Below, in pieces: positions 1 through 37,724 of a stretch of 37,724 nucleotides of DNA. The first letter of the stretch is position 1. Each line of letters opens with the position of its first letter. The notes under the pieces were generated by a model that was given only the letters and a program-made list of their open reading frames with translations, was not told the origin of the DNA and searched no databases. This DNA comes from Anaerolineae bacterium (GTDB lineage: Bacteria; Chloroflexota; Anaerolineae; Promineifilales; Promineifilaceae): contig WFSA01000283.1 of NCBI GenBank assembly GCA_015486215.1, positions 1 to 37,724 of the forward strand. The letters run 5' to 3'. The translations under genes and the position numbers were made by a program.

Positions 1-27
1 GTACAAGAATATCACTGATAAGGTACT
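1..27. repeat. Partial copy of repeat family B, cut by the window edge
   Basis: The first 27 bases match the end of a longer repeat seen at 16100-16238 and, reverse complemented, at 37225-37363. The shared core reads gtacaa(g/a)aatatc(a/g)ctgat followed by aaggtac. The rest of this copy lies outside the window. Confidence 0.7.
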
Positions 28-123
28 AAGGGAAAACTCGTAAATAACTGTGGCCAAGGTGACAGGCACTTGCCAAGTGCCTGTCACCTGAAAGTCCAAA
101 GTTAAAAACGAACCTTCCCTAAG
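28..123. mobile_element. Family A inverted-repeat element, copy 1
   Basis: This ~96-bp element recurs nearly identically at 29651-29747 and 37131-37227. The ends are imperfect inverted repeats (taagggaaa... and ...ttcccta). The centre is a perfect 16-bp-arm hairpin with a one-base loop at 57-89 (arms aggtgacaggcacttg and its complement). It encodes nothing. It directly abuts the family B repeat here and at 37225, so the two probably travel or recombine together. Confidence 0.75.
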
Positions 124-129
124 AAGGAT

Positions 130-350
130 TAGGGTGATTGCAACCTCGCTTTAATTCGTGATCGTTTTCGTGATCGAAAATCGAAAAAACCGATCACGAA
201 ACCGATCACGAAACCGATCACGAAATATGATCACGGCAATCATAATGTATAAATTCCCCCGCAATTCACATGTTATGTCAATTGCGGAGCTACTGAAAAC
301 GGTGTAAATTTGGAATTTAACAGTGCGATTTGGAGGTTGCAATCGCCCTA
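130..350 (+). mobile_element. Family C MITE-like element, copy 1, with 10-bp target duplication
   Basis: The ends form a ~17-bp inverted repeat (agggtgattgcaacctc at 131-147 and its near-complement at 333-349). The element is flanked by a perfect 10-bp direct repeat, TAAGAAGGAT, at 120-129 and 351-360, which is the footprint expected of transposition. Inside, 169-235 holds tandem copies of a gatcacgaaac-type unit. The 3' half contains an inverted repeat around caattcacatgttatgtcaa. Related copies lie at 8105-8437 (reverse, interrupted) and 12032-12220. A short open frame inside it is only a by-product of the repeats. Confidence 0.85.
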
Positions 351-417
351 TAAGAAGGATAGACTCACTTGCGAATTGACAATTGATACTTGCGAATTCA
401 CAAGTGACCATTGATAT

Positions 418-888
418 ATGATTTCATTTTTAACATCTATCGCCGCCCGTTTTGGTACGAACCCAAAAGAGGCCGAGCGATTTATAAAGTTTGCTCTCGT
501 CGGCACGGTTGGTTTTGTGGTTGATTTTGGCACCCTCGCTTTTCTCAAAGAGGTCATTGGGTTGCCGACATTGTTAGCAAATAGCATCTCGTTTTCAGCG
601 GCCGTTACCAGCAATTTCATCCTTAATCGATATTGGACCTATCCAGATTCGCGCAGCAAGCGTTTGTGGCTGCAAATGGGGCAGTTTTTTGCCGTCAATA
701 TCGTTGGGCTTGTCATTAATAACAGCATTTTATACGTTTTGGAAGGTGTATTTAATGGCTGGCTGGTCATGGTGCCGCTATTGGCAGATCGCGGTTATAT
801 TTTTGCCAAAATGGTCGCCACCATCGTGGTTCTGTTTTGGAACTTCTTTGTCAATCGGCATTGGACATATAACGATGTTGCCGAATAA
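418..888 (+). CDS. GtrA-like membrane protein
   Basis: The 156-residue protein belongs to the GtrA/DPMS-like family: small four-helix membrane proteins that often help move or present lipid-linked sugars for cell-surface glycosylation. What shows it: a short soluble N-terminus, then helices near residues 22-42, 52-74, 85-108 and 125-146. It also has the family signatures FxxVGxxGxxVDF early, NFxxNRYWTY after helix 2, and a second FFVNRHWTY at the C-terminus. The length is typical and complete. The ATG at 418 lacks a clear Shine-Dalgarno sequence, but the next methionine would remove most of the membrane region. No glycosyltransferase partner is adjacent, so its substrate cannot be inferred. 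It sits alone between repeat clusters and may be monocistronic. Confidence 0.85.
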   Translation: MISFLTSIAARFGTNPKEAERFIKFALVGTVGFVVDFGTLAFLKEVIGLPTLLANSISFSAAVTSNFILNRYWTYPDSRSKRLWLQMGQFFAVNIVGLVINNSILYVLEGVFNGWLVMVPLLADRGYIFAKMVATIVVLFWNFFVNRHWTYNDVAE

Positions 889-917
889 GCGCGGCACCGG
901 AATGGGGTAGATAATCG

Positions 918-1066
918 GACATGGTTCATAATTGGGCAAATTATTTTTACAATTTATGTTGTGTTGGGCGATTCAGCGAATCGCCCCTACCGTTCCCTCC
1001 TGTAGGGGCGATCCGCTGGGTCGCCCAAAAAGTGTAAAGATCATTTCATCAAAAATGAACCATGTC
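918..1066. mobile_element. Family F inverted-repeat element, copy 1
   Basis: The ends are gacatggttcat and its complement atgaaccatgtc, with further inner similarity to copies at 25822-25930 and (broken) 8565-8952. The centre carries two palindromes of the gggcgaYYcRgcgRRtcgccc type (around 967-990 and 1005-1026), also found alone near 19859 and 20729-20790. No convincing target duplication is visible at this copy. It fills most of the 317-base gap between the GtrA and Tgt genes. Confidence 0.7.
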
Positions 1067-1192
1067 AAAATCCGCGTTTATCTGCGTTTATCTACTCTAT
1101 TCGCGTTCTATTTACGACGCTAAACTGAAAGATATTTTCCCCTTTTTTGAAGCAGTCGATAATCGCCCTATGGCATAACCATACTTCTTTGA

Positions 1193-1198
1193 TAAAAT
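1193..1198 (+). promoter_or_regulatory. Probable -10 box of tgt-like gene, implying a leaderless mRNA
   Basis: TAAAAT ends seven bases before the ATG at 1206, with no Shine-Dalgarno sequence between. A start of transcription about seven bases after a -10 box would fall on the start codon. Similar spacing is seen at three other genes (17914, 29222, 32537). A -35 box is not recognisable here. Confidence 0.4.
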
Positions 1199-1205
1199 CC
1201 ACAGC

Positions 1206-2789
1206 ATGAAGACATTAGCCCTACCCAACGGCCGTATCTCCCTTCCCGCCTTCCTTCCCGACGGCACACAAGGCGTAGTTCGTGCCATTGATGGACAAGA
1301 TTTGCTTGCCAGCGGCATCCAAGCGGTGCAGATGAATGTCTACCACCTGATGCAGCGACCGGGATCATCTACCATTCAAGCGTTAGGCGGCTTGCATAAA
1401 ATGGCCGGATGGCCGCACCCCATTTTTACCGACTCAGGCGGTTTTCAGGTCTATTCGCTCATTCGCCAAAATGCAAAACTCGGCTCCATCAGCGATAAGG
1501 GAGCGCAATTCCGTATTGAGGGGAAAAAGTTCCAACTTACGCCTGAAAAAAGTGTGCAATTGCAGATGAGTTATGGCAGTGATATCATCATTTGCCTTGA
1601 CGATTGTACGCATGTGGACAGTGATATGGCGGTGCAGAAAACGGCCGTTCGCCGCACAGTCGCTTGGGCAAAACGATGCAAAACAGAGTTCACCCATCTA
1701 CTTGAACAAAAACAATTGCCGCCCGAAAAACAGCCGAAATTAGTCGCCGTTGTGCAGGGAGGCGGTTCTGTTGACCTGCGCCGCCAATGTGCCGATCAGC
1801 TATTAGACATTGGTTTTGATGGATACGGATACGGCGGCTGGCCTCTCGATAGTAACAATAAATTGCTGACAGAGATGGTGGCAACGGTGCGTGAATCCAT
1901 CCCCCGCCAATTTACCGTTCATGCGCTGGGGATCGGTCATCCCGATAATATCCGCGCCTGTGTGGAGATGGGATACGAGCTGTTTGACAGCACGATGCCG
2001 ACGCGGGATGCGCGACACGGCCGTTTATACATAAAAAAAGAGGACGGCACGTTCGGCTACCTTTACATCAAAGATAAAAAACATATCAAAGCGAACCGCC
2101 CTCTCATGGCTGGCTGTGATTGTCACGTTTGCACGACGTATTCGGCCGGCTATCTGCATCATCTTTTCAAAGTCAACGATCACCTCTATCATCGGTTTGC
2201 GACGATACATAATTTGCGTTTTATGACGCTGTTGATGCAAGAGTTGCGGGACGGAATAGCGGAAAGAGAGAGGGCTGGCGGACGTTTAAAGCAGCTATCC
2301 CTTCATCACCGCTCTGCCGACGGGATGAAAGTTGCATTACGCCTGAAAAAGAGCAAAAAAGTTGTGCGGCGTGAGCAGTTGGCGGTAGAACGCTTGCTGG
2401 AGGATGAACGGTTGACGGCCGATTTAGATGATGCAGCGGCGACGCTCCTTCTCAATTGGGGGATGCGTGAAACAAAGAGAATTGCGGGCGATACGGCCGT
2501 TCTCCCCGATGAAGAAGCGGAAGCGGCAATGTATCCCCGTTTGCGGGCATTGCGGACGGTTATGCGGTATGCCAGCAATTGGTTTGGCAAGCGCGGTACG
2601 ACGGATGAGCGGGCGAACCGTAAACTCATCAAGAAAATTGTGACGAAAACGGCCGTTATCCATCCCGACACCTTCACCCCTGCGGACAAAGCTGCCCAGC
2701 TTAAACTCGCCCAAGAGACCTGCCAACAGAGCGATCAAACCAAACTCGTCAACATCCTATGCGCGTGGCTAGATGTACAATTAAGCTAA
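1206..2789 (+). CDS. Divergent tRNA-guanine transglycosylase with C-terminal extension
   Basis: Tgt-family enzymes swap guanine for a 7-deazaguanine in nucleic acid, normally preQ1 at tRNA position 34. Residues 1-350 carry the TIM-barrel fold with TDSGGFQ (D76), LDDCT (D132), VVQG (Q184), nucleophile D261 in LFDSTMPTR, and a full zinc site C304/C306/C309/H335 with the family's 26-residue C-to-H spacing. Two features are unusual. The base-recognition loop, GGLAVGE in bacterial Tgt, is here GGWPLD (210-215). About 170 extra residues, basic and helical, follow the zinc domain (527 in total against about 375 for Escherichia coli Tgt). No queuosine biosynthesis gene is nearby. It is probably an active transglycosylase, but which base and which nucleic acid it uses is open. 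Confidence 0.85.
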   Translation: MKTLALPNGRISLPAFLPDGTQGVVRAIDGQDLLASGIQAVQMNVYHLMQRPGSSTIQALGGLHKMAGWPHPIFTDSGGFQVYSLIRQNAKLGSISDKGAQFRIEGKKFQLTPEKSVQLQMSYGSDIIICLDDCTHVDSDMAVQKTAVRRTVAWAKRCKTEFTHLLEQKQLPPEKQPKLVAVVQGGGSVDLRRQCADQLLDIGFDGYGYGGWPLDSNNKLLTEMVATVRESIPRQFTVHALGIGHPDNIRACVEMGYELFDSTMPTRDARHGRLYIKKEDGTFGYLYIKDKKHIKANRPLMAGCDCHVCTTYSAGYLHHLFKVNDHLYHRFATIHNLRFMTLLMQELRDGIAERERAGGRLKQLSLHHRSADGMKVALRLKKSKKVVRREQLAVERLLEDERLTADLDDAAATLLLNWGMRETKRIAGDTAVLPDEEAEAAMYPRLRALRTVMRYASNWFGKRGTTDERANRKLIKKIVTKTAVIHPDTFTPADKAAQLKLAQETCQQSDQTKLVNILCAWLDVQLS

Positions 2790-2866
2790 ATCCATCCTAT
2801 TATTCCCCCCTATCTATATGAGCGTTTCTCCTTGTGCAATTTAGTTAAAATAAAGTAGAGGTACTT

Positions 2867-4072
2867 ATGAGTAAAAAACGGCCGTCTAGCAGTAAAAAAA
2901 CAATAAGCGGCATCGCCGCCATCGGTTTCATCCTCCTCTTTTTATTCTACCTGCTCACAGGATCAGACCCGTTTGGCTTATTTGAAACAGGCGAGACAAT
3001 CGCCCCAGCCGACAATAGTTCATTCATTCCCCCTAATTTAGGGGACAGCTTGATAGATAATGGCAGCACAACGGGCAGCGGCGGGGATTGGTGGCGGGTT
3101 TACTTTACCGAGCCGGGCGGCGACTATGACCCTGATGATCTGGGTGATTCCATCCCTGCGCTGTTGATTGATTATATTAATGAAACAGATACTTACATCG
3201 ACATTGCTGCCTTTGAATTCAATCTCACCCCCGTCGCTGACGCGCTCATCGCTGCCCATGAGCGCGGGGTGCGGATCCGCTGGGTCACTGATGATGAGTA
3301 TGGGATTGACGCTGATTTTGAAGAGGACGGCGGTCAATTTGAGATGCTGGAGGATGCGGGGATTGAGGTGATGGACGACGGCCGTTCGGCTCTCATGCAC
3401 AATAAATTTATCATTTTCGATGGTGAAGTCATTTGGACAGGGTCAACTAATCTCACGGAGAATGGCACTTTCCGTAATAATAATAATGTCATTATCATAG
3501 GAGATGGCGATGTTGCCGCCATGTATCAGCGTGAATTTGATGAAATGTGGGGCGGTGCATTCGGCCCGCAATCACCATCCACCGTCAGCAGACAGGTAAT
3601 AGCGATTGATAATACGTTGGTGCAAGTTTTATTTGCGGCTGAAGATGATGTGATCGAAGCGATTATCCCGTTAATTGAGGATGCAGAGAGCAGCATCCGC
3701 TTTATGGCTTTTTCGTTTACGCATGATGATTTGGGAACGGCCGTTCTTGATCGTGCCAATGCTGGCGTAAGCGTACAAGGCATCTTTGAGACACGCGGAA
3801 GCAAAACTGAATACAGCGAAATGTCAACCCTCTATTGTAACAATGTCAATGTACGTCAGGATGGCAACCCTGGCACATTCCATCATAAAGTATTCATCAT
3901 TGATGATAAATACGTCGTCACCGGCTCCCTCAATTTTTCTAATAACGCCAACGATAGCAACGACGAAAACGTCATCATCCTTAACAATCGTGACATCGCC
4001 GCCGAGTATCTGGCGGAATTTGACCGCCGCTGGGCCGAAGCAACGCCGCCTGATGCGGCCATTTGTAAGTAG
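2867..4072 (+). CDS. Membrane-anchored phospholipase D-like protein
   Basis: The 401-residue protein has two HKD motifs of the PLD superfamily, whose members cleave or transfer phosphodiester groups (phospholipids, or DNA in the Nuc type). An N-terminal lysine-rich stretch plus a helix at 12-31 should export and anchor it. HKD1 is H178/K180/D185 with GSTN at 192-195. HKD2 is H339/K341/D346 with GSLN at 353-356. Both have canonical spacing, so the active site looks intact. The two catalytic halves within one chain resemble the duplicated bacterial enzymes rather than the single-motif Nuc dimer. Low-complexity acidic sequence (45-75) links anchor and catalytic region. The start is supported by agaggtactt before the ATG. 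Substrate unknown. Confidence 0.88.
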   Translation: MSKKRPSSSKKTISGIAAIGFILLFLFYLLTGSDPFGLFETGETIAPADNSSFIPPNLGDSLIDNGSTTGSGGDWWRVYFTEPGGDYDPDDLGDSIPALLIDYINETDTYIDIAAFEFNLTPVADALIAAHERGVRIRWVTDDEYGIDADFEEDGGQFEMLEDAGIEVMDDGRSALMHNKFIIFDGEVIWTGSTNLTENGTFRNNNNVIIIGDGDVAAMYQREFDEMWGGAFGPQSPSTVSRQVIAIDNTLVQVLFAAEDDVIEAIIPLIEDAESSIRFMAFSFTHDDLGTAVLDRANAGVSVQGIFETRGSKTEYSEMSTLYCNNVNVRQDGNPGTFHHKVFIIDDKYVVTGSLNFSNNANDSNDENVIILNNRDIAAEYLAEFDRRWAEATPPDAAICK

Positions 4073-4241
4073 CAGATATGCCGGTGATAAGTTGGAATCG
4101 GATTATGAAAATATATAAAAAAGGTGGCTGTTAAGCCATGTTGAGTGTCATACTTGTACAGGCGGGTAGCCATTATGAATTTCTGTTTCGCAGGAATGGC
4201 ACTGTTGAAAGGTATTAAAATTAAGGAAGAAAGGCAGAATT

Positions 4242-4952
4242 ATGACAAAAAAAGTTCGTAGGCGTAAAAACACACAAGGATCAACTGGAAAACAAGAGAC
4301 AAATTGGCTTATTATTGGTTCTATTGGCGGCTTAGGTGTGCTGTTTCTAGTTGCGATGATGTATCTTGCCCTTAAATCACCAGAAGCCCCTAAAGTAGCG
4401 ACACAATCCGCTTTAGGCAGATATTGTGAGGATAATCCTGATGCCTGCGTTTCAATGGGTGATGATGATGCCCCTGTTACCATCATAGAAGTATCTGATT
4501 ATGGCTGCCCCCATTGCCGAAAGTTTAACATGACGACTGCGCCCCTGATTAAAGAAGAGTATGTAGATACAGGTATCGTTCGCTATGTTTCTGTCCCCTT
4601 CTCTTTTGGGCCGGCAACGCTTATTGGCGCAACGGCAACGATGTGCGCTAACGAACAAGATTCATATTTTGAGTACCAAACGGCACTGTTTGCGGCCACA
4701 AAGAGCGGGAGCGACCTTTCTCCAGATCATGTGACAGAAACGGCCGTCAATATGGGATTAAATAAAGCTGTTTTTGAAGAATGTCTTAATAGCGGTAAAT
4801 ATAGCAGCACCGTCAACCGCAATAGATCTGCCGCCCAAGAGGCTGGGCTTACTGCCACGCCCTCTTTCTTTATCAACGGCCGTTTAGTCGAAGGCAACAA
4901 CCCATTTGAGAGCTTCGCCACCTTCATCGCCGAAGCACAGCAAGAGAACTGA
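4242..4952 (+). CDS. DsbA-like thiol-disulfide oxidoreductase, membrane anchored
   Basis: The 236-residue protein has a basic N-terminus, one membrane helix (about 22-44) and an exported DsbA/thioredoxin-fold domain that would introduce disulfides into secreted proteins. The active site is C89-P-H-C92 in SDYGCPHC, the same dipeptide as in classical DsbA. The cis-proline loop is in GLTATPSFFING near the C-terminus, followed by a typical GxxPFExF-like tail. The next gene begins five bases downstream and encodes a VKOR-type oxidase, so the pair forms one oxidative folding unit. The start is chosen on ggaagaaaggcag just upstream and on the charged-then-hydrophobic N-terminus. Confidence 0.92.
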   Translation: MTKKVRRRKNTQGSTGKQETNWLIIGSIGGLGVLFLVAMMYLALKSPEAPKVATQSALGRYCEDNPDACVSMGDDDAPVTIIEVSDYGCPHCRKFNMTTAPLIKEEYVDTGIVRYVSVPFSFGPATLIGATATMCANEQDSYFEYQTALFAATKSGSDLSPDHVTETAVNMGLNKAVFEECLNSGKYSSTVNRNRSAAQEAGLTATPSFFINGRLVEGNNPFESFATFIAEAQQEN

Positions 4953-4957
4953 CCATC

Positions 4958-5410
4958 ATGCACCTACCTAGAAATTGGCAAGTACGCCTCATTCAACTAT
5001 TAGCCGTTGGCGGCATAATAGTTGCTTTTTTCCTATTACTTTACCACGAAGGAAAAATCATCTCTCTTTGCTCATCGGGCGGCTGGGATGATTGTGGACA
5101 AGTCAGCGGCCCAACAGCACGTTACGCCTCATTTGGCGGCATCCCCGTCGCTCTCATGGGGTTGATCGGTTACATCACCATTTTTATGATGGTCTGGCTG
5201 ACAGAGTGGATCGCATTGATAGAGGATTATCTGGCAGAGATATTGATCAGTCTGACTGGTATCGCCTTTCTTTTTTCGTTAGGATTAACATTGCTAGAGA
5301 TATTCGTCATCCACCACATCTGCCGCTACTGCGTCATCTCGGCCGTAATCGTCACGATTATGTTTATATTGTCAGTGGCGACGTTGTGGAACGGCGAAGC
5401 GGCGGAGTAA
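4958..5410 (+). CDS. VKOR-family quinone-dependent disulfide oxidase
   Basis: The 150-residue integral membrane protein matches bacterial vitamin K epoxide reductase homologues, which replace DsbB in many bacteria and re-oxidise a DsbA partner with quinone. All four signature cysteines are present: loop cysteines C38 and C46 and the membrane CxxC at C122-R-Y-C125. The conserved YASFGGIPVA segment sits between. There are four or five membrane helices, near 11-30, 58-80, 93-118 and 125-145. It is not fused to a thioredoxin domain as some homologues are; the separate DsbA gene 5 bases upstream provides that part. Ribosome binding is probably coupled to the upstream stop codon, because no strong Shine-Dalgarno sequence precedes the ATG. 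Confidence 0.92.
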   Translation: MHLPRNWQVRLIQLLAVGGIIVAFFLLLYHEGKIISLCSSGGWDDCGQVSGPTARYASFGGIPVALMGLIGYITIFMMVWLTEWIALIEDYLAEILISLTGIAFLFSLGLTLLEIFVIHHICRYCVISAVIVTIMFILSVATLWNGEAAE

Positions 5411-5474
5411 CGAAGCGGTGGAGCAGCGGGGTCGTGGAAATGTCCCCCCCCGCAGCCCCGCATGAGGAGCCATT

Positions 5475-6632
5475 ATGGAATTTGGTGTACCAACAGAAGT
5501 ACGAGATTTAGAGATGCGCGTCGGGTTAGCTCCCGGCAGCGTATTAGCATTGACCCGCGCGGGCAACACCGTCTATATGCAGACGGGAGCAGGCGCAGAG
5601 GCGGGGTTTAGTGATGAAGTTTATCGTGAAGCAGGAGCGCAAATCGTCTACTCGGCCGCTGAGGCGTATGGCCGCGCCGATGTGGTCGTCAAAATTTCCC
5701 GCCCCACCAGCGATGAATACCGTCACTTTCGGGCGGGACAGACGATATTTGCGTTCTTTCATCTCCCTGTCGCCTCTTCAGATATGTATGGGGCATTAGT
5801 TGAGCATGAGATAACGGCCGTTTCCTACGAACTCATGCGCGACGAAGAGAGACAATATCCCGTCCTCGTCTCTGCCAGCGAAGTTGCCGGGCGGCTCGCC
5901 CCCACCATCGCGGGGAGCTTGCTGTGTAGCACGCCCAAGCAAGGGATAGGCGGGCGCGGCATCCTGCTTAGCGGGCTTGCCAGCGTGCCGCCCGCCACCG
6001 TCGTCATCATCGGCGGCGGGGCGGTGGGCGTAAACGCGGCCCGCGCTTTTCTCGGCATGGGCGCGGAAGTGATGGTACTCGACCGCAATATCAACAAATT
6101 GCGGGTGATAGAAAATCGGTTCAACGGCCGTGTCACCACCATGTTCGCCAACCGATATAACCTTAATCGCGTTGTCAAATTTGCCGACGTACTCGTGGGA
6201 GCGGTGATGGTTCCCGGCCAACGTGCACCCATCATCATCACCCGCGATATGGTAAAGACGATGCAGAAAGGCTCTGTCATCATCGATTATTCCATTGATG
6301 AAGGCGGTTGTGTAGAGACGAGCCGCCCGACAACATTGCGCGATCCGATCTTCGTCGCTGAAGGCATTATTCACCATTGCGTTCCCAATATCACATCAGC
6401 AGTCGCCCGCACAGCCAGCTACGCCATTAGCAACGCAGCCCTTCCCTATTTAAAAGCGGTTGCCGAAAATGGAATTATTGCCGCTGCCAAAAGATGGAAC
6501 GCATTAGGAGAGGGGATCAGCCTCTATCAAGGCAATCTCGTCCACGCCCGCTTGGCTGACGCGCTTGGGCGCACTATCACCCGTCCGCTGTTTATCTCAG
6601 AGCGCGAACAGAATCACGGGGGGCTTTTATAA
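5475..6632 (+). CDS. ald: Alanine dehydrogenase family protein
   Basis: The protein (385 residues) belongs to the AlaDH/PNT family, which reversibly deaminates L-alanine to pyruvate with NAD. Expected residues are seen: R15 in RVGLAP, K73 in VVVKISRP, H96 in FFHLPV, the Rossmann glycine-rich turn at 177-186 (VVIIGGGAVGVN), D203 for NAD ribose, and D275 in SIDEGGC. Some conserved segments differ from textbook AlaDH (VKISRP for VKEPLP; NITSAVARTASYA for NMPGAVPRTST), so it may be a separate subgroup with another small amino or imino acid substrate. Its stop overlaps the next start (TAATG), giving translational coupling with the CoA-transferase. gaggagccattATG supports the start. Confidence 0.82.
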   Translation: MEFGVPTEVRDLEMRVGLAPGSVLALTRAGNTVYMQTGAGAEAGFSDEVYREAGAQIVYSAAEAYGRADVVVKISRPTSDEYRHFRAGQTIFAFFHLPVASSDMYGALVEHEITAVSYELMRDEERQYPVLVSASEVAGRLAPTIAGSLLCSTPKQGIGGRGILLSGLASVPPATVVIIGGGAVGVNAARAFLGMGAEVMVLDRNINKLRVIENRFNGRVTTMFANRYNLNRVVKFADVLVGAVMVPGQRAPIIITRDMVKTMQKGSVIIDYSIDEGGCVETSRPTTLRDPIFVAEGIIHHCVPNITSAVARTASYAISNAALPYLKAVAENGIIAAAKRWNALGEGISLYQGNLVHARLADALGRTITRPLFISEREQNHGGLL

Positions 6633-7927
6633 TGTGGGAAAAAATTTATCGCCGCAAAATAACCAGCGTCGCTGCCGCTTTGCAGCATATTCAATCGGGC
6701 AACCGTATCTACGTTGGCGGCGGCGCGGGCGTTCCTGTCAAATTAACCAAAGGATTGACCGATCGCGCCCCTGAATTGACCGATGTTGAAGTGGCACATA
6801 TCCTCACTTTTGCTCCAGCTGCGTATACGGAACCTGAATATGCCAAAAATTTCCGTGTCAACGCGCTGTTTATCGGCGCAAATGTACGTGATGCCGTTAA
6901 TGACGGTCGTGCTGATTTTACCCCCATCATGCTGTCCGAAATTCCCGACATGTTCCGTGAAAGGGGAACATTACCGCTCGATGTCGCCTTGATCTCCGTC
7001 TCCCCGCCAGATGATCATGGCTTTTGCAGCTTCGGTGTGGAAGTTGGCACGACAAAACCAGCCGCCGAAGCCGCCCGTATCATCATTGCCGAAGTCAATC
7101 AGCAGATGCCGCGCACATTGGGTGACAGCTTCATTCATGTCAGCCGCCTGAACCATATTGTAGAAACCGATTACCCCATCCCAGAAGCTCCGCAGGGAGG
7201 AAGCACCCCAGATCATCTAACAATCGGAAAGCTTATCGCCGCACTCATCCCCGATGGGGCAACTTTGCAAATGGGAATCGGCAGTATCCCCGATGCTGTG
7301 CTGCAATATCTTGGTAATCATCGTGATTTAGGCGTGCATACGGAACTGTTTTCTGACGGAGTGATCGATTTAGTTGAGCAAGGGGTCATCACTTGTGCTA
7401 AAAAGAATTTTCATCCGGGCAAAATTATCGCTGGATTTTTGTTTGGCACAAAACGGTTGTATGAGTTCATCCACAACAACCCCATGATTGAAATGCACCC
7501 GACTGATTATGTTAATGATCCGTTCAATGTGGCCCGTAACGAAAAGATGGTCGCCATCAATTCTGCTATTCAAGTGGATTTGACGGGGCAGGTATGCGCT
7601 GATTCGATTGGCACGCGGTTGTACAGCGGCGTGGGCGGGCAGTTAGATTTCATGCGTGGCGCAGCACGCTCCAAAGGCGGGCTGCCTATCGTCGGCATGT
7701 TATCTACCGCGCGGAGCGGCACGGTCAGCCGCATTGTGCCAACCTTAGCCGAAGGCTCTGGCGTGGTGACAACGCGGTACGATGTCCATGATGTCGTGAC
7801 TGAGTTCGGCGTGGCGCATCTGTACGGCAAAACGATCCGCCAACGGGCAAAAGCGTTGATCGCGGTGACGCATCCGCAGTTTAAAGAAGAATTAACGGCC
7901 GTTGCCCATAAATTAGGATATGTGTAA
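6632..7927 (+). CDS. Acetyl-CoA hydrolase/4-hydroxybutyrate CoA-transferase family protein
   Basis: The 431-residue protein is a full-length member of the two-domain Cat2/AbfT-type CoA-transferase family, which moves CoA between acetyl-CoA and a short-chain acid through a glutamyl thioester. The catalytic glutamate is E238 in GVHTELFSDG. The oxyanion/CoA-loop motif SGVGGQLDF lies near residue 335. The N-terminal domain carries the VGGGAGVP loop near residue 28, and the C-terminal domain ends with the usual AHLYGKTIRQRAKALI segment. It overlaps the alanine dehydrogenase by one base, so the two are very probably co-expressed. The acyl substrate cannot be read from sequence; 4-hydroxybutyrate, butyrate and acetate are all used in this family. 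Confidence 0.85.
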   Translation: MWEKIYRRKITSVAAALQHIQSGNRIYVGGGAGVPVKLTKGLTDRAPELTDVEVAHILTFAPAAYTEPEYAKNFRVNALFIGANVRDAVNDGRADFTPIMLSEIPDMFRERGTLPLDVALISVSPPDDHGFCSFGVEVGTTKPAAEAARIIIAEVNQQMPRTLGDSFIHVSRLNHIVETDYPIPEAPQGGSTPDHLTIGKLIAALIPDGATLQMGIGSIPDAVLQYLGNHRDLGVHTELFSDGVIDLVEQGVITCAKKNFHPGKIIAGFLFGTKRLYEFIHNNPMIEMHPTDYVNDPFNVARNEKMVAINSAIQVDLTGQVCADSIGTRLYSGVGGQLDFMRGAARSKGGLPIVGMLSTARSGTVSRIVPTLAEGSGVVTTRYDVHDVVTEFGVAHLYGKTIRQRAKALIAVTHPQFKEELTAVAHKLGYV

Positions 7928-7969
7928 TGACTGATCCTTGTCTTGTTCTGCTTGGCGTGATATAGAAAA

Positions 7970-8084
7970 TGCGCTGAAAGCGCGTTAAAATCAGCCCGCT
8001 TTTAGCAGGATTTCTGGAAAAGACCTGACAGGTTTCATCAGAACCTCTCGTTTTACGCGAGTATCACAAGAAACCTGTTAGACC
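7970..8084. repeat. Hairpins and degenerate family D1 core downstream of the CoA-transferase
   Basis: gcgctgaaagcgc (7970-7982) is a perfect small hairpin, and cccgcttttagcagg follows. 8022-8084 has long imperfect inverted arms (gacctgacaggtttcat and aaacctgttagacc) with an internal ctcg...cgag. This resembles the interior of the D1 copy at 8694-8807, but the terminal GTATCTTCTCA sequences are lost. The small hairpins could end the ald-CoA-transferase transcript. Confidence 0.5.
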
Positions 8085-8104
8085 TACCCTAGAACTTAAA
8101 CGCA

Positions 8105-8437
8105 TAGGGCGATTGCAACCTTCAAATCGCGTAACATCTCAATATTTCGAGGTGAGTACAACAAATTAAGAAAGGAACAAATTGCGTCAGTCAAGTCAAT
8201 CTGCTCTTTTCCAAATCTGCTACACTCATGTCCCTAATTTTTTGAGAAGATACCAAATCACACTGTTAAATTCCAAATTTACACCGTTTTTAGCAGCTCC
8301 GCAATCGACATAACACGTGAATTGCGGAGAATTTATGCGTTATGATTGTCGTGATCGGTTTCGTGATCGTTTTTTTTCGATTTTCGATCACGAAAACGAT
8401 CACGATCACGAATTAAGGCGAGGTTGCAATCTCCCTA
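8105..8437 (-). mobile_element. Family C element, copy 2, reverse orientation, split by a D2 insertion
   Basis: The outer ends are tagggcgattgcaacc (8105-8120) and ggttgcaatctccct (8422-8436). Flanking 10-mers CTTAAACGCA (8095-8104) and CTCAAATGCA (8438-8447) agree at 8 of 10 positions, both differences being transitions, so they look like an aged target duplication. The element is interrupted at 8131-8253 by a D2 element that duplicated 8 bases of family C sequence. It carries the same gatcacgaaa tandem units as copy 1. Confidence 0.8.
8131..8253. mobile_element. Family D2 element inserted in a family C element
   Basis: The ends are gtaacatctcaa and ttgagaagatac, matching the TIR GTATCTTCTCA. 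The interior, with aattaagaaaggaacaaatt, is shared with 32773-32895 and 37384-37506. Flanking 8-mers CAAATCGC (8123-8130) and CAAATCAC (8254-8261) match at 7 of 8. Removing the insert plus one 8-mer restores a continuous family C sequence, which proves the order of insertion. Confidence 0.82.
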
Positions 8438-8467
8438 CTCAAATGCACCCTTCAAATCTCTTCCACA

Positions 8468-8497
8468 TTGCAGAAAATTACCATCCTATGCTAGAAT
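8468..8497 (+). promoter_or_regulatory. Candidate extended -10 promoter
   Basis: TTGCAG (8468-8473), an 18-base spacer and TGC-TAGAAT (8489-8497) make a reasonable housekeeping promoter with an extended -10. About 16 bases downstream lies a hairpin followed by T-rich sequence, so any transcript would be very short unless it reads through towards the gene at 8973. Confidence 0.4.
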
Positions 8498-8513
8498 CCC
8501 GCCTTGTAGTGTG

Positions 8514-8545
8514 GCGCAATGAGTTTTTTATTGCGCTATATTTTT
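8514..8545 (+). terminator. Terminator-like hairpin
   Basis: gcgcaat (8514-8520) and attgcgc (8530-8536) form a perfect 7-bp stem with a 9-base loop, followed by tatattttt. It sits just after the promoter-like sequence at 8468-8497. Confidence 0.45.
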
Positions 8546-8564
8546 GTGAGTAGAGTAAATATAG

Positions 8565-8952
8565 GACATGGTTCAGAATTTGGCAGACCATCTTTGCAAA
8601 TTAGTAACTGCTAACGCTCTCTGAAAATTGAACCGATCTTGTGTAAGGCCATTCATGAGAAATAATGACAATCAAAATTTTGGATGATTTAAAGTATCTT
8701 CTCAAAATTTCGGGGAGACTTGACAGGTTTTCTATAATACTCTCGTGTAAAACGCGAGACTCTTATGAAACCTGTCAAGTCTTTGCCCCAATTTATTGAG
8801 ATGTTACGATTTAAATTTAGAAATGGCCTAATGCTCAAGTAGTTACGCAAATTACATCATATCGGGCAATTCACTGAATTGCCCATGCAGGGGCGAACCC
8901 GTTGGGTTGCCCTCGAAGCGTAAAGATCATGTCACGCAAAATGAATCATATC
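8565..8952. repeat. Family F remnants broken by a D1 insertion
   Basis: gacatggttcagaatt at 8565 matches the left end of family F. gcgtaaagatcatgtcacgc...atgaatcatatc at 8918-8952, with a gggcaattcactgaattgccc palindrome at about 8871-8891, matches its right half. The D1 element at 8694-8807 and unrelated sequence lie between. The whole 1-kb gap 7928-8972 is therefore repeat remnants; no gene is supported in it. Confidence 0.5.
8694..8807. mobile_element. Family D1 MITE-like element with perfect 8-bp target duplication
   Basis: The ends are gtatcttctcaa and ttgagatgttac, diverged at the right end. The interior is a long hairpin (gacttgacaggttt... and ...aaacctgtcaagtc). Perfect 8-bp direct repeats GATTTAAA flank it at 8686-8693 and 8808-8815. 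Confidence 0.85.
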
Positions 8953-8972
8953 TAAACAGAGGATGTAGACGA

Positions 8973-10637
8973 ATGAAAGTAAAACAGATTGTTTTAATGA
9001 TAATGGCTGTCCTGCTTATTGGCGGGGTGACTGCTATTCAACAAGTAACAGCACAGGAACAGGGGGCTAATATATTAGTCAACTCCAGCTTTGAAGAAGG
9101 GCATCATAGACAAGATAACTTGTCTGAAATTACTGTTCCTAATGGATGGAAGATGCACTGGCTGGATGGGCAGGCATTTGCAGGAATACATGAAGATTTG
9201 GTCGCCCGTCGCCCAGAAACGGTTGTATGGAATGCTAATGGCGGTATCCCTGCGGGGGAAGAGGTGTTGTGGCGGGATGGTATTTATACCTTCAAAATTT
9301 TCAAAGGATGGGCACCGATGTACGCCGCTTTATCCCAAGATGTGAGCGGCTTGGAAGTTGGTCGCAAATATCGCCTTATTGCCCCTATTTTTGCTGATAT
9401 TTATGATTGGGATGGCAAAAAAATCCCCCCGTGGGATCAGAATCATGGGCTTGTCCGTCTTGGTGCAAGCCCTGTTGGTACAGCTTGGCTGAGTGCCGGC
9501 ATTCAGTATAGCCCTTTTGCACCGAGTACATATGGGCAATATCAAAACCATATCTATGAGTTCGTCGCTACTAATTCTGAAATGACTATTTGGGTTGAGG
9601 TTGCCGCTTCTTACCCACATGCTAATAATGGATTTTTTACCGATGTGATCACGATGCACCCCTTGGACGCACACGGTACTGTCCCTTCTAGTGGTAATGG
9701 TTCTGCTCCGCAACAAACAGTGGCTACTTTTACCCCGATGCCTACACCAACTCCCCGTGCTGATGGTGCTGTTGTTCATATTGTCGGTGGAGCGGATTCG
9801 CTTTGGTCGGTAGCCATTCAATATGCGGAAACATTGGAAATGTCACCGGCGGATGCGCTTACGCATATTCGTAATCTAAATGATAATCCTAAATTCATCT
9901 ATGTAGGGCAGGAGTTGATGATTATAGAACCGAATGTGGAGGCAGAACCGATAGTCGAAGCGACTCCGACGGTGGAATCATTGGTGGCGGCGGATGGGGA
10001 AACGGCTCTTGAGAGCGAAGAAGCGACTGCGACTTCTGAAGAAGTGAGTTCTGAAGAGGCTGTCCCTGAAATGACGGATACGCCTGCGCCTGTTGTCAAT
10101 GATGAGGTCTCATCAGGAGCGGTGATTTGTATCTCTGCATATAATGATGCAAGCAGGGACGGGGTGAGAGGAGATGCGGAACCGTTTTTGGCGAATGTGA
10201 TTTTTACGATTACGCGGGCAGGTAATACGATTGCAACTTATGTTTCTGACGGGGTGAATGAGCCGTACTGTTTTGAGAACTTAGAGGCTGATACGTATCA
10301 GGTACAGTTTGATCCGCCAGCGAATTATATAGCGACATCACCTATAAATTGGGCGGTGTCTTTGTCTGATAATGCGTCTATCACGGCTGATTTTGGGGCG
10401 CGTGAGGTGACGGCCGATGAAATCGCACAAGCGGCAGCGAGTGATAGTGCTGATGCGGTTGCGACTGCCGGTAGTGGTGATGGAGAAACGGCCGTTGAGT
10501 CTCCTTCTACATCTGATTCAGATGCCGCTAATGAAAGCGGTGGATTTATGGATAATATGGGTAGCATTACCATTGGTATCGCCGTCGTGCTGGCATTGCT
10601 GGCTGGGGCAGGTGTGTTGTTGTTGCGACGTAGTTAA
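8973..10637 (+). CDS. Secreted, membrane-anchored LysM and SdrD-like repeat protein
   Basis: The ATG at 8973 gives 554 residues with a clean signal peptide (MKVKQIVLMIMAVLLIGGV..., cleavage near 28) and gaggatgtagacga before it. A longer reading from a TTG at 8907 only translates repeat DNA. In order: a beta-rich domain (about 33-235) opening with ILVNSSFEEG, as in carbohydrate-binding or discoidin-like modules; a T/P-rich linker; a LysM-like unit (263-316); a long acidic E/T/V-rich linker (317-380); an SdrD/Cna-B-like domain (382-477); a second low-complexity linker; and a C-terminal membrane helix ending LLLRRS (531-554). It should be displayed outside the cell and may touch peptidoglycan or sheath glycan. 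Specific ligand unknown. Confidence 0.82.
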   Translation: MKVKQIVLMIMAVLLIGGVTAIQQVTAQEQGANILVNSSFEEGHHRQDNLSEITVPNGWKMHWLDGQAFAGIHEDLVARRPETVVWNANGGIPAGEEVLWRDGIYTFKIFKGWAPMYAALSQDVSGLEVGRKYRLIAPIFADIYDWDGKKIPPWDQNHGLVRLGASPVGTAWLSAGIQYSPFAPSTYGQYQNHIYEFVATNSEMTIWVEVAASYPHANNGFFTDVITMHPLDAHGTVPSSGNGSAPQQTVATFTPMPTPTPRADGAVVHIVGGADSLWSVAIQYAETLEMSPADALTHIRNLNDNPKFIYVGQELMIIEPNVEAEPIVEATPTVESLVAADGETALESEEATATSEEVSSEEAVPEMTDTPAPVVNDEVSSGAVICISAYNDASRDGVRGDAEPFLANVIFTITRAGNTIATYVSDGVNEPYCFENLEADTYQVQFDPPANYIATSPINWAVSLSDNASITADFGAREVTADEIAQAAASDSADAVATAGSGDGETAVESPSTSDSDAANESGGFMDNMGSITIGIAVVLALLAGAGVLLLRRS

Positions 10638-10658
10638 GCTGAATTTTTTTTAAGCGGG

Positions 10659-10706
10659 CGGTGCGGCAGACGGGGAATGCTCTTCGTTTGTTGCACCGTT
10701 TTTTTT
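10659..10706 (+). terminator. Probable terminator of the LysM/SdrD-like gene
   Basis: cggtgc (10659-10664) pairs with gcaccg (10693-10698) across a ~28-base loop and is followed by eight T. It stands 22 bases after the stop codon of the plus-strand gene and runs up to the stop of the convergent YbaK gene. Confidence 0.55.
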
Positions 10707-11178
10707 ATAGTTTTTGCAAAACGGCCGTTTCCATCCCCACAACCCGTTTTAATTCAGATGTCGTCAGTTGCAGCAGAGCGTGAATTTCGCCGCCGCCGCC
10801 GTAGATGACGCTTTGGTCGTAAACGGCCGTTTCCACCACAGTCCGAAACGGCCGTAAATGACCAAACGGCGGTACAGTTCCCACCATAAACCCAGATAAC
10901 CCTTGCACTTGTACGGCCGTTGCCAACTTAATCCGTCGTCGTGACACGCCGACATAATCAGCCAGCTTTTTATAATCCGTTCGCGCCGTGCCATTAGTGA
11001 TCACCAACAGCGGCTTCCCATCCAATAAAAATAGAAGCGATTTGACGATTTGGTCAGTATGGATGCCCAATGCGGCAGCAGCGGCTGGAACAGTTGGCGT
11101 ATTCACCGTCAGCAGCACAATTTCCGCGTTGATTTTTTGTTCGTTGATGAATGCAGCTAACTGTTGGTTGTTTAACAT
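10705..11178 (-). CDS. YbaK/EbsC-family aminoacyl-tRNA deacylase
   Basis: At 157 residues this is the usual length of the stand-alone YbaK/ProX fold that hydrolyses mischarged aminoacyl-tRNA (Cys-tRNAPro for YbaK). It has the conserved lysine K46 in DQIVKSLLF, the substrate-loop GTVPPFGH near residue 98, the SRRRIKLA segment and the C-terminal GGGGEIHALLQL strand-helix. Basic residues in the middle fit tRNA contact. Three ACGGCCGT octamers lie within the gene and a fourth at its 3' end. It is convergent with the surface-protein gene and stands alone. Which mischarged tRNA it clears cannot be told from sequence. Confidence 0.9.
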   Translation of the reverse strand: MLNNQQLAAFINEQKINAEIVLLTVNTPTVPAAAAALGIHTDQIVKSLLFLLDGKPLLVITNGTARTDYKKLADYVGVSRRRIKLATAVQVQGLSGFMVGTVPPFGHLRPFRTVVETAVYDQSVIYGGGGEIHALLQLTTSELKRVVGMETAVLQKL

Positions 11179-11266
11179 GGTGGGGGAATGGGGCGCAGAT
11201 TGTCAGGATTATGAGGATGAACGCAGATAGGACAGAAAAAATCTGCGTCACCTGCGTTTTGTTTTT

Positions 11267-11521
11267 TTAGATGAGTGCCATAACCAGGGCGGTGAGAGGG
11301 AAGATGAAGAGTAGAAGACAGCCTAACCCGCTTGATTTAGTAGCCGATGCGACATCAAGCGGCGTTTGCTTAACTTCTGTTTTTGCTAATTTCTCCACCG
11401 CTTCTACCGATTCTTTCAGCGATGTGCCAAATGTAAGATGATGCTTTTTGACGGCTTTAAATTTTTCGCCTTGCAGCATGAGATCTCTTATTTCTTGCAA
11501 GATAGTATTTTTTTCGTCCAT
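11267..11521 (-). CDS. Small protein with bL12-CTD-like segment and C-terminal membrane helix
   Basis: Starting at the ATG at 11521 (84 residues; ggagaattgatacct lies upstream) rather than a TTG three codons earlier. Residues about 5-47 read IRDLMLQGEKFKAVKK followed by FGTSLKESVEAVEKL. This matches the helix-turn-helix pattern of the ribosomal protein bL12 C-terminal domain (GxKIxAIKxxRExTGLxLKEAKxxVE). Residues 65-84 are a hydrophobic tail (GLGCLLLFIFPLTALVMALI), so the protein is probably tail-anchored in the membrane. It is not bL12 itself: it lacks the N-terminal dimer domain. Such stand-alone bL12-like domains occur in small hypothetical membrane proteins; their function is unknown. Confidence 0.65.
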   Translation of the reverse strand: MDEKNTILQEIRDLMLQGEKFKAVKKHHLTFGTSLKESVEAVEKLAKTEVKQTPLDVASATKSSGLGCLLLFIFPLTALVMALI

Positions 11522-11566
11522 AGGTATCAATTCTCCATCAATTCTCCATAACTTTGTGCTAAACTA

Positions 11567-11709
11567 GTAACCGCTCAATATTGCGGGGTGACTACAACGG
11601 ATGGAAGAAATAAACGGATGGTGCAGTCGAAAAAACATCCGTTCATTTTCATAATCCGCTGTAGTTATACTAAAAACAAAATAATTTCCCCGCTTTTTTG
11701 AGAAGATAC
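11567..11709. repeat. Family D-like element with diverged interior (D3)
   Basis: It starts gtaaccgctcaatattgcgg and ends ttttttgagaagatac, so the ends resemble the D-family TIR. The interior has its own inverted repeat (caacggatg... and ...catccgttc; ...ccgctgtag) not shared with D1 or D2. No target duplication is evident. Confidence 0.5.
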
Positions 11710-11711
11710 TT

Positions 11712-11836
11712 AGGAACGAGGATTTATTTAACTACCAAAGTTGTCATTCCCGTGCCTGTCCTCACGAAGGTGGGGATGGGGGAATGACAAATGTGTAATT
11801 ATTTTTCATGAATGGCCTTGTTAAATTCTCGTTCCT
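11712..11836. repeat. Family E element, copy 1
   Basis: The ends aggaacgaggatttattta and taaattctcgttcct are imperfect inverted repeats. The centre has gtcattcccg... and ...gggggaatgac, as in the copies at 29462-29651, 30729-30778 and 36948-37131. Confidence 0.65.
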
Positions 11837-11872
11837 TGAATTACTGTTCAAGAGACGGATATACTGTTTCTA

Positions 11873-11984
11873 GTATCTTCTTAGTATTCTGTGGAGAGTT
11901 GATAAATTTTCCTAATGATACTCGTGTAAAATAAAGTGCTGATGAAATTTGTCAAATCTTGTCCACGATTTATTGAGAAGATAC
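11873..11984. mobile_element. Family D1 element with 8-bp target duplication
   Basis: Perfect 11-bp TIRs GTATCTTCTCA and TGAGAAGATAC. The interior arms around gataaatttt...gaaatttgtcaaa fold on each other. Direct repeats TGTTTCTA lie at 11865-11872 and 11985-11992; the identity extends four more bases leftwards because the target resembled the element end. Confidence 0.85.
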
Positions 11985-12031
11985 TGTTTCTACATGATTA
12001 TCAATTGCCACTTGTGAATTGTCGATTAGAG

Positions 12032-12220
12032 CAGGGCTATTGCAACTTCGCCTTAATTCGTGATCGTGATCGAAAATCAAAAAAACCGATCACGAAAACG
12101 ATCACGACAATCATAACGCATAAATTCCCCGCAATTCACATGTTATGTCAATTGTGGATCTGCTAAAAACGGTGTAAATTTGGAATTTAACAGTGTGATT
12201 TGGAGGTTGCAGTCGCCCTA
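12032..12220 (+). mobile_element. Family C element, copy 3
   Basis: The ends agggctattgcaac and ggttgcagtcgccct and the central caattcacatgttatgtcaa are shared with copy 1. It has fewer gatcacgaaa units. attagag occurs directly on the left (12025-12031) and near the right end (12222-12228), consistent with a decayed target duplication. Its right end lies 13 bases before the response-regulator ATG, so it forms the gene's immediate 5' region. Confidence 0.7.
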
Positions 12221-12233
12221 AATTAGAGAGAGT

Positions 12234-12959
12234 ATGCAGAGAATTCTTGTTGTTGATGATGAACCAGAAATTATCCGCGTGGTGCGCGGGTATTTGGAAA
12301 AAGAGGGATATATCGTGTACACGGCTGTCAACGGCCGTGCCGCTCTCGATAGTATTCGGTATGACAAGCCCGACCTCATTTTACTTGACCTCAATTTGCC
12401 AGCCAATCGCGCGGGCGAAGCGATAGACGGGCTGGATGTCGCCCATCGTGTACGGGACTCTTCGGGCGGGACGGCCGCCATCCCCATCATCATGCTCACC
12501 GCCCGCGTGGATGAGATGGACAAAATTATCGGGCTGGAAATTGGGGCTGATGATTATGTGACCAAGCCGTTCAGCCCGCGAGAGTTGGTTGCCCGTGTGC
12601 GGGCGGTGTTGCGACGGGGCATGCTGCCGTCCAAACACTCTTTCATTCGCGCCGGAGACGTGCTTATCGATCCCAGCAAACATACGGTCGAGAAAAACGG
12701 CCGTTCCATCATCACCACCCCCACCGAATTCACAATTCTAAGAACGATGGCCGCATCACCGGGACGGCCGTTTACCCGCGAAAACCTTGTTGCCGCACTC
12801 GACTTCGATTATATCGGCATGGAGCGTACCATAGACAGCCATATCAAAAATCTGCGGCATAAATTAGAAGAAAACCCGCGCAAACCGACGCTGATCCTGA
12901 CCGTTTTTGGCGTTGGGTATAAGGTGGCGGAACTGCAAGGCGGCGGAGCGGCAAAATGA
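12234..12959 (+). CDS. OmpR/PhoB-family response regulator
   Basis: The 241-residue protein has an N-terminal receiver (acidic pair D8/D9, phospho-acceptor D52 in LLDLNLP, T in IIMLTAR, K in VTKPFSP). It also has a C-terminal winged helix (about 145-235, with PTEFTILR, RENLVAAL and the DSHIKNLRHKL recognition helix). A short insertion (ANRAGEAI) follows the phosphorylation loop. The downstream kinase starts four bases before its stop (ATGA), so the pair is translationally coupled. The upstream region is a family C repeat ending 13 bases from the ATG, with gagagagt as a weak ribosome site. The promoter therefore either lies in the repeat or upstream of it. Confidence 0.95.
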   Translation: MQRILVVDDEPEIIRVVRGYLEKEGYIVYTAVNGRAALDSIRYDKPDLILLDLNLPANRAGEAIDGLDVAHRVRDSSGGTAAIPIIMLTARVDEMDKIIGLEIGADDYVTKPFSPRELVARVRAVLRRGMLPSKHSFIRAGDVLIDPSKHTVEKNGRSIITTPTEFTILRTMAASPGRPFTRENLVAALDFDYIGMERTIDSHIKNLRHKLEENPRKPTLILTVFGVGYKVAELQGGGAAK

Positions 12960-14404
12960 TCGATCCCCCCCGAACTCCCGCCGTTTCGCCCTCTCGTGAC
13001 TCCGTTCGCTTCCCTATTTTTGCTAAATTTATGGGAGCGTTGTTCATCGTTTTACTCATCGTCGGCTTGTTGATCACTGGGTTTGCCCGCCGTGCGGTCG
13101 AAACGGAGTTCCAACGGTATATTGAGCGCAATCGCAGGTTGCAAACGGATGGATTAGCACAGATATTGGCGCGATATTATGATCGCAACGGCCGTTGGGA
13201 TGGGGTGAACGAGCTGCTGAACCGCCCTGACGCGCCGCTCTCCGCGTCTGCTGGACAGCATGGACATGATCCAAATCTGCCTGATAAGGAACGCCGCTTT
13301 TGGCAAGTGATTGGGGGACGGATCTTGATTGCTGATGTAAATGGTCTCATCATCGTGGACTCTGAGGGGCAGATGGAAGGAAAAACGGTGGATGAGCATA
13401 CATTGCATTTGGGATCGCCCATCATCAGCCGAGACGGGCGGCAGGTGGGGACGACGCTGGTCGCTGTGGGTAATGCGAGGTCGGCGGCGCAGACCTCTTT
13501 TCTGCGTCAGATGCAGCAGGCAGTGCTGCTCGCTGTTCTTGCGGCGGGCGGCGTGGCACTGCTATTGGGGGCACTGTTGACTTGGGGGATGATACGGCCG
13601 TTACGCCATTTGACAACGGCCGTGCACGCCACCGCTCACGGTGATTTTAGCCAGCGCGTACAAACCCGTACTAATGACGAAATCAGCGATCTCGCCGACG
13701 CATTCAACCAAATGTCGTTCCAACTCGACCGCTCCGAAACAGCACGCCGCCAAATGACAGCCGACATCGCCCATGAATTACGAACGCCGCTCACCGTCAT
13801 TCAAGGCAATATCGAAGCGTTGCAAGACGGTATTTTCCCCCTCATTCCCGAATCACTCACCCCCATCGCCGATAAAGCGGCATTGCTGACGCGGCTGGTG
13901 GAAGATTTGCGCCAACTGGCCTTAGTTGAGGCAGGACAACTTCATCTCAACCGTCAACCTATCCATATTCTCGATTTAGCAAAACGGCTTGCTCAAGCAT
14001 TCCAGCCGATAGCGGCCGACAAAGGGGTGAGAATCCACGTTGTCGAATCCGGTTCATTGCCGCTGGTGAACGTGGACAGCCAACGGATGGAACAGGTGTT
14101 CAACAATCTGCTGTCTAATGGCATTCGGCACACACCCGCAGGCGGGGCGGTGACGATTCGCTGTCAGCCAGAAGGGGAACGGGTGCGCGTCACTGTCAGC
14201 GACACGGGCGAAGGGATTCCTTCTGATAAATTGCCCCATCTATTTGAGCGATTTTATCGAGCAGACGCGGGGCGGGGACGGGAGGATGGAAGCGGTACAG
14301 GGTTGGGCTTAGCGGTTGCTAAATCAATCGTGGAGGCGCATGATGGCACGATTGGGGCTGAAAACGGGGTGGATGGGGCTGTTTTTTGGTTTACGTTAAA
14401 ATGA
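12956..14404 (+). CDS. HAMP-containing sensor histidine kinase (BaeS-like)
   Basis: The 482-residue kinase has TM1 at about 23-43, an extracytoplasmic sensor of ~140 residues, and TM2 at about 188-212. HAMP follows (about 213-265: RPLRHLTTAV...GDFSQRV), then HisKA with H273 in DIAHELRTPL and HATPase_c with N-box NNLLSNGIRHTP, DTGEGIP and GTGLGLAVAKSI. All catalytic boxes are intact. It is co-translated with the OmpR-type regulator just upstream and should phosphorylate it. The sensed signal is not evident from the periplasmic part, which contains WQVIGGRILIADVNGLIIVDSEG, resembling a small PAS/dCache-like fold. Confidence 0.93.
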   Translation: MIDPPRTPAVSPSRDSVRFPIFAKFMGALFIVLLIVGLLITGFARRAVETEFQRYIERNRRLQTDGLAQILARYYDRNGRWDGVNELLNRPDAPLSASAGQHGHDPNLPDKERRFWQVIGGRILIADVNGLIIVDSEGQMEGKTVDEHTLHLGSPIISRDGRQVGTTLVAVGNARSAAQTSFLRQMQQAVLLAVLAAGGVALLLGALLTWGMIRPLRHLTTAVHATAHGDFSQRVQTRTNDEISDLADAFNQMSFQLDRSETARRQMTADIAHELRTPLTVIQGNIEALQDGIFPLIPESLTPIADKAALLTRLVEDLRQLALVEAGQLHLNRQPIHILDLAKRLAQAFQPIAADKGVRIHVVESGSLPLVNVDSQRMEQVFNNLLSNGIRHTPAGGAVTIRCQPEGERVRVTVSDTGEGIPSDKLPHLFERFYRADAGRGREDGSGTGLGLAVAKSIVEAHDGTIGAENGVDGAVFWFTLK

Positions 14405-14450
14405 TTTTGTTACGCCACGTAAGGAACGAGAATTTAATAACTTGCGGAAG

Positions 14451-14561
14451 TGTCTTCTCAGTATTTTGGGGAGACTTGACAAATTTTTCTAATGATACTC
14501 GTATAAAATAAAGTGTTGATGAAATTTGTCAAGTCTTGTCCACGATTTATTGGGAAGATAC
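14451..14561. mobile_element. Family D1 element downstream of the sensor kinase
   Basis: The ends tgtcttctca and tgggaagatac are each one or two bases off the D1 TIR; the interior is nearly identical to the copy at 11873. No target duplication is visible. The hairpin atcggcttttaaccgat (14563-14579) follows it and might end the kinase transcript. Confidence 0.75.
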
Positions 14562-14630
14562 AATCGGCTTTTAACCGATGCTGTAGAAATGTCCCATCTT
14601 GCCCCCCAACTGAAATGCACTCATTGACAA

Positions 14631-16034
14631 TTATCTAGCCAATTGTTCGCACGCGGGGCAGGAGCCATCGGGGCGAATGATGGCGAATCCTGCTTGCGGA
14701 TCACCGTTGGGGTCAAAACTGGTGAAGTCAACATTGAAGACAATCATCATGCGGACTTTGCCGCTGGCGGCGGAGAGCGATTTTGCCTCTGCCAGCCATG
14801 AGGCGTGATTGGCGACTGTTGTGTTGTTTGCCCATGAAAAGTTTGCGGGCAGGCTGGGGAAGCCATCACCTGATAGATAGCCTAACTCGGTGAAACAGAG
14901 TTGGCGTGCGCCGCCAAAAGCGTTGTAATACAGATTCATCGTCGGTTGGAAATACCAACTGTAATGATGTGCGCCATTGTCGGCGGGGTGTCCAGTGACA
15001 GCGGATGGGGAGGTTGCGCCTGCGTTGTGATGCACGCCGATGCAATCAGCGTAAGAAGCGGCTCCTGCGGCGGCCATTCCGCGTATATAGCGGTCATCTG
15101 CCCATGCATTATGGGCATTATCGAACCCTGTTGGGGCTAATGCGCCTGTGATCACCATCACGTTGGCATTGGCCGCTTTGATGGCGTTGTAGGATGGGGC
15201 GAGCATGTTGTTGACATAAGATGAAGGGGAGATTTCGCCGGCCGGCCATTCAAAATCAATGTTCATCTCGTTCCACACTTCGATGGCATCGGGGGAGAGG
15301 GCGGCGACATTGCCCAAAAATTGGGAAAATTGGGCAAAGTTGATGCTGCCAGAGGCGGGGTATGTGTTTGCGCCAGTGATGGAGAGCAAAATGGAAAAGC
15401 CGTTGGCGTGCGCTTGGTTGATAATGCCTGATAATGTGTTGGCATCATCGCCCGGCGACCATTTATGTTGAACTTTGATCCATTTCATACCTGCTTGTTT
15501 CATTCTGGCTTGATTGGCTAGGCTGAATGTTTGCCCGCCTAGCTCAAAACTGCCGCTTGATGTTGGCGGTGATGAGGGCGGTGCGGGCGCAGGCGCAGGG
15601 GCTGATCCTCCAGAGACGGTTAAGCGTTGGCCGACATAGATCAGATTGGGGTTGCTGATACCGTTTGTTTGGGCGATGCTGTTTACGGTTGTTCCGTATC
15701 GCATAGCGATTATGGAGAGGGTTTCGCCTGCTTGTACGATGTGGATACCGCTGCCTGACGGCGGAGCGGAAGGGGATGCAGGGGCGGGGGCGGAAGGGGC
15801 TTGTCCGTCGGGAATGTTGAGTGATTGGCCGACATGGATTAGATTGGGGTTGTTGATGCCGTTTGCTTGGGCGATGCCGTTTACGGTTGACCCAAAGCGG
15901 CGGGCGATGGCGGAGAGAGTGTCTCCAGCGGTGACTTGATAGGTCAGGGCGGAAACGGCCGTTACGGATAACACCAGTAAGATGATAGAGATAGATACGG
16001 CCGTTGCTCGTGATTTTCCAAAAATTTGTTTCAT
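14631..16034 (-). CDS. Secreted protein with two LysM domains and a GH-A clan glycosidase domain
   Basis: The ATG at 16034 (467 residues) has ggagg seven bases upstream on the coding strand and begins with a good signal peptide (cleavage near residue 29). A longer frame from 16079 has no support. LysM1 spans about 31-75 and LysM2 97-141; both bind N-acetylglucosamine polymers in other proteins. A proline/alanine linker follows, then a TIM-barrel domain (about 160-465) with the clan GH-A pattern: acid/base E256 after N255 in VWNEMN, and nucleophile candidate E383 in FTELGYLS. A C-terminal cysteine pair (CPAC) is present. It probably cuts a cell-wall, sheath or extracellular glycan; the exact GH family cannot be assigned from sequence by eye. 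Confidence 0.85.
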   Translation of the reverse strand: MKQIFGKSRATAVSISIILLVLSVTAVSALTYQVTAGDTLSAIARRFGSTVNGIAQANGINNPNLIHVGQSLNIPDGQAPSAPAPASPSAPPSGSGIHIVQAGETLSIIAMRYGTTVNSIAQTNGISNPNLIYVGQRLTVSGGSAPAPAPAPPSSPPTSSGSFELGGQTFSLANQARMKQAGMKWIKVQHKWSPGDDANTLSGIINQAHANGFSILLSITGANTYPASGSINFAQFSQFLGNVAALSPDAIEVWNEMNIDFEWPAGEISPSSYVNNMLAPSYNAIKAANANVMVITGALAPTGFDNAHNAWADDRYIRGMAAAGAASYADCIGVHHNAGATSPSAVTGHPADNGAHHYSWYFQPTMNLYYNAFGGARQLCFTELGYLSGDGFPSLPANFSWANNTTVANHASWLAEAKSLSAASGKVRMMIVFNVDFTSFDPNGDPQAGFAIIRPDGSCPACEQLAR

Positions 16035-16099
16035 AAAAAACCTCCATGTGAAGAGATGGTGATAGTGGATGTATATCAATCATCTTTTTGCTATTTCTC

Positions 16100-16238
16100 C
16101 TAATCTGGATAAACCAGAAAGGAATGATCTGCAGATTTCGCAGATTGACGTAGATAAAAACATTCAATCTGCGCTAATCTGTGAAATCTGTGGACAATTT
16201 CTTGTACATGGTACAAAAATATCGCTGATAAGGTACTA
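16100..16238 (+). repeat. Family B repeat, full copy
   Basis: About 139 bases from taatctggataaaccag to gataaggtacta. The reverse complement recurs at 37225-37363, and the terminal 27 bases at the start of the window. It contains several gcagat/aatctgcg-type words that form internal inverted repeats. Confidence 0.75.
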
Positions 16239-16321
16239 ATTATTCTGATTATACCGATCTCTATCGCCTGCCCTGTGAAGCCGATGTTAAATTGATGTTA
16301 AGTTTATGAGCATATAATTCA

Positions 16322-16389
16322 GTAGAAGTGACTGTCACCGGGGCGAACGGACTTGGTTTACCCGAAACTATACGCCCCGTGACCGTCAT
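16322..16389 (+). repeat. Family G repeat, copy 1
   Basis: The palindromic ends gtgactgtcaccggggc and gccccgtgaccgtca enclose cggacttggttta. A second copy at 25707-25773 is ~90% identical by eye. It lies in the likely leader of the PatB gene, just downstream of TATAAT at 16313-16318 (TTGATG lies 15 bases before that, a short spacer). The 469-base gap 16035-16503 holds families B and G plus a direct repeat, gatccctgatctcc, at 16449-16462 and 16470-16483. Confidence 0.65.
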
Positions 16390-16503
16390 TTTGCAATGTT
16401 GCGGCTTTACCTATAAAAGCGTTAAAATGCATAAAAATCAGGAACAGTGATCCCTGATCTCCGATCCTCGATCCCTGATCTCCATAAAAAAAGGAATGAA
16501 AAA

Positions 16504-17715
16504 ATGACACAAAATTTAGACCAAGAAATTGACCGTATGGGAACGCAAAGCGTTAAATGGGAATATATTATGCGTGATGGCGTGGTTTTGCATGGCGATC
16601 ATGCAGATAAACGGCACGGCGCGGAGCGCACGTTGCCAATGTGGGTGGCTGATATGGATTTTCGTTGCCCGCCAGCTGCTATTGAAGCGATAGAAAAGCG
16701 TGCTGCGCATGGTATTTATGGATACACCAAACCAGCCGACTCTTATTTTGAGGCGATGATAGCGTGGGCGGAAAAGCATTACGGCTGGAAAATTGAGCAG
16801 GAGTGGATGACGCTGGCTGCTGGAGTCGTGCCTGCGATCAATATTATGATTCAAGGGATGCTCCAATCGGGTGATAAGGTGTTGATTCAGCCGCCTGTTT
16901 ACTATCCGTTTGCGAGGTCGATTTCTAATAATGGGATGGAGGTGGTGGAGAGCGCATTGTTGTATGAAAACGGCCGTTATCTCATGGATTTTGATGATTT
17001 GGCGGCCAAAGCGGCCGATCCTGCTGTAAAGATGGTGATCTTATGCAGTCCACACAACCCTGTCGCCCGCGTGTGGAACAAAGAAGAGTTGACCCGCTTT
17101 GGCGAAATCTGTATTGAGAATGATCTCATCATCGTTTCGGATGAGATTCATGGGGATTTGATTTATGACGGGGTGGAGTTTGTCAGCTTCCCGACCATTA
17201 GTGAAATTTTTGCCGACAATTGTATCGTTTGCAATGCGCCCAGCAAGACCTTTAATTTGGCGGGGCTACAAACATCAAACATCATCATCAAAAATGAAGA
17301 GTGGCGTAAATTGTATCGTCAGCAAGTCGCCAGAAATGGGACACATAGTATCAATATCTTCGGCCCCATCGCCGCAGAGGCTTCTTATCGGTATGGGCGC
17401 GGCTGGCTGGATGATGTGATGGCGTATGTGCAGGAAAATTACCGCTTTATGGCGGCCTATTTGGCCGAGCATTTGCCGCAGGTTGATGTTATTCAGGCGG
17501 AGGGGACGTATCTTGTCTGGGTTGATTTCCGCTCATTGGGGCTGTCGCCCGAAGATCGCAAAGTGCTGATCATGGATAAGGCGAAGGTGTATCTGGACGA
17601 AGGGGAGATGTTTGGCATTGAAGGGAGCGGCTTTGAGCGGTTCAACATCGCCTGCCCGCGCTCAATTTTGGTGGAAGCACTGGAGCGGCTGGTTGAGGTA
17701 ATTGAGAATGGATAA
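16504..17715 (+). CDS. PatB/MalY-family PLP-dependent C-S lyase (aminotransferase class I/II fold)
   Basis: The ATG at 16504 (403 residues) is preceded by aaaaaaggaatgaaaa. A GTG start at 16447 would only translate a short direct repeat. The PLP lysine is K248 in NAPSKTFNLAGLQ, with D213 in VSDEIHGDL and the SPHNPVARVW loop (N for substrate carboxylate). The N-terminal LPMWVADMDF signature is typical of the MalY/PatB cystathionine beta-lyase subgroup, which cleaves cystathionine or other cysteine conjugates to a thiol, pyruvate and ammonia. Length is normal for the group. Whether it serves methionine synthesis or sulfur scavenging is not shown by neighbours. Confidence 0.9.
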   Translation: MTQNLDQEIDRMGTQSVKWEYIMRDGVVLHGDHADKRHGAERTLPMWVADMDFRCPPAAIEAIEKRAAHGIYGYTKPADSYFEAMIAWAEKHYGWKIEQEWMTLAAGVVPAINIMIQGMLQSGDKVLIQPPVYYPFARSISNNGMEVVESALLYENGRYLMDFDDLAAKAADPAVKMVILCSPHNPVARVWNKEELTRFGEICIENDLIIVSDEIHGDLIYDGVEFVSFPTISEIFADNCIVCNAPSKTFNLAGLQTSNIIIKNEEWRKLYRQQVARNGTHSINIFGPIAAEASYRYGRGWLDDVMAYVQENYRFMAAYLAEHLPQVDVIQAEGTYLVWVDFRSLGLSPEDRKVLIMDKAKVYLDEGEMFGIEGSGFERFNIACPRSILVEALERLVEVIENG

Positions 17716-17739
17716 TGGAGAATAGAGAATGGATAATTA

Positions 17740-17851
17740 GTATCTTCTCAATAAATCGTGGACAAGAGTTGACAAATTTCATCAGCACTTTATTTTACAC
17801 GAGTATCATTAGGGAAATTTGTCAAGTCTCCCCAGAATACTGAGAAGATAC
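17740..17851. mobile_element. Family D1 element with perfect 8-bp target duplication
   Basis: The TIRs GTATCTTCTCA and TGAGAAGATAC are perfect. Direct repeats GATAATTA flank it at 17732-17739 and 17852-17859. It is inverted relative to the copy at 11873. Confidence 0.88.
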
Positions 17852-17901
17852 GATAATTATCAATTATCCATCCTCTATTTTTAATTATCAGTTGCCAATG
17901 A

Positions 17902-17907
17902 TAGAAT
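17902..17907 (+). promoter_or_regulatory. Probable -10 box, leaderless start
   Basis: TGA-TAGAAT ends six bases before the ATG at 17914, with no Shine-Dalgarno between. It is an extended -10; the expected transcription start coincides with the start codon. The -35 is poor. Confidence 0.4.
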
Positions 17908-17913
17908 CAGGCC

Positions 17914-18621
17914 ATGATGCTTCAAGATAAATATCCGCTCACTTTATATGCTGACCAAGAGCATGAACGCTTGCGAACGGCCGTTGTTTTTCTCCTCCTA
18001 TTCCTTCTTATTATCATTTTTTCTGTCAGCCGCTCAATTTTTAGTTCAGCTTCTGGTATCGTTGCTAGTTACAACGTTGTTCTTTCTTGTGTAACATCGC
18101 TGGTGCTGGCGTTGGCTATTGTTTGGCTGGTGGAGCAGTATCTAAAAACAATCTGGCATAGCGGTGATAGTATCGTTATCACCATTGACAGCATTACGGT
18201 GATGGAAAAGGGACAACCTGATATAGTGATCGGTCGTCAGGCAGAGTTGACTCGATTTGATTATTATTTTCGTCTGGATAATATGATTAGAAACGGCCGT
18301 GAGCGACGAGAATCACGGGATGCGCTTTGCCTTGCATCTGAAATTGTGCAAGGGGAGAATCAGTTTGTCGTTTACACCTATATGCCAGAAAAATCGGCCG
18401 CAAAATGGACTAAATCGTTTCGTGAATTGAATCCACATGCGGGGATTGGCAATAAAAAAGAGCGTAAATCTTTCGCGCATACGCGCACCGTTCCTATTGA
18501 GTTATTGCGCGGCAAAGACGGCCGTTATTGGTTAACAGAACAACATCGCTGGAAAACAGGGATGGAATTGACAGCAGTAGATTTTGAAATTTTTATGGAA
18601 GAGAGCGGCAAGCAACAGTAG
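17914..18621 (+). CDS. Two-TM membrane protein with cytoplasmic domain, function unknown
   Basis: I do not recognise this 235-residue protein. It has two adjacent membrane helices (about 23-44 and 52-76) and then ~155 residues likely in the cytoplasm. After the helices the pattern is beta-rich (DSIVITIDSITVMEKGQPDI, then QFVVYTYMP), which could be a PH-like fold as in small bacterial membrane proteins of the bPH type; that is a guess. The tail is rich in R, K and E, with REL...KKERKSF. A methionine pair opens the frame, and 17917 is an equally good start. It stands alone, after a D1 element and before an acyl-CoA dehydrogenase with its own ribosome site. Confidence 0.75.
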   Translation: MMLQDKYPLTLYADQEHERLRTAVVFLLLFLLIIIFSVSRSIFSSASGIVASYNVVLSCVTSLVLALAIVWLVEQYLKTIWHSGDSIVITIDSITVMEKGQPDIVIGRQAELTRFDYYFRLDNMIRNGRERRESRDALCLASEIVQGENQFVVYTYMPEKSAAKWTKSFRELNPHAGIGNKKERKSFAHTRTVPIELLRGKDGRYWLTEQHRWKTGMELTAVDFEIFMEESGKQQ

Positions 18622-18628
18622 CAAGTTT

Positions 18629-18665
18629 GCAAGCGGACAAGTAACCTGCAGACTTGCCCGCTTGC
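18629..18665 (+). terminator. Strong hairpin between the two-TM gene and the acyl-CoA dehydrogenase
   Basis: gcaagcggacaagt (18629-18642) pairs with acttgcccgcttgc (18652-18665) with one mismatch and a 9-base loop, followed by tactttatt. It may terminate the upstream gene or act in the leader of the dehydrogenase gene that begins 20 bases later. Confidence 0.5.
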
Positions 18666-18685
18666 TACTTTATTAAGGAGACAAT

Positions 18686-19849
18686 ATGTTTGACTTTATC
18701 ACCGAAGAGCATCGTGAAATTCAGCAGTTAGCCCGTGATTTTGCCCAGAGATCCATCGCCCCCATCGCCGAAGCGCATGATGAGAGCGGCGACTTCCCCA
18801 TTGATACTATTCGTCAGATGGGGCAGATGGGGTTTATGGGAATTGAAGTACCAGAGGAGTACGGCGGCGTGGGGATGGACACCCTCGCTTATTCGTTGGC
18901 CTTGACGGAGATTTGTAAGGTGGATGCTAGTCATGGCACGGTTATGTCGGTCAATAATTCGTTGTTCAGTCATGGCATTTTGAAATTCGGCACTGAAGAG
19001 CAGAAGCATAAATATGTTACTGCCGTTGCCACTGGCGAAAAGTTGGGGGCGTACAGTTTGACGGAACCGATGAGCGGCAGTGACGCGGGCAATATGAAAA
19101 GCACGGCCGTTTTGAACGAAGAAGGGACGCATTATGTGATTAACGGCCGTAAATCGTGGGTCACCTCCGCCCCATACGCCGATATTATCGTCCTTTTTGT
19201 GATGACCGATCCCCAAGCAAAACATCGCGGCGTGACAGCGTTCATCATCGAGACCGATCAGCCTGGCTTTGAGCGCGGCAAAAAAGAGCCAAAGCTCGGT
19301 ATCCGTGCCAGCGCGACGAGCGAAATCATGTTTGAAAACTATCTTTGCCCCATTGAAAATCGGTTGGGCAAAGAGGGGGAAGGGTTCAAAATTGCGATGA
19401 CCGTGCTGGATGCAGGACGGATCGGTATCGCCTCACAAGCGTTGGGCATTGCCGATGCGGCGTTAGAAGCGAGCATCGCCTACGCCAAAGAGCGGGAAGC
19501 GTTCGGCCAGAAAATTGGTCAATTCCAGATGATTCAACAAAAATTGGCCGACATGAAAACGCGGGTGGAAGCGAGCCGTCTGCTCATCTATCAAGCGTGT
19601 TTGGCAAAATCTGCGTCTAAAAAGAGTGGCAAACGGTACTCATTGGAAGCGAGCATGGCAAAATTATACGCCAGCGAATCGGCGATGTGGGTGACAACGC
19701 AAGCGATCCAAATTCATGGCGGGATGGGATACAGCAAGGAAATGCCGCTGGAACGGTACTTCCGTGACGCAAAAATTACGGAAATTTATGAAGGTACAAG
19801 CGAAATTCAACGGATGGTGATTGCCCGTAGTTTGACGGGTTTGCGATAG
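18686..19849 (+). CDS. Acyl-CoA dehydrogenase, short-chain type
   Basis: The 387-residue FAD flavoprotein oxidises acyl-CoA to 2-enoyl-CoA and passes electrons to electron-transfer flavoprotein. Family signatures are seen in order: the N-terminal helical domain; the LTEPMSGSDAGNMKSTAV segment (ACADS_1-type) near 130; the middle beta-domain with SWVTSAPYADI; and QAIQIHGGMGYSKEMPLERYFRDAKI near 340. The catalytic base is E369 in IYEGTSEIQR, the position used by butyryl-CoA and short/medium-chain enzymes rather than isovaleryl-CoA dehydrogenase. aaggagacaat precedes the ATG. No etfAB or thiolase is in the window, so the pathway (butyrate-type oxidation, branched-chain catabolism) stays open. Confidence 0.94.
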   Translation: MFDFITEEHREIQQLARDFAQRSIAPIAEAHDESGDFPIDTIRQMGQMGFMGIEVPEEYGGVGMDTLAYSLALTEICKVDASHGTVMSVNNSLFSHGILKFGTEEQKHKYVTAVATGEKLGAYSLTEPMSGSDAGNMKSTAVLNEEGTHYVINGRKSWVTSAPYADIIVLFVMTDPQAKHRGVTAFIIETDQPGFERGKKEPKLGIRASATSEIMFENYLCPIENRLGKEGEGFKIAMTVLDAGRIGIASQALGIADAALEASIAYAKEREAFGQKIGQFQMIQQKLADMKTRVEASRLLIYQACLAKSASKKSGKRYSLEASMAKLYASESAMWVTTQAIQIHGGMGYSKEMPLERYFRDAKITEIYEGTSEIQRMVIARSLTGLR

Positions 19850-19858
19850 AAAAAGTAG

Positions 19859-19879
19859 GGGCGACCCGCTGGGTCGCCC
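19859..19879. repeat. Perfect gggcgaccc palindrome
   Basis: gggcgaccc-gct-gggtcgccc is a 9-bp stem between acd and uppP. The same unit recurs at 20770-20790, in variant form at 20729-20749, and inside family F elements. It could act as a terminator-like or insulating hairpin, though no T-run follows. Confidence 0.6.
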
Positions 19880-19892
19880 AATATAACTAATT

Positions 19893-20693
19893 ATGAGTAT
19901 TCTTGAAGCGATTATACTTGGCCTTATTCAAGGGCTGACTGAATTTTTACCCATCTCCAGTTCTGGACATTTGGTACTGTTGCCGACTATTTTTAAGATG
20001 TCCAGCCCTGATTTGACGATGGTTGGACTGTTGCATTTGGGGACGCTGACGGCCGTTCTTATTTATTTTTGGCACGATTTATGGGAAATCGCGCAAGGGA
20101 TGCTGGCTGGATTGGCAGCACGGGAGCCGATGAAGGATGAAAACGGCCGTCTCGGATGGTACATCATAGCCGGTTCCATTCCCGCCGCCATAGTCGGCTT
20201 ACTATTCAAAGATAATGTTGAGCAGCTATTTGGCGATCCTAAAACGGTGGCCGCTATGCTGTTTATTACCGCCGCATTGCTCGTCTTTGGCGAAAGAATG
20301 CTGTCTGGCAAGCGCACCATCGGCACGATGGGCTGGCTGGATGCGATTATCATCGGCTTTACCCAGATGTTTGCCCTAATGCCCGGCATCTCGCGCAGTG
20401 GCAGCACGATTATGGGCGGGTTGTTACGCGGCTTGAACCGTCCTGACGCGGCGCGGTACAGCTTTTTGCTCGGCGTGCCAGCCATTGGCGGCGCAGGGCT
20501 GTTGGCTTTGCTCGATATTTTTGGCGAAACGCAAGAACAATCTTTTTTGATTTACGGGGTGGGATTTGTGGCGGCGGCCGTTTCTGGGTACGCTTGCATT
20601 CATTTCTTGCTCAGTTGGGTACGCAAGCATAGCTTGTATCCATTTGCGATTTATTGTGCTTTGTTTGGAGGATTGTATTTGCTATTAGGATAG
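19893..20693 (+). CDS. uppP: Undecaprenyl-diphosphatase
   Basis: The 266-residue polytopic protein removes a phosphate from undecaprenyl diphosphate, recycling the lipid carrier for peptidoglycan and surface polysaccharide. The BacA/UppP signatures are complete. First motif: E17-F-L-P-ISSSGH26 in EFLPISSSGHLVLLP. Second motif: PGISRSGST at 164-172 with R168. About eight hydrophobic segments fill the rest, and the length equals the family norm. The start is supported by its position at the first family residues; upstream there is only the gggcgaccc palindrome and caatataactaatt, whose TATAAC could be a -10 box for a nearly leaderless message. Confidence 0.95.
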   Translation: MSILEAIILGLIQGLTEFLPISSSGHLVLLPTIFKMSSPDLTMVGLLHLGTLTAVLIYFWHDLWEIAQGMLAGLAAREPMKDENGRLGWYIIAGSIPAAIVGLLFKDNVEQLFGDPKTVAAMLFITAALLVFGERMLSGKRTIGTMGWLDAIIIGFTQMFALMPGISRSGSTIMGGLLRGLNRPDAARYSFLLGVPAIGGAGLLALLDIFGETQEQSFLIYGVGFVAAAVSGYACIHFLLSWVRKHSLYPFAIYCALFGGLYLLLG

Positions 20694-20728
20694 AGAATCA
20701 TAGCGTGGGGATGGGTAGATGTTATGTT

Positions 20729-20790
20729 GGGCGACTCAGCGAGTCGCCCCTACAGCATATCCCCCGTAGGGGCGACCCGCTGGGTCGCCC
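20729..20790. repeat. Pair of gggcga palindromes before the FGE-like gene
   Basis: gggcgactcagcgagtcgccc (20729-20749) and gggcgacccgctgggtcgccc (20770-20790) are perfect hairpins in the leader of the three-gene operon. A longer open frame through them (from 20724) is not supported; the ATG at 20826 has agaggtagtagt before it. Confidence 0.65.
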
Positions 20791-20825
20791 GCCCGCGCGC
20801 GATACATATAACAAGAGGTAGTAGT

Positions 20826-21710
20826 ATGCACCAAGATAACTATGTTCCAGACGATGATCACGTTGGCGGCGACAGAATTAGCATCGGCGACCTAAAGAAT
20901 ACGGAGGGGGTTGCCATCGGTGAGGGAGCCAGCGTCACCATCAACCATTATCATTTATCACCGGATAAACAAGAAAAAACAAAGTTACCATTTGAACCCG
21001 ATATGGTATTGATCCCGTCAGCCCCCTTTATTATGGGCAGTGATGTGGATGAGCCAGAAGAAGCCCCGCGCCACGTTGTTCAATTGCCAGATTTTTATAT
21101 CAGCATGTACCCCATCACTAACGCCCAATTTGCCCATTTTCTATGGGAGACGGGGGGCATCGCCCACGCCGCGCTGTTGTGGAATGGAAATGAGCCGCCC
21201 GACGATAAATTAGATCATCCGGTGACGGGGGTGACGTGGTATGAGGCGGCGATGTATTGTGAGTGGCTGGCAGCGGAGACGAAACGACCGTACACCCTGC
21301 CGACTGAGGCGCAATGGGAAAAAGCGGCGCGGGGAGTGGATGGGCGGCTTTTTCCGTGGGGGGATGAATGGGATGCCGGGCGATGCAATGCTGAGTACGG
21401 CACAATCACCCCTGTGGGCGCGTTCCCCGTGCAAAATGAGTATGGATGTTGTGATATGGTGGGAAACGGCCGTGAGTGGACAGCCTCCATTTGGGGCGAA
21501 CATGTCCGTCAGCCCGATAAACTCGGCACCTATCCATGGCAGAACGACAGGCGGAACGCTTTAGGCGAACCATCCACCACCCGCCGTATTTATCGGGGCG
21601 GCGGTGCAAAAAAATCACACGATTTCCGTTGCTCCGCTCGCGGCGGCACTCTCCCCGAAAAACGGGGACCAAGACGCAACCGACATGGATTTAGAGTAGC
21701 GAGCAGGTGA
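20826..21710 (+). CDS. FGE/SUMF1-like C-type-lectin-fold protein lacking the catalytic cysteines
   Basis: The 294-residue protein starts with a ~40-residue glycine-rich segment, SIGDLKNTEGVAIGEGASVT, of a kind found in front of effector domains in STAND/caspase-type bacterial systems. Residues 55-294 match the formylglycine-generating-enzyme family: MVLIPSAPFIMGSD, YPITNAQFAHFL, HPVTGVTWYEAAMYCEWL, RPYTLPTEAQWEKAARG, FPWGDEWD and terminal GFRVASR. Genuine FGE uses two cysteines before the RC-AR motif; here the stretch is YRGGGAKKSHDFRCSARGG, so both are absent. A binding role is likelier than sulfatase activation. The NVxEWT motif reads NGREWT, encoded by an ACGGCCGT octamer. First gene of an operon with SIR2-like and STAND genes. 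Confidence 0.85.
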   Translation: MHQDNYVPDDDHVGGDRISIGDLKNTEGVAIGEGASVTINHYHLSPDKQEKTKLPFEPDMVLIPSAPFIMGSDVDEPEEAPRHVVQLPDFYISMYPITNAQFAHFLWETGGIAHAALLWNGNEPPDDKLDHPVTGVTWYEAAMYCEWLAAETKRPYTLPTEAQWEKAARGVDGRLFPWGDEWDAGRCNAEYGTITPVGAFPVQNEYGCCDMVGNGREWTASIWGEHVRQPDKLGTYPWQNDRRNALGEPSTTRRIYRGGGAKKSHDFRCSARGGTLPEKRGPRRNRHGFRVASR

Positions 21711-21780
21711 GCAAGTCTGCATGTGGCATGTGTGCATGTGAATAAACCTGCAAACTTGTAACCCTGCACAGGAATATCGT

Positions 21781-22875
21781 ATGAGCAGATTAAAAGCACG
21801 CGCGGCAAGAAGGCGGAAGCAGTCACAGGCGGCGGAGCAGGCTGGATTTTGGCCTGAGCTATGCCGCCGTGTTGATGTTGGGCAAGTTATCCCTATCATT
21901 AGCAATTCGGTGTTTAATCAGTTGATTTTTGACCTTGATGATGAGGAGGCTGTACAAGATCGGAGCATTGAGGAGCGGCTGTCGGATGTGTGGGCAGAGG
22001 AAATTCAATATCCGCTGCCAGCGCGGTATGAATTGCCCCGCGTGGCGCAGTTTGATCGCGTCGTCAGCAGTAATGATGATCGTGCTTCTAAAGTTCGTTA
22101 CCTGAATTGGTTGAAGGATACGCTGCTCTTTTTAGCCGAAGATGATGAGGCGATTGATCAGGAGATAATTGACGAACTGCGTGACGATATTGATCAACAG
22201 ACATTCTCTGATATTGCGGTTGAGCTGGGGTATCCCCGCTTAATGGGTGGTAAAAGCAATGCGCTTGAGCAGTTGGCGGAATTGAAATTGCCGATTTATG
22301 TCACCACCAGCCCGTTTGATTTTTTGGAACGCGCTCTCAAAGCGAATCACCGTAACCCGCGTACACAAATCTGTTTTTGGTCAGAAGAGCCGACGACTTA
22401 TGTGGATGAGGCGCATAAGATGGATTATGATTTCAAGCCGACGGCCGAAAATCCGATGGTTTTTCACCTTTTTGGGCTGGAAACATATCCAGAATCTATG
22501 GTGCTGAACGAGGATGATTATCTTGATTTCTTGTCGCTCATTTCTAAGGATGTACAGCAGGAACGGCCGTTGATCCCCGTTTATCTACGCCAAGCGATTA
22601 CCCAATCTTCGTTGATTTTGCTCGGCTACCGACTGCGCGATTGGGATTTCAGAGTGATGTTTAGGGGGTTGATCAACGCTGTCCCGTCAAGTTTGCGCCG
22701 ATTTAATTTGGCAATTCAACTAGCCCCGCATCAAAATATCCCTATTGTTTCGGCCAAGCAGATTCGTAAATATCTGGAAAAGTATTTTGTTAATTCCGAT
22801 TTCACAGTCGAGTGGAATACGCCGCATGGATTTGTAGAAACCTTGTGGAAGGAGTGGAACCGATGGCGACAATGA
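21781..22875 (+). CDS. SIR2-like domain protein with degenerate NAD motifs
   Basis: The 364-residue protein resembles the SIR2_2 group of bacterial immune and conflict systems. What shows it: LPIYVTTSPFDFLERAL (170-186), MVFHLFGLETYPESMVLNED (226-245), the DYLDFLSLI helix and SSLILLGYRLRDWDFRV (276-292), in the order of SIR2 NADase cores. The canonical TTNxD is TTSPFD, LHG is LFG, and the N-terminal GAGxS loop is ISNSVFN. The classical catalytic asparagine and histidine are therefore missing, although H229 is close by. The middle (95-150) is acidic and helical. Its stop overlaps the STAND gene start by 13 bases. It could be a diverged NAD hydrolase or an NAD/nucleotide sensor for the neighbouring NTPase. 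Confidence 0.8.
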   Translation: MSRLKARAARRRKQSQAAEQAGFWPELCRRVDVGQVIPIISNSVFNQLIFDLDDEEAVQDRSIEERLSDVWAEEIQYPLPARYELPRVAQFDRVVSSNDDRASKVRYLNWLKDTLLFLAEDDEAIDQEIIDELRDDIDQQTFSDIAVELGYPRLMGGKSNALEQLAELKLPIYVTTSPFDFLERALKANHRNPRTQICFWSEEPTTYVDEAHKMDYDFKPTAENPMVFHLFGLETYPESMVLNEDDYLDFLSLISKDVQQERPLIPVYLRQAITQSSLILLGYRLRDWDFRVMFRGLINAVPSSLRRFNLAIQLAPHQNIPIVSAKQIRKYLEKYFVNSDFTVEWNTPHGFVETLWKEWNRWRQ

Positions 22876-25709
22876 GAGAAACAGAACAGAAATGGGGCGA
22901 TAATCCCTACATCGGGCCGCGTACTTTTTCTCCTGACGAAGCGGATAAATTTTATGGGCGTGACCGCGAAGCACGCAATTTGACCGGCATGATCGTCTCT
23001 CATCGGACGATGTTGTTTTATGCCCAATCTGGGGCTGGCAAAAGCTCGTTGATTAACGCCAAACTGATTCCCAGCCTTATTGAGGAAGGGTTTGAGGTGC
23101 TGCCTGTTGCTCGTGTCAGCGGGCAGAGCGGATTGGATGTTAAGGTGGACAATATCTTTGTCTATAATCTCATCTCTAGTCTGCATCAGAAGCGGGAAGA
23201 GCCGCCCCAATTCCCATCGTTGACGCTGGCCGATTTTCTGGATAATTTGGTGCATGACAACGATTTGTTTGTTTATGATGAGCAATATGTTTATGCGGAT
23301 GATGTGGAATTGAAGCCGCGTATTTTGTTGATTGACCAGTTTGAAGAGATTTTGACGACGAATACGCCTTTTTGGGAGCAGCGGGATTTGTTTTTTCAAC
23401 AACTTAGCGAAGCGTTGGCATTAGATGACCAATTATGGGTTGTGATGGTGTTGCGTGAGGATTTTGTGGCTGGGCTGGACCCGTACCGCCACTATTTTGA
23501 GGATGAATTGCGCGGCCGTTTTTATATGCAGCAATTGGATCGGGAATCGGCGTTGGCGGCGATTACGAAGCCGGCTGAGAAGGCTAAACGGCCGTTTACC
23601 CCCATCGCCGCCCAGATTTTGGTGGATAACCTGCGTGAAATTCGACAAAAGGAGAATGTTGATAAGCGTTTTTTGGGTGCGTATGTTGAACCAGTTCAAT
23701 TGCAAGCGGTTTGTTATCAGATGTGGGAGAAGTTGAAGGAGGGTGATGGTGAGTATATCACCGTGCAGGATGTGCGAGAACACGCCAATATCAGCGAAGC
23801 ATTGACCAATTTCTATGAGGACACGATTGCTGATACCGTCGCTAATACAAGTGTCTCGGAGCCTGATTTACGCAACTGGTTTGATGTCAGTTTGATTACC
23901 GAAGCTGGCACGCGCAATGCCGTCTATCGCGGAAAAGAGACGGTAGGCGACTTGCCGACCCCCATCGCTGATTATGTAAAAAACAAATTTATCATCCGCG
24001 AGAATGTGCGGCCGGGCGGGATTTGGTATGAGATAGTGCATGATCGGTTTGTGCAGCCCATTTTGAAAGCGAATCGTGAATGGCGGCAAGAGCAGCCTTT
24101 GATTCGGTTGGCAGATCAATGGGATAAATCAGATCGAAATGAATCGCAGCTGCTCAGCAGGCGGCAGATAGCTGAATACACCAAAGTGAATGAGAATTGG
24201 AAAGCGTTAGGGCCGTTGATTCGTGTGTATGTTAGTGCCAGCAAGAGGGCATTGAGAGCAGCCGACGCAGCTGCACGTGAACAAACGTATCAACAGGAGT
24301 TAGCGCAGAAGAGTATGTTGGCGGCGGCAGAGCGTGAGCGGGCAGAGGGGGCGGAGCTGGCTGCGGCTCGACAGAAAAAACTTGCTGGGATTTCGATAGG
24401 AATCGGTGTTTTTGCGGTTATTGTCACTGTTATCGTTTTTATTATGTTGGGCATGACGCAAAAGGCGACTAAATATGCGGAGCAGCAAGCGGCAACTGCT
24501 TCTGTGGCGCAAGTGGCGGCAGAGAGTGATGCGATGTATGCGGCTGAACAATCTACTCTCGCTTTTGCGGCACAGGAAACGGCCGTGTCGGATGCGGCGT
24601 ATGCGGCTGAACAGGCAACGGCCGCTTTTGAAGCACAGGAAACGGCCGTGTGGGACGCAGCGTATGCGGCTACAGCCGAAGCGGAGGCGAACGCCAATCG
24701 GGAGCAGTTGGCAATACAGATAGATGAGATGCGGGCGGCTCAAGCGACTGCTGATGTACAGGAAAGTGTGTTGAGTGAAGCGTTGCAGACGCAGGCGGAG
24801 TTGCTTGAACAATTATTGGCTGTCACGGCAACGGCAACGCCAACAGTGATATTTGTGATAGAGATAACGAAAACCCCTGAATCTTCGGATGTGCCAGCGA
24901 CAGATACCCCGTATCCGACAGAAGTACCAGAACAGGATTTGACGATACAATTGGAAAATGTGCGGGCGACACAAACGGCCGTTGCCATTAGAAGCGCAGC
25001 GGCGACAACCATACTTGTCGGCGTTTCCAATAACGCTGTCCCCATTGAAGCCCTCCGTATCGGGAACGGCCCTGAAAATTATCTATTCATCGGCGGCATA
25101 CATGCAGGGATGGCACCCAGTACCGTCAGTTTAGTAGAGGAGCTTGCAGCGTATTATGAAAAAAATCCAGAAGCAATCCCATCCCATGTCACATTATATT
25201 TTATTCCATCCCTTAACCCAGACAGCCCAGAGGCTGTAGGCACATATGAGGGGCGATTGAATGCGAATGGTGTCGATTTGAATCGTAATTGGGGCTGTGG
25301 ATGGCAGGAAGATATTTTCTTGGGAGATACTCTTTATAAAGGGGCGGGAGGAAGTGAACCTTTCTCTGAACCGGAAACGATGGCGTTGAAAAAATTTATT
25401 GAGCAGATTGAACCACGAACGGTTATTCTTTGGGATGCCCCTGATAGACCAGGTTTTGTCAGTGCTGGACAGGGTTGTGAGGCGGATACAGTATCAAAAG
25501 AAGTCGGGTCACTCTATGCTGAAAGCAGCGGGTATCAGTTTGGTGTGGGAGAGCCAAAAACGGCTCCTGGTGCTATTCACCATTGGTTAGATCAGCAAGG
25601 AATCCCCACTTTTTTTGTTGTTTTGCCGCGAACAACAAAATTTGATTTGGATTTGCATGTACAAAGTGTGGATGAGGTTTTGAATAGGTATGACGAGGGC
25701 GTGGAGTGA
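22863..25709 (+). CDS. nSTAND-type NTPase with TM helix, 21-residue repeat stalk and M14-like domain
   Basis: The ATG at 22863 follows ggaaggag at 8-base spacing (948 residues). Residues 12-40 carry the NPYIGPRTFSPDEADKFYGR lead-in of novel-STAND NTPases. Walker A is in AQSGAGKSS (K60), Walker B ILLIDQFEEI (D158), with a helical and winged-helix part to about 440. A lysine/alanine-rich coiled region leads to a single TM (508-530), then alanine-rich 21-residue repeats (about 537-600), a T/P linker, and a zinc-carboxypeptidase-like M14 domain (716-943: GGIHAG, NPD, R798, NRNW). H747 is kept, but the usual HxxE glutamate is M750, the third zinc ligand aligns with D858, and no catalytic glutamate is seen in FFVVLPRT. 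Topology: NTPase inside, pseudo-peptidase outside. Confidence 0.85.
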   Translation: MATMRETEQKWGDNPYIGPRTFSPDEADKFYGRDREARNLTGMIVSHRTMLFYAQSGAGKSSLINAKLIPSLIEEGFEVLPVARVSGQSGLDVKVDNIFVYNLISSLHQKREEPPQFPSLTLADFLDNLVHDNDLFVYDEQYVYADDVELKPRILLIDQFEEILTTNTPFWEQRDLFFQQLSEALALDDQLWVVMVLREDFVAGLDPYRHYFEDELRGRFYMQQLDRESALAAITKPAEKAKRPFTPIAAQILVDNLREIRQKENVDKRFLGAYVEPVQLQAVCYQMWEKLKEGDGEYITVQDVREHANISEALTNFYEDTIADTVANTSVSEPDLRNWFDVSLITEAGTRNAVYRGKETVGDLPTPIADYVKNKFIIRENVRPGGIWYEIVHDRFVQPILKANREWRQEQPLIRLADQWDKSDRNESQLLSRRQIAEYTKVNENWKALGPLIRVYVSASKRALRAADAAAREQTYQQELAQKSMLAAAERERAEGAELAAARQKKLAGISIGIGVFAVIVTVIVFIMLGMTQKATKYAEQQAATASVAQVAAESDAMYAAEQSTLAFAAQETAVSDAAYAAEQATAAFEAQETAVWDAAYAATAEAEANANREQLAIQIDEMRAAQATADVQESVLSEALQTQAELLEQLLAVTATATPTVIFVIEITKTPESSDVPATDTPYPTEVPEQDLTIQLENVRATQTAVAIRSAAATTILVGVSNNAVPIEALRIGNGPENYLFIGGIHAGMAPSTVSLVEELAAYYEKNPEAIPSHVTLYFIPSLNPDSPEAVGTYEGRLNANGVDLNRNWGCGWQEDIFLGDTLYKGAGGSEPFSEPETMALKKFIEQIEPRTVILWDAPDRPGFVSAGQGCEADTVSKEVGSLYAESSGYQFGVGEPKTAPGAIHHWLDQQGIPTFFVVLPRTTKFDLDLHVQSVDEVLNRYDEGVE

Positions 25710-25773
25710 TTGTCACGGGGCAAACGGACTTGGTTTACTCGAAACTATATGCCCCGTGACTGTCACTTCTACT
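25707..25773. repeat. Family G repeat, copy 2, abutting the STAND stop codon
   Basis: tgattgtcacggggc and gccccgtgactgtca enclose cggacttggttta, matching 16322-16389. The stop codon of the STAND gene is the first codon of the repeat, which suggests insertion at or near the gene end. The hairpin may also act as a transcript end. Confidence 0.6.
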
Positions 25774-25821
25774 GAGATGAAACACACCGAAATGAAATAT
25801 ACCCATATGATACTATTATGT

Positions 25822-25930
25822 GACATGGTTCAAATTAGGGTGAATCGTCTTTACAGTTGTTGCGTGATTGGGCGACCATAAAGGTCGCCCTTAAAGTGTA
25901 AAGATCATCTTGCATAAAATGAACCATGCC
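25822..25930. mobile_element. Family F element with perfect 8-bp target duplication
   Basis: The ends gacatggttcaaatt and aaaatgaaccatgcc, with inner tctttaca and tgtaaaga, make a ~34-bp imperfect terminal inverted repeat. A gggcgacc-ataa-ggtcgccc hairpin sits in the middle. Direct repeats TATTATGT flank it at 25814-25821 and 25931-25938. Confidence 0.85.
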
Positions 25931-25960
25931 TATTATGTTACTAATATTGAGGAGTGTATT

Positions 25961-26026
25961 ATGACTCCACTGAATTTACCCCATTTTGGAGAATTGCTAA
26001 AAATCGCACAACAACAAGCAAATTAA
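25961..26026 (+). CDS. Possible 21-residue peptide or truncated gene start
   Basis: An ATG with a good ribosome site (ttgaggagtgtatt) opens a 21-residue frame, MTPLNLPHFGELLKIAQQQ plus two residues, ending TAA. It reads like the first residues of a normal protein, so it may be the stump of a gene whose remainder was lost, perhaps along with the broken CARDB-like gene just downstream. No homology recognised. Confidence 0.3.
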   Translation: MTPLNLPHFGELLKIAQQQAN

Positions 26027-26144
26027 GCCTGTGTTATGCGTAAATACGCCGTAATGAAGCGTGCAAAGAAATTATGCTCCGTGCGTCAAAATCTTCGTAA
26101 AAACGGCGTATATAGCTGTCAATTTTCCAAAATCGGCCTTTTTT

Positions 26145-26507
26145 CAGTGGAGTCTGTACATCAATCCCCGCATAGCACCGGCTGGTATTAACCAAACATG
26201 GGTGACCAATGGGGGTGAAGGGTTGGTTTGGGGGATTGTTGATCCTTTATTGGCTGGTGAGTCGTTGATATTGAGGATGAGCAGCCCGTATTATGATCCT
26301 GTTCATACCCATTTCTCTGGCATAATGGCGGCTGGATCAACAATTTACGCACAGGTGGATTCGGTTGGCCCAGCGTTATATGCGGCGGTAAAGGAAGTGG
26401 ATGAGAGTAATAATATGATGGGGCCGTTAACAATATCAGTTTTTTCTGCGCCAACGGCCGTTTTTAATGTGCATCCTCCTGATGATTTTATAACAGAACG
26501 GCCGTAA
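26145..26507 (+). pseudogene. Fragment of a CARDB/immunoglobulin-like extracellular domain
   Basis: From about 26145 the frame reads YINPRIAPAGINQTWVTNGG... then VDPLLAGESLILRM, GSTIYAQVDSVGPALYAAVK and EVDESNNMMGPLTISV. The last part is the typical C-terminal half of a CARDB domain (LAGGxSxTL ... AxVDxxxxVxESNExNN). No signal peptide or N-terminal strands are present. The upstream codons (from a GTG at 26061) look like non-coding sequence, so it is most likely a remnant of a larger secreted protein. It still holds two ACGGCCGT octamers at its 3' end, as intact genes do. No terminator seen. Confidence 0.6.
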
Positions 26508-26635
26508 AGGTTCATCCGATATGGGTGTGTTTCAAATGAGTTGAACCATGCCCAAAATCTGTGACCCCAACCCCAAAAACGTGAATCACACTGTAGCTCA
26601 CATTTTTGGTTTTCAGTTGTAGGGTAAGGGAGGGA

Positions 26636-26833
26636 TTATGCGGCAGTGGCGAGAGGCGCACTCTTCATTACTTTCTTCTTTTTTTTGCGTTTACGGCCGG
26701 GCTTCCGTTTTGTTTGCTGTTGCAGGGCACGAGTTTCTTCGATCAACCGTTGCCGCTCTCTTTCTAAGCGAGATAATATCTCTGCATTTTGTTGTTTTTG
26801 TTCCTCAGTTAGTTTTACTTTTCGTTTTGCCAT
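26636..26833 (-). CDS. Small highly basic coiled-coil protein
   Basis: The 65-residue protein is not recognised. Residues 1-45 are a charged heptad-like helix (KLTEEQKQQNAEILSRLERE, then LIEETRALQQQ), followed by a K/R-rich block (KRKPGRKRKKKKK) and a short A-rich tail. The basic patch could bind nucleic acid or anionic lipid. The start is supported by ggagaatagtca before the ATG. TATAAT (complement of 26873-26882) lies about 40 bases upstream and may be its promoter, separate from the kinase gene 77 bases before it on the same strand. Composition and ribosome site argue it is real. Confidence 0.55.
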   Translation of the reverse strand: MAKRKVKLTEEQKQQNAEILSRLERERQRLIEETRALQQQTKRKPGRKRKKKKKVMKSAPLATAA

Positions 26834-26910
26834 TGACTATTCTCCATTGTCGCTTATCAAGTATCGTATAAGGTGTATTATACCCTATTTTTCTTCTGTT
26901 TTGTTTGTGA

Positions 26911-28515
26911 TTATGCGTCTAAACAGGGCAAAATGAGCGAAACGGCCGTTCCCTTTCCTATTTCTGAACTGATTCCTAATTCACCATGCAGCTCTTCTGT
27001 GCGGGAACGCATGTTAGAGAGTCCATGCCCGACCGTTGTTTTCTTTAACATTTCCATATCAAAGCCGCGTCCATTATCGGTAATATGCAAATGGACTTGG
27101 TCTTCCACATGTTGCACCGACAGCGTGACTTGGGTCGCTCGTGCATGACGGGCGATATTAGCCAATGCTTCTTGCGTCGTTAAGAAGATAGCTAATGATG
27201 CGTCGGTTGATAGAATGTTTGTTACCATTGAAATCTCTGTTGAAACGGAGATCATCGTGTTGGCTTGGAATTCGCGGATGAGGCGGGCTAACGCTTGTTT
27301 TAGATTGCCATCAAAACGGTGAGGCCGTAAATCAAGAATAAAGTTGCGAATATCGCGGATGGTGTTGTTTAATTCATCAATAGCGTTACGCATTAATCCG
27401 TCAGTTTCGGTCGCTTCATCTGGAGCCGCCATGCGTGCAGATTCTAAAATAAGACCGACGGCGTAGATGGATTGGATCACCCCGTCATGTAAATCCATGC
27501 CGATGCGGGCGCGTTCGGCGGTGATGGCAAGGCGGCTGACCTCTTCGTAGGCGTGTGCATTTTGGATGATAACGGCCGTATGTGCCGCCAGCATTTCGAT
27601 GAGTTCATAATCTCTATTACTGAACTGTTCACCGTCAACTTTGTCGGATAGATAGAAGTAGCCGATGAGGGTGTTGCTGGCGGAGATGGGAGTGAACAGG
27701 GTGTCGTCGGTGATATTGGCGGCGGGGAATCGTGCGGTTGGTAATCTGTTTCCTATCGGCGTTTCACGCACGCTTTCTATCCATGGCGGACGGTCAACGG
27801 CCGTCTCTTTCATGCTTTCGGTAAAATGATTTAGACGGCCGTCTACCACAACTATCGTCGCTCCATATGATGTAGATAATAATGTGCGGGCGATAATTGT
27901 GACATGTGTCATCGCTTTATTAAGATCGAACATGGCTGGAATAGCCAATAAGGCATCGCTCAAGCGGCGCAAACGGTTGTTTTGATGGATCATCCGCCGT
28001 TGATCTTTTTGTGCTGTTTTTAACAGCCGCCCATTATGAATGGTGATGGCGATATGGTCGGCAAAGTGGATGGCAACTGTTTGCTCTACTGTTGAAAATG
28101 GCTCTGCATCTTTACGAGTTAGATAAAGACGGCCGACAGTGACCCCGTGTGCGATCAATGGCACAGCTAATAAGGCGTTCATGGGGGGATGATGGGGGGG
28201 GAAGCCGACGGAGCGCGGGTCGTCAGCGATGCGTGCGATGGAAAACGGCCGTTCGTTATCATCATCCATCACCGCCAACAGCCCTAATCCGACAGGGGGG
28301 TGGGAGATGCGTTTGGCTGTGTCTTGTGGAATGCCGTTGTGGATAAATTCGCGTAATTGATTGGTAGCTGAATATATGCCGACAGCTACGTAATCAGCAT
28401 GTAGTAACGGCCGTGCTGTTTCGACAACCTGTTGCAAAATAGCGGCTAACGTTTGCTGTTTATTCACCGCCAACACGGCCGTCATCAGGCGGTTTGCCCA
28501 TTTATTTGGTATCAT
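26911..28515 (-). CDS. Soluble GAF-GAF sensor kinase of the NarL/DegS type
   Basis: The 534-residue kinase has no membrane helix. GAF-like domains lie at about 12-165 and 180-320. HisKA_3 follows with phospho-acceptor H343 in MDLHDGVIQSIYAVGL and the DLRP motif, then a HATPase_c (QEALANIARHARA, DNGRGFDM, GHGLSNMRSR). It should detect a small ligand or redox state in the cytoplasm and phosphorylate the LuxR-type regulator encoded 53 bases upstream in the same operon. The ATG at 28515 has no good Shine-Dalgarno sequence, so translation may depend on the regulator cistron; a second methionine at residue 11 is an alternative start. Confidence 0.92.
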   Translation of the reverse strand: MIPNKWANRLMTAVLAVNKQQTLAAILQQVVETARPLLHADYVAVGIYSATNQLREFIHNGIPQDTAKRISHPPVGLGLLAVMDDDNERPFSIARIADDPRSVGFPPHHPPMNALLAVPLIAHGVTVGRLYLTRKDAEPFSTVEQTVAIHFADHIAITIHNGRLLKTAQKDQRRMIHQNNRLRRLSDALLAIPAMFDLNKAMTHVTIIARTLLSTSYGATIVVVDGRLNHFTESMKETAVDRPPWIESVRETPIGNRLPTARFPAANITDDTLFTPISASNTLIGYFYLSDKVDGEQFSNRDYELIEMLAAHTAVIIQNAHAYEEVSRLAITAERARIGMDLHDGVIQSIYAVGLILESARMAAPDEATETDGLMRNAIDELNNTIRDIRNFILDLRPHRFDGNLKQALARLIREFQANTMISVSTEISMVTNILSTDASLAIFLTTQEALANIARHARATQVTLSVQHVEDQVHLHITDNGRGFDMEMLKKTTVGHGLSNMRSRTEELHGELGISSEIGKGTAVSLILPCLDA

Positions 28516-28568
28516 AGGGAGTTAGGGGGATAGGGGGCGAATTTTGCTCACTTCACCGCTTCTCCGCC

Positions 28569-29222
28569 TTATAAATAATCTTTTAGATGATGTTGGATGG
28601 CGTAAGCCGCCGCCTCAGCACGATTGGAAACAGACAGTTTGCCTAACACGCTGCTGACATAATTTCGTACTGTCCCTTCGCTTAAAAAGAGCGCGGCAGC
28701 GATCTCCCGATTTGTGTTTCCAGAGGAGATTAAGGATAACACCTGCATCTCTTGCCCAGTCAAATCAGAAAAAGCGGCCGCTTCCTCTTTCTGGATAGAG
28801 TGGCGGATTTCAGAGAAGACGCGCTGTGTTAATGAGGGGTCCAGCATCGCTTCACCGCGAGCGGCCGCCTCAATAGCTCGAATCAAATCATTCCCAGCTA
28901 CCTGTTTTAACACATATCCTGTCGCCCCTGCCCGAATAGCGGCAAACAGCATCTCATCCTCAGCATAGGAGGTGAGCATGATAACTCGTGTATCTGGTAA
29001 TTGTGCCATGATGCGTTTGCACGCATCAATACCACTGCCGCCAGCCAGCCGAATATCCATTAACACAATATCCGGCTTGCAGTTTAACGCTTGCTCTACG
29101 GCATCACTTTCTGTGGCTGCTTCGGAGATTACATCAAAGTCAACATGATGATTTAATAATGTCTTTAGTCCAAGTCGGACGACTTCATGGTCGTCTACTA
29201 AAAGAATTCGTAATTGTCCCAT
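28569..29222 (-). CDS. NarL/LuxR-family response regulator
   Basis: The ATG at 29222 (217 residues, MGQLRILLVDDHE) is chosen over a frame reaching 29357 whose extra 45 residues are K/R-rich and unlike any receiver. The receiver has D10/D11, phospho-acceptor D56 in VLMDIRLAGGSG, T in VIMLTSYAED and K in GYVLKQ. A LuxR-type helix-turn-helix (about 150-213: LTGQEMQVLSLISSGNTNRE, AALFLSEGTVRNYVSSVLGK) closes it. The gene precedes the GAF-GAF kinase and forms a two-component pair with it. TATACT seven bases upstream of the ATG (complement of 29230-29235), with aaggggt in between, suggests a leaderless or very short leader. Confidence 0.95.
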   Translation of the reverse strand: MGQLRILLVDDHEVVRLGLKTLLNHHVDFDVISEAATESDAVEQALNCKPDIVLMDIRLAGGSGIDACKRIMAQLPDTRVIMLTSYAEDEMLFAAIRAGATGYVLKQVAGNDLIRAIEAAARGEAMLDPSLTQRVFSEIRHSIQKEEAAAFSDLTGQEMQVLSLISSGNTNREIAAALFLSEGTVRNYVSSVLGKLSVSNRAEAAAYAIQHHLKDYL

Positions 29223-29229
29223 ACCCCTT

Positions 29230-29235
29230 AGTATA
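29230..29235 (-). promoter_or_regulatory. Probable -10 box of the NarL-type regulator gene
   Basis: On the minus strand TATACT is followed by seven bases and the ATG at 29222. TTTGTA lies 16 bases before it as a weak -35. Transcription would start at or next to the start codon. Confidence 0.45.
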
Positions 29236-29461
29236 ACTGCTTTTGGCGTTCTACAAAAAAGAGAAGGGTAATTCGTCTCCTTTCCCCTTCGTTTGTTCTT
29301 TTCACGGTTTTTTAACTCTATCCCTTCCCCCTTTTTACGTCCTCTATAATTGAGCAACGATACACTATGTGCAGGTGATTTTGCAATTCAAGGATGCTGT
29401 ATGTATATGGATTAAAGAATTCCGAAAGTAGTCCCTTCTCTATTTCTGTATCAGTAACTTT

Positions 29462-29651
29462 AGGAATGGGGATTTTATTAAATCCTAAACTTGTCATTCC
29501 TGCCCCCATCCCCACCTTCGTGAGGGTGAATTCTTTTAGGCGGGAACCCATGATTTCCCAGACTGTGGATTCCTGCCTTTGCAGAGCCTGCCCTCATGAA
29601 GATGGGGGAATGACAGATGGGAGTTTCTGGTTTTATTTAATCTTTATTCCT
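29462..29651. repeat. Family E element, copy 2
   Basis: Matches 36948-37131 closely: taggaat...gtcattcctgcccccatcc, then ggcgggaacccatgatttcc, then cctcatgaagatgggggaat. It is followed at once by family A, as in the other copy. The 585-base gap 29223-29807 is mostly this E-A composite; no gene is supported there. Confidence 0.7.
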
Positions 29652-29747
29652 TAGGGAAAACTTGTAAATAACTGTGGCCAAGGTGACAGGCACTTGCCAA
29701 GTGCCTGTCACCTGAAAGTCCAAAGTTAAAAACGAACCTTCCCTTAG
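29651..29747. mobile_element. Family A inverted-repeat element, copy 2
   Basis: Near-identical to 28-123, with the perfect aggtgacaggcacttg hairpin at its centre. It directly follows a family E element. Confidence 0.75.
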
Positions 29748-29807
29748 CGTAGGTAGAGGAGCATCAACCCATTAAGTTTACAACGATGAATCAGTAGAGG
29801 TGTTACG

Positions 29808-30509
29808 ATGAGCAAGAATATTAAAGCGATTTTTTTGGATTGGGATATGACATTAGCACGGGTGATGGGTGATACCAGTGCGGAAGATCGATTGAGGGCA
29901 TTATTCCAATGGGCGGGGATGGAGTATTCGATTGGTGAGATGCAAACGGCCGTTACGTCCGCTCGACAAGGGCTGAAGATGAACGGACAGTCACCACAAA
30001 CGCAATATGACATCGCAAAGTATTATCAACACATTTTGCGGCATCTTGGTGCAGATAACACGAGTTGGGCTGTTGCTAACTATTTGTATGATGCGTACAG
30101 TTATATGCCGTTTGCTCTTTGTGATGACAGCATACCCATGTTGCGCCATTTGCGTAAAGGTGGATACGCTTTAGGAATTATATCCAATCATTCCCGTCTC
30201 ATTCGTCCCGCTATTGAAGAAACTATCGGTGATTTAATTGACAGTAATCACATTTTTATTAGCCAGGAGTTGGGATTGTATAAACCGACAGCCTCTATCT
30301 TTTTGCGTGCCGCTGCTGCATTAAGAGTGCCGCCTGAATCTTGTCTGTTTGTGGGTGATAATTTGGCTATAGACGCGATAGGGGCTGTTCAAAAAGGAGA
30401 GTTCAACACGGGGTTATGGTTGGACAGAAATGAGAGTAAACCCCCATACGATTTGCCTCCTCATGTGCATCGCATTACTACATTGAGTGATGTGTTGGAC
30501 TATGTTTGA
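29808..30509 (+). CDS. HAD-superfamily hydrolase
   Basis: The 233-residue phosphatase-like protein has all four HAD motifs: motif I D11-W-D13-M-T15, motif II in LGIISNHS, motif III lysine in LGLYKPTASIF, and motif IV VGDNLAIDAIGA. A helical C1-type cap (about 20-100) is inserted after motif I, as in phosphoglycolate phosphatase/haloacid dehalogenase relatives. D13 as general acid points to a phosphatase rather than a dehalogenase. The substrate is unknown. agaggtgttacg precedes the ATG. It stands alone between repeat clusters and has a hairpin terminator downstream. Confidence 0.9.
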   Translation: MSKNIKAIFLDWDMTLARVMGDTSAEDRLRALFQWAGMEYSIGEMQTAVTSARQGLKMNGQSPQTQYDIAKYYQHILRHLGADNTSWAVANYLYDAYSYMPFALCDDSIPMLRHLRKGGYALGIISNHSRLIRPAIEETIGDLIDSNHIFISQELGLYKPTASIFLRAAAALRVPPESCLFVGDNLAIDAIGAVQKGEFNTGLWLDRNESKPPYDLPPHVHRITTLSDVLDYV

Positions 30510-30548
30510 TGATAATTTTGGGCGGCTGCGGCATTGGTTTTAACCGAT

Positions 30549-30619
30549 GTCTGATATAAGAATTAGTCCGCTTTAGCGGGCTTTTTCATATCAGACACCG
30601 ATTTCAATCGGTGTCTGAT
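30549..30619 (+). terminator. Nested hairpins ending the HAD gene
   Basis: ccgct-tt-agcgg (30568-30579) followed by gcttttt is a terminator-like hairpin. It sits inside longer arms gtctgatat (30549-30557) and atatcagac (30588-30596). A further perfect palindrome, atcagacaccgat and atcggtgtctgat, spans 30590-30619. The alternatives exclude each other in part. Confidence 0.55.
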
Positions 30620-30728
30620 GTCAAAACAAGATCGACTCAATTTTCTGTAAAAGACGGGGTTGCAATTGCCCTGCTCAAGATAGGGTTTTAAGGTCACTTC
30701 TAAATTTAAATCATCCAAAACTTTGTTT

Positions 30729-30778
30729 GTCATTCCCGCTCCCATCCCCACCTTCGTGAGGACGGGGGCGGGAATGAC
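30729..30778. repeat. Family E core, copy 3
   Basis: gtcattcccgctcccatcc... and ...cgggggcgggaatgac form an imperfect 50-base palindrome. At 30657-30672 a lone family C end (gggttgcaattgccct) also occurs. The outer E ends are not clear. Confidence 0.55.
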
Positions 30779-30806
30779 AATCGTACAATTATTTTTCATA
30801 AATGGC

Positions 30807-32537
30807 CTAATTGTTCAGTTGTGCCAATAAGCCCATAATATGTGCTTCTAATTCAACTAGTTCTGTATGCTGTGTGCCGATTTTGTCTTGTTCAGAGCGG
30901 ACAAAGCGGGTGAATGGGGCGAGTACATCTTCGATACGCTGGCTGCTGCGCCGCATTTCACGGTCGAACTGTTCTGTCAGATTATCCATTAAGCGATTGC
31001 GTAAATCATCCAGCTTTTCATGCAGATCGTGTTTGACACGGCGGCGGCGGGCGGGAAGGATGAATAACCCGATGACGGCTGCCGTAAAGCCAGCCATAAT
31101 CCCTGTTACGTCTAACCAAACCAAGTGAGCGGCGGCGGCTACGGCAACGCCCAGTCCGACACCGACTCCAGCCAGCCCTGTATTTACTACTGCTTGCCGT
31201 GCTGATTGAGCGATAGCGTGTGCTTCTTGATCTTTGTCGTAAGTATCAACGGCCGTTCTCGTCGCTGTCCCGATAGAATCAATCAGCCGTTGGCGGTCAT
31301 AAGCCAATGTCCCTTCGCGCGGCCCTGATTGCCCGATGATGCGGTGTCGGTGATCCTCTTTGCGGGTGGCGAGGTGGTCGGCAACGGCCGTCCATTGGCG
31401 CAAATCTTGCTCTACCATCCAATCGACCAATTCGCTGACACCCAGTTCGATCTTTTTAGGTGTGTCGCCGATCACTTGCGCTTCAAAAGCTGCTTCTATT
31501 TTTTTGTTGCGTAATAGGTCGGGGATGCGTCCCATTCGCATCATTTCGTCAAAAAAGTCATCTCCCCGCTTTTCCATCGCGTAGATGATATTGTTGACTT
31601 CGCCGAGCCGCGCTTTGAAATTGCGTTGCATATCGTCGTTGTAATAGGTCATCTGTCCTTCGATGTCATCGAGCAGCATCTTGTCGTCTTTGAGCGAGTC
31701 AAGGTCAGATTCGACTTGTTCTAGCTGTTTTCTGACCAGTTTGTGCCCTACGCCGAGCGGGTTGAGGAGTTTGAGTTGAAAACGGCCGTCGTCGTCCAAT
31801 GTCTCGTGGATAAATAGTTCCATCGCTTCAAAGCCGCTCGCGTCCCATAATTTGGGTTGTCCCCCTTTTGCGCGTTGTGCTAACTTGGCCGAGACGGCAA
31901 AAACGGCCGAAATGTCGCCTACCAATTGCCGTGCCGATTCAGTGACAAAGGTGATGACTTGCTGACGGTCAGATTCTTTGTCTAGAATATCAATTTTGTT
32001 GATGATTAGGACAATCTTCTTGCCCCAATCTCGTATTTGGGTCAAAAAATGACGTTCGCTTTCGGTGAAAGGGCGGTCGGCTGAGGTGATGAAGATGACT
32101 AAATCACTGCGCGGGATAAATTCGGCCGTCAACGCTTCATGCTCGCGCAAGATGGCATTGGTGCCGGGTGTGTCCACGATGCTGATTTGATGCAGGAGTT
32201 TGATGGGGGCTGTTTGCAGCCATACTCCCTTCTCGACTGGTTTCTGCTCCGCCTTGTCTCCATATCGCAATAGATAAATTTGGGCGGTGGTGGGGGTTAC
32301 GCCTTCGGTGAGCAAGGGCTGCCCCATCAGGGCGTTGATGAATGCGGATTTGCCGGCGTTGAATTCACCAGTGATGACGAGCAGGAACAGTTCGTCTAAT
32401 TGACGGATTGATTCGGTGAGGGGAAGGAACTCTTGGGGCGAAACGGCCGTTGTCCCTAATATATCCCTCAATTGCGATAACACATTTCGTGTACGCTTGA
32501 GCAATTCTTCTTGATCTGACGTTAAAATTGTATCCAT
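30807..32537 (-). CDS. Bacterial dynamin-like GTPase
   Basis: The ATG at 32537 (576 residues) is preferred over an upstream TTG without a ribosome site. G1 is GEFNAGKS at 57-64, the switch-I threonine lies in TEGVTPTTAQ, G3 is DTPG from D122 and G4 NKID at 180-183, all as in dynamin-superfamily GTPases. A long helical stalk follows, with two membrane helices or a paddle near 450-500 (AGVGVGLGVAVAAAAHLVWL, then IMAGFTAAVIGLFIL), and a final coiled helix. Such proteins bind and remodel membranes, for example in membrane repair or stress response. TATACT seven bases before the ATG suggests a leaderless message. No second dynamin gene is adjacent. Confidence 0.92.
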   Translation of the reverse strand: MDTILTSDQEELLKRTRNVLSQLRDILGTTAVSPQEFLPLTESIRQLDELFLLVITGEFNAGKSAFINALMGQPLLTEGVTPTTAQIYLLRYGDKAEQKPVEKGVWLQTAPIKLLHQISIVDTPGTNAILREHEALTAEFIPRSDLVIFITSADRPFTESERHFLTQIRDWGKKIVLIINKIDILDKESDRQQVITFVTESARQLVGDISAVFAVSAKLAQRAKGGQPKLWDASGFEAMELFIHETLDDDGRFQLKLLNPLGVGHKLVRKQLEQVESDLDSLKDDKMLLDDIEGQMTYYNDDMQRNFKARLGEVNNIIYAMEKRGDDFFDEMMRMGRIPDLLRNKKIEAAFEAQVIGDTPKKIELGVSELVDWMVEQDLRQWTAVADHLATRKEDHRHRIIGQSGPREGTLAYDRQRLIDSIGTATRTAVDTYDKDQEAHAIAQSARQAVVNTGLAGVGVGLGVAVAAAAHLVWLDVTGIMAGFTAAVIGLFILPARRRRVKHDLHEKLDDLRNRLMDNLTEQFDREMRRSSQRIEDVLAPFTRFVRSEQDKIGTQHTELVELEAHIMGLLAQLNN

Positions 32538-32544
32538 GCGTGGA

Positions 32545-32550
32545 AGTATA
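32545..32550 (-). promoter_or_regulatory. Probable -10 box of the dynamin-like gene
   Basis: On the minus strand TATACT is followed by tccacgc and the ATG at 32537. TTGTAC lies 16 bases upstream as a possible -35. There is no Shine-Dalgarno sequence. Confidence 0.45.
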
Positions 32551-32604
32551 ACAGCGAGTGGCAACTGTACAAGAAATGATTAGAAATGATTAGGGCGATT
32601 GCAA

Positions 32605-32716
32605 GTATCTTCTCAATAAATCGTGGACAAGAGTTGACAAATTTCATCAGCACTTTATTTTACACGAGTATCATTAGGAAAATTTGTCAAGTCTCCCCAG
32701 AATACTGAGAAGATAC
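32605..32716. mobile_element. Family D1 element with 7-bp direct repeat
   Basis: The TIRs are perfect. ATTGCAA lies directly on the left (32598-32604) and right (32717-32723). The left flank, tagggcgattgcaa, is the terminus of family C, so this D1 copy probably jumped into a family C element of which only the end remains. Confidence 0.8.
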
Positions 32717-32772
32717 ATTGCAACTGCTAAAATTGGACACTGATTGTACGGATGAACACAGATAAAAAGATC

Positions 32773-32895
32773 GTAACTTCTTAAAAAGTTGGGGGCATGA
32801 TTACAGCTAATTAGGAAAGGAACGAATTTGCTCGACTGACATAATTTGTTCCTTTCTTAATTGGTTGTAATCACCCCGAAATACTGAGAAGATAC
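32773..32895. mobile_element. Family D2 element
   Basis: The ends gtaacttcttaa and actgagaagatac are near D-family TIRs. The interior, with attacagctaattaggaaag and ctttcttaattggttgtaat, is a long inverted repeat shared with 8131-8253 and 37384-37506. No target duplication seen. Together with the D1 copy it fills the 393-base gap 32538-32930. Confidence 0.7.
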
Positions 32896-32930
32896 TAATT
32901 GTCTTATAGAGATGATGGAATGGGAGGGGG

Positions 32931-35900
32931 TTATGATTGATTGTTAGCTTGCGGGATGGCAAACGAGAAGGTTGTGCCGATACCAAGCGTGCTTTCGACC
33001 CACATACGGCCGTTATGCAGTTCAACCAGCCCTTGTGAGATGACTAATCCCAGCCCTGTTCCCGTCGCTTTGCGAATATCAGGGTTGGATGAGCGGAAGA
33101 ATTTAGTGAATAGTTTTTCAACATCTTCTTCTGACATGCCATACCCTTCATCCTGCACAACACAGATGACCATCGGGCGGGGTGGTGTATCTTCAGGACA
33201 GGAGATCTCTTTGGCGTGGATGGTAATGGTAACGGTTGTGTTTTCTGGCGAATATTTACACGCATTGCTCAATAAATTGGTCAATACCTGTACTAATCGT
33301 CCTGTATCGCCCCAAACAGGGGGCAAATCTGAGGGCAAATTGAGATTAAGCTCGATCCCTTTACTGGTGCATGGGCCAGTCACCGTCTGCAATGTTTCGC
33401 TGATAATGGTAGAAAAATGTGTCGTTGTTAATTCAACGGCTAGCTGTCCCGTTTCAATGCGCGAAACATCAGTTAAATCTTGAATCTGTCGCCCCATTCG
33501 TTTTAGATTTGCCTGAATTGTCCCCAAAAACTCAGTTTGTTGGGCATTCAATTCACCAGTCATGCCAGCTAGCATCAAATCTGTGTACCCTCTCATGGAA
33601 GTCATCGGTGTTTTTAATTCGTGCGACACCATTGAGACAAATTCAGATTTGGCACGGTTCGCCTCTTTTACTTCCTCATATAGCAAGGCGTTGGCGATGG
33701 CAACAGCTGCATGATTGGTCATCCGCATTGCCATATCCAAATCCTTTTGCGTGAAAGCATTCAATTTATCGCTTTCGATGGAGGCAACTCCGATTAGGTT
33801 TTGTTTATGGATGATGGGGAGTGTCATCTGCGAATGTGTAGATGTAGATGCTGACACGTACTTATCTTCTTTATGCACGTCACCGCTGAGATGGGGCTTC
33901 CACGTTTGCATAACATGGGCTGAAAGGCTTGAATTAACATTTTCTCTGGTCAACTGTGGCATGTTGTTATATCCACGTGTGGCAAAAACATCTAGGTGAC
34001 CGTCATCATTTACAATGGCGATGGTGCCAGCTGTCCCATTCGCCACGCGTAACGACCAATCAAGCATTAAATTGAGAACGTGGTCAATTTCAAGGGTGAC
34101 ATTAAGATCACGATCGAGTTGTTGCAGCATAGAAAGCTCGTTAACACGCTCTCCTAATTGTTTGTCTGTCTGCTCTAACAGGCGAACATTCTCCATTGCT
34201 AGAACGGCTTGACCAGCAAAGGTCATTAACACTTGCTGATCTTCTTCGTTGAAGGGAGACCCGTTCTTCTTGTTGATGATTTGTAATACGCCTACTATGC
34301 TATTTTTGCGTAGTAAGGGTACTGTCAGTAATGATTCTGTATGGAATTCACTATTTTGGTCTACATTTGAGAACCATCGTTTATCTTCACTTGCATCATG
34401 AACGATGATGGGGCGGCCGCTTTGTGCTACTGTTCCGGCCAAACCAACACCGATGGGGAGCCGCTTGCCAATGAGATTGTCGCTGGTGGGACCGCGTACA
34501 ACGGCAAATTCTAGTTCACCAGTATCTTCGATGGCGAGCATAAATGTTCCGGCTTCGGCGTTCAATAGCTCAATGCTGTTGTCCAGTACGCTACTCAATA
34601 ATGAATCCATTTCCAATGTGGAGGAGATATCAAGTGTAAGTTGGTTGATTTTTTCGAGCTGCCGGGCGCGGTTTTTGAGTTGGTGATTGGTGCGTAATCT
34701 TTCAAGGGCAACGGCCGTGTGGTCAGTAAAAACGTCAAAAAGCTGCCGCTGACGGTCGCGCAGTTTTATCCCTGGCTGACGGAATTGTGTCGTTAATGCG
34801 CCGATGGTGGTTGACCCTGCGTAGAGAGGGGTTGCAATTTGGAAACGGCCGTTTTTATCCTCTCTCATCACCGTTTTTCCTGTGCGGATAACCTCATGCA
34901 CAAGGGGATCGTCTATAAAAACAGTTTCCTGCTCTTCTGATTCATATCGTTCATCATCCTCTACATGAAAAATTTTATACACATTACCTGTTTCCAGATG
35001 ACGTAGATAGATGCACATATCACGGATGCCAAGCAGGCGTTGGAAATTGGTGTATATCAATTCAACCATCATCTCTTGATCTTGTGTAAAGCTGAGATAT
35101 GCTGAAAACTGACTTAATATGTCTAATTCAGAGATGCGTGTTTCTAAATTACGCACGATATTGGCGCGTTCTAATCCAATCCATGTTTGATTGACTAATG
35201 TGTCAATATAAATGATGTCTGCGCGGTGCAACCGTTTACCGTTTTCTTTTGAGGATATGGTCAGCCAGCCGAGCAGGCGACCGCCCGCGTTGATGGGAGC
35301 AATGATGGCTGCATTGAATGAGTTAACTTCCTCAACATACGCTTCTAGTACGGCTGGTTGACTACCCGTTGTTGTGAGGTCAAAACATCCTTTCCCCTTT
35401 TCAAAAATGGAGATGAGCGGGTAGTTTCTGTCAATAAAACGGCCGTTTGTTCCTTGATACGCATTCAATGTCTCATCTGGCAGGAATAAAGTTGGCGTAC
35501 TATCTGGAATACCTTTTAAACTGTAAGCCAATAATGCGTTTGAGATACGATCTACAGAAACGGCCGTTGCCAACTCTTGTCCATATTGCCGTGCCAATAT
35601 ATCTAATGAAACTGGCTGATTAAAAATATACCGATCTACATTCGTTTGCAATTGTTTTTGTAATGGATTCAAAAGCAGCACAACTAATAATGTTGTGATA
35701 ACTACCATAAACGGTGAATCAAATGATATAAATGAATGTAATAAAAGAGCGATCGCATATACAATAATCAGTAGAACGCTTATCAAAAGCGTATATGTTA
35801 TCCCACGCTGCATAACGACATCTACATCCATCATCTGATACCGCACGATAGTGTATGCGATGACCAATGGGTAAATAGTTATAGGAGCTACAATCAATGT

Positions 35901-36887
35901 TGGAGTCAGCCAGCTAAGATGAACAGTAGTTGCATACGAAACAAAGAAGACAAACACAGGCGTAAAGGCAAGAACCGCTCCAAGAAGGATGATTTTTCCT
36001 TGTTGACGTATTAGAGGAGAGGGTGACCATATGGCACGGTATACCATGATGATCAAAGCTACACTCATCAAGATACCATTAAAAGTATAAGCCGCCAGCC
36101 ATGGCTGTACATAAGCCCATGGCCGATGTACATCGTGTATCTCTGAATATGACCACACTATCAACAAAGCAGATGGGACAAATAACCATAACCCGCGCTG
36201 CGCATGCTCTTTAAACCATTTGATTGGCTCTGGAAATAATAAATTTAACCATAAATTAAAGCTACCAAAAGTTGCTATACCAACGATCCAAAGATGATTG
36301 AAATAATGGGTAGATACGCCGTCAAAGGTAGTAGCAGTAAGGATAGCAATCGTAACGGTAAATAGCGCAAAAATTTGTGTTTCTTCTTTCTCTGGCCGCA
36401 AACGGAATGTCCAAATACCAATCAACAATACAATAGCACCTGTTAGATAAAGTATCCCAAACATGGAAACTAATTCACTTATACTGTGTTCTACAATGGG
36501 GAGTTTTACAGTACGGGAAGATAGGCTGTCTGGTCTGGCATTAGCATGATCATCTTTAGATGGCGGCTGTTCAAAAGTCAAAGCAACAATGTCACCAACT
36601 CCATGCATGACAATAATACGATTATACTCTTTTTGGCTATATACAGGCTTGCCGTCAATCGCAACTAATCGTTCTGGGTATGCAATGGGGGGATCAATCT
36701 GGTTTGACGGCCAGTTCTCATGGTCAACATCGCTGGAAACGAGATTTGGATCGAAGGTTAATCCGGGGGATGGCTGTAATATCCAATGCACAGCGGCAAT
36801 AGGCGTAACCATATAAATGACAATAGCTGCCATAAATATGATTCGAATGGTCCAAATGCGTGCGTGAATGTGGCGTTGTTTATTCAC
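32931..36887 (-). CDS. Very large ComP-like membrane sensor kinase with four GAF domains
   Basis: The 1318-residue protein starts at a GTG (MNKQRHIHARIW); no ribosome site is clear and no later methionine precedes TM1. TM1 (about 12-35) is followed by an extracytoplasmic PDZ-like segment (YPERLVAIDGKPVYSQKEYN, about 65-120), then seven or eight helices (about 135-420). This layout is that of ComP-type and other Chloroflexota kinases. Four GAF-like domains follow (about 430-590, 600-740, 755-915 and 925-1070), then HisKA with H1089 in VSMVSHELKTPM and a complete HATPase_c (NLLSNACKYSP, DEGYGM, GTGLGLVISQGL). There is no regulator gene beside it, so it is an orphan here. It may integrate an external cue with several cytoplasmic ligands. 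Confidence 0.92.
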   Translation of the reverse strand: MNKQRHIHARIWTIRIIFMAAIVIYMVTPIAAVHWILQPSPGLTFDPNLVSSDVDHENWPSNQIDPPIAYPERLVAIDGKPVYSQKEYNRIIVMHGVGDIVALTFEQPPSKDDHANARPDSLSSRTVKLPIVEHSISELVSMFGILYLTGAIVLLIGIWTFRLRPEKEETQIFALFTVTIAILTATTFDGVSTHYFNHLWIVGIATFGSFNLWLNLLFPEPIKWFKEHAQRGLWLFVPSALLIVWSYSEIHDVHRPWAYVQPWLAAYTFNGILMSVALIIMVYRAIWSPSPLIRQQGKIILLGAVLAFTPVFVFFVSYATTVHLSWLTPTLIVAPITIYPLVIAYTIVRYQMMDVDVVMQRGITYTLLISVLLIIVYAIALLLHSFISFDSPFMVVITTLLVVLLLNPLQKQLQTNVDRYIFNQPVSLDILARQYGQELATAVSVDRISNALLAYSLKGIPDSTPTLFLPDETLNAYQGTNGRFIDRNYPLISIFEKGKGCFDLTTTGSQPAVLEAYVEEVNSFNAAIIAPINAGGRLLGWLTISSKENGKRLHRADIIYIDTLVNQTWIGLERANIVRNLETRISELDILSQFSAYLSFTQDQEMMVELIYTNFQRLLGIRDMCIYLRHLETGNVYKIFHVEDDERYESEEQETVFIDDPLVHEVIRTGKTVMREDKNGRFQIATPLYAGSTTIGALTTQFRQPGIKLRDRQRQLFDVFTDHTAVALERLRTNHQLKNRARQLEKINQLTLDISSTLEMDSLLSSVLDNSIELLNAEAGTFMLAIEDTGELEFAVVRGPTSDNLIGKRLPIGVGLAGTVAQSGRPIIVHDASEDKRWFSNVDQNSEFHTESLLTVPLLRKNSIVGVLQIINKKNGSPFNEEDQQVLMTFAGQAVLAMENVRLLEQTDKQLGERVNELSMLQQLDRDLNVTLEIDHVLNLMLDWSLRVANGTAGTIAIVNDDGHLDVFATRGYNNMPQLTRENVNSSLSAHVMQTWKPHLSGDVHKEDKYVSASTSTHSQMTLPIIHKQNLIGVASIESDKLNAFTQKDLDMAMRMTNHAAVAIANALLYEEVKEANRAKSEFVSMVSHELKTPMTSMRGYTDLMLAGMTGELNAQQTEFLGTIQANLKRMGRQIQDLTDVSRIETGQLAVELTTTHFSTIISETLQTVTGPCTSKGIELNLNLPSDLPPVWGDTGRLVQVLTNLLSNACKYSPENTTVTITIHAKEISCPEDTPPRPMVICVVQDEGYGMSEEDVEKLFTKFFRSSNPDIRKATGTGLGLVISQGLVELHNGRMWVESTLGIGTTFSFAIPQANNQS

Positions 36888-36947
36888 AAAAAATTAGAAT
36901 AGCATATTCGTCAACTTAACGGCTCGTCCCCTAGAAATGATAACTTT

Positions 36948-37131
36948 AGGAACGAGGATTTATTTAATTACCAAAGTTGTCATTCCCGCCCCCGCCTTCG
37001 TGAGGGTAAACTCTTTTAGGCGGGAATCCATGATTTCCCAGACTGTGGATTCCTGCCTTTGCAGAGCCTGCCCTCATGAAGATGGGGGAATGACAGATGG
37101 AAGTTTCCGGTTTTATTTAATCCTCATTCCT
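36948..37131. repeat. Family E element, copy 4
   Basis: The ends aggaacgaggatttattta and taatcctcattcct form an imperfect inverted repeat. The interior matches 29462-29651. Family A follows without a gap. Confidence 0.75.
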
Positions 37132-37227
37132 TAGGGAAAACTCGTAAATAACTGTGGCCAAGGTGACAGGCACTTGCCAAGTGCCTGTCACCTGAAAGTC
37201 CAAAGTTAAAAACGAACCTTCCCTTAG
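37130..37227. mobile_element. Family A inverted-repeat element, copy 3
   Basis: Near-identical to 28-123 and 29651-29747, with the perfect central hairpin. It runs directly into family B on the right, the mirror image of the arrangement at the window start. Confidence 0.75.
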
Positions 37228-37363
37228 TACCTTGTCAGTGATATTTTTGTACCATGGACAAGAAATTGTCCGCAGAGTTCGCAGGTTAGCCCAGATTGAA
37301 TATTTTTATCTGCGTCAATCTGCGAAACCTGTGGATCATTCTTTTCTGGTTTATCCAGATTAG
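37225..37363 (-). repeat. Family B repeat, reverse copy
   Basis: Reverse complement of 16100-16238, from tagtaccttgtcagtgatat to ttatccagattag. Confidence 0.75.
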
Positions 37364-37383
37364 GGTTTAACATAATCTCTATT

Positions 37384-37506
37384 GTATCTTCTCAATATTT
37401 CGGGGTGATTACAACCAATTAAGAAAGAAACAAATTACGTCAGTCGAGTAAATTCGTTCCTTTCCTAATTAGCTGTAATCATTTTCCTAGATTATTGAGA
37501 AGATAT
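37384..37506. mobile_element. Family D2 element
   Basis: GTATCTTCTCAA at the left and TTGAGAAGATAT at the right. The interior is shared with 8131-8253 and 32773-32895. It abuts a D1 element with no more than one base between. Confidence 0.75.
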
Positions 37507-37507
37507 T

Positions 37508-37619
37508 GTATCTTCTCAGTGTTCTAGGAAGACTTGACAAATTTTCCTAATGGTACTCGTGTAAAATAAAGTGCTGATGAAATTTGTCAAGTCTTGTCCA
37601 CGATCTATTGAGAAGATAC
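37508..37619. mobile_element. Family D1 element, last copy
   Basis: Perfect TIRs GTATCTTCTCA and TGAGAAGATAC with the usual hairpin interior. Head-to-tail with a D2 element. The remaining ~100 bases to the window end hold no supported gene. Confidence 0.8.
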
Positions 37620-37724
37620 TAAATAGGTATCATACATTTTGATCTTATGTATGTTAGTTTGCAAGCAACCTACTAGTATTGCTTGGCCTAAGTTCTTAGA
37701 TGATATACGCCGCCTGTATCGGGA

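Follow-up and report, generated by a model that had tools for sequence, protein, structure and literature searches.

Nesting of D2 in a C-family element

The window, which is the whole 37,724-nucleotide stretch of DNA analysed here and belongs to a genome of 4.13 Mb in 341 contigs (G000), contains one TIR element nested in another: a 123-bp element, D2, lies at 8131–8253 inside a 333-bp copy of the C family at 8105–8437. The nesting is confirmed as that of D2 into C and not the reverse. Both partners are non-autonomous elements (MITEs), and as a kind such a nest is ordinary. The locus is made up as follows.

8095–8104, no strand: left target duplication of C, CTTAAACGCA (from the sequence and the 10-bp rule of the family, which is perfect in 14 of 47 C pairs)
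8105–8130, + strand: left part of C, the TIR TAGGGCGATTGCAACCT and then TCAAATCGC
8123–8130, no strand: left 8-bp target duplication of D2, within C, CAAATCGC
8131–8253, + strand: D2, a 123-bp IS66-like MITE with the ends GTAACATCTCA and TGAGAAGATAC
8254–8261, no strand: right 8-bp target duplication of D2, CAAATCAC (this 8-mer is single in empty C copies)
8254–8437, + strand: remainder of C, ending with the right TIR AGGTTGCAATCTCCCTA
8438–8447, no strand: right target duplication of C, CTCAAATGCA (from the sequence)

The initial annotation had described a C copy split at CAAATCRC by D2, and its coordinates are correct, as is its statement that each of the two elements has a target duplication of its own. 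The flanks of D2 are alike at 7 of 8 positions and those of C at 8 of 10, and both lengths are the rule throughout the respective families. The chance of such matches was measured on the sequence of G000 and amounts to 0.00047 for 8-bp flanks that differ at no more than one position at a spacing of 123, and to 0.0006 for 10-bp flanks that differ at no more than two positions at a spacing of 333. Removal of D2 and one copy of the 8-mer rebuilds C, as had also been proposed: the resulting length (333 − 123 − 8 = 202 bp) is the most frequent one among empty C copies, with which the rebuilt element aligns end to end, and its comparison with an empty copy gives 92.6% over the full 202 bp. CAAATCRC is present singly in five empty C copies, one of which lies in the window itself at 12032–12220, and copies related to D2 are found elsewhere in G000 with 86–95% identity.

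The arrangement is not a general feature of C copies. Among 47 C TIR pairs, a set taken largely from known C loci in which contig C327 is counted twice (L004 and L098) and two loci allow alternative pairings, D2 is located at CAAATCRC in the window copy only. No second junction of this kind was detected, the window being the sole match across the junction among the 40 candidates scored out of 773.

The C family

A perfect 10-bp duplication flanks 14 of the 47 C pairs and one with at most one mismatch flanks 18, while no other length between 3 and 14 bp gives a perfect duplication in more than 3 pairs. In its TIRs and this fixed 10-bp target duplication, C agrees with MITEs. Exact copies of the C TIR number 165 in G000 and are absent from the 39 relatives searched, which represent other genera of the same family or more distant ones, and no long C element was found as long TIR pairs in 889 kb.

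By its ends C looks ISAs1-like. The end of L323, an ISAs1-family element of the relative G007, is CAGGGCAATTGCATTCT and agrees with the C TIR at 13 of 17 positions, and a second ISAs1 element, L328, has the 10-bp target duplication seen in C. The duplication of L323 itself measures 8 bp, and C departs from the ISAs1 case in that G000 has no match to PF13808, a profile matched in 10 of the 40 genomes searched. Two matches to PF01609 in G000 were considered as C partners and rejected; one corresponds to an IS701 gene and the other to a remnant that is IS1182-like, both without C ends. A transposase for C was thus not found through long TIR pairs, PF01609 or PF13808. At locus L310, about 1860–2200, a CRISPR-like array with repeats GGTTCATCCCCACGGGTGTGGGGAAAAC is found beside an IS1182-like transposase remnant.

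The D family and its transposase

The statistics of the D family were collected from 57 stretches comprising 643,147 bases of the 4.13-Mb genome, of which 8,235 are masked N; the sample was composed of every sixth contig (at most 20 kb of each) plus the window. It contains 87 D TIR pairs flanked by an 8-bp duplication that has one mismatch or less, 68 of these duplications being perfect, and perfect matches at lengths of 6, 7, 9 and 10 bp number 0, 3, 0 and 0, respectively. G000 has 1221 exact copies of the D TIR, GTATCTTCTCA, versus 2 of the reversed control, which corresponds to about 600 D copies; in the 39 other genomes the highest counts are 142, 52, 28 and 18 and the remainder do not exceed 12. 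The insertions are mostly intergenic, 71 of the 87 having intergenic flanks. The target profile compiled from 126 distinct perfect duplications, with counts symmetrised, is AT-rich at positions 2–7, and the surroundings of these targets are T-rich on the left and A-rich on the right. At 37384–37506 and 37508–37619 of the window two D copies nearly abut, which suggests that one D was inserted at the end of the other.

No match to the transposase profile PF03050 was obtained in G000. In the relative G012, a PF03050 relic has its last codons just before TGAGAAGATAC, and with this fragment as the query one match was found in G000 (L190; 119 aa, 56% identity), scoring 18.4 bits against PF03050, below the cut-off. 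This 119-aa fragment was all that the search for an intact D transposase in the 341 contigs of G000 returned. The same query gave 16 matches in G012 and G014, and none in 8 other genomes tested. In G000, G012 and G014 together, each of the 17 loci has the identical D TIR next to the transposase C-terminus; several of these loci are at contig ends, probably because a multicopy element breaks the assembly.

In the reference genome collection 72 related loci were identified; apart from a single deltaproteobacterial MAG they belong to Chloroflexota and cyanobacteria, two groups in which complete elements exist. Thirty of them were examined, and 10 of these have both ends, with GTATC-type TIRs, and a perfect 8-bp duplication; the TIRs of intact relatives are exemplified by GTATCTGTCCAATAA (L212) and GTATCCGCTCAATAAATCGGGG (L220). 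L212 encodes one 560-aa protein that matches PF03050 with an E value of 4e-11, and L217 matches it with an E value of 1.5e-8, both above the Pfam cut-off. Beyond the 11-bp TIR, the left end of D1 resembles that of G014 (z 5.1) and the left end of D2 that of L220 (z 4.6), while most of the 72 end comparisons showed no resemblance beyond these 11 bp; for the right end of D2 and the end of the G000 fragment the similarity beyond the shared TIR is at chance level (z 1.4).

The D partner, of which the transposase ORF was examined, shares with the IS66 family a PF03050 transposase (43.3 bits, cut-off 23.1), the 8-bp duplication and ends in GTA. Elements of the IS66 family have TIRs that start with GTAA and carry the accessory genes tnpA and tnpB, whereas the TIR of the D partner starts with GTAT. 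We use the label IS66-like since the NCBIfam IS66 equivalog cut-off was missed (90.6, 85.6 and 49.4 versus 180 bits), though that of Pfam was passed. IS66 is mentioned in PMC2246112. The D copies, which combine TIRs and a fixed duplication with high copy number, a mostly intergenic location and a related autonomous IS, are thus IS66-like MITEs, and transposases of this type probably mobilised them.

Distribution of D insertions relative to C

A second locus of the window also combines the two families.

32591–32604, + strand: C-type TIR cut by D1, TAGGGCGATTGCAA
32605–32716, + strand: D1, a 112-bp D-family MITE, whose flanks have ATTGCAA in common, one base out of register
32773–32895, − strand: second D2-type copy in the same C-type remnant, downstream, with no readable 8-bp duplication

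D1 had been placed within the end of a C-type element, and it indeed begins directly after that TIR sequence. The accompanying suggestion, that D has a preference for C, was not borne out as a general rule when D sites in C were counted over the 643-kb sample: D falls into C about as frequently as intergenic space predicts, with 4 of 87 insertions versus 3.7 expected intergenically (P = 0.50). The count was again 4 of 87 with a second element library; the four are insertions in C or a C variant, and one of them is the nest at 8105–8437 itself. A uniform null (0.68 expected, P 0.005) would suggest enrichment, but it ignores the avoidance of genes and was rejected because the 71 insertions with intergenic flanks compare with an intergenic share of 18.5% of the sample by the ORF rule used. 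D inside D was counted 2 times in 87 versus 12 expected, a figure left uninterpreted in view of the difficulty of pairing nested palindromes, and D inside F, a third family described below, 5 times in 87 versus 1.8 expected, where the copies may share descent.

It seems unlikely that D is drawn to C by its sequence or by a hairpin at the C end. Four C TIRs (32591, L098, L286 and L304), out of 127 distinct ones with the exact sequence, show a D-type end at offset 14–15, after the GATTGCAA core, against an estimate of about 0.2 expected from D density, and at L075 a further D interrupts a C TIR with one mismatch and has a perfect GATTGCAA duplication. Of the four cases at offset 14–15, however, L286 is the only one with an in-register duplication of at least 7 of 8 positions; the flanks of D1 at 32605, another of the four, match one base out of register. 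The site also misfits the AT-rich target profile of D, TTGCAA being present in 0 of the 126 perfect duplications. The small cluster of D at GATTGCAA of C stays a weak hint, since the stretches examined are non-random and the test was post hoc.

Multiplied nests of D2-type elements in F

The F family consists of 120-bp elements with the TIR GTAACTACTCAGCC and an 8-bp duplication that is perfect in 17 of 21 pairs. F elements carrying a D2-type insert at GAAGCAAA were found at 11 distinct loci of G000, all with one common junction, and both F ends are found in 9 of the 11. The outer 8-bp duplications of these nests agree at 8 of 8 positions in 5 cases, 7 of 8 in 1, 6 of 8 in 2 and 3 of 8 in 1. 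Matches between the outer flanks of different loci are short (28–51 bases), so the loci are not segmental duplications, and the F nest has moved and multiplied as a unit. L152 is a possible twelfth nest, found in only one of two analyses. In three nests, C35 (L074/L099), L102 and L156, an extra D1 lies at the boundary of F and D2. Examples are the following.

L099, 10158–10528: F with D2-type insert
L100, 14015–14264: F with D2-type insert
L102, 14789–15159: F with D2-type insert
L156, 7007–7377: F with D2-type insert

Order of events

The order of events had been regarded as fixed, with C first and D2 later. This holds for the nesting, but not strictly for the arrival at 8105–8437, as the pair may have formed elsewhere and arrived whole in the way the F nests of G000 did. 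The common junction of those nests at 11 loci, five of them with perfect outer duplications, gives a precedent for a composite element, and the outer C TIRs at 8105–8437 are almost intact. We nevertheless regard arrival as a composite as improbable, given that the scored candidates and the 47 C pairs contain the junction of C and D2 at this one locus only; entry of D2 into C at the 8105–8437 site is the likelier course for the same reason. The notion that chance repeats, and not transposition, underlie the locus can draw on the imperfection of both duplications (7/8 and 8/10), but at a chance of about 5e-4 for each, with duplication rules that hold family-wide and with empty sites, it is refuted by the statistics of the families and has virtually no probability left.

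Insertion of D2 into a resident C would then have proceeded in two steps. A C-family MITE would have inserted first, through a transposase acting on ISAs1-like ends with a 10-bp staggered cut, and a D-family MITE would next have entered 26 bp inside C, at CAAATCGC, through an IS66-like transposase with an 8-bp staggered cut. Directly shown are the TIRs, the lengths of elements and duplications, the empty paralogous sites and the transposase genes that end at a D TIR, as a fragment in G000 and also in relatives. We consider it highly probable that this full account, two nested MITEs with C moved by a transposase acting on ISAs1-like ends and then D2 by an IS66-like transposase, is correct.

Other repeats in the window

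The palindrome AACGGCCGTT is present 26 times in the window, first at 1640–1649 and last at 35559–35568, versus 0.02 expected. ACGGCCGT occurs 1042 times in the 643-kb sample, where the next 8-bp palindrome reaches 62 and the median is 3. We take this abundance to resemble the situation of cyanobacterial HIP1, and no paper on the palindrome was retrieved in the literature with all terms sought. A further repeat family has three copies in the window with 97–98% identity (26–123, 29650–29747 and 37130–37227) and contains a long inner palindrome, GTGACAGGCACTTGCCAAGTGCCTGTCAC.

Discussion

The elements resemble known prokaryotic MITEs in being short and non-coding, with TIRs, fixed duplications, high copy number and intergenic location, and, in the case of D, in being related to an IS. 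They differ in that none of the three families, C, D and F, was assigned to a named one. No paper on a comparable IS66-like MITE was found in the open literature with the terms used. Nested prokaryotic IS and MITEs are described in PMC3852290 as 'Russian dolls' that a pipeline routinely separates and reconstructs. As in those, the elements described here are inserted in each other; a difference is that one nest here, that of a D2-type element in F, has itself multiplied.

At the locus 8105–8437 the relative order of the insertions can be read cleanly, and the multiplied F nest calls for caution in dating insertions by nesting. In a single Chloroflexota genome an IS66-like MITE has reached about 600 copies; with four exceptions, the 39 relatives have at most 12 exact TIRs. 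The multiplied nest of two MITEs also bears on the origin of new MITE families. We tentatively raise the possibility that such nesting is productive, in that a MITE within a MITE could become a new mobile unit, movable by either transposase, of which C with its D2 insert may be a newborn example.

Follow-up and report, generated by a model that had tools for sequence, protein, structure and literature searches.

A degenerate M14 carboxypeptidase domain as the putative outward part of single-pass signalling proteins in Anaerolineae

In receptor kinases of the PASTA-domain type (PknB/StkP type), a cytosolic Ser/Thr kinase is joined by one transmembrane (TM) helix to an extracellular part that senses the cell wall, and for defence proteins of the STAND type the known triggers are mostly cytosolic. 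Among conflict systems, nSTAND1-EAD8-FGE architectures have been described (PMC10907252), and decoy roles have been proposed for inactive enzymes in related systems (PMC7159879). The words 'carboxypeptidase' and 'M14' are absent from two eLife papers on such systems, and 'carboxypeptidase' is absent from a PNAS paper (PMC7159879, PMC8195603, PMC10907252). The accessible text of a review on M14 pseudopeptidases covers eukaryotic proteins, namely AEBP1, CPXM1/2, carboxypeptidase D domain III (CPD-III) and Ecm14, and describes no bacterial one (PMC11266112); a bacterial M14 pseudopeptidase receptor was not found in an open-access library.

We analysed a window of 37,724 nucleotides (contig WFSA01000283.1 of an Anaerolineae bacterium) that encodes an nSTAND1 NTPase followed by a single TM helix and a degenerate M14 domain, hereafter psi-M14 (Table 1). 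The frame is open throughout (22812-25709) and begins with a GTG at 22812 (965 aa); the ATG listed in Table 1 is the likely start and matches the numbering of the initial annotation. The nSTAND1 domain (PF20703, E=7.6e-32) has the P-loop of a STAND NTPase, with Walker A (AQSGAGKSS) and Walker B (RILLIDQFEE) both intact in an alignment with its counterparts in loci L038 and L107. The motif RQKK precedes the TM helix, and a long linker lies between the helix and the M14 domain. The RQKK side is presumably cytosolic, which would place psi-M14 outside.

Table 1. Features of the window around the nSTAND1-psi-M14 gene.
Feature	Position	Strand	Basis or remark
nSTAND1-TM-psi-M14 receptor-like protein, 948 aa (likely start)	22863..25709	+	frame overlaps the end of the SIR2 gene
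nSTAND1 NTPase domain	22905..23837	+	Pfam, stretch 32-342 of the 965-aa frame
Single TM helix, limits approximate	24378..24434	+	hydropathy, sequence
psi-M14 domain, M14 fold	24966..25706	+	Pfam, alignment, model
SIR2-like (SIR2_2) protein	21781..22875	+	upstream neighbour of nSTAND1-psi-M14 in 3/3 loci
FGE-sulfatase-like (C-type-lectin type) protein	20724..21710	+	relatives in L038, L107

Active M14 carboxypeptidases trim the ends of peptides. The M14 domain (Pfam Peptidase_M14, E=1.5e-17) retains only one of their zinc ligands: H747 (codon at 25101) occupies the H69 position, D858 (25434), within W-D-A, sits at the third-ligand position H196, and neither M750 (25110) nor A751, around the E72 position, is a Glu. 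V920 (25620) stands where the catalytic E270 belongs, and K899 at the Y248 position. The substrate-carboxylate site is kept, R798 (25254) and N807/R808 (25281) corresponding to R127, N144 and R145. The initial annotation had singled out H747, M750, R798, N807-R808 and D858 and had seen no catalytic glutamate, and the codons bear this out. It had also placed the lost Glu of HxxE at M750; a Glu is indeed missing, but the aligned position is A751, because the close active relatives use HxxxE instead of HxxE.

By sequence and predicted fold, the domain belongs to M14. An AlphaFold2 model built from 13 sequences (alignments: window, L001 and viral-contig relatives) reached a pLDDT of 79.7 and a pTM of 0.82, and the model of the HxxxE relative L001 a pLDDT of 74.1. 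The top PDB matches of the window model in Foldseek are M14 carboxypeptidases (E about 1e-13), with a TM score of up to 0.78, to carboxypeptidase T. This enzyme and the MpaA-type murein peptidases are among the best solved-structure relatives by sequence and structure and, unlike psi-M14, have both a complete HxxE...H zinc site and the catalytic Glu. The eukaryotic pseudopeptidases, as far as the review's accessible text covers them, share with psi-M14 the M14 fold, the extracellular location and the loss of catalytic, zinc-binding or substrate-binding residues; CPD-III, with H69, A72 and D196, is much like the window protein (H747, A751, D858). However, R127 and/or R145 are replaced in all of them according to the review's table (PMC11266112), whereas psi-M14 keeps both. 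None of them is known to be joined to a bacterial kinase or a STAND NTPase.

Of 52 genomes from the host's family that were searched for relatives, 39 gave matches; a scan of genome contigs gave one relative only. We aligned 104 M14 domains from the retrieved loci, which fall into class A (psi-M14, 54 domains including that of the window) and class B (50 intact-looking domains). In class B, nearly all domains have H69 and E72 (as HxxxE), and 48 of 50 have His at the H196 position and Glu at the E270 position. In class A, no readable member has a Glu at the E72 position, none of the 54 has one at the E270 position, and only two have His at the H196 position, where E, Q, G, N, D, H, S, Y and A occur and E or D is frequent. 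H69 is retained in 43 of 52 members, and R127, N144 and R145 are kept at about 98-100% (the first two in 52 domains, the last in 54). As judged from the alignment, this loss is targeted and not a product of chance, because only 7 of the 42 columns conserved at 95% or more in class B are lost in class A (<10%), among them E72, H196, E270 and Y248, while the carboxylate site is kept; the other three are S197 and two Gly, one following H69 and one in NPDG, and 23 of the 42 are kept at 90% or more. The class A alignment holds no psi-specific conserved H, D, E or C column able to replace the zinc ligands, since the residues conserved specifically in psi domains are P, S, G, L, P and G. Replacement ligands, which the initial annotation had asked to be checked against an M14 alignment, were thus rejected.

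A tree built with the active-site columns left out places class A in one clade (SH-aLRT 98 and 100%), apart from the divergent L029. L029:180-2594 (-) encodes a fusion of M23 with a degenerate M14 domain that stands apart from the main clade. Nine close pairs of psi domains have dN/dS of 0.07-0.16, indicating strong purifying selection, similar to or lower than the values in class B (0.11-0.36); psi domains also have 20 invariant columns and open frames in many genera. A sequencing or frame artefact was rejected given these open frames, and an oddity peculiar to the window given the 54 family members. Taken with the one-clade loss of ligands, the lack of a conserved replacement ligand, the modelled fold and the predicted TM topology, this selection supports well the earlier suggestion of an extracytoplasmic pseudo-peptidase. 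Proteins on viral contigs contained only general M14 domains; at loci L136-L148 these lie inside large proteins, possibly phage structural proteins, and most have HxxE.

The domain is most often found on kinases. About 38 class A domains are preceded by a Ser/Thr kinase domain, with a TM helix separating the two in nearly every case; the HRD and DFG/DLG motifs of these kinases are intact in most. Kinase plus FHA also occurs among the modules fused behind the TM helix. nSTAND1 precedes psi-M14 in three loci (window, L038 and L107), and five class A domains are found in short TM-helix proteins (L039, L085-L088), of which L039 shows a zinc ribbon. The initial annotation had proposed a sensor of a STAND protein, which fits these three loci but is too narrow: because psi-M14 in most cases forms the external part of a Ser/Thr kinase, often encoded beside an intact paralogue, fusion to STAND is one application of a receptor domain with broader use. 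The kinase form shares the layout of PASTA kinases, with a pseudo-carboxypeptidase as outside part instead, and differs from them in that its gene commonly has an intact hydrolase paralogue as partner. Kinase-FHA-TM-psi-M14 proteins of L112, L113, L116 and L118 (e.g. L112:4898-7909 +) have lost HRD (HGG) and DFG in the kinase and have Tyr at the H69 position of the M14 domain; by these residues, each is a predicted pseudokinase and pseudopeptidase combined in one receptor. At L108:6688-13626 (-), psi-M14 forms the C-terminus of a 2313-aa bacterial alpha-2-macroglobulin.

In the window, the receptor-like gene closes a cassette whose order (FGE-like, SIR2-like, nSTAND1-TM-psi-M14) is the same in three genera. 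SIR2 proteins usually read TTN (TTNxD), and this Asn and a His are active-site residues; the SIR2-like proteins of all three cassettes have TTS instead and keep the His, within His-x-x-Gly in the window protein; their site may be altered or inactive. A PDB sequence search with the SIR2-like protein gave no significant match. The FGE-like partners carry EAD7 (L038) and EAD8 (L107), and Pfam detected no effector-associated domain in the FGE-like protein of the window. PADLOC found no known defence family in the cassette, only a weak match for the SIR2-like protein (E=0.02). The cassette resembles conflict systems of the nSTAND1/EAD/FGE type, with which it shares the nSTAND1 NTPase, an FGE-type lectin-fold partner and inactive enzyme modules (PMC7159879, PMC8195603, PMC10907252) and, in its relatives, the EAD7/EAD8 that likewise mark these systems (PMC7159879, PMC10907252); unlike the published ones, the window protein is predicted to cross the membrane once and to carry psi-M14 outside. 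A BacA/UppP gene (lipid carrier recycling; 19893-20693, +) precedes the FGE-like gene in the same orientation, at a distance of 30 bp.

Class B domains are widespread in the class (e.g. L042:5913-6920, +), have one extra residue between the two zinc ligands of their HxxxE compared with HxxE, and are presumably active enzymes. They are mostly stand-alone proteins, and for many an N-terminal hydrophobic segment is predicted. In 23 loci, the class B gene is the next downstream of the class A gene; in 22 of these its start overlaps the class A end or lies at most 35 bp from it on the same strand, and one further pair is spaced by 312 bp. Many psi proteins, including that of the window and other nSTAND1 ones, have no adjoining intact paralogue. 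The window genome has no HxxxE paralogue at all, its other M14 being a canonical HxxE enzyme, and the window's receptor must therefore work without one. Relatives of class B are fused to LysM (L125, L160, L157) or M23 (L054, L154, L157, L158), which points to peptidoglycan. The cell-wall link suggested earlier is thus upheld indirectly, through these fusions, a LysM on a partner of the second psi lineage described below, and the peptidoglycan genes of the host genome (12 M23 matches and Mur-ligase-type genes, three of them in one contig). Downstream in the window, a 148-aa frame (26061-26507, +) resembles the C-terminal region of a surface-type protein of 884 aa that neighbours the class B gene in L052, and is possibly a gene remnant.

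Five further kinase-TM-M14 proteins, from three other families of the same class, form a second lineage. They have GSIQGDQ-type motifs in which H69 and E72 are lost and a Val at the E270 position, and keep H196 and the carboxylate site; a class B gene follows in 5/5. Their motif has the spacing of HxxE, as in the intact L181 and L182, which differs from the HxxxE spacing of class A, and a separate origin by convergence is therefore likely, if not proven: joining this lineage to the main psi clade was not rejected (AU test, p 0.68).

We propose, with a probability of about 0.6, that psi-M14 is a pseudo-carboxypeptidase that serves as the outward, ligand-binding part of single-pass membrane signalling proteins and binds peptide C-termini. 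The pocket formed by the equivalents of R127, N144 and R145 would hold the terminal carboxylate of a peptide and, because this pocket is kept and catalytic zinc binding and cleavage are predicted to be lost, the domain would hold its ligand, most likely a muropeptide or another wall-derived peptide, and not destroy it. A bound ligand would alter the receptor or cluster it and so switch the cytosolic module, which is predicted to be a Ser/Thr kinase in most relatives. The secreted intact paralogue, often paired with the kinase form, would act on the same ligand. In the window the module would be the nSTAND1 NTPase, working with its FGE-like and SIR2-like partners in the manner of putative immune cassettes. 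The architecture, the lost and retained residues, the single clade, the purifying selection and the conserved pairing and cassette are observed; the topology, the ligand, the absence of zinc and activity and the direction of the signal are what we infer from these patterns; weak binding of some metal by psi-M14 is conceivable, because H69 is so often kept and E or D is common at the H196 position. The same residues would be the starting point for a metalloenzyme that is still active through a moved or altered metal site (e.g. H747, D858 and another residue), which is highly improbable given that E270 is absent in 54/54 and E72 in all readable members, that the H196 position is variable and that no new metal-binding residue is conserved. 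That the domain is decaying and functionless is hardly credible: the long branch of the window copy in the trees would fit, but decay is rejected by the dN/dS among relatives, as well as by the invariant columns and open frames.

As in other enzyme-pseudoenzyme pairs, psi-M14 might mainly bind protein, as an inhibitor, activator or dock of the intact paralogue, so that the kinase senses the enzyme and not its substrate or product. The 22 overlapping or abutting pairs, the one at 312 bp and the intact neighbour in all second-lineage loci agree with this; docking, however, does not need R127, N144 and R145 to be kept almost without exception, and many psi proteins, nSTAND1 ones included, lack an adjacent paralogue, so we regard it as doubtful. 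For the nSTAND1 cassettes alone, the domain could instead serve as bait, a dead surface-peptidase copy that senses a factor which a phage, predator or competitor directs at the active enzyme, and that triggers an FGE/SIR2/STAND response. This is unlikely, since most psi-M14 copies are on kinases and not on conflict modules, no known defence family was detected in the cassette and the Asn usual in TTN is missing from the SIR2-like proteins, even though the cassette is conserved, FGE-like partners in its relatives carry EAD7/EAD8, decoy roles have been proposed (PMC7159879) and nSTAND1-EAD8-FGE architectures have been described (PMC10907252).

Receptors that use psi-M14 to bind peptide C-termini look like a previously undescribed family, and few pseudoenzyme receptors have been recognised in bacteria. 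Here the idea is open to test through the fusions, the pairing with an intact paralogue that is conserved, and what seems to be a second origin. More tentatively, such receptors may have evolved at least twice from M14, the dead peptidase reading the C-termini of peptides or muropeptides, the kinase form and the live hydrolase next to it making up a feedback loop and the nSTAND1 form being plugged into an immune-like FGE/SIR2/STAND cassette. If so, the kinases of Chloroflexota would have a wall-peptide sensor other than PASTA, a STAND NTPase would have an external input, and damage to the wall or an attack on it could trigger a STAND response.
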